Assembly (NCBI GenBank): GCA_035541935.1
Contig: DATKMJ010000063.1
Location: 1-64,000 of the forward strand
DNA length: 64,000 nucleotides
Direction: 5' to 3'
Source of the DNA: Candidatus Binatia bacterium
Lineage (GTDB): Bacteria > Vulcanimicrobiota > Vulcanimicrobiia > Vulcanimicrobiales > Vulcanimicrobiaceae
In this document: positions 1-64,000 of the stretch, piece by piece
How positions within the stretch are numbered: position 1 is the stretch's first letter
How the letters are laid out: each line of letters starts with the position of its first letter
Position numbers and translations under genes: made by a program
Notes under the pieces: generated by a model
What the model was told of the DNA's origin: nothing
Databases searched by the model: none
What the model saw: the letters and a program-made list of their open reading frames with translations, nothing else

Positions 1-1
1 G

Positions 2-1054
2 GCGCAGGCGGTGTGGGGACCTGACGGGCGACAGCGCACCGCGACCATCAACGCCGCTAGCTATTCGGCGCACTGGGACGGCGACGCGTTGCTCTTCTAC
101 GCGAGCGGTACGGGGTCGCCCGAGCTTTACATCGGCAAAGACGCGATCATGGACTCGGCCGGTAACTTTTCCGTCGCTGACCGGGATCAGAGCGGCGAGC
201 AAGTTACGACGCACGGCATCCAAGGGGGCACAGCGTGGTTTGACAGCTGGAACGGCGGGTCAACGCGCAACGTGTATCTAGCAAAACTCGACCAGAGCAA
301 GCCTTATGCCTTCTTTCAAATCGACGGCTCGTGCGGTTGGACGAATCAACAGAACCAGACCTACTATCAGTGTCCGTTTTACCCGGAGTTTGCGATGCAG
401 CGGCCCGACGGGTACAGCATGGTCGGCGGCTACGTGCAAGGTGCGCGCACGTACGATCCCACCGGCGGCCAGTGGCTCACGCCCGATCCCTATTCTGGCA
501 GCGTGCACGACCCGATGTCACAGAAGCCGTTCATGTGGAACGACAACAATCCCGTTGAATATAGCGACCCAAGCGGCTACTGCCCCCTTTGCGCGGCGAT
601 ATTCTTGTTCTACCTCGCCAACGCGCCTGAGATCAACGCGGCGGTTCAGGATTTTGTTGAAGGCGAGGCGGGCGTAGCAGGAGTTTCGGGCAATGTTCGT
701 AGCGCTGCGGAGCGGGCCGGAGAAGAGTCGGTACCTACCGTCGTATTATATAAGAGCAATGCGAAGCCAACGCTGGGCGAGGACCAAAGATTTCTTGACC
801 TGCCGACGATCCGCGACGGTACAGCGCGCAGTTATTGGATCCGGAACTATTCGGAGCTCAGGAGCACAATGTCCGCGGGGAAGCCTATCGAAGACAGCTA
901 TACCCGTGCCAACGGCACGCTAATTGATGCAGGCAAGGGGTCGTTTCTTAATGCCGAAAGGGCCACACTCCGTGACCGCGGTTGGACCTATGACCCCCGC
1001 TCGCGGCTCTGGTCGCCGCCGAAGCCAAAGGCAGAGAGTCCGCACAAGCTCTAG
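2..1054 (+). CDS. RHS repeat-associated core protein, 3' end, with variable C-terminal (toxin-like) domain
   Basis: The frame is open to the window edge, so only the last 350 or so residues are visible. Around residues 140-195 there is the RHS-associated core signature: G-ARTYDPTGGQWLTPDP, then PFMWNDNNPVEYSDPSG. In this family the core ends the beta cocoon, and the sequence after it is a clone-specific effector. Here about 155 residues follow, starting with a short hydrophobic stretch (CPLCAAIFLFYL) and ending in a compact domain with FLNAERATLRDRGW and a W-x-PPKP tail. I do not recognise that tail as a named toxin family. A small ORF begins 3 nt after the stop, the usual position of an immunity gene. 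The toxin role is inferred from architecture. The secretion route cannot be seen because the N-terminus is outside the window. Confidence 0.85.
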   Translation, partial: AQAVWGPDGRQRTATINAASYSAHWDGDALLFYASGTGSPELYIGKDAIMDSAGNFSVADRDQSGEQVTTHGIQGGTAWFDSWNGGSTRNVYLAKLDQSKPYAFFQIDGSCGWTNQQNQTYYQCPFYPEFAMQRPDGYSMVGGYVQGARTYDPTGGQWLTPDPYSGSVHDPMSQKPFMWNDNNPVEYSDPSGYCPLCAAIFLFYLANAPEINAAVQDFVEGEAGVAGVSGNVRSAAERAGEESVPTVVLYKSNAKPTLGEDQRFLDLPTIRDGTARSYWIRNYSELRSTMSAGKPIEDSYTRANGTLIDAGKGSFLNAERATLRDRGWTYDPRSRLWSPPKPKAESPHKL

Positions 1055-1057
1055 CAA

Positions 1058-1639
1058 ATGACAGACGACTGCTTTATTCAGGAAGCTACTAGAACTTTGG
1101 TGCCATCGTTTAGGCGACTTGGTTTTGCGGTAACGCGAAGTTGCTCGCGAAGCATCGAGATGGCGTCCCCCTACTATAAACTGCGTTTGTTTCAAGGGCT
1201 CAAGTCAAATGCCATTGGCTTGGAGCTATACGACGGCGGCGACATAATAAATTTGCAACATCTATTCGCGCTTTCGAAGACCCCTGTACGATCGTTGACG
1301 GCGAGTTCTCGTATCGCTGTCCAGCGCCATCTCCGATGGCTAGACTCTTTCTTGTTCCCACGGTTCGAGAGGCTCTTATCGGGTGATACGTTGGAACGAA
1401 GCACCGTCTTCCAGCAGGCGAAGGCGCATGATGCTCATTTTACCTACGAGCTAACGCTGAGCCCGCGAATACAGGAAGCAAATGGTGCCTTTCGTGAGAA
1501 GCGCTATGGGGACGTGATTAATATTCTGGGGCCGATCGAGGCGCAACTGACTCCATTACAGCATCGGAAACTGCGGTTTGCACGGGAGGCAGTTCACCGG
1601 AGTGGCGCGACGCAGCGCAGCATTAGGGAAAAAAGCTAA
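1058..1639 (+). CDS. Hypothetical protein, candidate immunity protein for the RHS effector
   Basis: This 193-residue ORF starts with ATG 3 nt after the RHS stop codon, so the two are probably translated together. It has no signal peptide or membrane segment, as expected for a cytoplasmic immunity protein. The N-terminal half contains SPYYKLRLFQGLKSNAIGLE and a following D-G-G-D-I-I-N strand. The C-terminal part (about residues 145-180) is helical and reads like a single TPR-type unit. Base composition is clearly less GC-rich than the chromosome around it, which fits acquisition together with the RHS tip. I recognise no named family. The immunity role rests on position, size and lack of export signals only. 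Confidence 0.6.
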   Translation: MTDDCFIQEATRTLVPSFRRLGFAVTRSCSRSIEMASPYYKLRLFQGLKSNAIGLELYDGGDIINLQHLFALSKTPVRSLTASSRIAVQRHLRWLDSFLFPRFERLLSGDTLERSTVFQQAKAHDAHFTYELTLSPRIQEANGAFREKRYGDVINILGPIEAQLTPLQHRKLRFAREAVHRSGATQRSIREKS

Positions 1640-1718
1640 AGAGCCGACATCGACCACGCAGGGTACCGTCTATTCTGGTGTATCTGCTGCGCTTTCATAC
1701 GTATGGATCAGGTAGAGA

Positions 1719-2681
1719 ATGTCAATGAAGACTGCGTTCGTTAGAGCTTTCAGCCTTGCAGGCGTTTTCTTAGCTGCGAACTTGGCCGGCTGCGGGTCGT
1801 CCGCACCTGGATTTGGAGGCTCGCCGCCTCGAGCTCTCGCGGTCGCGGCGGGTGGTGCACGCGATTCCTCTCGGACCTCCCCCAAGACGAGGGGCGATTT
1901 GCTCTATGTTGCGACGCGAGACGACGTATATGCACCATCGTACCTCCGGCGGGAAGCTCATCCGAGATCTGGGCGTTCCCGGCGATGATCTATGCTCGGA
2001 CGCGACGAGCGACGTGTTTGTGCCGACCGTGCCTTACCAGATTGATGAGTTCGATCACAACGGTCGACTGATTCAGACCATCGAGGACGGCGACGTACCT
2101 TTAGGCTGCGCCGTCAATCCGAAAAGCGGAAATCTGGCCGTTACCAACGAGGCTTCAGGCGCCGGCTACGTCGCCGTCTTTCTGAGCGGGAAAGGCCCGC
2201 CGAACGGCTATTACGACCCAGCCATTGGCACGTTTGGCCTATGCACATACGGCAGCGGCGGCAACTTTTTCGTCGGCGGTACGGGGGAGTTTTCCTGCGG
2301 AGCTTCCGCAGGGCAGCAGCGAGTTCGTGAACTTCGGCCTCGACCCTAAGTTCGACGCCTTTGGCAGCGTTCAATGGGACGGCGCACGCTTGACTCTCAC
2401 GAATCCGTCGCGGCACGAGATTTATCGCGTGAAGCTGTCTCATTGGTCAGTGAGGATCGTCGGAACAACGAGCCTTCGCAAGTGGCAGAGTTCCAACTAT
2501 GGCCATTGGCCGTACGTCCAGACTTGGGTGCAAAGCAGTACCTTCATCGGGCAGACGAGCACGGGGGCAGAGGTCGGGTTATGGCCGTATCCGCAAGGTG
2601 GGCGCGTAGGCAAGATCATCGGTCCGTTCCGAAGCGGCGTCGTCAATATATACGGGGATGATCAGCGCCGGCACTCGCTGA
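1719..2681 (+). pseudogene. Frameshifted beta-propeller (NHL/YncE-like) lipoprotein
   Basis: Three reading frames must be joined to recover one protein. The first (from ATG 1719) has a signal peptide with a lipobox ending NLAGC, then GDLLYVATRDDVY. Near 1930 the sense passes to a second frame with SGGKLIRDLGVPGDDLCSD and propeller-blade strands to about 2290. A third frame then carries SSEFVNFGLDPKFD to about 2656. A further shift would give a natural end, SAGTR then stop, at 2679-2681. The fold resembles the intact propeller lipoproteins elsewhere in this window. Either the gene has decayed or the assembly has several indels here. Its position beside the RHS tip, in lower-GC sequence, favours decay in an accessory region. 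Confidence 0.65.
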
Positions 2682-3151
2682 GGCAAGGTCCAAAATTCGA
2701 GGGCAGACGGCACTCGAGCGGTTGGCCACGGATGTGGAGCGCCCAGCGACCCTCGGCAACCGCGGGACTCCGCGGAGTGCAGCGGAATAGCGAGCGAGAA
2801 ATGACGAAACCCGCCGAGGCGATGCCGCGGCGGGCTCCGACGTATTCACACACCATCCTCGCCTGTTTGGCTACCATGCGGAAGCCCCACTGACGCCGGC
2901 TTGGCGGTTTGACCTTTGCGCGGAACGCCGCTTGCGCGATGTTCACGCATTGCATCGGTCGCGAACGATACGCTCGTCACACCTCGAAAGTGAATCTCGA
3001 AGCGTATGAATCGTAGCACGCACGTAGCGAGAACGACAAGCGTCGTATCGGCTAATTCACAAGCTGTCCACAACAATTTTCCGTTATGCACACGGCCTGC
3101 CGGCGCGCGTTGCCGCGGGAGGCTCGCGGGGTGCAGCGAAGAGCAAGCCCG
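2682..3151. other. Stretch without a supported gene
   Basis: About 470 nt lie between the decayed lipoprotein and the next real start. Open frames here have no recognisable domain, ribosome binding site or family resemblance. I see two short inverted repeats: CCGCG/CGCGG near 2761-2777, and CCCGCCG/CGGCGGG near 2812-2837. Neither is followed by a T-run, so I do not call a terminator. The promoter for the 3152 gene and hutH is presumably in the last 150 nt, but I find no convincing -35/-10 pair. Confidence 0.5.
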
Positions 3152-3625
3152 ATGGCGATCGCAGTCGTGGTTCTGCTGGCTCAGAGTTTCTTCGGCGGCC
3201 TGCCGATCGACGGCATCTCATGCGACCGGACGGAAGGCGCGGTGGAGCACATCCACGTCTCGCTGCAACTCTACGACCGCGGGCGCGCCGTCAAGGTACC
3301 CGCGGAAATCGGCATGCCGCAGGGCGCCGACTGTCTCTATTGGATCCACACGCACACCGCCGACGGCTTCATTCATATCGAGGCGCCGGTCAAACGTTCG
3401 TTCGACCTCGGCGAGTTCTTTGACATCTGGGGGCCCAACCTGAGCGTGACGCAGGCCGCGAGCGTCGTCGCGCCGAGCGGAAAGCGTCTCTCGATCTGGG
3501 TGGACGGCAAGCCGTGGCACGGCAGCAATCCGCGGAAGATTGTCTTCCACGACCACCAGACGATCGTCATCCAGAACGGACCGCCCTTCGCCACGCCGTC
3601 GCACCCGGACTGGTCGAAGTTTTGA
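3152..3625 (+). CDS. Conserved-looking hypothetical protein upstream of hutH
   Basis: A 157-residue protein. I chose the ATG at 3152 rather than the one at 3086 because it places a short hydrophobic stretch (MAIAVVVLLAQSFFGGLP) at the N-terminus, a possible signal or anchor. The body is rich in His and aromatic residues, with EHIHVSLQLYDRG, YWIHTHTADGFIHIE and a C-terminal IVFHDHQTIVIQNG strand. The H-x-H clusters suggest metal binding or a beta-sandwich, but I cannot name a family. Its stop overlaps the hutH start in the form TTGA, so the two should be translationally coupled. A role in histidine use is only suggested by that coupling. Confidence 0.65.
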   Translation: MAIAVVVLLAQSFFGGLPIDGISCDRTEGAVEHIHVSLQLYDRGRAVKVPAEIGMPQGADCLYWIHTHTADGFIHIEAPVKRSFDLGEFFDIWGPNLSVTQAASVVAPSGKRLSIWVDGKPWHGSNPRKIVFHDHQTIVIQNGPPFATPSHPDWSKF

Positions 3626-5148
3626 AAACGGTCGAGCTGGACGGCCGCAGCCTGACGCTCGAGCAGATCGATGCCGTCGCAGCGGGTGCACCGGCAGCCG
3701 TCACTCCCGCTGCTCGAGAGCGCGTCAAGCGCGCCCGCGATTTCGTCGACGCGCGCTTCGCCGGCGGCGAGGCGATCTACGGCGTGACGACCGGGTTCGG
3801 CCGGCTTGCGAACATCCCGGTCGATCCGGTTGACGCCGTCGCGCTCCAGCTCAATCTCGTACGCAGCCATGCCGCCGGGACGGGCGCGCCGCTCTCGATT
3901 CCGGTCGTTCGCGCCGCGGGCGTCTTGCGCGCCAACTCGCTCTCGGCCGGCCACTCCGGCGTGAAGCTCGAGACGCTCGACTTGATCCTCGCGATGCTCG
4001 ATCGGGGGGTGACGCCCGTCGTCCCGTGCCAAGGCTCCGTCGGCGCGAGCGGCGATCTCGCGCCGCTCGCGCACATGACGCTCGCGCTCCTCGGTGAGGG
4101 CGAGGCCTTCTATCGCGGCGAGCGCCTTCCGAGCGCCGTCGCGCTCGAGCGCGCCGGACTCAAGCCGATCTCTCTCGGCGCGAAGGAAGGGCTCGCGCTC
4201 GTCAACGGTACGCAGGTGATGACGGCGGTCGCCGCGCTCGGCGTTCTACGCGCCGAGCGGCTCGCCGCCGCCGCCGACCTCATCGGCGCGATCTCGCTCG
4301 AGGCCTATCTCGGGACGGAGAGGGTCTTCGATCGCCGGCTCAACGAGCTGCGCCCCCACCCCGGGCAAGAACGCGTCGCCGCGAATCTGCGTGCGCTGCT
4401 CGCAGATTCGGAGATCGTCCGCTCGCACGCCGAGTGCGACCGCGTTCAGGATCCCTATTCGTTCCGCTGCATTCCGGTCGTCCACGGTGCCGTTGTTGAC
4501 TCGATCTCGCACGTCCGAAGGGTGACGGAGATCGAGGCCAACTCGGTCACCGACAACCCGCTCGTCTTTCCCGACGACGAGGAGTTCATCTCGGGCGGCA
4601 ACTTCCACGGCGAGCCGATCGCGCTGGCGATCGATTTTTTAAAGATCGCCGTCTCGGAGCTCGCTTCGATCGGAGAACGGCGCCTCTACCTCCTGCTCAA
4701 CGCCGAGGATCGCGGCTTACCGCTCTTCCTTACGCGGCGGCTCGGGCTCCAATCGGGGCTGATGATCGTGCAGTACACGGCGGCGGCGCTCGTCAACGAC
4801 GACAAGGGCCTCGCGTGGCCGTCGAGCGTCGACTCGATTCCCACCTCGGCCGGTCAAGAGGATCACGTCAGCATGGGAATGACGTCGGCGAACAATTTGG
4901 TGCGCGTGCTCGACAACGTCGAGGGCGCGCTGGCCTGCGAGTTGCTCGGCGCGCTCGCCGCGACCGATTTCCGGCGCCCGCTGAAGTCGGGGCGCGGCAC
5001 CGCGGCCGCGTACGAGGTCGCGCGCGCGGCGATCCCGCCGTGGACCGAGGACCGGCCTCCCGCTCCCGACATTGCCGCGGCGCGCGAACTGATCGCGTCG
5101 CGACGGCTCGTCGAGGCCGCCGAATCGGCGATCGGGCGGCGCCTATAG
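3622..5148 (+). CDS. hutH: Histidine ammonia-lyase
   Basis: HutH removes ammonia from L-histidine to give urocanate, the first step of histidine degradation, in the cytoplasm. The Ala-Ser-Gly triad that cyclises into the MIO electrophile is present in GSVGASGDLAPLAHM, with the YGVTTGFG and NSLSAGHSGV blocks ahead of it. The length, 508 residues, is normal. I place the start at TTG 3622, giving MKTVELDGRSLTLEQ; it overlaps the upstream stop as TTGA. The longer open frame back to 3514 lies inside the previous gene and has no homologous sequence. Its stop abuts that of the convergent TonB receptor (5143-5148 read CTATAG). The rest of the hut pathway follows on the far side of that receptor. Confidence 0.95.
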   Translation: MKTVELDGRSLTLEQIDAVAAGAPAAVTPAARERVKRARDFVDARFAGGEAIYGVTTGFGRLANIPVDPVDAVALQLNLVRSHAAGTGAPLSIPVVRAAGVLRANSLSAGHSGVKLETLDLILAMLDRGVTPVVPCQGSVGASGDLAPLAHMTLALLGEGEAFYRGERLPSAVALERAGLKPISLGAKEGLALVNGTQVMTAVAALGVLRAERLAAAADLIGAISLEAYLGTERVFDRRLNELRPHPGQERVAANLRALLADSEIVRSHAECDRVQDPYSFRCIPVVHGAVVDSISHVRRVTEIEANSVTDNPLVFPDDEEFISGGNFHGEPIALAIDFLKIAVSELASIGERRLYLLLNAEDRGLPLFLTRRLGLQSGLMIVQYTAAALVNDDKGLAWPSSVDSIPTSAGQEDHVSMGMTSANNLVRVLDNVEGALACELLGALAATDFRRPLKSGRGTAAAYEVARAAIPPWTEDRPPAPDIAAARELIASRRLVEAAESAIGRRL

Positions 5149-8100
5149 GCTGACGTTGATCGTCAGATACGCGTTGAAGGGATTGGGAAGCACGTAGGAG
5201 TTCGTATCGGCGTACGCCGGTATGTACGACGGTGCGAAGGCCGGATTGAGCGGCACGCCGTTCGCGCCGCGATCGTTCGGCGAGACGCCGTTGTAGAAGT
5301 TCGAGACGTAGTAGTAGTTCGAGACGTAGCCGCACGTGTAGCCGTTGGGCGGGAACTGCTTCGTCCACGGCTCCGACGATCCGCCGAAGCACGCGTTGAA
5401 GAGGTTCGCCATCAGCAGGTTCGCCTTGATCCGCGGCGTGATCTGATACGACATCTGCAGGCTGAGATTGAGCTGGTTGGGCTGGCGGAACGCGCCGAAG
5501 CCGTCGAAGACGCCCGTCTGCGGGTTGGGGATGAAGAGCTCGCCCGGCGACGTTCCGTTCTGCGTCGCCGCGAGGAAGCACGTCGTGTAGTCGGCCTGCA
5601 GCGGATTCTTCGTGTGGATCGGCGAGCCGGTGAGCCCCCTCGAGTTGTTCGTGCAGACCCGCGGGTCGATGCCGACGACGTCGGCGGGATTGCCGTAGGG
5701 CTGGCCCTCGTTGAACGTCAGCGCGGGCGTCACCGCGAACCGGTTGCGCTTGTAGTTGACGATCGCGCTGACGACGTTCGGGGAGAGATACGCATAGTCG
5801 AGACCGACGGGATACCAGCCGTTGCGGTCGAGCAGCGGCTGCGGCGACATCGCGTAATACGGATTCCAGATCGGCGGATTGTACTGCGGTTTGAGCCGCA
5901 CGCAGTTCGGGTCGGGGAAGACGTGCCCGAACTTGTTGTTCTCGTAGCACTGGGAACCGCCGCCGGCCCGCGTCAGGCCGTTGAAGTTCGCGATATCCTG
6001 GTTGTAGGGGTCGATCGGATTGATCGAGGTCCCGGGATAATCGTTCCACCGCTCGGCCGCGTTCGTGTACGTGTAGGAGATGATGAACGAGAGCCCGTTC
6101 TTGCTGAAGTCGCCTTTCGTAAATTCGGTCTCGAAGCCGTCGACTCGCTCGACGCCGGTATTCAATCCGCCGGTGAGGCCGAAGGGAAGCCCGATGTTGT
6201 AGATCTGGTTCGTCGCGTAGCGGTAGTACGGCGTTACCTTGATCGACATGTCGGTGCCCTTGAAGCGCCGCTCGTACGAGAGGTCGTAGTTCTGCGAATA
6301 CTGCACCTGCGGATCGTGGCGCGGCGTCGTGTAGCCGTACTGCCAGAAAGCCTGGAAGAGATCGTACGCGAGGTTGTTGTCCTTCGCGTTGTACTGCACC
6401 TGATACGTCTCCGGCTCTTGCGCGTAGACGCCGGCCGAGAGCCGCACCACCGTGTCGGGGTTGAAGGTATACGTCGCACCGAGGCGCGGGGTGAACGCAT
6501 AGTCGGTCAAGGTCGGATCGTACGAGTTGCTCAGCAGCAGGTGTCCGTCTTTGCCGTCGGGGTGCACGGTTTGCACGGGATGCGCCGGAATCGAGTTATC
6601 CATCGGGCAGTTGAAGCCGATGAACGGTGCCGGCGGGCGGCCGCTGGCCGGCGGTGTCGGAATGAAGTACGGCGCGAGCGTGTCGGGATTGTAGCAGAAC
6701 TCCCGCTGGCCGGCTAAGAACCAGAAGTTCTGCCCGTTGTTCGACGTGTTCGCGAGATCGTATCCGTAGATCTCGTCGCGTAATCCGATGTCGACGTTGA
6801 GCTGGTCGGTCGGATTCCAGAGATCCTCGAGCGCGAACGCCGTGAAGTTCGGCTGGACGTTATTGAGAAAGCCCGAGTTTCCGGTGTACGTGATTTGCCA
6901 CGACGCGCCCGCGATCGCCGGGCCGGGCTGCGGATCGGTGAAGGTGCCGCTCGTCAGCGGCGTGTTGCACGGGGCGACCTGACCCGCGCGGTAGTGCTCG
7001 CCCTCGTAACTTCCCGATTCCCAGGCGAAGCATTCGCTGCCGTTGGTCAGGCTCGTCGCGTCGGTGAAGATCGTGTTGTTGAAGTTCGTGTTGTTGAAGC
7101 GGTTCGTGCTCGCCGTCGTGTAGTTGGCGTCGAAGGTTAGCAGATGCTGCGAGCTCAGCTGGTTCGCGTAGGTGAAGGCGAGCCCGCGGGTGTGCGACTC
7201 GAGCTCGTAATCGTAGCTCGTGACGCCGAAGCCGAAGAAGGGCGTGCCGTAGCTCAGCGGGCTGGTCTGCAGCCAATCCGAGTAGAACGTGTAGCCGTAG
7301 ATTCTAAAATAGGCGTTCGAGCCGATGTTGTGTTGGTATTGCAGCTTGACGATCGAGGCGTTGTTCCAGAACGCGTCGCGCGCGTCGGGCGGCACGGCGG
7401 AGTACGTGCCGGGCGCGCACTGTCCGGAGATCGCGGGAATCCCCGGGAAGTTGTACGGATTGATGTTCGCGCAGCGGTTGCCGGGCGAGCCGGGATCGAA
7501 ATACGGAATCGGCGAGACGCCCGACGGGCTTTGGCCGAAGTGCGTGTTGCCCGGCCACGTGATGAAGTCGCCCCACACTTCGGGAACCGGCTCGCCGTAA
7601 ACGACGTCGCTGAGCTGCGTGATGACGTGCGGCCCGAGATCGTTGAGCGAGCTGTAGAACTGCGTGTGCATCGCCGTCACGTTGTAGAGAACCTGAACGT
7701 CGTCGCGCCCCGCGTCCTTGCGATGCGGGATCCCGAAGTGCAAGTTGATCACGTTCTCCCAGTCCGAGATGTTCGAATAACTCGCATACGCGGGCGAGAT
7801 CGTCTGATAGCAGCCCGGGTCGTTCGAGAGCCCGTGCGGCCCCCTCTTGTTGACCGGGAGCGGTTCGTAGCCGGGCTGGCCCGGGCTCAACTGAAACGGA
7901 TCGTAGACCGGCGACGAGTTCGGCCCGTCGTAGAATCCCGTGCCGGACGGCGCGGTGTTGACGCACGTCGGATAGACGCCGCCGAAGTAGAGGTAGGTCG
8001 TGTTGTACGCGATCGCCGGATATCCCCAGACGTCGCCGAGGTTCGAGCCGTTGAACTGATCGAGGTAGCGATAGCCTTGGTTGTAGCCGCCGATCCCGAC

Positions 8101-8958
8101 GTAGTAGGAGAAGAGGCGGTCGGGCGTCGCGCCGCCGACCTCGAACTGTACGTTATGGTAGTACGTCGGCGAGCCGATGCCGGCGTCGACGTTGGCGTAG
8201 CCGGGGTAGGTTCCGGTCTTCGTCACCTGATTGATGAAGCCGGCGAGTCCGCTTGCCGCCTCTCCCGCGGTTCCGCCGCCGGCGTAGACCTGCAGCTCTT
8301 GCTGGCCGAGCGTTCCGGCCGTTCCACCGGGGTAATTGTCGAACGAACGGTTGACCGGAACGCCGTCGAACTCGTAGCCGATCTGGTCGTAGCTGCCGCC
8401 GCGGATGTAGACGACTTGCGCCCAGCCCTGCTGATTCGGCGGCACGAACGCGCCGGGAACGGCGGAGATCGCCGAGTACGCGTTGTTGAGGTTGCCGCCG
8501 CCGCCCAATCCGGCCGCGGCCTGCGTGACCGCCGAGTTGACCGAGTAGACGTCGCTCGTCGTGCCCGACTTCACGAGGTCGAGCGAGGAGCGCGCCGTTA
8601 CGTGCGCGATCGTGCGCAACGACGGCGCCAGCGCGATGCGCAGCGTCTGCAGCTGGTCGGCGAAGACCGAGACGCCGGTCGTCGTCGAGGTCTCAAAGCC
8701 GTCCTTCGAAACGGTGATCGTGTACGTGTCGGGCGCGAGCGTCAGCAGGGCGAAGCGCCCCGAGGCGTCGGTCGTGACGACCGCAGTCTGCGACGGGCTC
8801 GTCGCGGAGATCCGCGCTCCGGCGACGGGCGCCTTCGTCGTGCTCGTGACCGAGCCGGTAATCGAGCCGGTCGTTCCGCCGCGCGCGCCCGTTCCGAGCG
8901 ACGCAAAACCTCCCGCGATCGATAGGAGCAAGAGCGACCGTATGACAGAGCGCGGCAT
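5143..8958 (-). CDS. TonB-dependent receptor with N-terminal carboxypeptidase-like regulatory domain
   Basis: A large outer-membrane protein of 1271 residues. A signal peptide ([18 protein letters not shown]) is followed by a carboxypeptidase regulatory-like beta sandwich (about residues 30-115, with [19 protein letters not shown] and [18 protein letters not shown]). A plug domain ([20 protein letters not shown], about 185-205) and a Tyr/Asn-rich beta barrel come next, closing with an aromatic-alternating C-terminal strand (AYLTINVSL). Such receptors take up bulky substrates using TonB energy. It sits in antisense orientation between hutH and hutU, so a role in peptide or histidine-compound uptake is possible but unproven. 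The 56 bp between its start and hutU must hold both divergent promoters. No TonB/ExbBD genes are in the window. Confidence 0.9.
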
Positions 8959-9014
8959 CCACGGTCGTTATCGCTGCCGAAGGTCTTGTCCTCGTCCCAA
9001 AGAATTCTCGCCTC

Positions 9015-10673
9015 ATGACGATGATGGCCGGTCCTCGCGCCGTTCGAGCCCCGCGCGGCCGAGAACTTTCGTGCCTTGGTTGGCCGCAAGAAGCGGCGCT
9101 GCGCATGTTGATGAACAACCTCGATCCCGACGTCGCCGAGCGTCCCGAAGATCTCGTCGTCTACGGGGGAAACGGCCGGGCCGCGCGTTCGTGGGAGGCC
9201 TTCGATGCGATCGTGCGCACGTTGCGGCGGCTCGGAGGCGACGAGACGCTCATCGTGCAGAGCGGCAAGCCCGTCGCGGTCTGGAAGACGCACGCGCGGG
9301 CGCCGCGCGTCTTGATCGCCAACGCCAACCTCGTGCCGAAGTGGGCCGATTGGGAAGTCTTCCGCGAGTTGGAACGGCAGGGGCTGACGATGTACGGCCA
9401 GATGACGGCCGGCTCGTGGATCTACATCGGCACGCAGGGCATCGTCCAGGGAACCTACGAGACCTTTGCCGAGCTGGCGCGCCGGCACTTCGGCGGATCG
9501 CTCGAGCGCCGCGTGACGCTCACGGCGGGGGTCGGCGGCATGGGCGGCGCGCAGCCGCTCGCGGTGACGATGAACGGCGGCGTCTGTTTGATCGTGGACG
9601 TGGACCGCACGCGCCTGGACCGCCGCCGCGAGCTGCGGTATCTCGATCGCGTCGCCGACTCGCGCGAGGCGGCGCTGCGTGAGGTCGAGCGTGCCCGCGA
9701 CGCCGGCGAGGCGCTCTCCATCGGTTATGAAGGCAACGCCGCGGTCGAGTTTCCGGAGCTTTACGAGCTCGGCTTCCGCCCCGACGCCGTGACCGACCAA
9801 ACCTCGGCGCACGATCTGTTGGGCGGCTACGTTCCCGCGGGAGTCTCGTTGGTGCAAGCCGCCGATTTGCGGACGCGCGATCCGCGCGAGTACGAGCGCC
9901 GCGCGCTCGAGAGTTGCGGAGCGCACGTCGCAGCGATGGTTCGCTACCTCGACGCGGGCGCGGTCGTCTTCGATTACGGCAACAACATTCGTTTGCAGGC
10001 GGAGCGCGCCGGCTTCGCGCGAGCCTTTGCATTTCCCGGATTCGTGCCGGCGTTCATTCGCCCGCTCTTCTGCCGCGGCTCGGGTCCGTTTCGCTTTGCG
10101 GCGCTCTCGGGCGATCCGGACGATATCGCGCGCTGCGACGAGAAGCTGCTCGAGCTCTTCCCCGAGGACGCCTCGCTGGCGCGCTGGATCCGGCTCGCTC
10201 GCGAACGGATCGAGTTTCAGGGGCTCCCCGCGCGCATCTGCTGGCTCGGCTACGGCGATCGCGCGAAGGCTGGGCTCGCGTTCAACGAGCTCGTGCGTTC
10301 GGGCGCCGTGAGCGCGCCGATCGTCATCGGGCGCGACCATCTCGATACCGGCAGCGTCGCTTCGCCGTATCGCGAGACCGAAGCGATGCGCGACGGGAGC
10401 GACGCGATCGCCGACTGGCCGATACTCAACGCGCTGCTCAACACGGCGGCCGGCGCGGACTGGGTGAGCTTCCACCACGGCGGCGGCGTCGGCATCGGGT
10501 ACAGCCTCCACGCGGGCATGGTCGTCGTCGCCGACGGCAGCGACGGGGCGCGCGAGCGTCTCGCCTGCGTGCTGACGACCGACTCCGGCATGGGCGTCGT
10601 GCGCCACGCCGACGCAGGGTACGAAATCGCGATCGAGACCGCCGACGCGAAAGGGATTGATTGGCGCCTCTGA
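9015..10673 (+). CDS. hutU: Urocanate hydratase
   Basis: HutU hydrates urocanate to imidazolonepropionate using NAD as an electrophile. The protein is 552 residues, normal for the family. Conserved blocks include [20 protein letters not shown] near the N-terminus, the NAD-binding [24 protein letters not shown], the [16 protein letters not shown] segment around the active-site Cys, and [17 protein letters not shown] near the C-terminus. The ATG at 9015 gives the usual short N-terminal extension before RAPRG-ELSC. I see no clear Shine-Dalgarno sequence. The 3' end overlaps hutI by 13 nt, so hutU, hutI and the HutF-like gene form one operon. Confidence 0.95.
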
Positions 10674-11920
10674 TCGTCCGCGCGAAGACGATCGTAACGT
10701 GCGATACGGATGCCCCGCAATGCGGCATAGACTTTAACGCGCTCGGCCGCATTGACGACGCGCGACTCGTCATCGAGGACGGCACGTTTGCCGCGGTCGG
10801 CGCCGCTTCGGGTGTCGCCCCGAGCGGAGTCGAAGCGCGAAACGCAGAGGAAGTCGACCTGCACGATTGCGTGATCGTGCCGGGCTTTGTGGACGCGCAC
10901 GCGCACCCGCTCTATGCCGGCGATCGCGAGCCCGACTTCGCAGCGCGTTCGAAGGGCGAGCCGCCGCCGCTGGGGATGCTGCATACGATCGAGCGAACGC
11001 GAGAGGCGCTGCTTGATCCGGCGGCGTTCTACGACGAGACGATTCGGCCGCGCCTGCGGACGATGCTCGCGCACGGCACGACGACGCTCGAGACAAAAAC
11101 GGGTTACGCGCTCCACAAGCCCGGTGAGGCGGCGCTGCTCGACATCGTCGCCGCACACAGCGACGACCCGGACGTTCCGCGCCTGATCGCGACGTTTCTC
11201 GGGGCGCACGCGCTGCCGCCCGAGTTCACGAACGAGGCGGCGTTCGTGGATTATCTCATCGATCAGGTGATTCCGGCGGCAGCCGCTCATCGGGCGGTCT
11301 ACGCCGATGCCTTCTGCGAACCGGGTTTCTTCTCGCCCGAGCAGACCCGCAGATATCTCGACGCGGCGCGCTTGCACGGGATGCGCCTGCGGGTCCACTG
11401 CGACGAGATGGCCTACGGCGGCGCGGCGACGATGGCGGCGCAGCTCGACGTAGACGCCGTGGATCACTGCAACTTCATCGGCGACGCCGACGTCGCGGAG
11501 ATCGCACGGCGCGGCGTCGTCACCGTCGCCTGCCCCGCGACGATTGCCTACCTCGATCTCCCGCGGCGCGCGCCGGTGCGCGCCCTGCTCGAAGCGGGCG
11601 GTTCGGTCGCGCTGGCCAGCGATTACAATCCCGGCACGTCGCCGTGCTTCAACCTGCAGACGGTTGCGTTCTTCGGCCGGCAGCTCTTCGGAGTGAGCGC
11701 CGCCGAGGCGCTCTACGGCGTGACGCGCGCCGCGGCGCACTCGCTTCGAACCGACGCCGGAAGAATTCGCCCGGGCGCCCGCGCGGACTTCGTCGCGCTG
11801 CGGATCGAATCGCCCGACGAGTTCGGATGGCAGTTCGGCGGCAACCTCGCCGCCGCCGTCTTCAAAAACGGCACGCCTGTCGACAGTGTCATGCTGAGCT
11901 TGTCGAAGCACGAAGCATGA
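10661..11920 (+). CDS. hutI: Imidazolonepropionase
   Basis: HutI opens the imidazolone ring to give N-formimino-L-glutamate. This amidohydrolase-fold enzyme shows its metal ligands in [16 protein letters not shown], in the HCDEM and [11 protein letters not shown] blocks, and in [12 protein letters not shown] take the TTG at 10661 as start, overlapping hutU by 13 nt; it gives [15 protein letters not shown]. Residues 50-60 ([12 protein letters not shown]) are encoded by a stretch resembling a dispersed palindromic repeat. The last residues ([11 protein letters not shown]) are encoded by another copy, which also supplies the stop codon and the start of the next gene. The catalytic core looks intact. 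Confidence 0.93.
10812..10843. repeat. Possible degenerate REP-like element inside hutI
   Basis: The 32 bases resemble the dispersed palindromic motif seen twice more in this window: GTGTC, then CCC-GAGC, GGAGTCGAAG and a final GCG. They encode an insert-like loop ([11 protein letters not shown]) in the poorly conserved N-terminal sandwich of HutI. The match is weaker than in the other two copies, so this may be chance in GC-rich coding sequence. Confidence 0.3.
11886..11920. repeat. REP-like palindromic element spanning the hutI/hutF junction
   Basis: The sequence contains GTCATGCTGAGCTTGTCGAA followed by GCACGAAGCATGA. It matches the consensus of a dispersed element common in several GC-rich bacteria, recognisable when translated as [10 protein letters not shown]. 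It encodes the last residues of HutI and supplies the hutI stop (TGA 11918-11920) and the start codon of the next gene (ATG 11917-11919). Confidence 0.65.
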
Positions 11921-13209
11921 ACGAACTCGTACGCTGCGCGCGCGCGATCGTTTCGGGCGAGTTGCGCGAGGATTACGCCTTCGTCGTGCGCGACGGCGCG
12001 ATCGCCGTGGCGGGCGACTTCCTCACGGTGCGCGACGGCGCGCGCGACCTCGGGGCGCGCACCTTTCCGAGCGACCGGCTCGTGGTGCCTGGATTTATTA
12101 ACGGACATAGCCACGCGTATCAGATCCTGCTGCGCGGCTGGGCCGACGACTGGCCATTCGCGAAGTGGCGCAGCGAGGCGCTCTATCGCATCGTTCCACG
12201 GCTGACGCCCGAGGACGTGTACTGGACCTTCGTTGCGGCCTTCTCCGAGATGCTGGCCGCCGGCATCACGACGGTTGCGGAGTTCTTCTATCTCAACGGC
12301 GCGGGCAACGAGCACGCCGAAGCGGCGATCCGCGCGGCGCGCGACACCGGCATCTCGATCGTTCTCGCGCGAACCTGGATGGACGCGGCGTATGCGCCGC
12401 CGGAGTTTCGCGAGGACGCGGAGACGGCGGCGCGCCGCACCGCCGAGCTGATGGAGCGCTACCCCGATGCAAACGTCTGCGTCGCGCCCCACTCGCTGCA
12501 CGCGGCGTCGCGCGAGATGATCCGCGCTGCGGCGGAGTTCTCGCGCTCGCGCGACTGCATGCTCCACGTCCACGTCGCCGAGGCGCCGTACGAAGGCGAG
12601 GAGACCGTTCGTCGGTTCGGCACGACGCCGGTGCGGCTGCTCGACGAGCTCGGAGCGCTCAACGAGCGCACGGTCGCGATCCATGCGATTTATCTGACTG
12701 AGGAGGAACGAGAGTTGCTCGCACGCAGGGGCGCGCGCGTCGTGCACAACCCGATGACCAATCAATACCTCGGCGACGGGATCTGCGACGTGCAGCGGCT
12801 CTCGGCCCTCGGCGTACCGATCGGGCTCGGAACCGATGCCGACGTGCGCCCCTCGCTGATCGACGAGATGCGCGCGGCCGCGCTGCTGCAGAAGACGCTC
12901 CACCTCGACGGCGCGGCGCTGAGCGCGGGGCAAGCCTTCGCGCTTGGCACATCGCAGGGAGCGCGCGTGCTGCGCGTGCGCGGCGGCGACCTCGTCGAAG
13001 GCGCGCCGGCCGACTACGTCGTGCTCGATGCGTCGAAGGTCGATCCGTGGTCGCCGCCGCTCAACGCGCTCGTCTATCGCGGCGAGGACGCATGGGTACA
13101 GGCGACGTTCGCCGGCGGCCGGCGAGTCTACGTGGGCGAGCCCTCACCGCTCGCGCGCACGGCGACGGAGAAGACCGCCGCAATCGCGTCGCGAACCCGC
13201 GCCGCATGA
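11917..13209 (+). CDS. Amidohydrolase, candidate formimidoylglutamate deiminase (HutF-like)
   Basis: A 430-residue amidohydrolase-superfamily enzyme. Metal ligands are in GFINGHSHAYQ (H-x-H), LHVHVAEA, VAIHAIYL and the Asp of GLGTDADVRPS. The string ITTVAEFFYL resembles HutF, and the gene is the last enzyme of the hutU-hutI operon with an ATGA overlap. That makes deamination of formiminoglutamate to N-formylglutamate the best guess. The C-terminal half (VVHNPMTNQYLGDGI) also resembles general ATZ/TRZ and S-adenosylhomocysteine deaminases, so substrate is not certain. No hutG is seen, though a glutamate formimidoyltransferase occurs at 35364-36179. Confidence 0.75.
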   Translation: MNELVRCARAIVSGELREDYAFVVRDGAIAVAGDFLTVRDGARDLGARTFPSDRLVVPGFINGHSHAYQILLRGWADDWPFAKWRSEALYRIVPRLTPEDVYWTFVAAFSEMLAAGITTVAEFFYLNGAGNEHAEAAIRAARDTGISIVLARTWMDAAYAPPEFREDAETAARRTAELMERYPDANVCVAPHSLHAASREMIRAAAEFSRSRDCMLHVHVAEAPYEGEETVRRFGTTPVRLLDELGALNERTVAIHAIYLTEEERELLARRGARVVHNPMTNQYLGDGICDVQRLSALGVPIGLGTDADVRPSLIDEMRAAALLQKTLHLDGAALSAGQAFALGTSQGARVLRVRGGDLVEGAPADYVVLDASKVDPWSPPLNALVYRGEDAWVQATFAGGRRVYVGEPSPLARTATEKTAAIASRTRAA

Positions 13210-13571
13210 AGAGAAGCATCCTCGCGCTCGCCGCACTCCTCGCCGTTGCGCTCGTCGTACCGGCCGGCTGCGGCGGAAGTAAATCGAACAACGCCGGCTC
13301 GTCGAGTGCAGGCTCGGCAAACGCCGCGGCATCGTCGCAGCCTGAGTCGGCGGCGACCGCCGCCGGCATCCCGAACTGCGGAGCCGTCAAAGCCGTCTGG
13401 GTCAACCTCAGCACCAAGGTCTACCACGAGCCGGGCGATCAGTATTACGGAAAGACGAAGCACGGCGAGTACCTCTGCCCGTCGCAGGCGACGGCGCAGG
13501 GCTTCCATCGCGCCGGCGGCGGCGAGCAGACCGGCCAGACTCGGAAGAAGGGCTCGAACTCCTCGCCGTAG
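13206..13571 (+). CDS. Small lipoprotein with compact C-terminal motif
   Basis: A 121-residue protein starting at ATG 13206, overlapping the amidohydrolase stop by 4 nt. An N-terminal signal with lipobox (LVVPAGCGGS) is followed by a 30-residue Ser/Ala/Asn linker. A small domain follows with two Cys and an aromatic core: CGAVKAVWVNLSTKVYHEPG, then YYGKTKHGEYLCP and a Gly-rich tail. I have seen this W-V-N-S-K-V-Y-H and YYG-T-G-Y-C pattern as a short secreted module but cannot attach a function. It may simply share the hut transcript. Confidence 0.75.
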   Translation: MKRSILALAALLAVALVVPAGCGGSKSNNAGSSSAGSANAAASSQPESAATAAGIPNCGAVKAVWVNLSTKVYHEPGDQYYGKTKHGEYLCPSQATAQGFHRAGGGEQTGQTRKKGSNSSP

Positions 13572-13589
13572 CCCAAGCAGGCGAGTGCG

Positions 13590-13603
13590 TGCAAGCACTT
13601 GCA
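13590..13603. promoter_or_regulatory. Candidate TetR operator, site 1
   Basis: The sequence TGCAAG-CA-CTTGCA is a perfect 6-bp inverted repeat. It overlaps the proposed -35 element (TTGCAT, 13599-13604) of the efflux operon. The same half-site recurs in site 2, 43 bp away centre to centre, close to four helical turns. A TetR gene is second in the operon. Confidence 0.6.
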
Positions 13604-13627
13604 TTCAGCGTTTGCGCGTGCTAGACT
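13599..13627 (+). promoter_or_regulatory. Sigma70-like promoter of the efflux operon
   Basis: TTGCAT (13599-13604) and TAGACT (13622-13627) are separated by exactly 17 nt. The transcript would start about 13634, leaving a short leader with GGAAGG just before the ATG at 13661. The two inverted repeats overlap its -35 element and its start region, as expected for a repressed promoter. Confidence 0.55.
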
Positions 13628-13629
13628 CC

Positions 13630-13649
13630 GTGCAAGTACCCACTTGCAC
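13630..13649. promoter_or_regulatory. Candidate TetR operator, site 2
   Basis: GTGCAAGT-ACCC-ACTTGCAC is a perfect 8-bp inverted repeat with a 4-nt spacer, directly downstream of the -10 element. Repressor bound here would block the transcription start. It shares the TGCAAG half-site with site 1. Confidence 0.65.
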
Positions 13650-13660
13650 GAACGGAAGGC

Positions 13661-14338
13661 ATGACGCAAAGACGCACTCGCCGGTCCGCGCTCTCCCTCC
13701 TGAGCCTCGCAGCGCTCGGGGCGACGCTCGGCGTCGGCGCGGGCGAAGGCGCTCCGGCGCCGCTCAATCCCCGCGCGATCATCGAACGGATGAGCGACCG
13801 CAATCCGACGCTGCGATCGTATAAAGCGCGCGTCCACGTCGACGTGCGGATGCTCAACTTTCCATATCTCGCGCCGAAGCTCGACGGCACGTCCTACTAT
13901 AAGCGCCCCGATCTCTTTCTCGTCGTCTTCGACCGCGTTCCGTTCTACGCGCGGGGCTTTCAGCGCATCTTCAACGACATCGGCAGCCCGCGCGCATGGG
14001 TCAAGGACGAGAACGTCTCCGTCAACGGGATCGCATACCTCGACGGCCGCGAGACGATCGTCCTTCGCTTGACGAAGAAGATCCACAGCGACATCCTCGA
14101 TCACACGCTCGCGTACGTCGACCCCTCCGACTACTCGCTGGTGCGGATGGAGTGGTACTATACCAGCGGCGGAGTGATCGCGATGACGCAGACGTATCGA
14201 ACGCAGGGGATGTACTCGTTCGTCGTACAGCAGCACGCGACGATCGACATTCCGCATGTTCGCGCGGTCGCCGATTCCTCGTACGGCACGTACGAGACGA
14301 ACGTGCCCGTTGACGGCGCGGGGAGCGCGGCGCAGTGA
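13661..14338 (+). CDS. LolA-like exported protein, first gene of the efflux operon
   Basis: A 225-residue protein with a twin-arginine-like or ordinary signal (RRTRRSALSLLSLAALGATL) and then a LolA/outer-membrane lipoprotein-sorting type fold. NPRAIIERMSDRNPTLRSYK is the usual first helix, followed by alternating strands (YYKRPDLFLVVFDRVP, VDPSDYSLVRMEWYY, GGVIAMTQTYRTQGM). Proteins of this fold bind acyl chains in the periplasm. The gene has a GGAAGG ribosome binding site and is preceded by the operator/promoter block at 13590-13649. Its stop overlaps tetR as GTGA. Why such a protein opens a multidrug-efflux operon is unclear; a substrate-carrier or envelope-repair role is possible. Confidence 0.75.
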   Translation: MTQRRTRRSALSLLSLAALGATLGVGAGEGAPAPLNPRAIIERMSDRNPTLRSYKARVHVDVRMLNFPYLAPKLDGTSYYKRPDLFLVVFDRVPFYARGFQRIFNDIGSPRAWVKDENVSVNGIAYLDGRETIVLRLTKKIHSDILDHTLAYVDPSDYSLVRMEWYYTSGGVIAMTQTYRTQGMYSFVVQQHATIDIPHVRAVADSSYGTYETNVPVDGAGSAAQ

Positions 14339-14955
14339 TCGAGACTCGCAAGACAATCGAAGGCCGCTCCGCCTCGCCGGAAGAGACGCGGGAGCGAATC
14401 CTCGTCGCGGCGCGCGAGGTCATCGGCCGCAAGGGCAAGCGCGGCGCAACGACGCGCGAGATCGCCGACGTCGCCGGCGTCAACGAGGCGACGCTCTTCC
14501 GCCACTTCGGGACGAAAGAGGCGCTCCTCGTCGCCTGTGCCCGCCACTTCTGCGGATACGTCGAACTGGCCGGCGTCGCCGCCCAGCTCACCGGCGATCT
14601 TTCGGAGGATCTCCTCGCGCTGGCGCGTTTAATGTTCGCGCGCTTCGAGGCGCTCGGCGACATGATCCGCTGGTCGCTCGTCGAGCAGGAGTACGATCAC
14701 AACGTCTTCGCCGAGACGACGTGGCGGCCGCAGTTGGCGATCCTCGGAGTGCTCACGGAGTTCATGCAGCGGCGGATCGAAGGCGGCGAGTTGCGCGGCG
14801 AGCCGCAGAACCTCGCGATGGTCTTCTTGGGCCTCGTCTTCATGCACGCGCTCGGCAGCAAGAAGTTTCCCGACTCGCAGCTCCATCGGGGCGAGCCCGA
14901 CGAGGCGCTGCGATGCTACATCGACGTTTTTCTCAATGGAGTACGGCAACGGTAA
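14335..14955 (+). CDS. TetR/AcrR family transcriptional regulator
   Basis: A 206-residue regulator. The N-terminal helix-turn-helix is clear: ETRERILVAAREVIGRKG, then ATTREIADVAGVNEATLFRH and FGTKEALL (about residues 17-65). The C-terminal two-thirds is helical ligand-binding and dimerisation sequence. It starts with GTG overlapping the upstream stop (GTGA) and is followed by the HlyD gene with a TAATG overlap, so it is part of the operon it probably represses. The inverted repeats at 13590-13603 and 13630-13649 are the natural target sites. The inducer is unknown. Confidence 0.93.
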   Translation: MIETRKTIEGRSASPEETRERILVAAREVIGRKGKRGATTREIADVAGVNEATLFRHFGTKEALLVACARHFCGYVELAGVAAQLTGDLSEDLLALARLMFARFEALGDMIRWSLVEQEYDHNVFAETTWRPQLAILGVLTEFMQRRIEGGELRGEPQNLAMVFLGLVFMHALGSKKFPDSQLHRGEPDEALRCYIDVFLNGVRQR

Positions 14956-16175
14956 TGGATACGAGCGAAGTAAGTCCCGGTAGGGCGATAGACGTGGAAG
15001 AGGTGCGCTCCGGACCGCGGAGGCGCGTCTTCGTCATCGGCGGCATCGCGATCGTCGTCGTGTTGCTGCTCGCTTGGGGCATCCCGTGGCTGACGTATGC
15101 GCTCTCGCATGAGGGCACCGACGACGCGCACGTCGCCGCGGACGAGGTCGCGGTGACCAGCAAGATCCCCGAGCGCATCGAACGCATCTTGGTCGACACG
15201 AATCAGCCGGTGCGGCGCGGCCAGCTGCTCATCGTCCTCGAAAACAAAGACGAAGAGGCGAAGCTGCGGCAGGCGCAGGCGCAATACGATTTGGCGCTCG
15301 CCAATCAACGCACGAACACGCAGCAGGGGCAGGGCGGCGTCTCGCAGGCAGGCGGTCAGATCGTCAGCGCCCAGGCGCAGGTTCCGGTGGCGCAGGCCGC
15401 GGTCGCACAGGCTGCCGCCCAGCTCCACGCCGCACAGGCGCAAGTGCCGGCGGCCCAACAGGCGTATAACAAGGCGCAGGCCGATTACGCCCGCGTCAAC
15501 TCGCTCGTCGCCACCGGCGACGTCGCGTCGCAACAACTCGATGCGGTGCGCGCGCAGAGCGCGGGAGCGGCCGCGCAACTGCGCGCCGCGCAGGACCAAG
15601 TCAGCGTCGCGCAGGCAAACCTTTCGGCGGCGCAGGATCGCGTCTCCGCGGCCGATGCGGGCGTCACCGCCGCGGCCGGCGCGGTAACGACCGCGCAAGG
15701 CAAACTCTCGCAAGCCTCGGATCCGAGCCAGGTGGAGGCGGCCGCCGCGCAGCTCTACCTCGCCAAGCAGAATCTGAACTATACGCGGATCTACGCTTCT
15801 ACCGACGGGTACGTCGGGCAGAAGAGCGCCGAGGTGGGCCAGACGATCGGCGCGGGGATCACCTTGATGACGATCGTTCCGCACAAGATCTACATCACCG
15901 CGAACTACAAGGAGACGCAGGTTGGACGGATGCGCGTCGGCCAGCCCGTCGACATCCGCGTCGACGCCTATCACGGCGTCCTCTTTCACGGTCATCTCTC
16001 GTCGATCAACCCGGCATCGGAGAACACCTACGCGCTCGTGCCCGCGCAGAACGCGAGCGGAAACTTCGTCAAGGTGACGCAACGGATCCCAGTCAGGATC
16101 GACGTGGACGACGAGCGCGCCGACATGCCGCTGCGCCCGGGCATGAGCGTCGAGACCTACGTTAAAGTAAAGTAA
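14955..16175 (+). CDS. HlyD/EmrA-type membrane fusion protein
   Basis: The periplasmic adaptor of a tripartite efflux system, 406 residues. One membrane segment (VFVIGGIAIVVVLLLAWGIPWL, about residues 25-46) is followed by the first half of a lipoyl domain (TDDAHVAADEVAVTSKIPER). A long Ala/Gln-rich coiled coil spans about residues 95-265, then come the second lipoyl half (YTRIYASTDGYVGQKSAEVG) and a beta-barrel domain. TDDA-V-A and DGYV are EmrA/HlyD hallmarks. The neighbouring MFS pump and TolC proteins complete the system. Confidence 0.92.
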   Translation: MDTSEVSPGRAIDVEEVRSGPRRRVFVIGGIAIVVVLLLAWGIPWLTYALSHEGTDDAHVAADEVAVTSKIPERIERILVDTNQPVRRGQLLIVLENKDEEAKLRQAQAQYDLALANQRTNTQQGQGGVSQAGGQIVSAQAQVPVAQAAVAQAAAQLHAAQAQVPAAQQAYNKAQADYARVNSLVATGDVASQQLDAVRAQSAGAAAQLRAAQDQVSVAQANLSAAQDRVSAADAGVTAAAGAVTTAQGKLSQASDPSQVEAAAAQLYLAKQNLNYTRIYASTDGYVGQKSAEVGQTIGAGITLMTIVPHKIYITANYKETQVGRMRVGQPVDIRVDAYHGVLFHGHLSSINPASENTYALVPAQNASGNFVKVTQRIPVRIDVDDERADMPLRPGMSVETYVKVK

Positions 16176-16181
16176 CGCGTC

Positions 16182-17720
16182 GTGCGCAGCACCTACGAGA
16201 GCCCGGTCGTCGAGCACGGCCTGCGCAGGGCCATCGTCAGCATTGCGGTGATCACCGCGACGCTGCTCGAGATCATCGACGTCACGATCGTCAACGTCTC
16301 GCTGCCGAACATTCAAGGCAACTTCGGCGTCGGCGTCGATCTCGGCGCGTGGGTCGTGACCGCGTACCTCATCGCCAACGTCGTCGTGATTCCGCTCAAC
16401 CCGTGGTTCGCCGCGCGTTTCGGTCGGCGCCAATACTTCTTTACCTCGATCGTCATCTTCACGATCGCGTCGCTGATGTGCGGCCTCTCGAACAGCTTCG
16501 GCCAACTCGTCTTCTGGCGCTTGATTCAGGGGCTGGGCGGGGGCGGATTGATCGCGACCTCGCAGGCGATTCTGCGCGATACGTACGGCATCAAGGAACA
16601 AGGGAAGGCCCAGGGCATCTTCGCGATGGGCGTCATCGTCGGGCCGGCGCTCGGACCGGTGATCGGCGGCTGGATCACCGACAATTGGAACTGGCACTGG
16701 ATTTTTTTCATCAACATTCCGATCGGGATCATCGCCGCAACCTTGATCTGGAACTTCTTGCGCAACCCGGTGGAGGGACGCTACAGCAAGCTCGACTGGA
16801 TCGGCCTCGTCCTGCTCTGCGTCGGGCTCGGCTCGATGCAGTTCGTCCTCGAGAACGGGCAGCAGTACGACTGGTTCGACGACGACCGAATTCGCTTATT
16901 CACGCTCCTATCGGTCGCCGGCCTGGCCGCGTTCGTCTGGTGGACGTTGCGCTCGGCGATTCCCGTCGTGGACCTTCGCGTGCTCAAACTGCGCCAGGTC
17001 GCGGCGGGCAGCATCCTCGGCGCGGTGCTCGGCGTCAGCCTCTACGGCTCGATCATCATCTTGCCGCAGTATCTGATCAACTCGCTCGGGTTCACGGCGA
17101 CGCTCTCGGGAGCGACGGTCATGATTCGCGCCGGCGCCGTGCTGCTCTTCACGCCGGTGACGGCGATCATGACGCAGCGCGGTCTCATCGACCCGCGCCT
17201 CTCCGCGGCGATCGGCTTTTGCCTGCTGGCCCTCTCGAACTGGATGCTCGCGAACATCACGACGCCGCAGTCGGATTTTCACGCGTTGGTGCTGCCGCTC
17301 ATCGTCAGCGGCATGGGTCTATCGCAGATCTTCGTGCCGCTCTCCGTCGCCGTGATCGGCAGCGTCCCCGACAAGGACGTGCCGGCGACCGCAGCGTTCT
17401 TCAACCTCTCGCGGCAGATCGGCGGAAGCGTCGCGGCTGCGATCTTGATCACGCTGCTCGTGCGCGGCTTTACGATTCATCAAACCGAGCTTGCCGCGAC
17501 GCAGTCGCTCGACCGGCTGCCGACGGCGCAGTACGTCATGTCGACCGGCGGCATCAATAATCGCGCCTCGATGGATCAACTGCGAATCCTCGTCTCGGCG
17601 CAGTCGGCGGTGCAATCGTATGCCGACACCTCGCGCTGGGTAGCGGTGATCACGATCGCGCTCGCGCCTTTGGTTCTCTTATTGCGACGGCCGCGCATCG
17701 GCGTGGTCATGGGAGAGTAG
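16182..17720 (+). CDS. DHA2-family (EmrB-type) MFS drug exporter
   Basis: A 512-residue inner-membrane transporter with about 14 predicted helices, the DHA2 pattern. MFS signatures are visible: LEIIDVTIVNVSLPNI in helix 1, the motif-A-like FAARFGRRQYF after helix 2, and GGGLIATSQAILRDTY. Motif C reads GVIVGPALGPVIGGWI. It starts with GTG at 16182, 6 nt after the HlyD stop. With the HlyD partner and TolC channels it should export toxic compounds by proton antiport across both membranes. The substrate cannot be told from sequence. Confidence 0.93.
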   Translation: MRSTYESPVVEHGLRRAIVSIAVITATLLEIIDVTIVNVSLPNIQGNFGVGVDLGAWVVTAYLIANVVVIPLNPWFAARFGRRQYFFTSIVIFTIASLMCGLSNSFGQLVFWRLIQGLGGGGLIATSQAILRDTYGIKEQGKAQGIFAMGVIVGPALGPVIGGWITDNWNWHWIFFINIPIGIIAATLIWNFLRNPVEGRYSKLDWIGLVLLCVGLGSMQFVLENGQQYDWFDDDRIRLFTLLSVAGLAAFVWWTLRSAIPVVDLRVLKLRQVAAGSILGAVLGVSLYGSIIILPQYLINSLGFTATLSGATVMIRAGAVLLFTPVTAIMTQRGLIDPRLSAAIGFCLLALSNWMLANITTPQSDFHALVLPLIVSGMGLSQIFVPLSVAVIGSVPDKDVPATAAFFNLSRQIGGSVAAAILITLLVRGFTIHQTELAATQSLDRLPTAQYVMSTGGINNRASMDQLRILVSAQSAVQSYADTSRWVAVITIALAPLVLLLRRPRIGVVMGE

Positions 17721-17722
17721 AC

Positions 17723-19531
17723 ATGCTCAAGACTCGTGGGTTCTCGGCGATCCTCGCCGCGGCGGCGCTGGCCGCCGCGGTGCTGCCGGTGCAGCGCATC
17801 TCGGCGGCGCCTAACGAAGGGCAGCCGGCCGGCGCGACGATTCCGACGGCGCTCCCCACGCTCGTGCTTCCCGCGCTGCCGAGCGTCGCGCCGGGCTATC
17901 GCGCGCCGCAAGTCGAGCCGAGCGCGGCGCGGATCGTCGGCGTCACGCAGCAGCCCTTCGTCGGCATCTCGCTCCAAGATGCGATTACGATGGCGCTGCT
18001 CAAGAATCCGAACCTCGCGATCTCGGCGTCGAACTTCAAGGTCGCGCGCTACCAGATCGTCGAGGCGAAGGGCCAGTTCGACGTGCAGCTGCACCTCGAG
18101 CCGACGTCGAGCTTTTCCGTCAACCCACCGGTGAACTTCCTCGAAGCCGGACCCGGTCTGGGAGGCATCTACACGCCCGGACCAGTCCCTACGACCGGCC
18201 CCGGCAACATCGTGCAGAATCAGTCGACGTTCCAGTACGGAGCCGGCGGCCAGACCGTGAGCGGCACGACCTATCAGGCCGGCATCCAGCAGAGCCGCAC
18301 CTACAACAACACGGTCTTCGACGCGTATAATCCCTACTATCTCGCAACGTTGAACCTGGCCGTGACGCAGCCGCTGCTCAAGAACCTCGGCATGAACGCG
18401 GCGAAGCGCCGCCTCAAGCTCGCCGTGGTCAACGCCGACGCGGACTCCGCGCAGGCGCTCATCGATACCTCGAACACGATATCCGAGGTCGACGACACCT
18501 ACTGGAACCTCGTCGCCGCCTGGCGCAACGTCGCGATTCAAGAGGACGCGCTCAAAGAGGCGGTCGAGCAGCAGCAGAGCAACGTACGCCTCGCCAAGCG
18601 CGGCGCTGCGGCGCCGATCGACGCGATCGAATCGGAGACGCAGGTCGCGAACTTCCAAGACGCCGTCTACTCGGCATTTCAGAACGTCTCGCTCTTGCAG
18701 AATCAGCTCAAGAGCCTCGTCGTCTCGGATGCCGGCGATCCGATCTGGCGCGCGAACCTCGTGCCGACCTCGTCGGTGCAAGCGTTGCCGACCGCGTCGG
18801 ATCTCGCGACGATCGTCGCAGAGGGCGAGCGCAATCGTCCCGAGGTTCGTCAGGCCGAGGACAAGCGGCTCGAGGCCGACCTCGACCGCGCCTACGCCAA
18901 GAGCGAATCGCTGCCGCAGGCCGACGTGCAGGTGCAGTATCTCAGCAACGGCTTCGCCGGAATTCTCGCGCCGACGCCGGCCTTCTTGAGCAACGTCTGC
19001 ACGTCGCAAGGCCTTCCGGCCTGTCCGACGCCGCCGCCGGAGACGCAAGGAAAGATGGCCTTCGCATATCACAACATGTGGGCGGCCTACTTCCCGACCT
19101 TCAACATTGCGTTCATCGTCGGCTATCCCATACAGGGCAATCTCGCGCGCGGCATGCGCGGCGTCGCCTCGGAAGAGGCCCGCCAGGCGAAGATTCTCAT
19201 GCAGGGCGTCGCCGAGCGGATCGGCGCCGAGGCGCGCAACGCGCTGCAGAGTTATCAGTCGAGTCTCTCGCGCCTCGCCGCGGCGAAGAAGTCGCGCGAG
19301 TCGGCCGACGCCGTCTATGCGAGCGAGGTGCGCAAGTTTCACGCCGGCGCCTCGACGACGTTTCTCGTGTTGCAGCGTCAGGTGCAGCTCGAGCAGGCGC
19401 GCGGCCTCGAGCTGCAGGCGCAGACCGACCTCAATAAATCGGTCGTCGAGCTGCAGCGCGTCGACGGCTCGATTCTGAGCACCAACGGGGTCAATCTGCA
19501 AACCATCGGCACCGAGGCGCTCGCGCGCTGA
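17723..19531 (+). CDS. TolC-family outer-membrane efflux protein, copy 1
   Basis: A 602-residue protein with signal peptide (FSAILAAAALAAAVLPVQRI) and two outer-membrane efflux protein repeats. The first begins ISLQDAITMALLKNPNLAIS; coiled-coil segments include NTISEVDDTYWNLVAAWRNV and ARNALQSYQSSLSRLAAAKK. It starts 2 nt after the MFS stop. An insertion in the first beta region carries a Pro/Gly-rich loop. It is closely related to the next gene, and both end with a VVELQRV-G-ILS-NGV motif, so they are tandem duplicates that have diverged. Confidence 0.9.
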   Translation: MLKTRGFSAILAAAALAAAVLPVQRISAAPNEGQPAGATIPTALPTLVLPALPSVAPGYRAPQVEPSAARIVGVTQQPFVGISLQDAITMALLKNPNLAISASNFKVARYQIVEAKGQFDVQLHLEPTSSFSVNPPVNFLEAGPGLGGIYTPGPVPTTGPGNIVQNQSTFQYGAGGQTVSGTTYQAGIQQSRTYNNTVFDAYNPYYLATLNLAVTQPLLKNLGMNAAKRRLKLAVVNADADSAQALIDTSNTISEVDDTYWNLVAAWRNVAIQEDALKEAVEQQQSNVRLAKRGAAAPIDAIESETQVANFQDAVYSAFQNVSLLQNQLKSLVVSDAGDPIWRANLVPTSSVQALPTASDLATIVAEGERNRPEVRQAEDKRLEADLDRAYAKSESLPQADVQVQYLSNGFAGILAPTPAFLSNVCTSQGLPACPTPPPETQGKMAFAYHNMWAAYFPTFNIAFIVGYPIQGNLARGMRGVASEEARQAKILMQGVAERIGAEARNALQSYQSSLSRLAAAKKSRESADAVYASEVRKFHAGASTTFLVLQRQVQLEQARGLELQAQTDLNKSVVELQRVDGSILSTNGVNLQTIGTEALAR

Positions 19532-19539
19532 CGCAGGAC

Positions 19540-21273
19540 GTGAGAGTGCGCACGCTTCCGGCGATCCTCGCGATCGCCGCCGTCCTGCTCGCCGCGCTGC
19601 CGGTGCAGCGCGGTTCGGCGCAGACGCCGCAGCCGGCGCCGAGCATGGCCGAGATCGTCGGCGTGACGCAGAAGCCGTTCGTCGGCATCGCGCTGCAGGA
19701 CGCGGTCGCGATGGCGCTGCTGAAGAATCCAAGCCTCGGCGTCTCGGCTTCGAACGTGCGGATCGCGCGATACCGGATCGTCGAGGCGAAAGCGAACTTC
19801 GACGTGCAGCTCAAGCTCGAGCCGTCGTCGAGCTTCTCGGTGACGCCGCCCGAGAACGTCTTCTTCGCCGGTCCGGGAAGCCCCGGGCTCTATCAGTGCT
19901 ACAACGAGTTCACCGGGCAGTACTATACCTGCTCGACGCAAGGCCCCGGCAACATCATCCAGCACCAATCGTCGTTTCAGTACGGCATCACGGGCCAGAG
20001 CGTCAACGGCACGAGCTATGCCGCGGGCATCGTGCAGACGCGCACGTACAACAACACGCTGATCAACACGTTCAACCCGACGTATCAGGCCTCGCTGAGC
20101 CTCTCCGTCACGCAGCCGCTGCTGCGCAACCTCGGCATGAACACCGTCAAGCGCCAGTTGAAGCTCTCGACGATCGACGCCGACAGCAACGAGGCGCAGG
20201 CGCTCGTCGATGCCTCGAACACGATCTCGCAGGTCGAGGACTCGTATTGGAACCTCGTCGCGGCCTGGCGCGCGGTCGCGATTCAAGAAGAGGCGCTCAA
20301 GGAAGCATCCGATCAAGAGCGCAGCGTCGCTCGCCTCGCCAAACGCGGCGCGGCCCCGCCGGTCGGGGTCGTCGAGGTTCAGGCGCAGGTCGCGAAGTTT
20401 CAGGCCGGCGTCTTCTCGGCGATCCAGACCGTCTCGCAACTGCAGATCCAGCTCAAAAGCCTGATCGTCGCCGACCCGAAGGATCCGATCTGGAACGCGA
20501 ACCTCGTGCCGTCGTCGCCGGTGCAGGAGCTGCCGGCCGCCGGCGATCTCGCGGCGATCGTCGCGCAGGCGCAGCGCAATCGGCCGGAGGTGCGTCAAGC
20601 GTACGACGTGCGCCGGCAAGCCGACGTCGATCGCGCCTACGCGAAGAACCAAGCGCTTCCGCAAGGGGACCTCCAGATTCTCTACATGAGCAACGGCTTC
20701 GCCGGGCTGCTCGCGCCGATTCCGCACTTCGAGCAGTTGAGCTGCAACCTGCCGAATCTCGGATGCCCGACGCCGCCGCCGGAGACGCAAGGCACGATGG
20801 CCTACGCCTATCACAATCTCTGGGCGGCGCGCTACCCGACGTTCAACGTCTCGTTCGTCTTCAACATACCGATCGAGAACAACGTTGCTCGCGGCCTGGC
20901 GCACACCGCCGACGAAGAAGAAGATCAAGCCGCGATCCAGATGCAGAACGTGAACCAGCGCATCGGATCCGAGGCGAACGACGCGCTGCAAGCCTACCAG
21001 TCGGCGCTCTCGCGGCTCTACGCGGGGAGCAAGGCGCGCGAGGCTGCCGAGGCCGTCTACGCAAGCGAAGTGCGCCGTTTTCACAACGGCACGTCGACGA
21101 CGTTCCTCGTGCTGCAGCGTCAGGTCGAGCTCGAAGAGGCGCGCGGGCGCGAGCTCCAGGCGCAGACCGATCTCAACAAGGCCGTCGTCGAGCTCCAGCG
21201 CGTCGAGGGAACGATTCTCTCGGCGAACGGCGTCGACATCGAAAAGCTCGGGACGAAAACCCTAGCCCACTAG
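19540..21273 (+). CDS. TolC-family outer-membrane efflux protein, copy 2
   Basis: A 577-residue paralogue of the preceding gene, starting at GTG 19540, 8 nt after its stop. The signal peptide (LAIAAVLLAALPVQRGSAQ) is followed by EIVGVTQKPFVGIALQDAV, which copy 1 matches closely. The same pair of coiled-coil repeats follows. Differences concentrate in the exposed loop after the first strand (YQCYNEFTGQYYTCSTQGPG), which carries two Cys absent from copy 1. Both could build hetero- or homotrimers with the one adaptor here. Confidence 0.9.
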   Translation: MRVRTLPAILAIAAVLLAALPVQRGSAQTPQPAPSMAEIVGVTQKPFVGIALQDAVAMALLKNPSLGVSASNVRIARYRIVEAKANFDVQLKLEPSSSFSVTPPENVFFAGPGSPGLYQCYNEFTGQYYTCSTQGPGNIIQHQSSFQYGITGQSVNGTSYAAGIVQTRTYNNTLINTFNPTYQASLSLSVTQPLLRNLGMNTVKRQLKLSTIDADSNEAQALVDASNTISQVEDSYWNLVAAWRAVAIQEEALKEASDQERSVARLAKRGAAPPVGVVEVQAQVAKFQAGVFSAIQTVSQLQIQLKSLIVADPKDPIWNANLVPSSPVQELPAAGDLAAIVAQAQRNRPEVRQAYDVRRQADVDRAYAKNQALPQGDLQILYMSNGFAGLLAPIPHFEQLSCNLPNLGCPTPPPETQGTMAYAYHNLWAARYPTFNVSFVFNIPIENNVARGLAHTADEEEDQAAIQMQNVNQRIGSEANDALQAYQSALSRLYAGSKAREAAEAVYASEVRRFHNGTSTTFLVLQRQVELEEARGRELQAQTDLNKAVVELQRVEGTILSANGVDIEKLGTKTLAH

Positions 21274-21284
21274 ATCGCCGTAGG

Positions 21285-22007
21285 CTATCGTGCCTTCAGC
21301 GTCCCCGCGGCGAGCTCGTCCACCATCCAGAGCAGGCGCCCGGAGACCGGCGCGACGATCTGCGCCGGGTATTTCACCGGATCGCGCGGACCCTCGAGCA
21401 CGGTCGCGAGTATCTGCGCTTTCTCGGCGCCTTCGACCGCGAAGACGACCGCGCGCGCGCGGTTGATCACCGCCGGCGTGATCGTGACGCGCCACATCAT
21501 CTGCGATTGCGCGTAGACCGCGCGGACGAGCGCTGCGTCGTCGGTATCCGGCGGCGTTCCGGGAAAGAGCGACGCGGTATGCCCGTCGGATCCGAGCCCG
21601 AGCATGATGAGATCGAACTCCGGCCGGTCGCCGAGATCGGTGCGCAAGACCGAGGCGTACTCGTTTGCGGCCAGGCCCGGATCGATCTCGCCGGCGATGC
21701 GGTGCACGTTCGCAGCCGGGATCGGCACGGAATCGAGGAACGCCTTGCGCGCCATGCGGTAGTTCGATTGCTCGTCGTCCGGCGGCACGCACCGCTCGTC
21801 GCCGAAGTAGACGAAGACGTCGCTCCACGAGAGTTCGTCTCGCAGCGGGATCTGCGCGAGCAGCTCGTAGGCCGCGCGCGGCGTGTTCCCGCCGGAGAGC
21901 GCGACCCGGAACGCGCCGCGATCGGCGGCGGCAAGCGTCCCGGTCGTTACGAAGAACTCGGCGAGCGCTCGCGCGAGCGCCGGCGGATCCCGATAGACCT
22001 TTAACAC
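21285..22007 (-). CDS. pgl: 6-phosphogluconolactonase
   Basis: Pgl hydrolyses 6-phosphogluconolactone, the second step of the oxidative pentose-phosphate pathway. The 240-residue protein shows VALSGGNTPRAAYELLA, the VYFGDERCVPPDDEQSNYRM active-site block, and LIMLGLGSDGHTASLFPGTP. I take GTG at 22005-22007 as start (MLKVYRDPP); it overlaps the opcA stop by 7 nt. It is the last gene of the minus-strand operon and ends 11 nt from the convergent TolC gene. Confidence 0.92.
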   Translation of the reverse strand: MLKVYRDPPALARALAEFFVTTGTLAAADRGAFRVALSGGNTPRAAYELLAQIPLRDELSWSDVFVYFGDERCVPPDDEQSNYRMARKAFLDSVPIPAANVHRIAGEIDPGLAANEYASVLRTDLGDRPEFDLIMLGLGSDGHTASLFPGTPPDTDDAALVRAVYAQSQMMWRVTITPAVINRARAVVFAVEGAEKAQILATVLEGPRDPVKYPAQIVAPVSGRLLWMVDELAAGTLKAR

Positions 22008-22924
22008 TCCGCGAGGATCGCGCCGGCCGCGGCGAGCGCGCCCGCAAAGATGCGATCGTTGCGCCCCCAGAAGATTGCACGCTCGACGAGCGCCGCGATC
22101 CCGGGGTTCTCGATCGGACGATAGCGCGCGGGGCGCACGCTCGAACCCGAGACGCTCAGGAGAATCGTCTGCGCCTGGGCGTCGGCTTGCGCGACGAACG
22201 TCGAGTGCGACGAGCTCAGCGCGATGCGGACGATGCGCCGCGGCTCGCCCTCCCGTCGAATCGCAAAGGCGACGCGTTTGCCTGACTCGTCGAGCATCGT
22301 ACCCGGGGCGTGCGGCGTCCAGCGCAGCCGGCTCGCGAGCCATCCGAGTAGATAGAGCGCCTCGGGCTCGGAACCACACGCAATCTCGACGCACTGCAAG
22401 TCGCGCAACGCGGGCGCATCCTTGCCGTCGAAGAAGATTGCGACCGACTCTTGCCACGGGGCGAGGCGCAGGTACGCGATATCCGCGAGCGCCATTTGGG
22501 GGTGAAGCGAGACGCATTCGACGACCTCGCGCAGCGCGCTGCGGCCGCCGTCGATGAGCGAGCTGTTGCAGACGACGGTCTCCGCGCTCGCGGAGAGGGC
22601 CGCAAAGCGCTGGTCTCGCGCGATGCCGGGCGCGATCCAGCAGAGCACGATCGGCGCTCCGGGGAGACGCAGCGCATCGACGCTCGCGCGCAGGCTCTCC
22701 GCGGCGCCGTCTTTAACGCCGAGCTCGTTCCAATCGGCGGGATCGACTCGCTCGCGGCTCGGTTCTTGCGTCGCGTCGAGGACGATGACGCGCGCCGGAT
22801 GCTTCGAGACGAGCGTTCGGATTCTGTCGCGCGCGAGCGCGCCGATCGCGGCTTCGTCGAAGAAGACGACGACGGTCATCGTCGCGACGGTCGCTCCGGC
22901 TGCGGCCTCGCGCGTCGCGTTCAC
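22001..22924 (-). CDS. opcA: Glucose-6-phosphate dehydrogenase assembly protein OpcA
   Basis: OpcA aids assembly or activation of G6PDH; it is known mainly from cyanobacteria and actinobacteria. The 307-residue protein lies directly after zwf with a GTGA overlap (start 22922-22924). Typical features are the early TMTVVVFFDEAA strand, an HPARVIVLD strand, the VCNSSLIDGG and VECVSLHPQMALADIAYLRL region, and the LGWLASRLRW helix in the middle. The open frame runs upstream into zwf, but the overlap start is the natural one. Confidence 0.85.
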   Translation of the reverse strand: MNATREAAAGATVATMTVVVFFDEAAIGALARDRIRTLVSKHPARVIVLDATQEPSRERVDPADWNELGVKDGAAESLRASVDALRLPGAPIVLCWIAPGIARDQRFAALSASAETVVCNSSLIDGGRSALREVVECVSLHPQMALADIAYLRLAPWQESVAIFFDGKDAPALRDLQCVEIACGSEPEALYLLGWLASRLRWTPHAPGTMLDESGKRVAFAIRREGEPRRIVRIALSSSHSTFVAQADAQAQTILLSVSGSSVRPARYRPIENPGIAALVERAIFWGRNDRIFAGALAAAGAILAEC

Positions 22925-24480
22925 AGCCTGCGCCACTCGGGGAAGAGGGCGTCCGCGCTCTTCGGTCCTTGACTCCCGGCGGAGTAGTTCGGAAACGAGA
23001 AGTCTTTCGTATTCTGCCAGACCTCGAGAATCGGCGTCACGATCTCCCACGCGCGCTCGACGGCATCCCAACGCGTGAAGAGCGTCTGATCGCCGAGCAT
23101 CGCGTCGCCGATCAGCCGTTCGTACGCCGGGGGCGACTGCACGCCGAAGCCGCTGCCGTAATTGAAGTCCATGAAGACGCTGCGAACGTGTTCCTTCGGC
23201 CCGGGGACCTTCGCCTCGAAACGCAGCGAGATTCCCTCGTCCGGCTCGATCTTGATCACGAGGACGTTGTTCTCGATGCGATCGGTCGACTCGCCGTAGA
23301 AACGGTGCGGAATCGGCTTGAAGGTCACGGCGATCTCCGAGAGTTTGCGGGGAAGCCGCTTTCCGGAGCGCAGGTAGAACGGGACGCCCGCCCAGCGCCA
23401 GTTCTCGACGTAGAGTTTTGCCGCGGCGTACGTTTCGGTGTTCGAGTCGGGAGCGACGTCCTGCTCTTGGCGGTAACCCTTGACCGATCGCCCGTCGATC
23501 GCGCCGGGGCCGTACTGCCCGCGGGCCGACATGTTCCAGACGTCGGCGTGATCCGGCGGATCCACCGCGGAGAGCACCTTGTACTTCTCGTTGCGGATAT
23601 CGTCGGCGTCGGAACTGATCGGCGGCTCCATCGCGACGAGCGCGAGCAGATTAATGACGTGATTCTGAATCATGTCGCGCAGCGCGCCGGCGTTGTCGTA
23701 GTAGCCGCCGCGCTCCTCGACGCCGAGCGACTCCGCCGACGTGATCTGCACGCTCTGCACGTAGTTGCGATTCCAGATCGGTTCGAAGATCGTGTTGGCA
23801 AAACGCAGCGCGAGGATGTCCTGGACGGGCTCTTTGCCGAGGTAGTGGTCGATTCGGTAGATCTCGTTCTCCGGAAAGACCGCTTCGATCGCCGCCTGCA
23901 GCGCGCGCGCCGAAGCGAGATCGGTGCCGAACGGCTTCTCGACGACGATCCGCGTCCAGCCGTCGGCGGATTTGTCGAGCCCCGCCGCCTCGAGGCCTTT
24001 GATGATCGCGGGGAAGACCGGCGGCGGCGTCGAGAGATAGAAGAGGTGGTTCCCGGCGGTTGCAAAATCGCGGTCGTTCTGCGCGAGCCGATCTTTCAAA
24101 GCGACGAAGTGGCGAGCGTCGCTGAAGTCGGCCGTAAGATAACTGATCCGACGCGCGAAATCGTCCCAGAGCGCTCCCTGCGGCTTGGAGTCGGCGGGCA
24201 TGAAAAGATCGAGCTGCTGCCGGCAGTACTCGCGAAAACCGTCGTCGTCGTACGGCGTTCTCGCGAAGCCGACGAGCGCGAAATCGGCCGGCAGCGTGCC
24301 GCGCAGGCGCATCGCGTAGACTGCCGGTAACAGCATCCGTTTGAATAAATCGCCGCTCGCGCCGAAGAAGACGATGCTGCAGGGGTTGGTGATGCGGTCC
24401 GCAGGCAATCCCTCGCGCAGCGGATTGCCCGCGGCGCCGTCGCCGGTCGCCTGCGCCTTCGCGATCGTCTCGTCAGGCAT
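22921..24480 (-). CDS. zwf: Glucose-6-phosphate 1-dehydrogenase
   Basis: Zwf oxidises glucose-6-phosphate to 6-phosphogluconolactone with NADP. The nucleotide-binding GASGDLFKRMLLPA is near residue 39. The substrate site IDHYLGKEPVQDILALRFAN and the VEKPFGTDL block follow. The length, 519 residues, is normal. It begins 6 nt after the tal-pgi stop on the same strand and overlaps opcA. With tkt and tal-pgi upstream, the operon covers much of the pentose-phosphate pathway, but 6-phosphogluconate dehydrogenase is not in the window. Confidence 0.96.
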   Translation of the reverse strand: MPDETIAKAQATGDGAAGNPLREGLPADRITNPCSIVFFGASGDLFKRMLLPAVYAMRLRGTLPADFALVGFARTPYDDDGFREYCRQQLDLFMPADSKPQGALWDDFARRISYLTADFSDARHFVALKDRLAQNDRDFATAGNHLFYLSTPPPVFPAIIKGLEAAGLDKSADGWTRIVVEKPFGTDLASARALQAAIEAVFPENEIYRIDHYLGKEPVQDILALRFANTIFEPIWNRNYVQSVQITSAESLGVEERGGYYDNAGALRDMIQNHVINLLALVAMEPPISSDADDIRNEKYKVLSAVDPPDHADVWNMSARGQYGPGAIDGRSVKGYRQEQDVAPDSNTETYAAAKLYVENWRWAGVPFYLRSGKRLPRKLSEIAVTFKPIPHRFYGESTDRIENNVLVIKIEPDEGISLRFEAKVPGPKEHVRSVFMDFNYGSGFGVQSPPAYERLIGDAMLGDQTLFTRWDAVERAWEIVTPILEVWQNTKDFSFPNYSAGSQGPKSADALFPEWRRL

Positions 24481-24486
24481 CGCCGG

Positions 24487-27327
24487 CTATGCGCGTACCG
24501 TCAGGGCCCGGTCGACAATGGAGGGCAGCAGCGCGAGCCGCGGAGCGGCGTCGCGCTTGAAGTGGATTCGCACGCCGCGCCGGCCGCGCTTATCGAGCGA
24601 GATCCAGTCGCCGAGCGCCTGTGCGGCGAGCAGCGTGCGGAAGCCAACGTTCATTCCGGGAATCATCGGATCGTCGGGATCGTCGGCCGTGATCTGCAGG
24701 ACGACGCACGTCTCCGGTCCGCCCTTGTGGAGCTGCCCCGTCGAGTGCAGGAACCGCGGGCCGAAGCCGACGGTCGTGGCGACGCGAAACGCATCGCGTA
24801 TCTTGACGCGCAGATCAGTCAGGAGCGCCTCGTGCGTCGCGTTGCGCGCGATGTAGGCCGTTATCGCCATATAGTCGCCCGGGCGCAGCTGCGCGAAGAG
24901 CCCCGCGAGCGCTTCGTCGGGCTGTTTCGCCGAGAGACCGCGGCTTCCCGAGAGGTAGGTTATGTCGAAATCGGCGCCCGCGACGTTCGGTTGCGGCTCG
25001 TCGAATTTTCCGTTGCGCGCGTACTGCGCGAGCAGCGCGACGGTGTTATCCTTGGACTCCTGCACGTTGGGCTGGTCGAACGCGTTGATGCCGAGAATCA
25101 CGCCGGCTGCGGCGACGGCGATCTCCCAGATGTAGAACTGCTCGCCGAGATCGTAGGCGTCGTTCATGTCGAGCCGGATGACGGGATGGCCTGCGCTCTC
25201 GAGCGCGTGCAGTTTCGCAGCAACGGTTGGGTCGGGATCGGGCAGGTTCGCGCCGACGTAGGCAAAGACGCGGTCTTGCGAGTAGTTGCCGGGCTCACCG
25301 AGCGGCTCGCCTTCGATCGGCACGATGCCCTTGCCGAGTTTGCCGGTCGATTCGGCGACGAGCTGCTCGGCCCACGCGCCGAACGCTTTGACCGAGGGAT
25401 GCGTGACGATCGTCAGTTTGTCGCGCCCGTTGACGGCCAGGCCGCCGATCGCGGCGCCGAAACGCACGCCCGGCGCCGTGCGCGGGTCGACGGTGCGGTC
25501 GTTGGCGTGCATCGCGCCGAGCGCCCGGTCGAGCAAGAGGTTGATGTTGTATCCGGCGATCGCCGACGGCGCGACGCCGACGAACGAGAGGGCCGAATAG
25601 CGGCCTCCGATGTTTGGGTCGTTTTCAAAGTCGGCGCGAAAGGCTTCTTGCTGCGCCTCCTTGTCGAGCGTCGTTCCCGGATCGGTGATTGCTACGAAGT
25701 TACGTCCGGCGGTCGCCGCACCCGATTCTTTGGAGACCTTCTCGTGAAAGTATGCGTAGAAGGCGTTGGGCTCCGTGGTCGTACCGCTCTTGCTCGAGAT
25801 GATGAAGAGGGTCGCCGGGATGTGGAGTTCTCCCTCGAGCTCCTTGATCTGTTGCGGGCACGTCGAGTCGAGCACGTGTAAGCGCGGGTAGCCCTTCATC
25901 GGGCCGAACGTGTCGGCGAGAATATCGGGCGCGAGCGAACTGCCGCCCATGCCGCAGACGACGGCGGAGTCGAAGTGCTCCTTCGCCTCGCGCGCGAAGG
26001 AGCGCAGGCCGGCGACCTCCTCGAGCATGTGCTGCTGGACGTCGAGCCATCCCAGCGACTTCTTGATGATCGCGATCGCGTCCGGATCGGTAGACCAGAG
26101 CGTTGCGTCGTGCGCCCAAAGGCGCTTGAGAAAATCGTCAGCGGCGAGGCGATCGAGCGCCGCGTCGAAGTGCGGTTTCGCCTCGCCGAGCGCGAGGTGA
26201 ACGCGCTCCGCGCCGCCCGACGAGAGGAGTTTTTGCTTGTAGACGATCGCGCCGAGCAGCGCGGCGAAGGAGTCGCTGAAGAGCGTGACGCCCTCGGCCT
26301 GTAGATCGTGCGTGACGTCGAAGAGCGAGATCTTCGCCTCCTGCAGGCCGCGCAGCACGTCGACCGCACCGCGCAGATCGCTCTCGACGGTGTCGGGCAC
26401 GACGTTGCCGTGATCGAGCAACGCGTCGAGCGTAGCGGGCGGCATCGTGTTGACGGTATCGGGTCCTACGACGGTCTCGACGTACATCAGGTCGGGATAG
26501 TGCGGATTCTTCGTGGACGTGGACGCCCAGAGCGGCCGCTGGACCGCGCCGCCCTTCGCTTTGAGTTCGGCAAACTCGTCGCCGTAGAAGAGCTCCTTGA
26601 ACTTTTGATAGGTAATCTTGAGGCCGGCGATCCCGGTCTTGCCGAGCAGGTGCTCGAGCTTCTCGCCTTTCGCGATGCGATCTTGGAGCAGCTTGTCGAC
26701 GGCCGTGTCGATGCGGCTGACAAAGACGGAGTTCACGGAGCGGAGCTTGTCGATCGGCTTCCCCTCGGCGACGCGGCGCCGCAACCCCTTGATATAGGCC
26801 ATCGCGGCCTTCTCGTACATCTCGACCGAGAAGATCAGCGTGACGTTGATGTTGTAGCCTTGATAGATCGCCTCTTCGATCGCCGGCAGTCCGGCCTTCG
26901 TCCCAGGGATCTTGATCATGACGTTTGGCCGCTTGACGCGATCCCAGAGTTCCTTCACCATCGCGATCGTGCCGGCGCTGTCGTCGGCGAGCAGCGGCGA
27001 GACCTCGAGGCTGACGAAGCCGTCGTTGCCGCCGGACGACGCGAAGACCGGAGCGAACGCGTCGCACGCGCTCTGGATATCCGCAATCGCCAGATCCCAA
27101 AAGAGCGCGTCCGCGCTCTTCTCCGATCCGATCAGCGAACGCAGTTGCTCGTCGTAATCGGTTCCGGCCCCGATCGCCTTCTCGAAGATCGTCGGGTTGC
27201 TCGTCATGCCGCGCAAGCCGTTGTCAATAAGGCGTTTGAGCTCGCCCGATGCGAACATGCTGCGCCGGACGTTGTCGAGCCAGACGCTCTGTCCGGCGTC
27301 GAGCAACTGCTGGGCTTGGTTCTTCAT
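24487..27327 (-). CDS. tal-pgi: Bifunctional transaldolase / glucose-6-phosphate isomerase
   Basis: A natural fusion of 946 residues. Residues 1 to about 370 are transaldolase (SVWLDNVRRSM, the TSNPTIFEKAI block, MIKIPGTKAG with the Schiff-base Lys, NINVTLIFSVEMY). The rest is phosphoglucose isomerase (CGMGGSSLAPDILADTFG, ISSKSGTTTEPNAFYAYFHE, INAFDQPNVQESK, and HSTGQLHKGGPETCVVLQIT near the end). Both active sites look intact. Such fusions are known in other bacteria. It has an AGGAGAGG ribosome binding site and lies 9 nt after tkt. One polypeptide here links the non-oxidative branch with glucose-6-phosphate supply for zwf. Confidence 0.94.
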   Translation of the reverse strand: MKNQAQQLLDAGQSVWLDNVRRSMFASGELKRLIDNGLRGMTSNPTIFEKAIGAGTDYDEQLRSLIGSEKSADALFWDLAIADIQSACDAFAPVFASSGGNDGFVSLEVSPLLADDSAGTIAMVKELWDRVKRPNVMIKIPGTKAGLPAIEEAIYQGYNINVTLIFSVEMYEKAAMAYIKGLRRRVAEGKPIDKLRSVNSVFVSRIDTAVDKLLQDRIAKGEKLEHLLGKTGIAGLKITYQKFKELFYGDEFAELKAKGGAVQRPLWASTSTKNPHYPDLMYVETVVGPDTVNTMPPATLDALLDHGNVVPDTVESDLRGAVDVLRGLQEAKISLFDVTHDLQAEGVTLFSDSFAALLGAIVYKQKLLSSGGAERVHLALGEAKPHFDAALDRLAADDFLKRLWAHDATLWSTDPDAIAIIKKSLGWLDVQQHMLEEVAGLRSFAREAKEHFDSAVVCGMGGSSLAPDILADTFGPMKGYPRLHVLDSTCPQQIKELEGELHIPATLFIISSKSGTTTEPNAFYAYFHEKVSKESGAATAGRNFVAITDPGTTLDKEAQQEAFRADFENDPNIGGRYSALSFVGVAPSAIAGYNINLLLDRALGAMHANDRTVDPRTAPGVRFGAAIGGLAVNGRDKLTIVTHPSVKAFGAWAEQLVAESTGKLGKGIVPIEGEPLGEPGNYSQDRVFAYVGANLPDPDPTVAAKLHALESAGHPVIRLDMNDAYDLGEQFYIWEIAVAAAGVILGINAFDQPNVQESKDNTVALLAQYARNGKFDEPQPNVAGADFDITYLSGSRGLSAKQPDEALAGLFAQLRPGDYMAITAYIARNATHEALLTDLRVKIRDAFRVATTVGFGPRFLHSTGQLHKGGPETCVVLQITADDPDDPMIPGMNVGFRTLLAAQALGDWISLDKRGRRGVRIHFKRDAAPRLALLPSIVDRALTVRA

Positions 27328-27336
27328 GATCCTCTC

Positions 27337-29340
27337 CTAACGAGCGGCGAGTGCGAATCTCTGCAGGGCCAGCCCCGCGACGTTATCCGGGGTGAAGCCG
27401 TAGGCCTTGGCGATGGCGGCAAGCGGCGCCGACGTTCCGAAGTGGTCTATGCCGAACGCGAAGCCCCGATCGCCTACGTACTTCGACCAGCCCATGGTCG
27501 CGCCGGCCTCGATGGACATGCGCGCGCCGACCGACGGCGGCAAGACGTCGTCCCGATACGACTGCGGTTGCGCGTCGAAGAGCTCCCAGCACGGCATCGA
27601 GACGACGCGAGTCCGCACGCCCTTGCCGTCGAGGATCTGCTTGGCATCCACGGCGAGAGAGACTTCGGATCCGGTCGCGATGAGAATGAGATCGGGCGCC
27701 CCGTCCGCGGCCTCGGCGAGCACGTAGGCTCCGCGGCCGACCGCCGCGTCGCGCGCGCCGAGGAACGGCAGCTTCTGTCGCGTCAGGACGAGCACCCACG
27801 GCGCGTCCTTGCCCGCGACGGCGAGCTTCCAGGCTTCGAGCGTTTCGAGCGAATCGGCCGGGCGAACGACGTAGCAGTTCGGCGTCGCGCGCAGCGTCGC
27901 GAGCTGCTCGATCGGCTGATGCGTCGGGCCGTCCTCGCCAAGAAAGACCGAGTCGTGCGTGAAGACGTAGATCGAGTGGATCTTCGTCAGGCAGCCGAGG
28001 CGCAGCGACGGTTTCAGATAGTCGAGAAAATTGAAGAACGTCGCCGCGAACGGGAGCAGGCCGCCGTGCAGGGCGATGCCGTTCGTGCAGGCCGCCATCG
28101 CGTGCTCGCGCACGCCGTAATGAATGTTGCGTCCGGCGTAGTCGTTCGGCTCGAAGTCACCGCAGTTCTTCAGATAGGTCTTCGTCGATGGGTCGAGATC
28201 GGCGGATCCACCGACCAGTTCCGGCAACGCGAGGGCGATGGCGTTCATGACCGTTCCCCCCGCGTCGCGCGTCGCGACGCTGCCGTTCTCGGCGGTAAAG
28301 GCCGGCCAGGGCAGGTCGGCGGGAAGTTCCCGGCGCAGCGCGCGATCGAGCGTCGCCGCGAGAGCGGGGTTCGCTGCCTTCCACGCGTCGTACATCGTCT
28401 GCCACTGCGCTTCGAGTTGCGCTCCGCGCGCCCCGACCTCGCGGAAGAACGAGAGTACGTCGTCGGGCACGTAGAAGGCGGGCTCGAGCGGCCAGCCGAG
28501 TTGCTCTTTTGATTTCGTTACGTTCTCCGGTCCGAGCGGCTCGCCGTGCGCGGTGTAGTTGTCTTGGCGGGGCGAGCCGTAGCCGATGTGCGTGCGCACG
28601 GCGATGAACGACGGGCGATCGGTGACGTTCTTCGCCACCTGGATTGCCTGGTCGATCGTCGCGACGTCGTTCCCGCGTGCGGCGTCCACGAATTGCGTGT
28701 GCCATCCGCAGGCGTCGAATCGCGCGATCGGATCGTCGGATAGCGTCACGTCCGTCGGTCCCGCGAGCGAGACGAGGTTGTCGTCGTAGAGCACGACGAG
28801 CTTCCCGAGCTTCAGATGCCCGGCAAGGGAGATCGCTTCCTGGCTGATCCCTTCCATGAGATCGCCGTCACCGCAGATGCAGTACGTGAAGTGATCGACG
28901 ATCGGCTCGTCGTCGCGATTGTAGACTGCGCCGAGATGCGCTTGCGCGATCGCCATCCCCACCGCGTTGCCGAGGCCCTGTCCGAGCGGTCCGGTCGTCG
29001 CCTCGACGCCCGGCGTGTGTCCGGCCTCGGGATGTCCGGGCGTCTTGCTCCCGAACTGGCGAAAGCTCTCGATATCCGCGAGCGTGACGTCGTAACCGGT
29101 GAGATAGAGCAACGCGTAGAGGAGCATCGAGCCGTGCCCGGCCGAGAGCACGAACCGGTCGCGGTCGAGCCAGTGCGGATCCTTGGGATTGAAGCGCAGA
29201 TGGCGCGTCCAGAGCGCGAACGCCATCGCCGCCGCGCCCATCGGCATCCCCGGGTGGCCCGAGTTCGCCTTCTGGACGGCATCTACGGCGAGAAACCGGA
29301 TTGCGTTGATGCGTTCTTCGTCGGCGGGGGAGTTGGCCAT
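27337..29340 (-). CDS. tkt: Transketolase
   Basis: A thiamine-diphosphate enzyme that moves two-carbon units between sugar phosphates. I place the start at ATG 29338-29340 (MANSPADEERINAIRFLAVD), preceded by AAAGGAG; this gives 667 residues. Conserved parts are KANSGHPGMPMGAAAMAFAL, LSAGHGSMLLYALLYLTGY, the ThDP-binding GDGDLMEGISQEAISLAGH, and the pyrimidine-domain YGVREHAMAACTNG and GPTHQPIEQLA. It is first in the minus-strand pentose-phosphate operon and is divergent from dapD, with 91 bp between them. Confidence 0.95.
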   Translation of the reverse strand: MANSPADEERINAIRFLAVDAVQKANSGHPGMPMGAAAMAFALWTRHLRFNPKDPHWLDRDRFVLSAGHGSMLLYALLYLTGYDVTLADIESFRQFGSKTPGHPEAGHTPGVEATTGPLGQGLGNAVGMAIAQAHLGAVYNRDDEPIVDHFTYCICGDGDLMEGISQEAISLAGHLKLGKLVVLYDDNLVSLAGPTDVTLSDDPIARFDACGWHTQFVDAARGNDVATIDQAIQVAKNVTDRPSFIAVRTHIGYGSPRQDNYTAHGEPLGPENVTKSKEQLGWPLEPAFYVPDDVLSFFREVGARGAQLEAQWQTMYDAWKAANPALAATLDRALRRELPADLPWPAFTAENGSVATRDAGGTVMNAIALALPELVGGSADLDPSTKTYLKNCGDFEPNDYAGRNIHYGVREHAMAACTNGIALHGGLLPFAATFFNFLDYLKPSLRLGCLTKIHSIYVFTHDSVFLGEDGPTHQPIEQLATLRATPNCYVVRPADSLETLEAWKLAVAGKDAPWVLVLTRQKLPFLGARDAAVGRGAYVLAEAADGAPDLILIATGSEVSLAVDAKQILDGKGVRTRVVSMPCWELFDAQPQSYRDDVLPPSVGARMSIEAGATMGWSKYVGDRGFAFGIDHFGTSAPLAAIAKAYGFTPDNVAGLALQRFALAAR

Positions 29341-29431
29341 GACGTCTCCTTTATAGAGCGCGGCTCCCGCCGCGAGGATGGGGAGTTCGCGTTCGGCGGA
29401 ACTTTTCTTACCCACCGCGTAAGATTCAAAG

Positions 29432-30214
29432 ATGACCGGCGAAGCAATGCGCGAGGCGATAGAAGCGCTCGCTCGCGGCGAGGGCGACCCTCGCGGCCGC
29501 AGCGGACGGATCGTCGATCGCGTCATCGAGCGGATCGACGGCGGAGAGCTCCGCGCCGCGGAACCGCGCGACGGCGATTGGGTGACCAACGCGTGGGTGA
29601 AAGAGGCGATCATGCTCTACTTCGCGCGGCGCGATCGCAAGATGCCGCTCAAGAGCAACTATAAGAAGATCGGCGTGCGCTGCGTGAAGCCCGGCGTGGC
29701 GCGTTACGGCAGTTTTCTGGGGCGCGGCGTCGTCTTGATGCCCGGGTTCGTGAACATCGGCGCGTACGTAGACGAAGGGACGATGATCGACACCTGGGCA
29801 ACGGTCGGCTCGTGCGCGCAGATCGGCAAGGGCGTCCATCTCTCGGGCGGCGTCGGGATCGGCGGCGTGCTCGAACCCGCGCAGGCCGCTCCCGTTATCG
29901 TCGAAGACGGCGCGTTCGTCGGCTCGCGCTGCATCGTCGTCGAAGGCGTGCGGGTCGAACGCGAGGCGGTGATCGGCGCCGGCGTCGTGCTGACCGCCAG
30001 CACCCCGATCGTGGACGTGCGCGGCAGCGAGCCCGTGACCTCAAAGGGGAGAATCCCGGCGCGCGCGGTCGTGATCCCGGGCACGCTCCCCAAGCGCTTT
30101 CCCGCGGGCGAGTTCGGCACCCCGTGCGCGCTGATCGTCGGCACGCGGACGCCCTCGACCGACCTGAAGACCTCGCTCAATGCGGCGCTGAGAGAGCACG
30201 ACGTAGCGGTATGA
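29432..30214 (+). CDS. dapD: 2,3,4,5-tetrahydropyridine-2,6-dicarboxylate N-succinyltransferase
   Basis: DapD succinylates tetrahydrodipicolinate in the lysine/diaminopimelate pathway. The 260-residue protein has the family N-terminal helical domain, then left-handed beta-helix hexapeptide repeats (GVVLMPGFVNIGAYVDEGTM, IDTWATVGSCAQIGKGVHLS, GGVGIGGVLEPAQAAPVIVE). No clear Shine-Dalgarno sequence precedes the ATG. It overlaps the following aminotransferase as ATGA, which suggests that gene is the next step (DapC). Confidence 0.94.
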   Translation: MTGEAMREAIEALARGEGDPRGRSGRIVDRVIERIDGGELRAAEPRDGDWVTNAWVKEAIMLYFARRDRKMPLKSNYKKIGVRCVKPGVARYGSFLGRGVVLMPGFVNIGAYVDEGTMIDTWATVGSCAQIGKGVHLSGGVGIGGVLEPAQAAPVIVEDGAFVGSRCIVVEGVRVEREAVIGAGVVLTASTPIVDVRGSEPVTSKGRIPARAVVIPGTLPKRFPAGEFGTPCALIVGTRTPSTDLKTSLNAALREHDVAV

Positions 30215-31353
30215 ATCCACGCGTGCTCGAGATCTCGGCCTCGCTTATTCGCGAGGTATCGAGCCGGAAGAAGCCGACCTCGATCGACCTCGGTCTGGGC
30301 GAGCCTTCGCTCGCGCCGAGTCTCGGGCACTTCGAAGAAGCGATGCGCTACGTCGCCGAGCACGGCGTCAAGTACACGCCCAACGCAGGCGATCGGACGT
30401 TGCGCGAAGCGATAGCCCGCGCGTATGCCTATCCGGAGATGGAGAGCGCCGAGAACGTCTGCGTGACGGTCGGCTCGCAAGAGGCGATGTACGTCGCGCT
30501 CAAGACGCTGCTCGATCCCGCAAAGGACGAGCTGCTGATCGTCGACCCCGCCTTCCCTTCATATCGCAAGATGGCGGCCCTCGAGGGCGTTGCGTTTCGC
30601 AGCGTCACGATGCGGGCGGACGAAGCGTTTGCCTTCGATGCGGAACGCATCGTCGCCGCGATCGGCGAGCGGACGCGCGCGGTCGTGATCTGTTCGCCGT
30701 GCAATCCGACGGGGCGCGTGATCTCGACGGCGCAGGCACGGACGCTCGCTCGAGCGCTCGAGCGGCGCGGCGGCGATATTTGGCTGATCCACGACGAGAT
30801 CTACCGCGAGCAGACGTTCGTGGACGACGCGGCCGAGCTCGCTCGTCTCTACCCGCGCACGATCGTGACGAACTCGCTGAGCAAGAGCAACGCGCTGACG
30901 GGGCTGCGCCTGGGCTGGCTGATCGGCGAACGCTCCTTCATCGAGCAGGCGATCAAGGTGCATGCGTGGGCGGTATCCTGCGCCGACACGTTCGCGCAGC
31001 GGATCGCCCTGCACGTCTTCCAAACGCCCGGCGCGCTGCGCGAGCACGCGGCGTGGTATCGGGAGCGCCGCCGCGACCTCCTCGCAGCGCTCGAGGAGAG
31101 CGGCCTGCACTTCGTTCCGGTCGACGGCACGTTCTACGTCTGCGTGCGGCTCGCGCCCGGGGCTCTCTCGCTCGAGGCCGCCGGCGATCTGATCGAACGC
31201 CACGACGTGGTTGCGATCCCCGGCATCGCATTCGGAGCGTCGCTCGAAGGATGGCTCCGTCTGAGCTGGGTCGGCGCGCCGGAGCGGGTCCGCACCGCGC
31301 TTGCGCGCATCGCCGACTACTGCGCTAGCCGATCCACACGGTCTGCACGTTGA
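30211..31353 (+). CDS. Class I/II PLP aminotransferase, candidate N-succinyldiaminopimelate aminotransferase
   Basis: A 380-residue fold-type I aminotransferase. The PLP Lys is in NSLSKSNALTGLRLGW, with the VICSPCNPTGRVIS and IHDEIYREQTF motifs ahead of it. The start ATG overlaps the dapD stop (ATGA). This coupling points to DapC function, transfer of an amino group from glutamate to N-succinyl-2-amino-6-ketopimelate. Other specificities in this broad family cannot be excluded from sequence. Its 3' end overlaps the convergent aldehyde dehydrogenase by about 29 nt. Confidence 0.85.
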   Translation: MNPRVLEISASLIREVSSRKKPTSIDLGLGEPSLAPSLGHFEEAMRYVAEHGVKYTPNAGDRTLREAIARAYAYPEMESAENVCVTVGSQEAMYVALKTLLDPAKDELLIVDPAFPSYRKMAALEGVAFRSVTMRADEAFAFDAERIVAAIGERTRAVVICSPCNPTGRVISTAQARTLARALERRGGDIWLIHDEIYREQTFVDDAAELARLYPRTIVTNSLSKSNALTGLRLGWLIGERSFIEQAIKVHAWAVSCADTFAQRIALHVFQTPGALREHAAWYRERRRDLLAALEESGLHFVPVDGTFYVCVRLAPGALSLEAAGDLIERHDVVAIPGIAFGASLEGWLRLSWVGAPERVRTALARIADYCASRSTRSAR

Positions 31354-32686
31354 CGAACTCGTGGATGCCGAAGGTCGAGAGCTCCCGGCCGTAACCGCTC
31401 TTCTTGACGCCGCCGAAGGGCAGGCGCGGATCACTCGCGACCATGCCGTTGATGAAGACGGCGCCGGCCTCGACGCGGCTCGCGAACGCCTCGGCGGCGT
31501 GCAGGTCGCGCGTCCAGAGGCTCGAGCCTAGGCCGTAGACCGAAGCGTTGGCGAGCGCGAGCGCATGCTCGCGATCGCTCGCGCGAACGACCGCAGCCGC
31601 CGGGCCGAAGACCTCTTCCTCGAACATCCGCATTCCCGGCAGAACGTCGGCGACGATCGTCGGCTCGTAGAAGTAGCCGGCGCGCTCCGGCGCGCGTCCG
31701 CCGAGTGCCGTCCGCGCGCCGGCGGCGAGCGTGCCCTGGACTTGCTCGCCGATGGTTTGACGGAGATCGGCGCGCGCGCACGGTCCGATCTGGACGCGCT
31801 CTTCCATGGGGTTGCCGACGACGAGCTCCTTTGCGCGCTCGACGAACGCCGCGAGGAACTCGTCGTAGACGGGGCTCTCGACGATGAAACGCTTCGCCGC
31901 GATGCAGCTCTCGCCGTTGTTCTGGAAGCGTGCGGTGACCGCCGTCTTCGCCGCGGCCTCGAGGTCGGCGTCGGAGAGGACGACGAACGCGTCGGATCCT
32001 CCGAGCTCCAGAACGCACTTCTTGAGGCTCTCGCCCGCAGCGGTCGCGACCGCTGCCCCGGCGCGTTCGCTGCCGGTCAGCGTCACGGCGGCGATGCGCG
32101 GATCGCCGACGACCTTGTCGATCGCATCGCCGCGCGCGATCACGACGCCGAAACAACCGTCGGGCGCGCCCGCTTCGCGGACGACGCGCTCGAGCTCGAG
32201 CGCGCAGCGCGTCGTGTTTGCCGCGTGCTTGAGCACGAGCGGGTTGCCCGCCAGCAGCGCCGGCGCGGCCGCGCGCCCGACCTGCCAATAGGGAAAGTTC
32301 CACGGCATGATCGCGAGGAGCGCGCCGAGCGGACGGAAGGCGACGTAACTGCGCGACGCCTCGGTCGGCGCGCTCTGCGGGGCGAGCATGGCAGCCGCGT
32401 GCTCGGCGAAGTAATCGAAGGCGCGGGCGCACTTCTCGACTTCGGCGCGCGCCTGCACGATCGGCTTGCCCATTTCGCGCACCGCCGTCCGCGCGAGCGA
32501 ATCGGATTGCGCGCGCATCCGCACGGCGATCGCGCGCAGCACCGCGGCGCGCTCGTCGAGCGAGAGGGCGCTCCACGGCGCGACTCGGCGCGCGGCCGCT
32601 TCGAGCACCGCGTCGATCTGCGCCGCTTCCATCAACGGTATTCGCTCGAGCACTCGCTCGGTCGTCGGGTCGATCGTCTCGATCAT
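31325..32686 (-). CDS. NAD(P)-dependent aldehyde dehydrogenase (succinate-semialdehyde dehydrogenase type)
   Basis: A 453-residue ALDH. The catalytic Cys is in [12 protein letters not shown], the general-base Glu in [10 protein letters not shown], and the cofactor motif in [23 protein letters not shown] and [11 protein letters not shown] are typical of the short Sad/YneI group, which oxidises succinate semialdehyde. The start is ATG 32684-32686, overlapping the M16 peptidase stop. It is the last gene of the radA-led minus-strand run. The substrate is inferred from subgroup resemblance only. Confidence 0.88.
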
Positions 32687-35367
32687 AGCGAGTGCTGCGC
32701 CCACGGACCCGACGGCCCCGAATACACCTCGACGAGTTTCGCCGGCTGCAAGTAGGTGCGCGCGACGCGCTGAACGTCCGCCGGCGTGATGCGCGCGAAG
32801 CGTTCGTTGAGCGTACGGTAGTAATCGAGCGGGAAGCCGTTGCTTGCGATGTCGATTAACTGTTTGACCTGTCCGGTAGATGAGGCTTCATCGAGCAGCG
32901 CGTTGCTCACGAGGCGGATCTTCGCCTCTTGCAGCTCGGTGGCGGAGACCGGCTCCTTCTGGAGCAGCGTCAACTCCCTGCGCACCTCGGTGACCGCTTC
33001 GACGACGCGCTGCGGCGAGGCGCTCAGTTCGATGCGGAAATCCCCGCGGTCGCCGTCGGCGTCGAGCGAGCTGCTCACGCTGTAGACCAGGCCGCGTTTC
33101 TGCCGCAGCTCTTGCCAGAGGCGCGACTCGAAGGCGCCGCTCCCGCCGAGGATCTGGCTGAGCACCAAGAACGTGTCGTAGTCGCCGTTCGAGCGCGAGA
33201 GCGCCGGCTGGCCGAGCCGGATGTAGACTTGATTGGAGGCGGTTCCGATGTAGTCGTGGCCGCTCGTCGCGGGCGGCATCGCCATGAGATGCGGGTCGGG
33301 TCGCGCACCGGTTGCCTGCCACGTGCCGAACGTCGCCTCGAGCGTGCTGCGAACGCGCTCTGGCGAGACGTTGCCGACGATAGCGATCGTCGTCAGATCG
33401 GGACGCCAGTACGTCGCGGCGTACGACAACAGGTCCTCGCGCGCGATCCCGGAGACGCTCTGCGCCGTCGGCTGACGCAGCGTCGGGTCGTCGGTCGCGA
33501 GCAAGAGCCGATTGTACGACCGGTCGATCAAGACGCCGGCGATGTTCGCCTCGGATTGCAGGCTATTCGCGAGCTGCGACCGCTCGATATCGAACCACGG
33601 ATCGGCGAAGGTTGGATGCGCCTCGCCGTCGGCGAGGATCGCGACGATCTGATCGAAGTCGCTCGCGACGCCCTGCGCGGAGAAGCTCTGTCCCGTCGTC
33701 ACGAGGGCGCCGATCTCGTCGGTATCCTTGCGCCGCTGTTCGAACGGATAGCGCGCGCTGCCGTAATCGGCAACGGCGGATGCCAGACGTCCGATCCCCT
33801 CCTTGCCCAGCGGCTCGAACGCGGGCGACGACGCGATGCGTCCGCGCAGGACGAACGTCGGCCGATCGGTCTTCGTCTGCACGAGAACGCGCAATCCGTT
33901 GGAGAGCGTGAACTCGACCGGCGAGAGAGCGCTGTGCGCCGTCGTCGGCGTGCGGATCGCCTGCGCGATCCAGGCGGGCTGGACGATCGGGCCGTTCGGG
34001 ATGCGTTTGGAGAAGTCGTCGCTGGCTTCCGCGCTGCTCTTCTGCGAGTTTCCGTGCGGCGGGCTTTCGTTCGGCGTGAGATGGCCGACGACGGTCGGCT
34101 TGCTGAGATACCGGCGAGCGGTGGCGACCAGATCGTCTCCCGTGAGAGCGGCGAGCCGCTCGTCTTCCGAGGCAATCTTCTCGCCGACGATTCCGTACGT
34201 GTATCCGGCGAGGCTGCCGATGCCGTCGATCGAGTCCGCCGTGTAGAGCCGATCGGCTATCGTCAGCCGCTTCGCCGCGACGACGAGCCCGGGGTCGAAG
34301 CCATTTTGGAGCGCCGCGTCGAGCGTCGTTTGAAAGGCCGTCTGCGCCGCGCTCGCCGTTCGGCCCGGATTGAGAATAATAAAGACGTGCAGCAAGCCGC
34401 CCCGCAACTGCGTATCGGCGTTCGTCTCGATCGCGAGTGCGACGTTGCTCTCGACGAGCGCCCGATAGAAGGGAGAGCGTTGGTTCTCGATCAGCGTCGC
34501 GAGCGCGCTGACCGCGGGCTCCCCGCGCTGCGTGTCGCCGGGAACGGAGTAGGCGAGATCGAGGATTTCGAACGGGAACGGGAACTCCGCCTCGACGCTC
34601 TTTCCCGACGATGGAACCGGATTTGCGTCGGATCGGGCGGGCAGCTTTTTCGAGGGCGCTGCGCCGAAGTAGCGCTCCGCTTTCGCAAAGACCGTCGCAT
34701 GCGAGACGTCGCCCGCGACGACGAGCGTCGCGTTGTTCGGCGCGTACCACTCGCGATAGTAGGCTTGGATTTCCGCGACGGTCGCGCGCGCAACGTCGTC
34801 GCGCGAGCCGAGCGGCGTGCGTCCGGCGGGCTGGCCGGGGAAGGCGGCGGCGCGGACCCGCGCGAGCAGATTGAAGAACGGCGAGCTCGCGTCGCCGTCG
34901 AGCTCGTTGAGCACCGCGTTGCGCTCGATCGCCCAATCCGCCGCGCGGAGCGACGCGTGTTGCATGCGGTCGGCCTCGACGTAGAGCGCGACGTCGAGCT
35001 TGTCGGCGGGCATCTCGAAGTAGAACTGCGTGTAGTCGTAGCTCGTCTCGCCGTTCATCTCCGCGCCGAGGCGCGCGGTGATGTCGTCGAGGCCGCCGGC
35101 CGAGATCTCCGGCGTGCCGCGAAACAGCATGTGCTCGAGGGCGTGCGCGAGGCCGGTCTTGCCGGGCGTCTCGTAGAGCGATCCGAACCCGTACCACATG
35201 GACGTCTGCACGACCGGCACGGAGCGATCCTCGACGACGACGACGCGCAGTCCGTTCCGCAGCGTCGTCGTGAATATGCCGGCGTCGCCGGGTCCCTCCT
35301 GCGCGGGCGCGCTCTGCGGCGAGAGCAGCGCCAGCGTGAGCGCGAGCAATGCGATCGGGCGTTTCAC
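32683..35367 (-). CDS. M16 family zinc metallopeptidase (two-domain, exported)
   Basis: An 894-residue protein with a signal peptide (MKRPIALLALTLALLSPQSA). The inverted zinc motif HxxEH is present as GLAHALEHMLFRGTP, with the distal Glu in the ERNAVLNELDGD region. A second M16 half starts at about residue 475 (PVEFTLSNGLRVLVQTKTD) and lacks HxxEH, which is usual for the pair. It probably degrades or trims peptides in the periplasm. The GTG start overlaps the formimidoyltransferase stop (GTGA). Confidence 0.93.
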   Translation of the reverse strand: MKRPIALLALTLALLSPQSAPAQEGPGDAGIFTTTLRNGLRVVVVEDRSVPVVQTSMWYGFGSLYETPGKTGLAHALEHMLFRGTPEISAGGLDDITARLGAEMNGETSYDYTQFYFEMPADKLDVALYVEADRMQHASLRAADWAIERNAVLNELDGDASSPFFNLLARVRAAAFPGQPAGRTPLGSRDDVARATVAEIQAYYREWYAPNNATLVVAGDVSHATVFAKAERYFGAAPSKKLPARSDANPVPSSGKSVEAEFPFPFEILDLAYSVPGDTQRGEPAVSALATLIENQRSPFYRALVESNVALAIETNADTQLRGGLLHVFIILNPGRTASAAQTAFQTTLDAALQNGFDPGLVVAAKRLTIADRLYTADSIDGIGSLAGYTYGIVGEKIASEDERLAALTGDDLVATARRYLSKPTVVGHLTPNESPPHGNSQKSSAEASDDFSKRIPNGPIVQPAWIAQAIRTPTTAHSALSPVEFTLSNGLRVLVQTKTDRPTFVLRGRIASSPAFEPLGKEGIGRLASAVADYGSARYPFEQRRKDTDEIGALVTTGQSFSAQGVASDFDQIVAILADGEAHPTFADPWFDIERSQLANSLQSEANIAGVLIDRSYNRLLLATDDPTLRQPTAQSVSGIAREDLLSYAATYWRPDLTTIAIVGNVSPERVRSTLEATFGTWQATGARPDPHLMAMPPATSGHDYIGTASNQVYIRLGQPALSRSNGDYDTFLVLSQILGGSGAFESRLWQELRQKRGLVYSVSSSLDADGDRGDFRIELSASPQRVVEAVTEVRRELTLLQKEPVSATELQEAKIRLVSNALLDEASSTGQVKQLIDIASNGFPLDYYRTLNERFARITPADVQRVARTYLQPAKLVEVYSGPSGPWAQHSL

Positions 35368-36179
35368 AGTTTGCTAACTCCTAAGTAATATTCGGCCGAG
35401 GCTTGCACCGCAGCCCAAGGAAGACAGCCAACGAGCTCGCATCGCAGGACCTCGAGGCCGCGTTCCTCGGCGAGCCGGCGAATCAGCTCGACGACGCGAT
35501 AGAGCGGCGTTGCAGCATAGTCCGTAACGTTGAGCGAGACCTGCACGCGGTCGTCTCCTCGCGGCAGCGCGAGCGCGCGAAGCGAGCGCAAGCCACCGTC
35601 GCGTTCGCGCACCGCGCGCGCGATCTCCCGGGCGGCCGCGAGATCGCTCCCGGCCAGCTCGACGTTGAAGGCGATCAGCAGCCCGCGCGCGCCGATCGCG
35701 ACGGCGCCGGCACTCAGATGACGTGCGCCGCCTTCGTCGGGAAGCCACTCGCCGTGCCGGCGTATCTCCGGAAGCGCGGCGCGTTCCGGGCGCAACGCCG
35801 CGGCGCCGAAGTAGAATGAAGGAACGCCGTACCGCCGCCAGATCTCGACGCCGGCGCGATGTGCGAGCTCCGCCGCGTCGCCCAGCGTCGCACCGGCGAG
35901 AGGCACGAAGGGCAGCACGTCGAGCGCGCCGATTCTCGGGTGGACGCCTCGATGCTTGCGCAGATCGATGCGCTCGGCCGCGACGCCGGCCACGGCGATC
36001 GCGGCGTCGAGCACCTGCGCCGCATCGCCGACGACCGTCAAGACGCTGCGGTGGTGAATCGCGTCTGCGCTGCTGTCGAGCACGCGCGCGCCGCTCCGGC
36101 CGGCCGCTTCGCAGGCCAACTCGATCGTCGCCGCATCGCGGCCTTCGGAGAGATTCGGCACGATCTCGAAGAGCGCCAC
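35364..36179 (-). CDS. Glutamate formimidoyltransferase (FTCD N-terminal type)
   Basis: This 271-residue enzyme transfers the formimino group of formiminoglutamate to tetrahydrofolate. Family marks are the opening FEIVPNLSEGRD, RSVLTVVGDA, the RIDLRKHRGVHPRIGALDVL stretch with HPRIGA, and VQVSLNVTDYAATPLYRVVE. The start is GTG 36177-36179. The cyclodeaminase half found in animal FTCD is absent. It offers an alternative outlet for formiminoglutamate made by the hut genes 22 kb away. It is grouped here with unrelated genes (radA, M16), so regulation with hut is not evident. Confidence 0.92.
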   Translation of the reverse strand: MALFEIVPNLSEGRDAATIELACEAAGRSGARVLDSSADAIHHRSVLTVVGDAAQVLDAAIAVAGVAAERIDLRKHRGVHPRIGALDVLPFVPLAGATLGDAAELAHRAGVEIWRRYGVPSFYFGAAALRPERAALPEIRRHGEWLPDEGGARHLSAGAVAIGARGLLIAFNVELAGSDLAAAREIARAVRERDGGLRSLRALALPRGDDRVQVSLNVTDYAATPLYRVVELIRRLAEERGLEVLRCELVGCLPWAAVQASAEYYLGVSKL

Positions 36180-36200
36180 GTCGACGATTAACGGACGGCC

Positions 36201-37514
36201 TTAACCAAGTGCGAGACGAATCGCGTGCGCGACATCGCTCGCTTGCGGTGGGGAGATGACGTGGGTGTAGCCGAGTTTGCGCGCCTCTGCCGCGCGCCGC
36301 TCGGGCGCGTTGACCGCGCGCACCTCGCCGGACAGGCCGACCTCGCCGAACGCGGCCGTCGAGGCCGCGATCGGCGCGTTGCGGAACGACGATGCAACCG
36401 CGAGCGCGATGCCGAGGTCGGCTGCCGGCTCGACGACGCGTAAGCCGCCGGCGACCGAGGCGTACACGTCGTGAGCGCCGAGCGCAAAGCCGGCGTGTCG
36501 TTCCAGCACCGCAAGGATCATCGCGAGGCGTTGCTGATCGAGGTTGTTGGCGAGGCGGCGCGGCGTGCCGTAGCTCGTCTCGCCGACGAGCGCCTGCACT
36601 TCGAGCAGCACCGGCCGCGAGCCGACGATCGACGCAACGACGCAGGATCCGCTGGGCCGTCCGGTCCGCGCGCCGAGAAAGAGCTCGGATGGATTGGCGA
36701 CCTCGCTCAAGCCCGCATCGTGCATCGAGAAGACGCAAATCTCGTCGATCGATCCAAAACGGTTCTTGTAGGCGCGCAGGATGCGGTGCTCGCCGCTGCC
36801 CTCTCCTTCGAAATAGAGCACGGTGTCGACGAGGTGCTCGAGCAGACGCGGGCCGGCGATCGCGCCGTCCTTCGTCACGTGGCCGACGATAAAGCCCGCG
36901 CAGGCCGTGCGCTTCACGAACTCCATGAGCGCCTGCGTGCAGTCGCGCACCTGCGTCACGCTTCCCGCGTATGCTTCCGACTCGGGGAGGCGCACGGTTT
37001 GGATCGAGTCGACGATGATGGCGATGGGGTGGCGACGCTCGAGCGCGTCGAGAACCGCGCGCAGGTTCGTCTCGGGGTAGATCAAGAGGCGTTCGTGCGC
37101 GGCGGCGTCCGGGAGAGTCCGCTCGGCCCGCAGCTTCACTTGGGCGGCCGACTCTTCTCCGCAGACGTAGACCACCTCGCCGTGAGACGAGAGCCGCGCG
37201 GCGATCTGCAAGAGCAGCGTCGATTTCCCGGCACCGGGCGGCCCGCCGACGAGCGTCAGACTTCCCGGGACGATTCCCCCGCCGAGCACGGCGTCGAACT
37301 CAGGCATCTCCAGCCGCAGGCGCGCGATCGTCGCATCGGCGACGTCGCGCAAGGCGATCGGCTCGGCTTCGCGCGCCGCGCGCGTCCGCGCGCCGGCATT
37401 GAACGGCCGCTCGTCGAACGAATTCCAAGCGTCGCACTGCGGGCATCGGCCGATCCAGCGCGGCGATTCGAATCCGCACGCGGAGCAAAAATACACCGGT
37501 CGCGCCTTTGCCAC
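36201..37514 (-). CDS. radA: DNA repair protein RadA
   Basis: A 437-residue RecA-like ATPase that helps branch migration during recombination. The N-terminal zinc finger (CSACGFESPRWIGRCPQC) is followed by Walker A GGPPGAGKSTLLLQ, Walker B AIIVDSIQTV, the RadA-specific KNRFG motif (RAYKNRFGSIDE), and a C-terminal Lon-like domain (about 320-437) with an AEARKLGYTHVI segment. The start is GTG. It is divergent from cmk with 63 bp between; a TATAAT on the minus strand (37566-37571) may be its -10. Confidence 0.95.
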   Translation of the reverse strand: MAKARPVYFCSACGFESPRWIGRCPQCDAWNSFDERPFNAGARTRAAREAEPIALRDVADATIARLRLEMPEFDAVLGGGIVPGSLTLVGGPPGAGKSTLLLQIAARLSSHGEVVYVCGEESAAQVKLRAERTLPDAAAHERLLIYPETNLRAVLDALERRHPIAIIVDSIQTVRLPESEAYAGSVTQVRDCTQALMEFVKRTACAGFIVGHVTKDGAIAGPRLLEHLVDTVLYFEGEGSGEHRILRAYKNRFGSIDEICVFSMHDAGLSEVANPSELFLGARTGRPSGSCVVASIVGSRPVLLEVQALVGETSYGTPRRLANNLDQQRLAMILAVLERHAGFALGAHDVYASVAGGLRVVEPAADLGIALAVASSFRNAPIAASTAAFGEVGLSGEVRAVNAPERRAAEARKLGYTHVISPPQASDVAHAIRLALG

Positions 37515-37577
37515 GAGGCGGCTAGGCTTCTACGACCCGGCAGGTAGGCCTCGCGGCATCTACTTATTATATAAGGA

Positions 37578-38249
37578 ATGCAGATTGCGATCGACGGGCC
37601 GGCCGCGTCGGGAAAGACGACGGTCGCGCGCGCGACGGCGCGTCGTCTGGGCGTCCTCTACCTCGATACGGGGGCGATGTATCGCGCCGTCGCGGCGCTC
37701 GCGCTGCGCACCGGAACCGACGTCGACAATGGCGCCGCCCTGGCGCGCCTCGCGGAGAGCGAGGCGATCGACGTCTCGCTCGACGAGTCGGGGCCGCTCG
37801 GCTTCCGCGTCTTCGCGGGAGGGCACGAGCTGGACGAAGCGACGCTCCAGAGCAACGAGGTGACGGCGATCGTCTCGACCGTCGCCGCGCACGCCGGCGT
37901 CCGCGCGGCGATGGTCCGCGCGCAGCGCGCGATCGCGATGCAGGGGCCGGTCGTCATGGCCGGCCGCGACATCGGCACGGTCGTCTTGCCCGAGGCGCCG
38001 GTAAAGATCTTTCTGACCGCGTCGGTTGCGGCTCGCGTCGCGCGCCGCCGCATGCAACTGGCGCAAGCCGGCGTGAGCGTTGACGCGCGCCTACTCGCCG
38101 AAGAGATCGAAGAACGCGACCGGCTCGACCGGACGCGTGCGATCTCGCCGCTCGTTCCGGCGCCGGACGCGCACGTCATCGACTCCAGCGACGTTGACGC
38201 GGATCGCGTCGTGGACGAGATCTGCGAGATCGTCGCCCGCGTTCGATGA
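37578..38249 (+). CDS. cmk: Cytidylate kinase
   Basis: Cmk phosphorylates CMP and dCMP. The P-loop is IDGPAASGKTTVARATA near the N-terminus, followed by YLDTGAMYRAVAALALR and the VVMAGRDIGTVVLPEAPVKI nucleotide-binding block. It has 223 residues, normal length. The ribosome binding site AAGGA lies directly before the ATG within an AT-rich run. It opens the long plus-strand run cmk-plsC-ispH, with an ATGA overlap to plsC. Confidence 0.95.
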   Translation: MQIAIDGPAASGKTTVARATARRLGVLYLDTGAMYRAVAALALRTGTDVDNGAALARLAESEAIDVSLDESGPLGFRVFAGGHELDEATLQSNEVTAIVSTVAAHAGVRAAMVRAQRAIAMQGPVVMAGRDIGTVVLPEAPVKIFLTASVAARVARRRMQLAQAGVSVDARLLAEEIEERDRLDRTRAISPLVPAPDAHVIDSSDVDADRVVDEICEIVARVR

Positions 38250-38848
38250 ACGCCGGGTTCTACGACTTCTCGAAATTTTTCGTGCGCCTCGCGGCGCGCG
38301 TGCTCTGGCGCGCGCGGGTCTTCGGCAGCGAGAACGTGCCGGCGCACGGCCCGCTGATCGTCGCATGCAACCACGTCTCGTACTTGGATCCGCCGCTGAT
38401 GGGGTGCTTGTGTCCCCGGCGCATCAGCTACATGGCAAAGAAGGAGTTGTTCGAGATACCGCTGCTCGGGCCGCTGATCACGTCGCTCGGTGCCTACGCG
38501 GTCGACCGAGGCGGCAGCGCGACCGCCGCGATCAAGCGCTCGCTGAAGGTGTTGGAGGCGGGCGGCGCGGTCGGCATCTTCCCCGAGGGAACGCGCAACC
38601 CGCACGGCACGATCGAGCCGCAAACCGGCGTCGCCCTGCTGGCTTCGCTCGCGGGGGCGCCGGTCGTGCCGGCGTGCGTCTACGGCACGGATCGGGCCGC
38701 GACCCTGGGCCGGATCTACGTGGCATTCGGAGAGCCGCTGGCCCTCGACCCCGGGCGGAAAGCAACGCGCGACGACTTGGCGAAGTTCACCGGCGAGATC
38801 ATGAACGCGATCGAATTGCTGGCGGAGAACATCGGTGGAGATACGTAA
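38246..38848 (+). CDS. plsC: 1-acylglycerol-3-phosphate O-acyltransferase
   Basis: A 200-residue acyltransferase that makes phosphatidic acid. The catalytic HxxxxD is in CNHVSYLDPPLM; the glycerol-phosphate site is IFPEGTRNPHG. Membrane-associated N-terminal helix DFSKFFVRLAARVLW. It overlaps cmk (ATGA) and ispH by 14 nt. With plsX at 48745 the window covers two of the steps to phosphatidic acid. Confidence 0.93.
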   Translation: MNAGFYDFSKFFVRLAARVLWRARVFGSENVPAHGPLIVACNHVSYLDPPLMGCLCPRRISYMAKKELFEIPLLGPLITSLGAYAVDRGGSATAAIKRSLKVLEAGGAVGIFPEGTRNPHGTIEPQTGVALLASLAGAPVVPACVYGTDRAATLGRIYVAFGEPLALDPGRKATRDDLAKFTGEIMNAIELLAENIGGDT

Positions 38849-39674
38849 GGCCTCGGTCCAAGGCTTCTGCTTTGGGGTTGCGATCACCGTGAAAAAGGCG
38901 GAGGAGGCCATCGCCTCTCGTGGCGACGTGACGACGCTCGGGCACGTCGTGCACAATCCGCAGATGGTGGAGTCGCTCGCGTCCCGCGGTTTGAAGAACG
39001 CCCAGGGCGTCGACGAGGTGGACGCGGGGGCGCTCTTCGTGCGCGCCCACGGCCTGCCGGTGGACGTCTTCGAAAAGGCGAAGGAGAAGAACCTCGAGAT
39101 CATCGACGCGACCTGCCCGATGGTGACGAAGATCCACGTGCAAGCCGAGAGGCTCAAGGCCGACGGCTATAAGATCGTCGTCATCGGCGATCCCAACCAT
39201 CCCGAGGTCAAGGGCACCCTCAGCCACGTTCCTGGCGCGTGGTGCATTCAGAGCAGCGCCGACGTCGAGCGTCTGCCGCGTTCGAGCCGGGTCGGCGTCG
39301 TCGTCCAGTCGACGTGGTCGGGCGAGGGATTCACCGAGATCGTCCGCGCGCTCTCGGCGAAGTATTACGAGGTGCGAGCGGTCAACACAATCTGCACCGA
39401 CACGCACAACCGTCAGAACGAGGCGCTGCGACTGGCGCAGGACGTCGAAGTGATGGTCGTCGTCGGCGGAAAGACGTCGGCGAACACGAAGCACCTCGCC
39501 GACCTCTCGGAGTCGCACGGCGCGCGCGCCTATCACGTCGAGGGACCCGACGAGCTCGAGGCGGCATGGTTCGACGGCATCTCCGTCGCCGGTCTGATGT
39601 CGGGCGCGTCGACGCCCGGGTGGCTCGTCGACGAGGTCGAAGCGCGGATGGAGGAGTTAGCCGCCTCTGCGTAA
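38835..39674 (+). CDS. ispH: 4-hydroxy-3-methylbut-2-enyl diphosphate reductase
   Basis: IspH carries out the last step of the MEP isoprenoid pathway with a 4Fe-4S cluster. The three cluster Cys are visible in GFCFGV (residue 12 region), ATCPMVTKIH and TICTDTHNRQ. Substrate-binding HGLP, HPEVKGTLSH and GGKTSANTKHL blocks are present. The start is GTG 38835 inside plsC. Its products feed the polyprenyl synthase that follows. The MEP genes ispD and ispF are at 51964-53117. Confidence 0.95.
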   Translation: MEIRKASVQGFCFGVAITVKKAEEAIASRGDVTTLGHVVHNPQMVESLASRGLKNAQGVDEVDAGALFVRAHGLPVDVFEKAKEKNLEIIDATCPMVTKIHVQAERLKADGYKIVVIGDPNHPEVKGTLSHVPGAWCIQSSADVERLPRSSRVGVVVQSTWSGEGFTEIVRALSAKYYEVRAVNTICTDTHNRQNEALRLAQDVEVMVVVGGKTSANTKHLADLSESHGARAYHVEGPDELEAAWFDGISVAGLMSGASTPGWLVDEVEARMEELAASA

Positions 39675-40653
39675 TCAGGCGACGCTTTCCGATCGTTTCG
39701 AGAGCGCCCTCGAGGAACGGATTACCGGATATCGGGGATCGAACGAGATCTCCGATATGCTTTTGCGTCACTTCGGCTACGCGCCCTACGGACCGTCGCG
39801 GCGCGGGAAGCGCTTGCGGCCCCAAATGGTGATGCGCGTCGCGCGGAGCGAGGGCGCGCCGATCGAGAACGCGCTCGATGCCGCCGTGGCGGTCGAGATC
39901 TTCCACAACTACTCGCTCGTTCACGACGACATCGAGGACCGCGACGAGTTGCGTCACGGCCGCCCGACGCTCTGGAGCGCCTACGGCGTCGGCCGCGCCA
40001 TCGACGCGGGCGATGCGATGTGCGCGCTGAGCTTTCTCAGCCTCGAGCACGCCGCCGCGCATCTCGACGCGCGCCGCGTGCTGCAGATGCTCGCGCTCCT
40101 GCACGAAGCCCACGCGGTTATGTGTGAAGGACAGTCGCTCGACCTCTACTTCGAATCGCAGCGGCGGGTGGATCTGCCGGGCTACTACCGCATGATCGAG
40201 TGTAAGACGGCCCAGCTCTTCGACGCCTCGTGCAGCCTCGGCGCGCACGCGGCCGGTTGCGACGAGAGCGCGATCGCCGGGTACGGCGCCCTCGGCCGGG
40301 CGTACGGCATGGCCTTTCAAATTCGAGACGACGTCGCGGGGATCTGGGGAAGCGTCGACGAGACCGGCAAAACGGTCGCGAGCGACATCGCGCGGCGAAA
40401 ATGGACCTTTCCCGTCGTCTGGGCGATCGGGCAGTCGCCGTCGCCGGCACGCAGCGCGATCGCCGATGCCTACGCGCGCAACGACGCGCTCGACGCGGCG
40501 ACGGTCGCGCGCATCGTCGACGCGCTCGACGCGCTCGGAGCGCGTGAGGCCGCCGCATCGGCGGCCGCGGAGCATCTGGCGGTTTTGGAGCGCCACCCCA
40601 ACCACGAGCTGCGCGAGTATCTCGGCGGTACCCTGGGCCTTACCGCGGCGTGA
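39667..40653 (+). CDS. Polyprenyl (octaprenyl-type) diphosphate synthase, probable CTG start
   Basis: A trans-prenyltransferase. The first Asp-rich motif is HDDIEDRDELRHGRPT and the second is FQIRDDVAGIWG; GKRLRPQMV is upstream. The first ATG (39757) leaves only 16 residues before GKRLRP, short for this family. The same frame is open back to 39661 and reads LRNQATLSDRFESALEERIT from CTG 39667, a normal-looking helix for this region. No ATG, GTG or TTG is available there. A GGAGGAG lies 12 nt ahead of the CTG. I therefore extend the gene to 39667; the conservative start is 39757. Chain length of the product is not determined. Confidence 0.85.
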   Translation: MRNQATLSDRFESALEERITGYRGSNEISDMLLRHFGYAPYGPSRRGKRLRPQMVMRVARSEGAPIENALDAAVAVEIFHNYSLVHDDIEDRDELRHGRPTLWSAYGVGRAIDAGDAMCALSFLSLEHAAAHLDARRVLQMLALLHEAHAVMCEGQSLDLYFESQRRVDLPGYYRMIECKTAQLFDASCSLGAHAAGCDESAIAGYGALGRAYGMAFQIRDDVAGIWGSVDETGKTVASDIARRKWTFPVVWAIGQSPSPARSAIADAYARNDALDAATVARIVDALDALGAREAAASAAAEHLAVLERHPNHELREYLGGTLGLTAA

Positions 40654-43600
40654 GCGCGAGCGTTAACGCGCCGGCGCGCCCGAGCTCGGCATCGTGGGCG
40701 CTGCCGTTGTTGATCGTCTGCGGTTTCATCGCGCGGCTGATCTTCATCGGCAACGAGGGTTTCAAGACCGATATCAACACGTACACCGCGTGGGCGCTCG
40801 GTCTGAGCACGCACGGGTTCGCGACGTTCTACAACGCGGTCGGCTTTGCGGATTATCCGCCGGGCTACTTCTATATTCTGGCCGCGGTCGGCCGCATCTG
40901 GCAGCTCTTCTTCGCCGCGCACGATCCAAACTACGCGATCCTGCACGACCTGGTAAAACTCCCCGCGATCCTCGCCGATCTTGGGGTCGGGGCGCTGCTC
41001 TACGCGACCGTGCGACGGTTTGCGAGCGCGTACGTCGCGCTGAGCGCAGCGGCGCTCTATCTGCTCAATCCCGCGACGATTTACATCTCCGCAATCTGGG
41101 GGCAGGTAGACTCGATCTCGGGCGGGCTCGCGCTCCTCGCCGTCTACGCGCTCCTGCGAAGCGACGACTCGAAGTGGTGGATCGTCTTCGGATGGCTCGC
41201 CTTTGCGTACTCGCTGCTGATCAAGCCGCAGGCCGCCGTGCTGCTGCCGCTCTTTCTCGCGTTCGCCTTCGCGGATCCCGCGAGAAGAAGGGCTCGTCTC
41301 GGCGCCACCGCGATCGGCGTCGCCGCTGCGCTCCTCCTCGCGCTGCTGCTGACCGAGCCGTTCCATCCCGGCAATCCGGTCGCGACGATCGGCTGGCTGC
41401 TCGAGCGCTACGCCTACGGCTCGAACGTCTATCCCTACAATAGCGTCAACGCGTTCAATCTCTGGGCGCTTCGCGGCACGCTCTGGGTACCCGACAGCCA
41501 ATACATTTTGCTCTTACCGCAGTACGTCTGGGGCCTGCTGCTCGTGCTCTCGGCGCTCGTGCTCGTCGTCTGGCGGTATCTGCAAGACCGCACGCCGCAA
41601 GCGCTGCTCGAAGGGTGCGCGATCGCGACGATCGCCTTCTTCGTGCTCGCGACTCGGATGCACGAACGCTATCTCTTCAACGGGCTGCTCTTTACGATTG
41701 CCTGCATTCCCTTCGCGCAGCGGTACCTCTGGGGCGCGGTCGCGCTCTCCGGCGTGCTCTTCGCGAACCTGCTCTACGGACTGCAATACCTCGACGTCGT
41801 TTCGAACAACGTCGCGGGAATGAACGCTCAGAATCTCTGGGGCTACTGGACGACGGCCTTCTCGCTCGCAGCGGTGGGGACGTTCTTCGTGCTCGGATAT
41901 CAGTATCTGGGAACCTCGGAGAGCGCTCCGGTCGCGGCGCCGCCGCCGCGCGAGAGCGAGCCCGCGCCTACGGCGGCCGTTACCGTTGCGGGAGCGCGGC
42001 ACTGGTTCGATCCGCGCGAAGGCCTGAGCGTCATGCAGGCGCGCGACTGGGCGATCGCGGCGCTGCTCGGCCTCGCAAACTTCGTCGTCTCGTTCGTCGG
42101 ATATTGGTGGCCCACCGAGAAGGTCTTCGACGAGATCTACTTCGCGCGGGCGGGCGAGGAGTATCTGCAGAATTTGCGGATCTACGAGAACACGCATCCG
42201 CCGCTGACGAAACTGCTGATCACCCTTTCGATCGTGCTCTTCGGCGGGATGCCGAAGGGACACGGCCTCGGCGGATGGACCGGGCTCAACGCGATCGTCG
42301 GTCACATGGCCAACGGCGACAACTCCTACGGCTGGCGCTTCCTCGACGTGGTCTTCGGCGCGCTCGTCGTCGTGCTGCTCTACTGCTTCGCGAAGCGCGT
42401 CACCGGCTCGACCGTCTTCGCGACGGTCACCGCCCTGCTGCTCAGCTTCGACGGCATGCACTTCGTGCAGTCGCGCATCGGGACGCCCGAGGGCTTCGTC
42501 ATCTTTTTCGCGACGCTCGCGACCTACGCGTTCTACCGCTTCTGGATCAGTTCGCAGGTCGGCGAGCGCGCGCACGTCTCGAGCTCGCCCTCGCGCGTGG
42601 CGCTCGGCGGCGCGGCGGCGCTCGTCGCGGGCGTCGTCGTGGCGGTCATCGGCCACGCGCTGTGGGGCCTCGACTCGCACACGACGATCGTCGTCACGCT
42701 CTACATCGCGAGCGGCGCCTACCTGCTCGTTCGCTACGTCGCGTTTCCGCGGCTCTTCGGCGACGGCCGGCGCGAGCTTACTTACGCGGAGGGATCGCAC
42801 GCGCTTCGCGGCGCCGACGGCATGGCGTTCTTCGCGGCCGACGGCGGGGCGATCGACGCGCGCGGGCGCATCGCGCGCGGCGCGCTCTCGCAGGCAAAGG
42901 GCAGCGCGCTCGTCTACGACGACGATCCGCTGACGATTACGTACGGCCGCGACGCCGTCGTGCGCTACGCGACCCCCGGCGGCGACGCGATCTACGCCGA
43001 AGACGAGATTCGCGCCGGCGATTCCGTCGAGAACGGCCGCTCGTCGAAACTCTGGCTCATCCTCTTCACCGTCGCGCTGGGACTGCTCGTCAGCAGCAAA
43101 TGGTACGGCGTGATGGGCTTCGGCGTGAGCTTCGTGCTCCTGACCTTCGTCGCGCTCTGGCCGAAGGTGTGGCCGCTGCGCCCGACGCTCTGGGGCAATC
43201 CGCGCGGCTATCGCCTCGACGCGGCGCTCGCGACGATCGTCTTCGTCAGCGCGACGGTCTATCTGCTCGCCTGGGTGCCGGATCTCGCGCGCCAGGCGCC
43301 CGATCCGGGAGAGATCCACAATCTCAACGATCTCGTCGAGCGCCAGCACACGATGTACGAGTACCACCACAATCTCAAAGCGACGCATCCGTACGCCTCC
43401 AAGCCGTGGGAGTGGCCGATCGATCTCGTCCCCATCGCATACTTCTATCAGGACCAGCGCAAGAATCCGATGGATCAGAACGGCTGCTGCGTCTACGAGA
43501 TCACGTCGCTGCCGAATCCGGTCATCATGTGGTTCGGGCTCTTCTGCGTGCCGTGGATCGCGCTGCTCGCCTGGCGGGAGCGCAATAAGGCCTTCCTGCT

Positions 43601-43910
43601 GATCGTCGTGACGTATCTGCTGCAATGGCTGCCGTGGTTCGGATCGCCGCGCTTGATGTTCGCCTACCATTTTTACGTGAACATTCCGTTGATCTGCCTC
43701 TGCAACGCCGTCGTTCTCCAGCGCTTCTGGCAGTGGTCGCAGCGGCGGGAGACGTCGCGCTGGGTCGGCGGCCTCGGCGTCGGCGCCTACGTGGCCGCGG
43801 CGGCGCTCGGCTTCGTCTATTTCTATCCGATCCTAGCGGCGCACCCGATCGCCTGGAGCGCGTGGCATCAGCGAATGTGGTTCCCGACCTGGATTATCGG
43901 ACCGGGTTAG
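40650..43910 (+). CDS. Double GT-C glycosyltransferase: mannosyltransferase-like domain fused to a PMT (GT39) domain
   Basis: A 1086-residue polytopic membrane protein. Residues 1 to about 425 form a GT-C module with an early acidic motif (NEGFKTDINTYTAW), YPPGYFYILAA, and a MHERYLFNGLL loop. A Pro/Glu-rich linker (about 425-460) follows. Residues 460-1086 match protein O-mannosyltransferases: FDEIYFARAGEEYLQNLRIY with the catalytic D-E pair, NTHPPLTKLLI, SSKWYG, and HPYASKPWEWP. About 90 residues (705-795) are a soluble beta-rich insert between membrane helices, roughly where eukaryotic PMTs carry a MIR domain. Start GTG overlaps the prenyl synthase stop (GTGA). Both halves probably use polyprenyl-phosphate sugars, which fits the neighbour. 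Confidence 0.85.
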   Translation: MSASVNAPARPSSASWALPLLIVCGFIARLIFIGNEGFKTDINTYTAWALGLSTHGFATFYNAVGFADYPPGYFYILAAVGRIWQLFFAAHDPNYAILHDLVKLPAILADLGVGALLYATVRRFASAYVALSAAALYLLNPATIYISAIWGQVDSISGGLALLAVYALLRSDDSKWWIVFGWLAFAYSLLIKPQAAVLLPLFLAFAFADPARRRARLGATAIGVAAALLLALLLTEPFHPGNPVATIGWLLERYAYGSNVYPYNSVNAFNLWALRGTLWVPDSQYILLLPQYVWGLLLVLSALVLVVWRYLQDRTPQALLEGCAIATIAFFVLATRMHERYLFNGLLFTIACIPFAQRYLWGAVALSGVLFANLLYGLQYLDVVSNNVAGMNAQNLWGYWTTAFSLAAVGTFFVLGYQYLGTSESAPVAAPPPRESEPAPTAAVTVAGARHWFDPREGLSVMQARDWAIAALLGLANFVVSFVGYWWPTEKVFDEIYFARAGEEYLQNLRIYENTHPPLTKLLITLSIVLFGGMPKGHGLGGWTGLNAIVGHMANGDNSYGWRFLDVVFGALVVVLLYCFAKRVTGSTVFATVTALLLSFDGMHFVQSRIGTPEGFVIFFATLATYAFYRFWISSQVGERAHVSSSPSRVALGGAAALVAGVVVAVIGHALWGLDSHTTIVVTLYIASGAYLLVRYVAFPRLFGDGRRELTYAEGSHALRGADGMAFFAADGGAIDARGRIARGALSQAKGSALVYDDDPLTITYGRDAVVRYATPGGDAIYAEDEIRAGDSVENGRSSKLWLILFTVALGLLVSSKWYGVMGFGVSFVLLTFVALWPKVWPLRPTLWGNPRGYRLDAALATIVFVSATVYLLAWVPDLARQAPDPGEIHNLNDLVERQHTMYEYHHNLKATHPYASKPWEWPIDLVPIAYFYQDQRKNPMDQNGCCVYEITSLPNPVIMWFGLFCVPWIALLAWRERNKAFLLIVVTYLLQWLPWFGSPRLMFAYHFYVNIPLICLCNAVVLQRFWQWSQRRETSRWVGGLGVGAYVAAAALGFVYFYPILAAHPIAWSAWHQRMWFPTWIIGPG

Positions 43911-43936
43911 CGAAGGGCTCGGCGAGGAAATCAACG

Positions 43937-44680
43937 ATGTCGGGACACTCGAAGTGGCATAACATCAAGCTGAAGAAGGGCAAAGTAGATGCCCAGCGCG
44001 GCGCGCTCTTCACGAAGCTCAGCAAAGAGATCATCCTCGCGGCGAAGGGCGGCTCGTCCGATCCCGAGGCGAATTACCGCCTGAAGATGGCGGTCGAGAA
44101 AGCCCGCGAGTTCAACATGCCGCAGGAGAACATCAAGCGCGCGATCGCGCGCAGCTCCGGGCAGAACGAACGCGATATCGAGGAGATTCGCTACGAAGGC
44201 TACGGTCCGCACGGCCTTGCGGTCGTGGTCGATGCGGCGACCGACAATCGCAACCGGACCGCCGGCGAGCTGCGCTTTCTCTTCAGCCGGCACGAAGGGA
44301 ATCTCGGCGAGAGCGGGAGCGTCGCGTGGATGTTCGACCCGGTCGGCATCGTCGAGCTCGATCCGGCCGGAAAATCCGAAGAGGCCCTGATGGACGAAGC
44401 GCTCGTCGACGGCGTCGTGGACATCGAGTACGACGAAGACCTCTCGACGATCTACACCGAGCCGGTAAAGCTCGCGGAAGTGCGCGACGAGCTTCGCGCT
44501 GCCGGGGCGAAGATCTCCGACGCGTATCTCGGCATGCGTCCGAAGAACAAGATCGAGCTGCAGGGCGCGGCGCTGACCGCGGGGCTGGCGTTCCTCGACG
44601 CGCTCGAGGAGCACGAAGACGTCGCGCGCCTCTTTAGCAACCTCGATTTCGATCGCGTGCCCGCGGAGGCGCTCGCCTGA
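43937..44680 (+). CDS. yebC: YebC/PmpR family regulator
   Basis: A 247-residue member of the YebC/TACO1 family, which helps ribosomes pass difficult stretches or acts as a regulator. Diagnostic sequences are MSGHSKWHNIKLKKGKVDAQ at the start, RGALFTKLSKEI, NMPQENIKRAI, YEGYGPHGLAVVVDAATDNR and GSVAWMFDP. I start at ATG 43937, with GAGGAAA upstream. The open frame extends further back into the glycosyltransferase gene without homology. Confidence 0.95.
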   Translation: MSGHSKWHNIKLKKGKVDAQRGALFTKLSKEIILAAKGGSSDPEANYRLKMAVEKAREFNMPQENIKRAIARSSGQNERDIEEIRYEGYGPHGLAVVVDAATDNRNRTAGELRFLFSRHEGNLGESGSVAWMFDPVGIVELDPAGKSEEALMDEALVDGVVDIEYDEDLSTIYTEPVKLAEVRDELRAAGAKISDAYLGMRPKNKIELQGAALTAGLAFLDALEEHEDVARLFSNLDFDRVPAEALA

Positions 44681-45714
44681 GATCCTCGCTCAACGAGTAC
44701 CTGCAGAAGGATTGGCTCTTTCCTGCGGTCCTCGTTTTCTTCGTCGCGGTCGTCGTGTGGTTTGGCAGAGAGATCTACGATTTTCTTCTCCCGTCGGCAT
44801 CCACGGTGACGGTGCCGTCGTTCGTCGGCCAAACGCTTGGCGACGCAAACGCCGAGATCGCGCGCCTGCGCCTCACGTCGGCGGTCGCCGATCATACGAC
44901 GAGCGACCGCTATCCGAAAGACGTCGTGATCATGCAGCGCCCCGACGCCGGCGATCAGGTGCGTGAGGGACGCCAGATCTCGTTCGTCATCAGCGACGGC
45001 ATCATCGCGCACTTGATGCCCGATCTGCGCTATCAGTCGATGCGCGAGGTCGAGCTCGATCTCTCGCAAGCGCACTTGCAGCTCGGCAAGGTGACGTACG
45101 CGAAGAGCGACGTGATTCCCGAGGGCCACGTGATCTCCCAGGATCCCGCGCCGCTCGTCAACGTCCATCAAGGCGATCTGATCTCGCTCGTTCTCAGCCA
45201 CGGCGGAAAGCCCACGATCTCGGTGCCGAGTTTCGTTGGGCTCACGATCGATCAGGCGCGCCAGCTCGCCGCCGATTCAGGCATCAAGCTCGGCCAGATC
45301 GTCTGGACGCCGCTGGGCCGCAGCGCGCCGCCGCACGGCATGGTCGCCCGGCAGATGCCGCCGCCGAAGGCAAAGATCGCCTCGTTCGATCCGGTTGCGC
45401 TCCAAGTGAGCGCGGGTCCGAACGAATCCGGCTACATCCTGCGGCAGGTTCGCGTGCTCGTTTCGGTGCCGGCGCCGCAGATGTCGACCGCGCAGCAACA
45501 GCTCGACGTGCGCTTAGCGATGACCGATGCGACCGGGCAGTACGATCTCTACCACGCCTTCGCCGAACCGGGACAGAAGCTCGATTTCACCGTCACCGCG
45601 CTCGGAACGTCCGTGCTCGACATGTACGTCAACGGAACGCTCGTCGGTGAGACGCGCCTCGGCACGGAGCCGGCGCGCATCTACGCCAACCCGTCGCCCT
45701 CCCCAACGCCTTAG
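44677..45714 (+). CDS. Membrane-anchored protein with three PASTA domains, probable CTG start
   Basis: The frame has no ATG, GTG or TTG before 44755, yet it encodes a clear N-terminal anchor (DWLFPAVLVFFVAVVVWFG) just ahead of that point. CTG 44677 overlaps the yebC stop as CTGA and would restore the anchor, giving 345 residues. Three PASTA repeats follow (about 44-108, 110-175 and 182-245; VTVPSFVGQTLGDANAEIAR, LMPDLRYQSMREVELDL, ISVPSFVGLTIDQARQLAAD). A C-terminal beta domain of about 95 residues and a Pro/Ser tail end the protein. PASTA domains bind cell-wall muropeptides or beta-lactams. No kinase domain is attached, unlike PknB/PrkC. Confidence 0.82.
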   Translation: MRSSLNEYLQKDWLFPAVLVFFVAVVVWFGREIYDFLLPSASTVTVPSFVGQTLGDANAEIARLRLTSAVADHTTSDRYPKDVVIMQRPDAGDQVREGRQISFVISDGIIAHLMPDLRYQSMREVELDLSQAHLQLGKVTYAKSDVIPEGHVISQDPAPLVNVHQGDLISLVLSHGGKPTISVPSFVGLTIDQARQLAADSGIKLGQIVWTPLGRSAPPHGMVARQMPPPKAKIASFDPVALQVSAGPNESGYILRQVRVLVSVPAPQMSTAQQQLDVRLAMTDATGQYDLYHAFAEPGQKLDFTVTALGTSVLDMYVNGTLVGETRLGTEPARIYANPSPSPTP

Positions 45715-46721
45715 CGGATCGCTAGGCCCCAGGCGCAGCCGTTTTGCAAGATCGTTGCGTTCGTATAGAACGACGGCGCGAGCGTCTTGCTGAACTTCGC
45801 GGTTGAGAGCGGCCATTCATAGATGCCCGCCGTGTCGCCGCAGTCGCCGTCGTAAAGATTTCCCGCGCCGTCGAAGGCGAGGTCCGACCCGTAGGGACTA
45901 GCGTTGATGCCTTGCGGGTCGATGACGTTTGGCTTGTCGCCCGCGTGGAGATGGTCGCTCTTGTACTCGGCCATCGCGCCGGTCGAGCCGTCGTTCGAGG
46001 CCGCGAAGAGATTGCCGTGGGCGTCAAAGGCGATGCCGCCGGGACTCTCGATGCCTTCCAAGTAGTACGGCTGCTGGTTTTGGATCGGCTGCGCGAAGAC
46101 GGCGATCTCGTTCGAATTCGCGTTGGCAACGTAGAGCCTGCCGTTCTTGTCGAAGCCGAGCCCCTGCGGCCCGTCGAGACCGTCGGTCAACGTCAGCGAG
46201 GGCGAGATCGAGCCGCCCTCTTGGAAGAACGAACCGGCGGCGTACTCGGTCACCTCGGGCGTGCCGCGTTCGTAGCCGAGCGAGCTGACCCAGAGATTTC
46301 CGTGGGCGTCGAACTCCATGTGCACGGCGAACGACTCACCTTCGAGCGTGTCGTAATATTGTACCTTGCTCGCGGTCGTCAGCGGCAGCTCGAAGATCCA
46401 CAGCGTGTTCGGCTGGCTCGATCCCGACGTGTTTCCCAAAACGTAGGCTTGGTTCTGGTAGAACCGGATGCAACAAGCGTCTCTGAGCATGTTTTTTGAG
46501 TTGCCGTTGATGTTCTTGACCTTGCTCTTCTTGGTTAGCGGAACCGCCGCGGTCTCGAGCTCGGGTTGCTGCTGATTCGAGAAGAAGGTCCAGTAGGCGC
46601 TCTCCTTCGTCGCCGCTCCGCGCGCGAGCGCGCCGAGATCGAGACGCGAGAGACTCGTGCTTCCGGGTGCCGCGCAACCGGCGGCGACCGCAATCAAAAA
46701 AAGAACGATGAGAGGGCGCAT
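45711..46721 (-). CDS. Beta-propeller (NHL/SMP-30-like) lipoprotein
   Basis: A 336-residue lipoprotein starting at ATG 46719-46721 with a strong GGAGGTGGAG ribosome binding site. The signal LIVLFLIAVAAGC ends in a lipobox. Propeller blades repeat a pattern of F-D-x-x-G-N-L-x-V/A, for example MEFDAHGNLWVSSLG, GFDKNGRLYVANANSNEIAV, AFDAHGNLFAASNDGSTGAM and AFDGAGNLYDGDCGD. The ligand is unknown. It is convergent with the PASTA gene (4-nt overlap) and divergent from rpe. Confidence 0.85.
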   Translation of the reverse strand: MRPLIVLFLIAVAAGCAAPGSTSLSRLDLGALARGAATKESAYWTFFSNQQQPELETAAVPLTKKSKVKNINGNSKNMLRDACCIRFYQNQAYVLGNTSGSSQPNTLWIFELPLTTASKVQYYDTLEGESFAVHMEFDAHGNLWVSSLGYERGTPEVTEYAAGSFFQEGGSISPSLTLTDGLDGPQGLGFDKNGRLYVANANSNEIAVFAQPIQNQQPYYLEGIESPGGIAFDAHGNLFAASNDGSTGAMAEYKSDHLHAGDKPNVIDPQGINASPYGSDLAFDGAGNLYDGDCGDTAGIYEWPLSTAKFSKTLAPSFYTNATILQNGCAWGLAIR

Positions 46722-46818
46722 ATGCTTCTCCACCTCCAACGCTGCTGCGGGCTTCGCCCGGGCCCGCGAGCGCCCCTTGCGAGAGGACGAACGGCAAACG
46801 GCAGGCAAGTGGCCTACC

Positions 46819-47472
46819 GTGACGCTTCTGGCCCCGTCGTTGCTCTCGGCCGATTTCGCGCGCATCGCCGACCAGATCGCGAGCGTCGAGACGGGCGGCG
46901 CGGACTACCTGCACCTCGACGTCATGGACGGACGCTTCGTTCCGAACCTCACCTGGGGACCGAAGATCGTCGGCGACCTGCGCCCGCTCTCGCCGCTCGT
47001 TTTCGACGCGCATCTGATGATCGTCGAGCCCGAGCGCTACGTGGACGAGTTTCGCGCCGCCGGTTGCGATCGGATCACGTTCCATCTCGAGGCGACGTGC
47101 CACGCGCAGCGGCTGCTCGTCCATCTTCGCGAGATCGGCGCGAAGGCCGGCATCGCGCTCTGTCCCCAAACGCCGGTCGAGTTGCTGCAGGACGTCATCG
47201 AGGATTGCGACACCGTCCTCGTCATGAGCGTGAACCCCGGATTCTCGGGACAGAAGTTCATCGCGCGATCGTTTGACAAAATCCGCGAGGCGCGCTCGCT
47301 GATCGACCGCCGCAATCCCGCGTGCCTCATCGAAGTCGACGGCGGCGCCGGCAGGGAGAACGCCCGCGCGCTCGTCGAGGCCGGTGCGGATATATTGGTG
47401 ATGGGCTCGGCCGTCTTCGGCGCGCCGGATCCGGGAGCGGAGTTGCGCGCGATTCGCGCGCTCCTGGCGTGA
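46819..47472 (+). CDS. rpe: Ribulose-phosphate 3-epimerase
   Basis: Rpe interconverts ribulose-5-phosphate and xylulose-5-phosphate. The 217-residue TIM barrel shows LLAPSLLSADFARIADQIA, the metal-binding LHLDVMDGRFVPNLTWGP, VFDAHLMIVEPERYV, VMSVNPGFSGQKFI and the phosphate-binding IEVDGGAGRENA and GSAVFG. The start is GTG 46819. It complements the pentose-phosphate operon at 21285-29340 although it is in another transcript. It overlaps thiL as GTGA. Confidence 0.95.
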   Translation: MTLLAPSLLSADFARIADQIASVETGGADYLHLDVMDGRFVPNLTWGPKIVGDLRPLSPLVFDAHLMIVEPERYVDEFRAAGCDRITFHLEATCHAQRLLVHLREIGAKAGIALCPQTPVELLQDVIEDCDTVLVMSVNPGFSGQKFIARSFDKIREARSLIDRRNPACLIEVDGGAGRENARALVEAGADILVMGSAVFGAPDPGAELRAIRALLA

Positions 47473-48443
47473 ACGAAGACGCAATAATTGCGGCCATTTG
47501 GCGGATTTGTCATCCTGAGCGCGCTCGCGACGCGAGCGCAGTCGAAGGAGGCGACGACGCCGCGCTCTGGCAGCCGTCGCGATCGCACAGAAGCGCGATC
47601 TCGACCGACATGCTCGTCGAGGGCGTGGACTTCACGCGCGACGCGATGTCGCTCGACGACGCCGGCTGGCGCGCGATGGCGGCCAACCTCAGCGATCTCG
47701 CCGCGATGGGCGCGCGCCCGGTGCTCGCGACCGTCGCGCTCGGCGTGCCCGAGGGCGACGGTGCCGATGAAATTCTCGCGCTCTATCGCGGGTTGGCGGC
47801 GTGCGCGCAAACGTACGGACTCGCCATCGTCGGCGGCGATCTCTCGCGCGGGCCCGCACTGACGATCGCAATCGCGGTCGTCGGCGAGGTGCGGCCGAGC
47901 AACGTGAAGACGCGCGCCGGGGGAAGGCCCGGCGACGTGATCGCGGTGACCGGTCCGCTCGGCGCCGCGCGCGCCGGCTTGGAACTCACGCGCAACGCCG
48001 CAGCGATCGGCGACGAGCTCGCGGCGCGAGCGCTGCTCGCGTTCCGGCGTCCGGAGCCGCGCTGCGCGGAGGGGCGCTTTCTCGCGGCGAGCCGCAACGT
48101 AAGCGCGATGATGGATTGCTCCGACGGGCTTTCGACCGATCTCGCGCGCCTCGCGACCGCAAGCGGATGCGCTGCGATCGTCGAGTCGGTTCCGGTCGCG
48201 GAGTCGGCCGCGGCGGTCGCGCGCGCGCGCGCCGAGGATCCCGACGCGTTCGCGCTCGCCGGCGGCGAGGAGTTTGAACTGATCGCGGCGATTCGCCCGC
48301 GCGCCTATCGACATCTCGCGCTGCGCTACGCCGCCCACTTCAAGCGGGAGCTCCGTCGAATCGGCGTGCTGAGCGAGGGGTCGGGCGTTACGTGGAAGGG
48401 TGCGCCGCTAGCGCGTTTGGGCTGGGACCACTTCGCGCGCTGA
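47469..48443 (+). CDS. thiL: Thiamine-monophosphate kinase
   Basis: ThiL makes thiamine diphosphate, the cofactor needed by transketolase in this window. The 324-residue protein has the early GGDDAALW (GDDAA motif), [50 protein letters not shown] and GGEEFELIA. The stretch from residue 13 to 28 ([16 protein letters not shown]) is encoded by a palindromic repeat and replaces the normal linker before GDDAA. The kinase motifs remain in frame, so it is probably active. Start GTG overlaps rpe. The last 36 nt overlap rpmB on the other strand. Confidence 0.92.
47508..47550. repeat. REP-like palindromic element inside thiL
   Basis: The element opens TGTCATCCTGAGC and ends CAGTCGAAGGAG. Its centre, GCGCTCGCG-A-CGCGAGCGC, is a perfect 9-bp inverted repeat around a single base. 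It lies in frame within the first 30 codons of thiL and encodes [16 protein letters not shown], which has no counterpart in ordinary ThiL proteins. Confidence 0.75.
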
Positions 48444-48638
48444 CGCTGACGCGCGGCGCGTGACCCGGTTCGATCGAAGGCAGCTCGTGCAGACGCGCGC
48501 GGTGCGGTGGACGCCCCGGTCGTCGATCCGGATTGACTGAAGGTTGGGAAGCCAGCGCCGCTTCGTCTTGTTCATGGCGTGGCTGACGTTGTTCCCCGAC
48601 TTCGGCCCCTTGCCGCAAATATCGCATCGCTTCGCCAT
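48408..48638 (-). CDS. rpmB: 50S ribosomal protein L28
   Basis: A 76-residue ribosomal protein. It begins [20 protein letters not shown] and contains two CxxC pairs (CDICGKG and CTSCLRSN), the zinc-binding form. The typical [14 protein letters not shown] core is present. The last dozen or so residues run past the usual end and lie antisense to the thiL 3' end. It is divergent from plsX. Confidence 0.94.
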
Positions 48639-48647
48639 AACCGGCCG

Positions 48648-48677
48648 ATAGTACCATGCAGGCGGCCCGCCGGGCAA
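48648..48677 (-). promoter_or_regulatory. Possible rpmB promoter
   Basis: On the minus strand TTGCCC and TACTAT are separated by 18 nt. The -10 ends only 9 nt before the rpmB ATG, so the transcript would be leaderless or nearly so. No Shine-Dalgarno sequence is seen, which agrees. Confidence 0.35.
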
Positions 48678-48744
48678 CCCCGCCGCGCCTGGGAAAGGTG
48701 ACCTGCGGCAAGGTTTCCAGGGGTAGCTCCGAAAGTCGCGGACG

Positions 48745-49752
48745 ATGAGTCGCGCGCGTATCGCCGTGGATGCGATGGGAGGCGACCACGCGCCGCAGGA
48801 GATCGTCGCCGGCGCGTTGCTTGCCGCCGCGGAGTTCGATGCCCAGATTATCCTCGTCGGCGACGAGGCGCGCGTTCGCCCGCTTCTGCGGGGTCCGGGC
48901 GCCGATAAAATCACGGTCGTTCACGCGCCCGAGGCGATCGCGATGGACACGTCGCCCTCGGTTGCATTGCGTTCGTGCGAGCGCACGTCGCTCGGCGTCG
49001 CCGTTGCGTTGGTCAAGCAGGGCGAAGCCGACGCCGTCGTCTCGGCGGGGAACAGCGGCGCCTTCTTGGCCGTGGCCCTCATCAAGCTGCGCCCAATCGA
49101 AGGCATCTCGCGTCCGGCGATCGCGACCGTCTGGCCGGCGCTCAACGGGCCGACCGTTCTCCTCGACTCGGGCGCGAACGTGGATTGCCGTCCCGAGTGG
49201 CTCGTGCAGTTCGCGATCATGGGATCGGCCTACGCGAAGTCGGTGCTCGGCGTCGCGCAGCCGCGCGTCGGCGTGCTCTCGGTCGGCGAGGAGCGCAGCA
49301 AAGGAAATCAACTCGTGCTCGAGACGGCGCGTCTGCTCGAGACCGCGCCGGTCCGTTTCATCGGCAACGTCGAGGGCGGAGATCTCTTCCACAACGTTGC
49401 CGACGTCATCGTCACCGACGGTTTCGTCGGCAACGTCGTGCTGAAGGCCGGCGAAGGAATGTTCGCCGACTTGGCGCGCGTCATGCGCGACACGCTGCTG
49501 GGAGGCAACTTCCTCACGAAGGTCGGCACCGCGATGCTCGCCCCGGCGCTCAAGCGCCTGCGAAGGCGTTTCGATTACGAGACGTACGGCGGCGCGCCGC
49601 TGCTCGGCCTTCGCGGAAACTGCATCGTCACGCACGGGCGAGCCGGCCGCAACGCCTTGAAACACGCGATCGGCGCGGCCGCGCAGGAAGTCAACCAAGA
49701 CGTCGTCGGCAAGATCACGGAGCTCATCGCACCGCATCTCGCTCCGACGTAA
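48745..49752 (+). CDS. plsX: Phosphate acyltransferase PlsX
   Basis: PlsX makes acyl-phosphate from acyl-ACP for phospholipid synthesis. The 335-residue protein has [78 protein letters not shown] and [19 protein letters not shown]. No fab genes follow; hemW begins 5 nt after its stop. PlsC at 38246 acts two steps later. Confidence 0.95.
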
Positions 49753-49757
49753 TCGCC

Positions 49758-50876
49758 ATGGCCGGCGTCTACGTCCACCTGCCCTTCTGTCCGTATCTCT
49801 GCCCCTATTGCGATTTCGCGAAATGGCCGCTGCGCGAGAGCGCCGCGCGGCGCTATCTCGGCGCGCTGCGGGCCGAGATCGAGCGCGAGCCGGTTACGCC
49901 GGCGCAGACGGTCTATCTCGGCGGCGGCACGCCGAACGCGTACGGCCGCGACTCGATCGTCGAATTGCTCGCGCTCGTGCGAGCGCGCTTTCCGGGAACG
50001 AGCGAGATCTCGATCGAGGTCAACCCGGAACTCGTGCGCGACGGCGATTTCGAAGCGTATCGAGACGCCGGCGTCACGCGGCTCTCGATCGGCGTGCAGT
50101 CCTTCGAGCCCGGCGAGATCGAGAGGCTCGGCCGCAAGCACACCGTCGAGCAGGTTCGTGCGGTCGTCGCGCAGGCGCGCGCGGCGCGCATCGCGTCGGT
50201 CTCGCTCGACCTGATCTTCGCGGTGCCGGGCCAGACGCCGGCGAGTTGGCGCCGCACGCTGGCGGCGGCGATCGCCCTCGGCGTCGATCACTGCTCCGCG
50301 TACGGTCTCACGGTGGAAGAAGGGACGCCGTATGCGGCATGGCGAGCGCGCGAGCCGGCGGCGTTCTTCGACGACGAGCGCGAAGCCGAGCTCTACGCGA
50401 TCGCGATCGAAGCGCTGGCGGCCGCCGGCTACGAGCAGTACGAGATCAGCAACTTCGCGCGCCCCGGCCATCGCTGCGCGCACAACCTTAACTATTGGGC
50501 GAACGGCGAGTATCTCGGGTTCGGCGTCGGCGCGGCATCGTATCGCGACGGCGTGCGGTCGGTGCACACGCGCCGGCTCGACGCCTACGTGGCGGCGTCG
50601 CTCGACGGGCGGGCGATCCCCTCCGACGCCGAGCGGCTGGTGGGCCGCAAGCGCGCCGGCGAGGCAATGATGCTCGCGCTGCGCACGGCGCAAGGGGTTG
50701 ACTTGAGCGAGTTCAAAGAACGCTACGGCGTCGACGTGATGAACGAGTACGCGCCGGTCGTAACGCGATTCGCGCGGACGGGATTGCTGGAGCGCGTCGG
50801 AGATAGCGTCCGGCTGACCCGGCGAGGCATCTTTCTCGCCAACGACGTCTGTGGAGCTTTCGTAACATTCGAGTGA
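49758..50876 (+). CDS. hemW: HemW-like radical SAM protein (coproporphyrinogen III oxidase family)
   Basis: A 372-residue radical SAM protein. The cluster motif is CPYLCPYCDFAKW (CxxxCxxC), followed by YLGGGTPNAYG, EVNPELV, RLSIGVQSFEPGEIERLGRK and NFARPGHRCAHNLNYW. The early placement of HLPFCPYLCPYC and the 372-residue length suit HemW, a heme chaperone, rather than oxygen-independent HemN. I use ATG 49758 (MAGVYVHLPFC). Stop overlaps the next start as GTGA. Confidence 0.88.
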   Translation: MAGVYVHLPFCPYLCPYCDFAKWPLRESAARRYLGALRAEIEREPVTPAQTVYLGGGTPNAYGRDSIVELLALVRARFPGTSEISIEVNPELVRDGDFEAYRDAGVTRLSIGVQSFEPGEIERLGRKHTVEQVRAVVAQARAARIASVSLDLIFAVPGQTPASWRRTLAAAIALGVDHCSAYGLTVEEGTPYAAWRAREPAAFFDDEREAELYAIAIEALAAAGYEQYEISNFARPGHRCAHNLNYWANGEYLGFGVGAASYRDGVRSVHTRRLDAYVAASLDGRAIPSDAERLVGRKRAGEAMMLALRTAQGVDLSEFKERYGVDVMNEYAPVVTRFARTGLLERVGDSVRLTRRGIFLANDVCGAFVTFE

Positions 50877-51967
50877 GAACGACCAACCTCTCGGAGACGG
50901 TGCTGCGCATCGCTCTCGTCCTCGTCTTCGGCGTCAGCGGATTTCTCCTGGGACGCGAGGCCTACTTCAGCCTGCTCTCGCCGCACTTCGCCAACGAAGC
51001 GCTGCAGATGGCTTTTCTCATTCTCTCGCCGGTCGCCGGCGCGCTGATCGGCGCGTTGCTCGTGCCGTTCGTGCAGGCGCTCTTCGAAGGCCAGCTTCGC
51101 CAAGCCGAGGGCGCGATGGATCGGCTGACGCCCGCCGAGATCGCCGGCGGATCGGTCGGCCTCATCGTCGGCCTGCTGATCGCGTTTCTCATCAAGGGCA
51201 TCGTCTTCGAGCTGATCTCGGATTTTGGGCGCTCCGGAACGTACGTCGCGATCGTCCTCTACCTGACGGTCGCCATCTTCGCGGCCTATCTCGGCGCGCG
51301 GATCGGCGCGAAGATTCGCATCGTTCCGGTTCCCCGCAACGGCGCCGCGGGCGGCGACGGCGCGCCGAAGGTCGTCGACACCTCGACGATCGTGGACGGG
51401 CGCATCGTCGAGATCATGGAGAGCGGATTCCTCGAGGGCCCGTTGATCGTGCCGCGTTTCGTCGTGCGCGAGCTGCAGTCCATCTCGGATTCGGTGGACC
51501 CGCTCAAGCGCACGCGCGGCCGGCGCGGCTTCGACGTGCTCACCCGCATGCAGGAGATCGCGACCGTGGAGATCAGCGAGCGGGATTACGCCGACATGGC
51601 GCAGGGCAACGTCGACGCGCGGCTCGTCCGGCTCGCGCAAGAACTATCCGCGAAGCTCGTGACCAACGATTACAACCTCAATCGCGTCGCCCACGTCGAG
51701 GGCGTGACGGTGCTCAACGTCAACGAGTTGGCGAACGCCGTCAAGCCCGTCGTCTTGCCGGGTGAGGAGCTGCACGTCGCGGTGATTCGCGAGGGGAAGG
51801 AGTCGCATCAAGGCGTCGGTTATCTTGAAGACGGCACGATGATCGTCGTCGAGCACGGACGCCGCCTGATCGGGGAAGAGATCGACGTCGTCGTGACGAG
51901 CGTGCTGCAGACCGTCGCGGGACGCATGATCTTCGCCCGCCCGAAACGCGAGAGCGTTCCGACGTGA
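50873..51967 (+). CDS. YacL-like membrane protein with PIN and TRAM domains
   Basis: A 364-residue protein. About four membrane segments occupy residues 10-150. A PIN-type nuclease domain follows, from about 163 (KVVDTSTIVDGRIVEI, the first acidic site; LVTNDYNLNRVA near its end). A C-terminal TRAM domain (about 290-350, GEELHVAVIREGKESHQGVG) should bind RNA. The family is found in Gram-positive and thermophilic bacteria, commonly beside ispD and ispF as here. The physiological target is not established. Overlaps both neighbours with GTGA. Confidence 0.88.
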   Translation: MRTTNLSETVLRIALVLVFGVSGFLLGREAYFSLLSPHFANEALQMAFLILSPVAGALIGALLVPFVQALFEGQLRQAEGAMDRLTPAEIAGGSVGLIVGLLIAFLIKGIVFELISDFGRSGTYVAIVLYLTVAIFAAYLGARIGAKIRIVPVPRNGAAGGDGAPKVVDTSTIVDGRIVEIMESGFLEGPLIVPRFVVRELQSISDSVDPLKRTRGRRGFDVLTRMQEIATVEISERDYADMAQGNVDARLVRLAQELSAKLVTNDYNLNRVAHVEGVTVLNVNELANAVKPVVLPGEELHVAVIREGKESHQGVGYLEDGTMIVVEHGRRLIGEEIDVVVTSVLQTVAGRMIFARPKRESVPT

Positions 51968-52650
51968 CGTGGGGCGCCGTCGTCGTTGCGGCCGGCCGCG
52001 GCACGCGTCTCGGCGGGCCCAAGCAGCTCATCGAACTCGCGGGAACGCCGATGGCCGGATGGTCGATTCGCACGTTCGCTGAAATGGAGGAGATCGGCGA
52101 GATCGCCGTGGCGACGGAGCCCGATCTCGTCGAGCCGATGCGCGAGCTCTGCGCGCGGGTCGCCCCGAAACGCGACGTGCGCGTCGTACCGGGCGGCGCG
52201 ACGCGCCGCGAGAGCGTGCGTCGAGGGTTGAGCGCGATCTCCGCCGCGTGCGACGCCGTGCTCGTGCACGACGGAGCGCGGCCGCTCGTGCGCGCCCACG
52301 ACGTGCGCGCGGGGATGCGCGAAGTGCGCGCGGGGCGGGCGTCGCTGCTCGCCGTTCCGGCGGTAGACACGATCAAGCTCGTGGACGCGGCATCGCGCCG
52401 CGTCGTCGAGACGCTCGACCGCAAGCGGCTCTGGGCGGCGCAGACGCCGCAGTTCGCCGCCGCCGCCGATCTGCGGGCCGCGCACGAGCGCGCGGAACGC
52501 GATGCGATCGAGGCGACCGACGACGCCGCACTGCTCGAGGCCATTGGAGTGGAGGTCGTCGTCGTTCCCTCGACGAGCGAGAACTTCAAAGTGACGCACC
52601 CCGACGACGTGGCGCGCGCGCAAGCGATCCTGCGAGAGCGGGTCGCGTGA
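51964..52650 (+). CDS. ispD: 2-C-methyl-D-erythritol 4-phosphate cytidylyltransferase
   Basis: Third step of the MEP pathway. The 228-residue protein shows the CTP-binding VVVAAGRGTRLGGPKQLIEL, GGATRRESVRRGL, LVHDGARPLV, KRLWAAQTPQ and ATDDAALLE near the end, followed by NFKVTHPDD. It starts with GTG overlapping the PIN-TRAM stop and is directly joined to ispF. Confidence 0.95.
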   Translation: MTWGAVVVAAGRGTRLGGPKQLIELAGTPMAGWSIRTFAEMEEIGEIAVATEPDLVEPMRELCARVAPKRDVRVVPGGATRRESVRRGLSAISAACDAVLVHDGARPLVRAHDVRAGMREVRAGRASLLAVPAVDTIKLVDAASRRVVETLDRKRLWAAQTPQFAAAADLRAAHERAERDAIEATDDAALLEAIGVEVVVVPSTSENFKVTHPDDVARAQAILRERVA

Positions 52651-53117
52651 TGCGAATCGGTCACGGTTTCGACGCGCATCGTCTCGTCGAAGGCCGAGCC
52701 TTCGTGCTCGGCGGCATTCGAATTCCGTTCGAGCGCGGCGCGCTCGGCCACTCCGACGGCGACGCGCTCGCGCACGCGCTCGCCGACGCGCTGCTCGGCG
52801 CGGCCGCGCTGCCGGACCTTGGCTCGCGCTTCCCGGCGAGCGACGCGCGGTGGAAGGACGCGGACTCGATGGAACTGCTCGAGCGATGCGCCGCCGCCGT
52901 ACGCGACGCCGGCTTTGCAATCGTCAACGTGGATGCGACCGTCGTCGTCGAGCGGCCGAAGCTCGCACCGCACGTCGAGGCGATGCGCGCGAACGTCGCG
53001 GCGCGGCTGGGCGTGGACGTCGGCGCCGTCGGCGTCAAGGCGAAGACGAGCGAAGGAATGGGCTATACCGGCGACGGCAGCGGGCTCGCGGTCCACGCCG
53101 TCGCGCTCATCGATTAG
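52650..53117 (+). CDS. ispF: 2-C-methyl-D-erythritol 2,4-cyclodiphosphate synthase
   Basis: Fifth step of the MEP pathway. The 155-residue protein has the zinc-binding IGHGFDAHRL, GALGHSDGDALAHALADALL, DLGSRFPASD, and the C-terminal KAKTSEGMGYTGDGSGLAV. The ATG at 52650 overlaps the ispD stop; a GTG directly before it is an equal alternative. The length is normal. Confidence 0.95.
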   Translation: MRIGHGFDAHRLVEGRAFVLGGIRIPFERGALGHSDGDALAHALADALLGAAALPDLGSRFPASDARWKDADSMELLERCAAAVRDAGFAIVNVDATVVVERPKLAPHVEAMRANVAARLGVDVGAVGVKAKTSEGMGYTGDGSGLAVHAVALID

Positions 53118-53237
53118 CGCCCGCGGGCCTCAGGGCGAGGGCGAGACCGCGAGCCCGGTGCGTGCCCGGTTACTTTTTCGTGGAGAGCGGCCGCGGAGCG
53201 AACCCGCTCGTTGACGGCTTGGGTTACACTGTTGCAG

Positions 53238-53918
53238 ATGTTCTTCGGTACGATATCGGCCGATTTGCGAGCTCCACTCGAGCGCGATCCCGCCGCGCGC
53301 GGGCCGCTCGACGTCGTGCTTTCGTATCCGGGATTCCACGCGCTGCTCGCACATCGGATCATCCATCCGCTCTATCGCGCGGGCGTGCCGCTCCTCCCGC
53401 GCTTCCTCGCGAACGTCGCGCGCTTCTTTACCGGCATAGATATCCATCCGGGCGCGACGCTCGGCAAAGGCATCTTCATCGATCACGGGACCGGCGTCGT
53501 CATCGGCGAGACCGCCGAAGTCGGCGATGGGTGCACGATCTATCAAGGGGTCACGCTCGGCGGCACGAGCCTATCGCGCGGGAAGCGGCACCCGACGTTG
53601 GGACGCAACGTGACCGTCGGCGTCAACTCGAGCGTGCTCGGCGCGATCGTCCTCGGGGATAGCGCAAAGGTCGGCGGCGGTTCCGTCGTCGTCAAAGACG
53701 TCCCCGCGAACGCGACCGTCGTCGGCGTGCCCGCGCGCATCGTCGCGCAGGACGGAAAGCCCGTTCGCGCGGTCTCGACTCGCCCGCAGGTCGAGATGCC
53801 CGATCCGAACGCCGATGCGATCGTCCGGCTCCAGCGGAGGATCGATCTCCTGGAGCGGCGGCTGACCGAGATCGAGAGCGGCGACGCGGAAGAAGAAGCC
53901 TGGAGCTGGGTCATCTAA
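53238..53918 (+). CDS. cysE: Serine O-acetyltransferase
   Basis: CysE makes O-acetylserine, the acceptor for cysteine synthesis, and lies just ahead of the cysteinyl-tRNA synthetase. This is the short 226-residue form. Hexapeptide repeats are evident: GIDIHPGATLGKGIFIDHGT, GVVIGETAEVGDGCTIYQGV, TLGGTSLSRGKRHPTLGRNV, GVNSSVLGAIVLGDSAKVGG. The C-terminal 40 residues form a charged helix (LQRRIDLLERRLTEIESGDA). I prefer ATG 53238 over TTG 53211. A TACACT lies 7 nt before the ATG, so the message might be leaderless, but I find no matching -35. Confidence 0.93.
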   Translation: MFFGTISADLRAPLERDPAARGPLDVVLSYPGFHALLAHRIIHPLYRAGVPLLPRFLANVARFFTGIDIHPGATLGKGIFIDHGTGVVIGETAEVGDGCTIYQGVTLGGTSLSRGKRHPTLGRNVTVGVNSSVLGAIVLGDSAKVGGGSVVVKDVPANATVVGVPARIVAQDGKPVRAVSTRPQVEMPDPNADAIVRLQRRIDLLERRLTEIESGDAEEEAWSWVI

Positions 53919-53931
53919 GAGAACGGGTGTC

Positions 53932-55361
<1,430 letters not shown>

Positions 55362-55365
<4 letters not shown>

Positions 55366-56108
55366 ACTACGACGATCTCGTCTACGGCATCCACGCGGTG
55401 GACGAGGCGCTCGCGAGCGGCGAGAAGTTGCGCGCGATCCACGTCGCGGCGGATCGCGCGAAGGACGCGCGGCTTCGCGCGCTGCTCGCGCGAGCGAAGG
55501 AGGGCAACGTTCCGGTCCGTTTCGAGCGCCGCGCGTTCTTCGATCGTGTCCCGTTCAAGGCGCACCAGGGCGTCGTCGCGGTCGCGCCGCCCTTTGACTA
55601 CGCATCGCTGCACGACATCATCGGACGCGGCGGCGGACGGCGGTTGATCGTGCTGCTCGATCACCTCACCGATCCGCACAACGTCGGCGCGATCGTTCGC
55701 ACGGCCGAAGCGGCGGGCGCGAACGGCGTCGTCTTGCCCTCGCGCCGCTCGGCGGGCATCAATGCAACGGTTCGCAAGGCCGCCGCGGGCGCGGCAGCCC
55801 ACATCCCGATCGTCAAGGTCGCCAACCTGGCCGAGGCGATCCGGGCCCTCAAGAAGGCCGGGATTTGGGTCGTGGGGGCCGACGCCTCGCCCGAGGCCGT
55901 CGCGCTCGGCGATGCCGACCTCGACCGAGACCTCGGGGTCGTCATCGGGGCCGAGGGAAGCGGCCTTTCGCCCCTGATTAAGCGTGAATGCGACTATCTG
56001 GTGAGGCTGCCCATGCGGGGGAAAGTGGCCTCCCTCAACGCCTCGGTGGCCGCCGCTATCCTGATTTACGAGGCCTTAAGACAGGGAGACCGCTCGCTTC
56101 GTCCTTGA
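55362..56108 (+). CDS. rlmB: 23S rRNA 2'-O-ribose methyltransferase, RlmB/TrmH family
   Basis: A 248-residue SPOUT methyltransferase. The N-terminal substrate-binding domain begins YDDLVYGIHAVDEALASG. The knotted catalytic part has VLLDHLTDPHNVGAIVRTAE, VVIGAEGSGLSPLIKRECD, and VRLPMRGKVASLNASVAAAI (motifs 1 to 3). The start is GTG 55362. The RlmB assignment (G2251 in E. coli numbering) is by family; related TrmH-type enzymes with other targets are possible. Confidence 0.92.
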
Positions 56109-56133
56109 CGAGGGAGGGGGAACCTCCTATATA
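56105..56133 (+). promoter_or_regulatory. Sigma70-like promoter of sigH
   Basis: TTGACG (56105-56110) and TATATA (56128-56133) are separated by 17 nt, close to consensus; TATACT overlapping it at 56130 is an alternative -10. The -35 contains the rlmB stop codon. The leader of about 70 nt has two inverted repeats, GCCGCG/CGCGGC (56147-56168) and CTCGT/ACGAG (56181-56198). Confidence 0.6.
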
Positions 56134-56212
56134 CTAGCCTCGACGTGCCGCGCCCGACGGGCCGCGGCCTGCGCATGCGGCTCGTCGTTATCAACGAGGC
56201 AGATAGAATATT

Positions 56213-56860
56213 ATGGCAATGACCCATCCAGTGGCGGATGGCGTAGAGTACCAGCAGAGGGTCGACGAGGATCTGGTCGCCATCGCAAAGACCGGCGATA
56301 ACCTCGCCATGGAATACCTTCTTAACAAATATAAAAATTTCGTACGCATCAAGGCCAAGAGTTACTTCTTGATCGGCGCCGACCGAGAGGACATCATCCA
56401 GGAAGGAATGATCGGCCTCTACAAGGCCGTGCGCGACTTCAAGGCCGATAAGCTTTCGAGCTTCCGGGCTTTCGCCGAGCTGTGCATCACGCGGCAGATC
56501 ATCACCGCGATCAAGACGGCGACGCGCCAGAAGCACATCCCGCTCAATCAGTACATTTCGCTGAACAAGCCGATCTACGACGAGGACAGCGAACGGACGC
56601 TGCTCGACGTGATGGCGTCGCAGAAGACCTCAGACCCCGAAGAACTGGTCGTGACGCAGGAAGTGTCCGACGACATCCGCCAGCGAATCCGGCAGAATCT
56701 CTCCGAGCTCGAGTCGCAGGTGCTCGAATCGTACCTCGAGGGCAAGAGCTACCAGGAGATGGCGCGGGATCTGGGCCGGCACGTGAAGTCCATCGACAAC
56801 GCGCTCCAGCGCGTCAAGCGGAAGATCGAAAAGAACCTCGCCGAGTTCGAGTTCCAGTAA
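56213..56860 (+). CDS. SigH-like RNA polymerase sigma-70 family factor
   Basis: A 215-residue alternative sigma factor. Region 2 is NLAMEYLLNKYKNFVRIKAK, then DREDIIQEGMIGLYKAVRDF; region 4 is LSELESQVLESYLEGKSYQE, then the helix MARDLGRHVKSIDNALQRVK. DEDSERTLLDVMA between them is typical of the SigH/Spo0H group of Firmicutes, where it controls stationary-phase and competence genes. No sporulation genes are visible here. It has its own promoter at 56105-56133. The frame of the next gene is open from within it. Confidence 0.92.
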   Translation: MAMTHPVADGVEYQQRVDEDLVAIAKTGDNLAMEYLLNKYKNFVRIKAKSYFLIGADREDIIQEGMIGLYKAVRDFKADKLSSFRAFAELCITRQIITAIKTATRQKHIPLNQYISLNKPIYDEDSERTLLDVMASQKTSDPEELVVTQEVSDDIRQRIRQNLSELESQVLESYLEGKSYQEMARDLGRHVKSIDNALQRVKRKIEKNLAEFEFQ

Positions 56861-57567
56861 CCGTTTCGACGAAGGCGCGCCACGTCGGCATCGTCGCCTG
56901 CTCCGCGGAAGGGGCGGCGCTCTGCTATCGCACGATCTGCTCGGAGGGCGACGCGATGCTCGGCGAGCACGCGCACCCGGAGATCTCGATGCACACTCCG
57001 TCCTTCGCGGAGTACTGCGAACGCATGGAGCGCGACGATTGGAACGGCGTCGCCGAGCTGATGCTCGACTCGGCCCGTAAACTCGCGAAAGCCGGCGCCG
57101 ACTTCCTGATCTGTCCCGATAACACGATCCATCAAGCGCTCCCGATTATCGCGGAGCGCTCGCCGCTTCCGTGGCTGCACATCGCGGAGGTCGTCGCCGA
57201 CGAGGCCGGCGCCCGCGGATACCGGCGGCTCGGGCTGCTGGGAACGCGCTGGCTCGTCGAGAGCGATGTCTATCCGCGTTCGCTCGAGCGACGCGGCATC
57301 GAGTTCGAGCGCCCGACCGCAACGGAACGCGACGAGATGAACGACGTCATCATGGACGAGCTGGTCTGCGGGCGGACGCCACCCGAAGCGCTGCGTTGCT
57401 TTCGGCGCGTCATCGAACGCATGAAGGATGCGGGATGCGATGCCGTCGTGCTTGGCTGCACCGAGATTCCGCTCGTCGTCGGCGACGCGAACTCGCCGCT
57501 GCCGGCGCTCGACTCGACCCGGCTCTTGGCGCGCGCGGCGCTGCGCCGCGCGACCGGCTCGGGCTAG
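56860..57567 (+). CDS. Aspartate/glutamate racemase family protein; start codon not evident
   Basis: About 236 residues are encoded after the sigH stop. The family signature is clear: HVGIVACSAEGAALCYRTIC near the start, FLICPDNTIHQALPII with one catalytic Cys, and DAVVLGCTEIPLVVGD with the other. Related proteins begin just before the HVGIVACSAEG strand, yet no ATG, GTG, TTG or CTG lies in frame between the sigH stop and that strand. The first in-frame ATG (56956) would delete the strand. Translation may begin at an unusual codon such as ACG 56869, or the sequence may contain an indel. Its stop shares CTAG with the convergent gene's stop. Confidence 0.75.
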   Translation, partial: TVSTKARHVGIVACSAEGAALCYRTICSEGDAMLGEHAHPEISMHTPSFAEYCERMERDDWNGVAELMLDSARKLAKAGADFLICPDNTIHQALPIIAERSPLPWLHIAEVVADEAGARGYRRLGLLGTRWLVESDVYPRSLERRGIEFERPTATERDEMNDVIMDELVCGRTPPEALRCFRRVIERMKDAGCDAVVLGCTEIPLVVGDANSPLPALDSTRLLARAALRRATGSG

Positions 57568-57890
57568 CCGAGCCTCTCCACGATCGCGCGATAGAGCGCC
57601 TCGCGCTCCGCAATCGGATCGACGACGAAGATCGTCGGCTCGCCGGCGTGCGGCTCGATGCAAACGGTCACCCGCCCGCGCGCGCAGACGTCCATGCAGC
57701 TCGTGCTGATTGCGCGAATCGGCCCCCAACGGCCGTCCTGCTTGAGCCGCTCTTTCAACCAGTTACGCAAGTTGAAGTCGCCGATCTGCGCGGCGATTGC
57801 GGGATCTTCTTCCGGGATGCGTTCCTTGAAACAGCGCTCGCAGACGAGCGCGAGCCCCGCCGTAAGCCACTTTGGATTTACTTGTTGCAT
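57564..57890 (-). CDS. 2Fe-2S ferredoxin-like (thioredoxin-fold) protein
   Basis: A 108-residue protein. The Cys pattern STSCMDVCARGRVTVCIEP followed by a D-x-I/A-E-x-E-x-L-Y C-terminus resembles the (2Fe-2S) ferredoxin domain with thioredoxin fold. There is an additional N-terminal CxxC (LVCERCFKER), which may bind zinc or an extra cluster. It probably transfers electrons in the cytoplasm; the partner is unknown. It begins 20 nt after tRNA-Thr on the same strand and may share its transcript. Confidence 0.78.
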   Translation of the reverse strand: MQQVNPKWLTAGLALVCERCFKERIPEEDPAIAAQIGDFNLRNWLKERLKQDGRWGPIRAISTSCMDVCARGRVTVCIEPHAGEPTIFVVDPIAEREALYRAIVERLG

Positions 57891-57909
57891 GTTGCTTTTA
57901 AGAAACAGT

Positions 57910-57986
57910 TGGAGCCGACGGTGGGACTCGAACCCACGACCCCGATCTTACAAGGATCGCGCTCTGGCCAACTGAGCTACGTCGGC
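57910..57986 (-). tRNA. tRNA-Thr (anticodon TGT), CCA encoded
   Basis: Complete cloverleaf on the minus strand: acceptor GCCGACG/CGTCGGC, D-stem GCTC/GAGC, anticodon stem CGATC/GATCG with loop CTTGTAA, T-arm GTGGG/CCCAC. The discriminator T is followed by encoded CCA. The upstream HNH gene's stop codon (57977-57979) lies inside it. Confidence 0.97.
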
Positions 57987-58576
57987 AACAACTCCAATTG
58001 CAGCGATGGCGCCCGAAACACCTCTCGCGACGGTTGCCGACGAGACGCCGATTTTGGTTGATGAAGTTTCAGAGGATTGTCACGTCCACCAAGGCGGTGG
58101 GCTCTCCCGCGACCCCGGTTTAGTGCGCGAAATGTAGGCGTAAGCGCGTGGCAGTTTGGGCAGAGTAGCTTCAGATTTGAGAGCCGATTATTCTGCCAGT
58201 CGCCATCTACGTGCTCGACTTCGACGGGAACCTTTCGGGTTTTCTGGTGGCGCCGCGCCCAGCCGCACTCCGAACAGCGCTCGCCATATAGCTCTCGCAA
58301 GAGCCGAGCTAAGAATTGACTGCCGACAGGCCCGTAAAAGCCCCCGTTTTCGACGAAGTCGCGCACCTTGGCGCCATAACGGTGCGCTTGCATGCACCTG
58401 AGGGAGCAGTACCTGGCGCGATGTAAACCGACGATCTTGCCGCATCCATTTAGGCATTGGCTGCGGCTCTTTTGCTGCGCCCGATGACAGCAGGCAATCG
58501 AACAATACTTCGTGGCCGTGCGTTTTAATTGGGCTCCGCATCCTGTTTGACAGTACTTCGGCGATCCTCTCGACAT
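57977..58576 (-). CDS. HNH endonuclease whose stop lies inside tRNA-Thr
   Basis: A 199-residue protein from ATG 58574-58576. The HNH core is GERCSECGWARRHQ, then VEVEHVDGDWQNNRLSNLKL and LCPNCHALTPTFR. Two preceding Cys-rich segments (CGAQLKRTATKYCSIACC and CGKIVGLHRARYCSLRC) look like tandem zinc fingers that recognise nucleic acid. The final codon overlaps the first 10 nt of the tRNA-Thr gene. Composition is somewhat less GC-rich than around it, and the arrangement suggests insertion at the tRNA. Family members include homing and mobile-element nucleases as well as host-defence ones. Confidence 0.85.
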   Translation of the reverse strand: MSRGSPKYCQTGCGAQLKRTATKYCSIACCHRAQQKSRSQCLNGCGKIVGLHRARYCSLRCMQAHRYGAKVRDFVENGGFYGPVGSQFLARLLRELYGERCSECGWARRHQKTRKVPVEVEHVDGDWQNNRLSNLKLLCPNCHALTPTFRALNRGRGRAHRLGGRDNPLKLHQPKSASRRQPSREVFRAPSLQLELLPT

Positions 58577-58589
58577 GGTGCCAAGATTG

Positions 58590-58616
58590 TACGCATGGGA
58601 TGTGCCATACGCATGG
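58590..58616. repeat. Direct repeat of TACGCATGG ahead of the HNH gene
   Basis: Two exact copies of TACGCATGG (58590-58598 and 58608-58616) lie 18 bp apart, start to start, just upstream of the HNH start and beside the end of the GNAT gene. The spacing puts them on nearly opposite helix faces. They could be operator sites or a coincidence. Confidence 0.4.
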
Positions 58617-58617
58617 C

Positions 58618-59415
58618 CTATTGCGTCGTGGTGCGCTTCTCCCAGAGCACGCGCGTGTAGAGCGTTTGAAATCCGCAACGATGAAAGTTGCGCTCGGAAC
58701 GTCCGCCCGGACCGGCGAAGCCGTGCGCGATTCGAGCCCCCGATTCAACTGCGCGCGCTAGCCGGTCTCGAATCATCGCGAGATGCCAACCGCGATTGCG
58801 ATACGCTACCAGCGTCGAGCCGGCGATGATCGAAGCACATTCGCCGGAGAGGCCCATTGCGGACGTTGCCGCGATCGCGTCGCCGTCGCGCCCCTCGAGC
58901 GCGACGACGCCGTGCGTATCTGCGACGATCGTTGCGATTTCATCGTCGCCCGGCTCGAGCGTTTCGCGACCGCGAAAGCCTTGCGCCGAGGCGATCGCCC
59001 ACGCTCGCACGTCCGCTGCGATTCCGATGCGTTCGTCCTTAAATGCCGCGGCTTGGAGTTCGTCGGTTGCCATGACGCTGGTGAAGTCGCAGGGCGTATA
59101 GCCGGATTGCGCCAGCGTGCGGCCGAGCGTCGCGTCCGCGAGCGGATCGACGGTAACGCGCGGCGTCGTGCCGCGAGACTCGTAGAACTCGGTGATGCGC
59201 GCGACGTCGCCCGCGCTCACCGCCGCGAACGATCCGACGCCGTAGGCCTTCGAAATGGGCCGCTCGATGCCGGCGAATACCGCTAAGCCGCCGGCGACGT
59301 CGATCGTCTCGACGCCGATATCGGGGAGTAGACGCTGCGCGGCCTCGGCCATCGCTCGCAACTCTGCGTGCTGCGCGTGCCGGAGCGTCGCAAAGAGTTC
59401 GCGCGTCAGGAGCAC
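58618..59415 (-). CDS. GNAT-family N-acetyltransferase-like protein
   Basis: A 265-residue protein starting at GTG. The C-terminal half fits a GNAT acetyl-CoA site: THGVVALEGRDGDAIAATSA, a beta strand with a following loop (MGLSGECASIIAGSTLVAYR), the helix NRGWHLAMIRDRLARAVESG in place of the Q/R-x-x-G-x-G/A loop, and NFHRCGFQTLYTRVLWEK at the end. The N-terminal 110 residues probably form a second, degenerate GNAT fold. Substrate unknown. Confidence 0.75.
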   Translation of the reverse strand: MLLTRELFATLRHAQHAELRAMAEAAQRLLPDIGVETIDVAGGLAVFAGIERPISKAYGVGSFAAVSAGDVARITEFYESRGTTPRVTVDPLADATLGRTLAQSGYTPCDFTSVMATDELQAAAFKDERIGIAADVRAWAIASAQGFRGRETLEPGDDEIATIVADTHGVVALEGRDGDAIAATSAMGLSGECASIIAGSTLVAYRNRGWHLAMIRDRLARAVESGARIAHGFAGPGGRSERNFHRCGFQTLYTRVLWEKRTTTQ

Positions 59416-59433
59416 GCGCGGATTGCTTTTAGG

Positions 59434-60294
59434 CTACGTACCGACGACGATCCAGTCGGCGATGACGTACTGCGCGCCGGTGCTCGTGATCGTCAGCATC
59501 CCGCTGCCTGCCGCGTCCGTGCGGAAGGTCGCGAGTTGCTTGTTGTTCTTCGTGATGATGCCGCTGATCGCATCCGGCCCGCGGCCCGCGTCGGTCGTGA
59601 CGTAGAGGCTCTCACCCTTCGAGAAGCGCGCGCCTGGAACGTTGACGCTCGAAAGCTCGCCGCGATGGAACGCCAGCGCGATCGGAATCGAGAACGCGCT
59701 CGCCGACGCGCCCCCCTTGAGCGTAAACGCGGGAACGGTCATCGGACAGTTGGCGATCATGCCGCTGCGGGCGATCGAGAGACTCCCAATCGCGCCCTGC
59801 ACGACGGCGCCGGTCGCGTTTGCGGTCCAGGTCGCCGAGCCGCGACCATCGGTCGTGCGCGTGCCGCCGGAGAAGGCGCCGCCCTCCCAGCCGAACGTCG
59901 CATCGAGCGAGGGGATGCCGCTCAAACTGTAACCCGCCGAGCCTTCGCAGTACTCGACCATGTTGCCCGAGCCGGTCCGGAAGACGAGCTCGGAACGCGA
60001 TGTGATTTGCTTCGCCCGCTCCGACGCTCGCGGCTTGCGCGCGCCGGAGAAGGCGCGCTGGTCGGCGCTGACGTCCCGGACGAACGAGCCCATGGCATCG
60101 GTGACCGCGATCGCCGCCTTGGCGTTCTCCGATCCGGAGGCGCGATGCGCGTCGAGGGCGTCGGCGACGTCGCTAACGGTCTGCACCCCGTCGGCCGACG
60201 GCAAGGATAAGCCGGCGGGGCCGAGCAAGCCGGCGCAACCCGCGAGCGGAACTCCTATGACGAGGGCAGCCGCGAGGGCCGCCAGGCGAGCCAT
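59434..60294 (-). CDS. Lipoprotein of unknown function
   Basis: A 286-residue protein. I start at ATG 60292-60294, which gives a compact signal with lipobox (LVIGVPLAGCAG); ATG 60342 is an alternative. The mature part begins with a Pro/Ser linker and a helix (SDVADALDAHRAS), then long beta-rich sequence with Gly/Ser/Thr turns (GTRTTDGRGSATWTANATGA). I cannot name a family. It lies 18 nt beyond the GNAT start on the same strand. Confidence 0.7.
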   Translation of the reverse strand: MARLAALAAALVIGVPLAGCAGLLGPAGLSLPSADGVQTVSDVADALDAHRASGSENAKAAIAVTDAMGSFVRDVSADQRAFSGARKPRASERAKQITSRSELVFRTGSGNMVEYCEGSAGYSLSGIPSLDATFGWEGGAFSGGTRTTDGRGSATWTANATGAVVQGAIGSLSIARSGMIANCPMTVPAFTLKGGASASAFSIPIALAFHRGELSSVNVPGARFSKGESLYVTTDAGRGPDAISGIITKNNKQLATFRTDAAGSGMLTITSTGAQYVIADWIVVGT

Positions 60295-60459
60295 CCTGCG
60301 CAGACTCCAAAGATCGGTAGGCAAGTTTGCTATGGTTTCCATGGTAAGGTACCGGTGTAGGGTGCACATGAGAGGTCCATGAGGAGCGGCAGCGGTTGTC
60401 CCTTACTACCGCGCCGAGGAGCCCGTGGTTCCGCTAGCGTACCCTCGTGGGCTGGTCGC

Positions 60460-60544
60460 GGGTAGGTGGCCGAGTGGTTAATGGCACCAGACTGTAAATC
60501 TGGCGCGCGAAGGCGCTACGCTGGTTCGAATCCAGCCCTGCCCA
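60460..60544 (+). tRNA. tRNA-Tyr (anticodon GTA)
   Basis: A class II tRNA with long variable arm. Acceptor GGGTAGG pairs with CCTGCCC (one G-T pair), anticodon arm CCAGA-CTGTAAA-TCTGG, T-arm GCTGG-TTCGAAT-CCAGC. CCA is not encoded, unlike the other three tRNAs here. It lies 7 nt ahead of tRNA-Gly, with which it is probably co-transcribed. Confidence 0.97.
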
Positions 60545-60551
60545 AGTCTCC

Positions 60552-60625
60552 GCGGGCGTTGCATAGTGGTAATGCCCCTGCCTTCCAAGCAGGAGTCGCG
60601 GGTCCGATTCCCGCCGCCCGCTCCA
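60552..60625 (+). tRNA. tRNA-Gly (anticodon TCC), CCA encoded
   Basis: Acceptor GCGGGCG/CGCCCGC, anticodon arm CCTGC-CTTCCAA-GCAGG, T-arm GCGGG/CCCGC, discriminator T and encoded CCA (60623-60625). Confidence 0.97.
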
Positions 60626-60837
60626 GTCTTGCGTTCACGTTAACCGGGATCGGCTCGAGCAACGTTCGGCCGGCTGCCCACAGCCCCGTCCCGCAGCAGC
60701 AAAACGTTCGGTTTTCCGCCCTCCTGGGCAGAGGGAGGGGACGCAAGTCATCGAATCCGTCGGGTCCCTTGCTTTTCAGACCGCTCTATCGAGTGATGGC
60801 GCCGTCTGGATCCAAAAACATAGGAGAACTCGACAAC

Positions 60838-62001
60838 ATGCGCTTATCAATGGCGACCGCAGCGAGTGTTGCCCTAGCGGCAGCCCTGCTTGCGGGTTGT
60901 TCCACCTCATCTCAAGGTACGGCAATTCCCGGCGGCGCGACGCAATCGAGCGCCGCGCACGGCGTCGGATCACCGGCACACTTCGTGCCGCTGCCGAAGG
61001 TCATGACCCGCGCGCAGGTCGCGCAGCTCCATCCGAGCGTCCTGCAACCGAAACTTCAAGAGATTCTCAGTCACAAGCACTTCTCCAAGCCGAACTTCCG
61101 CCCGAACAAGAAGGCCAAAGTGCTGCAGTTCATCATGGATGACGGCGGCTACATCTGGGGCCTCGGCAAGAAGAACAAGCTCGTCTCGTACGCAACCGAT
61201 TGCTCGGGCGCCGAGGGCGGCGTCGTCGATCATTCGAGCCGTCTCGTCGTTGCGTGCACGAACTCGTCAACGGTCAACATCTACAAGAAAGGCAACGCGA
61301 GCGGCCCGGCCGACACGGTGCTCAACGACACGCCCGGCATGTATCCGGCGGCCGCGTTCGAAGGCAGCGACGGCACGATCTACGCGACGAACCTCTACGG
61401 GTTCTCTTGCACGACGTACTACTGCTACTTCTACCCGGGTAACGTCGTGTGGTGGAGCCCTGGTAACCAGTCGTCCGGATCCTCGCCGAGCGGCACGTAC
61501 ACCGACCCCAGCATGTACGAAGTCTACTTCGGCGACGTTGACAACAGCGGCAACGTCTACATCGACGGCGTCCGCGCCGTCTCGTACGGCTACGGAGCCG
61601 ATGAGATCACGGGCATCACCACGACGGCCCCGGTGTCAACGAATATGAACATCGCGCTGAACTTCCCCGGCGGCATCTACGTCGTCGGTCCGAACAGTGC
61701 GACGCCCGAGCTCTCGGTCAACGACCAGGGCTCCTACGGCTCCGGCAACAACGCGCTCTATATCTACTCGCTGCCGTGGCCGGGCTCGCTGCTCTACACC
61801 GACCACTCGCCGCAGAACATCAGCAACACCTGCGACCCGGTCGCCGGTGGATACAACAAGGCGGATACGCAGGTCCTGATCGGCGACGCGGGATGCGGCG
61901 CCGGCGACCTCGGCACGTTCGCCTCGAATACGTGGAAGACGCTCCTGAACATCAACTTCAGCGAGCCGATCGACGGAGCGTTCCAGTCCTCGGATAAGTA
62001 A
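60838..62001 (+). CDS. Secreted beta-propeller-like lipoprotein
   Basis: A 387-residue lipoprotein with AGGAG ahead of ATG 60838. The signal ASVALAAALLAGC has a lipobox. A basic helix follows (KLQEILSHKHFSKPNFRPNK), then a propeller-like region with blades such as FIMDDGGYIWGLGKKNKLVS, FEGSDGTIYATNLYGFSC and FGDVDNSGNVYIDGVRAV, and several Cys. It belongs to the same broad type as 45711-46721 and the pseudogene at 1719. The gene ends 27 nt before a strong terminator, so it is transcribed alone. Confidence 0.83.
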   Translation: MRLSMATAASVALAAALLAGCSTSSQGTAIPGGATQSSAAHGVGSPAHFVPLPKVMTRAQVAQLHPSVLQPKLQEILSHKHFSKPNFRPNKKAKVLQFIMDDGGYIWGLGKKNKLVSYATDCSGAEGGVVDHSSRLVVACTNSSTVNIYKKGNASGPADTVLNDTPGMYPAAAFEGSDGTIYATNLYGFSCTTYYCYFYPGNVVWWSPGNQSSGSSPSGTYTDPSMYEVYFGDVDNSGNVYIDGVRAVSYGYGADEITGITTTAPVSTNMNIALNFPGGIYVVGPNSATPELSVNDQGSYGSGNNALYIYSLPWPGSLLYTDHSPQNISNTCDPVAGGYNKADTQVLIGDAGCGAGDLGTFASNTWKTLLNINFSEPIDGAFQSSDK

Positions 62002-62028
62002 CGCTCACGCAATCCACGTAGCAAAGCT

Positions 62029-62064
62029 AACGGGGTTCTCTTCGGAGAACCCCGTTTCTCTTTT
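62029..62064 (+). terminator. Rho-independent terminator
   Basis: A perfect 12-bp stem, AACGGGGTTCTC and GAGAACCCCGTT, with a TTCG tetraloop and then TCTCTTTT. It terminates the propeller lipoprotein transcript. It is the clearest intrinsic terminator in the window. Confidence 0.93.
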
Positions 62065-62089
62065 GCGATTCGGATGGAGCGGGGAACGC

Positions 62090-62440
62090 TTACATGCCGC
62101 CGGGGAGCATGTTGCAGTCGATCATCTTGTTCAACAGCGGCGCGGCGACGATGTTGACGAAATCCGTGCGCGCCTGCTGATTCGCCTTGAGCTTGGCGGC
62201 CATCGCGCTCGAGCTCGATCCCGAGGCGGACTTCTGCTTCATCTGCGCCATCGTAGCGGCGAAGTCGCTGCAGTTCTCGCCCTGGATCTTGCCGACGAAC
62301 GAGTTTGCGGCTTTCGTTGCGATCTGATCGGCCATCTGCTGACGCATCTGCGCCGTCGCCGGAATCGCGGCCGACGCCAGCGCCAATCCGGCGACGGCGA
62401 TCGCGACGGCGCGACGCGAAAATACCGAAGAGTAAAACAC
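62090..62440 (-). CDS. Small secreted protein
   Basis: A 116-residue protein starting at GTG 62438-62440 with AAGGAGGG upstream. A signal peptide (RRAVAIAVAGLALASAAIPA, cleavage after ATAQ) is followed by an all-helical mature domain with two Cys (GENCSDFAATM and MIDCNMLPGGM) and a Met/Gln/Ser-rich middle. I recognise no named family. It is convergent with the terminator of the previous gene and divergent from tRNA-Thr. Confidence 0.7.
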   Translation of the reverse strand: MFYSSVFSRRAVAIAVAGLALASAAIPATAQMRQQMADQIATKAANSFVGKIQGENCSDFAATMAQMKQKSASGSSSSAMAAKLKANQQARTDFVNIVAAPLLNKMIDCNMLPGGM

Positions 62441-62536
62441 TCTGTAAAGCCCTCCTTGCGCCGCGCCTTCGGTTCGCAAAACCGCGCGCCCTCTGGTAGG
62501 GAGCGAAGCCGCGAGCGGAGTAACGCCGCTAGGGGC

Positions 62537-62611
<75 letters not shown>

Positions 62612-62636
62612 TCCCTTGCCTGCGACGGGAGGTGCC

Positions 62637-64000
62637 ATGCTTTCGAGACGTGTTTTCGCTTGCATCGTGCTCGCAGCAACGGCCGCCTGTTCGACGAGCG
62701 CCTCGTTCTCCAACGCGGGGGCGATGCTGCCCGCCATGCAGAGATCGCCGGTTCGCTTCGCCAACGGCAAGACGCCGATCAAGCACGTCGTCTTCATCAT
62801 TCAAGAGAATCGCAGCTTTGAGAACTTCTTCGCCGGATTCCCCGGCGCGGACGCCCCGTTGTACGGCTTCGCGCTGCACAGCCACAGACGCGTGAAGGTC
62901 CCGCTGCACCAGACGGACTTCGAGACCAACCCGAACCTGCCGCATACGTGGCAGGCGGCGATCACCGGATGGCACAAAGGGAAGATGGACGGTTTCCACA
63001 CCGGCCCCGGCATGAATTTTGCCGCCTACGCGTACGCGGAGCACTCGCAGATCGGGCCCTATTGGGCGATGGCTCAGCAGTACGTGCTCGCCGATAAGAT
63101 GTTCCCCGACGAGTTCGGGGGCAGTTATGTCGTCCACATGATGGCCGTCGCGGCCAACGACGATCTCAGCCCAACCGAAGCGCTGGTCAATCAGCCGACG
63201 CACGCGCCCGAAGATTGCGACTCGCCGCCGCAGACGCGCAGCTCGCTCGTCAACATCTATCGGCAGGTCGGGCGCGGCAACGGGCCGTTCCCATGCTTCA
63301 CGCAGTTCGACTCGCTCGCCAACGTCCTCGACGACGCCGGCGTATCGTGGCGGTTCTATATCAAGCGCCACCTCAACGGCGGGCTCTACTCGCCGTTCGA
63401 AGCGCTCTCCTACGTTCGTTACGGTCCCGACTGGGATAGGAATATCATCGCCCCGCAGACGCGCGTGCTTACGGATATCAAACGCGGCCGTCTCGCCGCG
63501 GTGACGTGGGTAACGCCGAGCCGCAACGACTCCGATCTTCCCGGCACCCACAGCGACCACGGGCCGTCGTGGGTTACCGCGATCGTCAACGAGATCGGCG
63601 AGAGCAAGTTCTGGAAATCCACTGCGATCGTCGTCGTGTGGGACGAATGGGGGGGCTGGTACGACAACGTGCCTCCACCGCAGCTTGACTTCCGCGGACT
63701 AGGGATTCGCGTTCCCTGTTTGATCATCTCGCCGTATGCGAAGGAAGGGACGTCCGGAGCCGGATACGTCTCGCACACGCAATACGAGTACGCGAGCGTT
63801 TTGAAGTTCGTCGAAGAGATCTTCGATCTGCCGCCGATCGGACCTGGCTCGCAAGGCTACGCCGACACGCGAGCCAACAGCATCGCCGATAGTTTCGACT
63901 TTTCGCAGAGCCCGCGCGCCTTCACGCCGTTCGGCTCGAAATATCCGGCGTCGTACTTCATCAACGAGCCGCCGTCGGACGCTTCGGTGGACGACGAGTA
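62637..64000 (+). CDS. Phosphoesterase (phospholipase C / acid phosphatase family), 5' part
   Basis: The gene runs off the window; 454 codons are visible. It starts at ATG 62637 with GGGAGG upstream and has a lipoprotein-like signal (FACIVLAATAACSTS). The family core is clear: KHVVFIIQENRSFENFFAGF with the metal-binding Glu-Asn pair, a TWVTPSRNDSDLPGTHSDHG block, VVVWDEWGGWYDNVPPP, and VPCLIISPYAKEG. Such enzymes hydrolyse phospholipid or phosphate-ester bonds outside the cytoplasm. It starts 25 nt after the tRNA-Thr CCA end. Confidence 0.92.
   Translation, partial: MLSRRVFACIVLAATAACSTSASFSNAGAMLPAMQRSPVRFANGKTPIKHVVFIIQENRSFENFFAGFPGADAPLYGFALHSHRRVKVPLHQTDFETNPNLPHTWQAAITGWHKGKMDGFHTGPGMNFAAYAYAEHSQIGPYWAMAQQYVLADKMFPDEFGGSYVVHMMAVAANDDLSPTEALVNQPTHAPEDCDSPPQTRSSLVNIYRQVGRGNGPFPCFTQFDSLANVLDDAGVSWRFYIKRHLNGGLYSPFEALSYVRYGPDWDRNIIAPQTRVLTDIKRGRLAAVTWVTPSRNDSDLPGTHSDHGPSWVTAIVNEIGESKFWKSTAIVVVWDEWGGWYDNVPPPQLDFRGLGIRVPCLIISPYAKEGTSGAGYVSHTQYEYASVLKFVEEIFDLPPIGPGSQGYADTRANSIADSFDFSQSPRAFTPFGSKYPASYFINEPPSDASVDDE

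Follow-up and report, generated by a model that had tools for sequence, protein, structure and literature searches.

The start of the contig most probably carries a polymorphic toxin-immunity module, in which a WapA-like, Sec-exported RHS protein bears a new toxin family and is followed by a two-domain immunity family. We put the probability of this reading at about 0.87. The system is of a known kind. Neither its toxin family nor its immunity family is described in the libraries and papers searched, in line with what an earlier note on this DNA had suggested. Three observations carry the reading: the tip is variable, the toxin domain has homologues in more than one phylum, and one immunity family lies next to it each time at a similar spacing.

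The window, which is the whole stretch of 64,000 nucleotides analysed, begins at the first base of contig G000:C63 (70,174 bp, from a genome of 2.4 Mb). This contig starts part-way through an RHS gene, and the encoded protein therefore lacks its N-terminus here. The remaining ORF (2-1054, forward strand, 350 aa) has its 5' end open at the contig edge, and its reading frame is open and intact. TIGR03696 (Rhs_assc_core) was found at residues 142-192 (E 2.3e-7) and scored 34.3 bits against a cut-off of 32.5 in a search of the genome, confirming the RHS core before the tip. The earlier note had described about 155 residues after this core that matched no toxin family it recognised. The core ends at residue 192 and 158 residues lie beyond it, with no match of note, and none above a curated cut-off, in Pfam, NCBIfam, PADLOC or PHROGs. 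The tip contains FLNAERATLRDRGW and W-x-PP as described, the latter as WSPP, and the coordinates in the note are right too. Its first ~50 residues form a variable linker, and the toxin domain proper comprises about the last 97-113 residues (Table 1). The stop codon at 1052-1054 is separated by 3 nt from the ATG at 1058 of an ORF of 193 aa (1058-1639), in which no signal peptide or hydrophobic segment was found, in agreement with its description as cytoplasmic. The lower GC content that had been remarked on was also seen: it falls from 61.0% in the core to 59.0% in the tip and 52.5% in the downstream ORF, compared to 65.9% for the window, and GC3 falls from 76.7 to 65.6 to 57.0.

Table 1. Features of the toxin-immunity locus (window coordinates).
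Feature	Position	Strand	Basis
RHS core of polymorphic toxin, 5' end beyond contig edge	2..580	+	TIGR03696 motif ~425-577
Variable linker, RHS core to toxin domain	581..736	+	without alignment to G122 or L056 tips before TVV/TLV
Toxin domain, W-x2-N ... G-x-PI ... F-x3-ER-x2-L-x3-GW ... W-x-PP	737..1033	+	homologues L003, L056
Short C-terminal tail and stop codon TAG	1034..1054	+	stop codon at 1052-1054
Candidate immunity protein, 193 aa: N-terminal alpha-beta5-alpha domain and TPR-like helical C-terminus	1058..1639	+	structure model, adjacent homologues

Further along the window, a lipoprotein-like gene with a lipobox LAGC signal lies at 1719-2893 in three overlapping frames (1719-1988, 1813-2349 and 2225-2893) and looks broken by two frameshifts. 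A probable histidine-utilisation cluster (hutH-like, urocanase-like, imidazolonepropionase-like and a second amidohydrolase) lies at 3514-13209, and a TonB-dependent-receptor-like gene of 1271 aa lies on the opposite strand to it at 5143-8958; both were named by sequence appearance only.

The tip occurs as a single copy in its own genome, at the window locus. Five RHS cores are present in this genome, and the five loci have different tips and different downstream genes. Over the core that they share, the RHS proteins on contigs C38, C52 and C63 have 59-61% identity; their tips are unrelated, as are the genes that follow them. This is the usual pattern for a recombining toxin tip. The tip is not a lineage-wide part of RHS proteins, the outcome that the earlier note had set against its own proposal, since the four other RHS proteins of the genome have unrelated tips. 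Those four tips, on contigs C67, C38, C52 and C17 (L061, L062, L063 and L065), have no match to the window tip and are followed by different genes; they are further toxin-immunity candidates.

Searching 149 genomes of the phylum with the tip gave one further real homologue (E 9.7e-12), in another genus of the same family (G122). There, the toxin domain (L003) ends an RHS protein of ~1,700 aa and is 38% identical to that of the window over 80 residues (E 3e-14). The other matches in this search were chance matches on reading. A third copy (L056; E 2e-13), in a Nanopelagicales actinomycete, came from a pattern scan that covered the genomes of 84,980 species and took the window and G122 sequences as queries. 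Its toxin domain forms the last residues of an RHS protein and is 47% identical to the window domain over 62 residues in a pairwise comparison (E 5e-15). In G369 (L058), a truncated toxin relative has an in-frame stop, and no immunity relative adjoins it in the open part read. Three intact homologues of the close family were found in all, with a conserved part of ~97 residues marked by W-x2-N, G-[KR]-PI-x-D, F-x3-ER-x2-L-x3-GW and a final W-x-P. Matches of the toxin query within an ABC transporter (L004) and antisense to glycolytic genes (L005) were dropped after reading as chance matches, as were L007 and the weak A1 matches L013-L030 and L051-L055. No member of the close family was found by tblastn in plasmids and phages or in scans of viral contigs; a match on a Listeria plasmid (H6) was left aside.

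The last hairpin of the toxin domain, TYDPRSRLWSPP (986-1027), resembles the YD motif TYDPTSGQWLTPDP of the RHS core on C38. From this short local similarity, the tip could be seen as a worn or non-toxic RHS end, either a decoy or a structural hairpin. Such a reading is hardly credible for a domain that is kept across phyla with its own neighbour gene and in a frame that is open and intact.

In both G122 and L056, a relative of the 193-aa ORF comes directly after the toxin, starting 2 nt past the stop codon. The immunity family was therefore found directly downstream in 3/3 intact toxin loci, from two phyla, with stop-to-start gaps of 3, 2 and 2 nt. Profile A2, for which the window, G018 and G122 proteins were used and L056 was left out, covered 178 columns in its match to the neighbour in L056 (prob 97.9, E 5e-13), and BLASTP of the window protein against the same neighbour gave E 2e-5. 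The G122 neighbour is tied to the family via the G018 protein (L006; 2e-7) and directly (0.001). The check proposed in the earlier note, on whether the two are neighbours in other genomes, gave two pairs behind RHS proteins, the L056 pair being from a different phylum. Together with the variability of the tip, these pairs support the toxin and immunity organisation.

Another possible explanation is that the downstream ORF belongs to a general family and lies there by chance, rather than being the immunity gene of the toxin. Immunity relatives that stand alone in five genomes of the window's phylum (G018, G016, G098, G130 and G027) favour this explanation. Adjacency in all three intact loci, with gaps of 2-3 nt and in two phyla, argues against it, as its chance occurrence is of the order of 1e-12 under a rough model. 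The distribution of the family in actinobacteria also argues against it: in 396 genomes, the immunity profile was found in one only (G149), beside the toxin, and the informative part of this result is the absence from the 395 others, given that the profile includes L056. We consider the chance explanation very unlikely. The concern that the 193-aa family might occur widely without an RHS tip holds only in a weak form, with five orphans in the phylum and every intact toxin locus paired, because orphan immunity genes are well known (PMC10539506). One of the orphan relatives is transcribed divergently from a small gene whose DUF4329/JAB-type match is near the cut-off. A gene for a HEAT-repeat protein follows the immunity gene in G122 (L003, 203-943) and may be a second immunity gene that dates from an earlier tip.

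The 193-aa protein had no match in Pfam, NCBIfam, PADLOC, PHROGs or PDB sequences, and no Pfam or NCBIfam model matched the members of its family that were tested. An AlphaFold2 model of the protein from a two-sequence run (mean pLDDT 78) shows a helix, a five-stranded antiparallel sheet, a helix, a long helix and helical hairpins, in this order. A fold search with the model gave Z values of at most 6.9; the C-terminal helices matched TPR domains, and the N-terminal part matched CapZ-like sheets. The C-terminal stretch AFREKRYGDVINILGPIEAQLTPLQHRKLRFA has a TPR-like hairpin shape in the model (Z 6.9 over 61 residues, rmsd 4.1), and this likeness may reflect a common arrangement only. Both kinds of match were treated as common arrangements.

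More distant relatives of the toxin domain were found outside the close family. L068, from an actinobacterium (G818), matched the toxin profile (prob 94, E 1.5e-7). An hhalign comparison of A11 with A8, with L068 and two CdiA-type C-termini in the profile, gave prob 91 and E 1.2e-6. These C-termini, L069 from Leptotrichia wadei and L070 from Paraburkholderia, both end CdiA-type proteins, and each alone gave a weaker profile match to the toxin family than the joint profile. The only invariant positions in profile A10 are W, N, G, E, L and G, and the spacing from W to E is 33 residues in L056 and L069 and 40 in the window. Searches of Pfam, NCBIfam and PDB with members of the wider group found no relative. 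In the best reading, the toxin family is a distant offshoot within an unnamed superfamily of RHS and CdiA tips, whose invariant residues are W, N, G and E. A broader proposal is that the tip founds a toxin superfamily of unseen fold or chemistry, present on RHS tips from two phyla and on CdiA tips from two others, and that the two-domain immunity family is a general type of antidote that protects also as an orphan; this is speculative, and we would not expect it to hold in full. The G818 locus was rejected as a toxin-immunity pair, its next gene being only weakly similar (hhalign E 0.0073 in one comparison, prob 5). The locus (L068, 153-2158) has a row of short toxin-like ORFs: one is ADP-ribosyl-cyclase-like by eye only, another is a distant relative of the window toxin, and after it comes a small protein that faintly resembles the immunity family.

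The toxin is most likely a small alpha/beta enzyme that would act in the cytosol, and, without strong confidence, a nuclease seems likelier than an NAD hydrolase. Nuclease activity is the commonest among RHS and CdiA tips, and the tips of many CdiA-type proteins, the class that L069 and L070 end, are tRNases. Many polymorphic toxin tips are nucleases (PMC3482391), so that a nuclease is the best prior guess; a BECR-type RNase would be one example, with its active site covered by the immunity protein. The guess is tentative, as A10 has no conserved histidine or lysine and found no nuclease among PDB sequences. PDB sequence searches with single proteins and with profiles returned noise only. The structure model of the toxin (pLDDT 57) is too weak to use, and its fold matches (no E below 0.5, Z at most 4.4) were rejected.

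A divergent NAD(P)-consuming enzyme akin to the ADP-ribosyl cyclase (CD38-like, ARC) toxins was also considered. The invariant W and E would then be the second W/E pair of the active site, with the immunity protein plugging the cleft. By eye, there is a likeness to the second half of ARC in the order beta-alpha-beta-(W..N..FL..AI..G..I.L)-(F..E...L..G), and the low-confidence structure model shows alpha/beta arrangements. The W-to-E spacing of 33 in L056 and L069 is that of W323 and E356 in ARCtox (PMC12605009); the spacing of 40 in the window departs from it. The first W/E pair of ARC is absent, A10 having one invariant W and one invariant E, and hhalign against one ARC-like ORF gave prob 0.1-0.3, that ORF being assigned by eye without a Pfam or PDB match. 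The profile comparison did not support ARC/CD38 kinship, which we consider unlikely, and a nuclease is kept as the first guess for the activity.

A Sec-like hydrophobic segment stands at the start of the RHS proteins in G122, in L056 and on contig C67 of the window's own genome. Therefore, by analogy, a WapA-like exported shell is more likely for the window protein than a type VI effector. The predicted sequence of events is that the Sec-exported RHS/YD-repeat shell carries the ~97-residue toxin domain at its C-terminal tip and that this domain would be exposed or released towards neighbouring bacteria, where it would be toxic. The downstream gene is probably translationally coupled, and its product would serve as a cytoplasmic immunity protein that binds and blocks the toxin domain, and so neutralises it, within producing cells and their kin.

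Full-text literature searches with one motif string, or for RHS toxins with Eremiobacterota, the phylum guessed from gene content, gave nothing specific, which is weak evidence of novelty as toxin families are mostly not printed as text. One unlisted toxin family and one unlisted immunity family, found together in two phyla, are added to interbacterial warfare. The five RHS tips of this 2.4-Mb genome all differ, which shows a complete RHS tip-switching system at work in the phylum. The connection with CdiA tips opens a way to name a wider set of uncharacterised toxins, and the toxin-immunity pair is small enough for direct testing.

Compared to known systems, the locus is most like the WapA-type Sec-exported RHS toxins, with an RHS/YD core that ends in TIGR03696, a variable tip, a small cytoplasmic protein downstream and relatives with Sec-like starts. 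It differs from them in that the libraries searched contain no known toxin or immunity family to which its tip or downstream gene could be assigned, and its own N-terminus lies beyond the contig. The CdiA-type C-termini L069 and L070 have the W-x2-N ... G ... E-x3-L-x3-G pattern in common with the toxin domain, but their delivery protein is different and no named family exists for them either; the gene after the L069 toxin is unrelated to the window immunity family. The likeness to ARC toxins (PMC12605009) is one seen by eye, in the order of elements and the position of one W and one E, whereas the first W/E pair is missing and the profile comparison lends no support. Like the Imm families (PMC3482391), the candidate immunity protein is alpha+beta, is encoded by a single gene after the toxin and also occurs as orphans, and it stands apart from them in that no Pfam or NCBIfam model matches the members tested.
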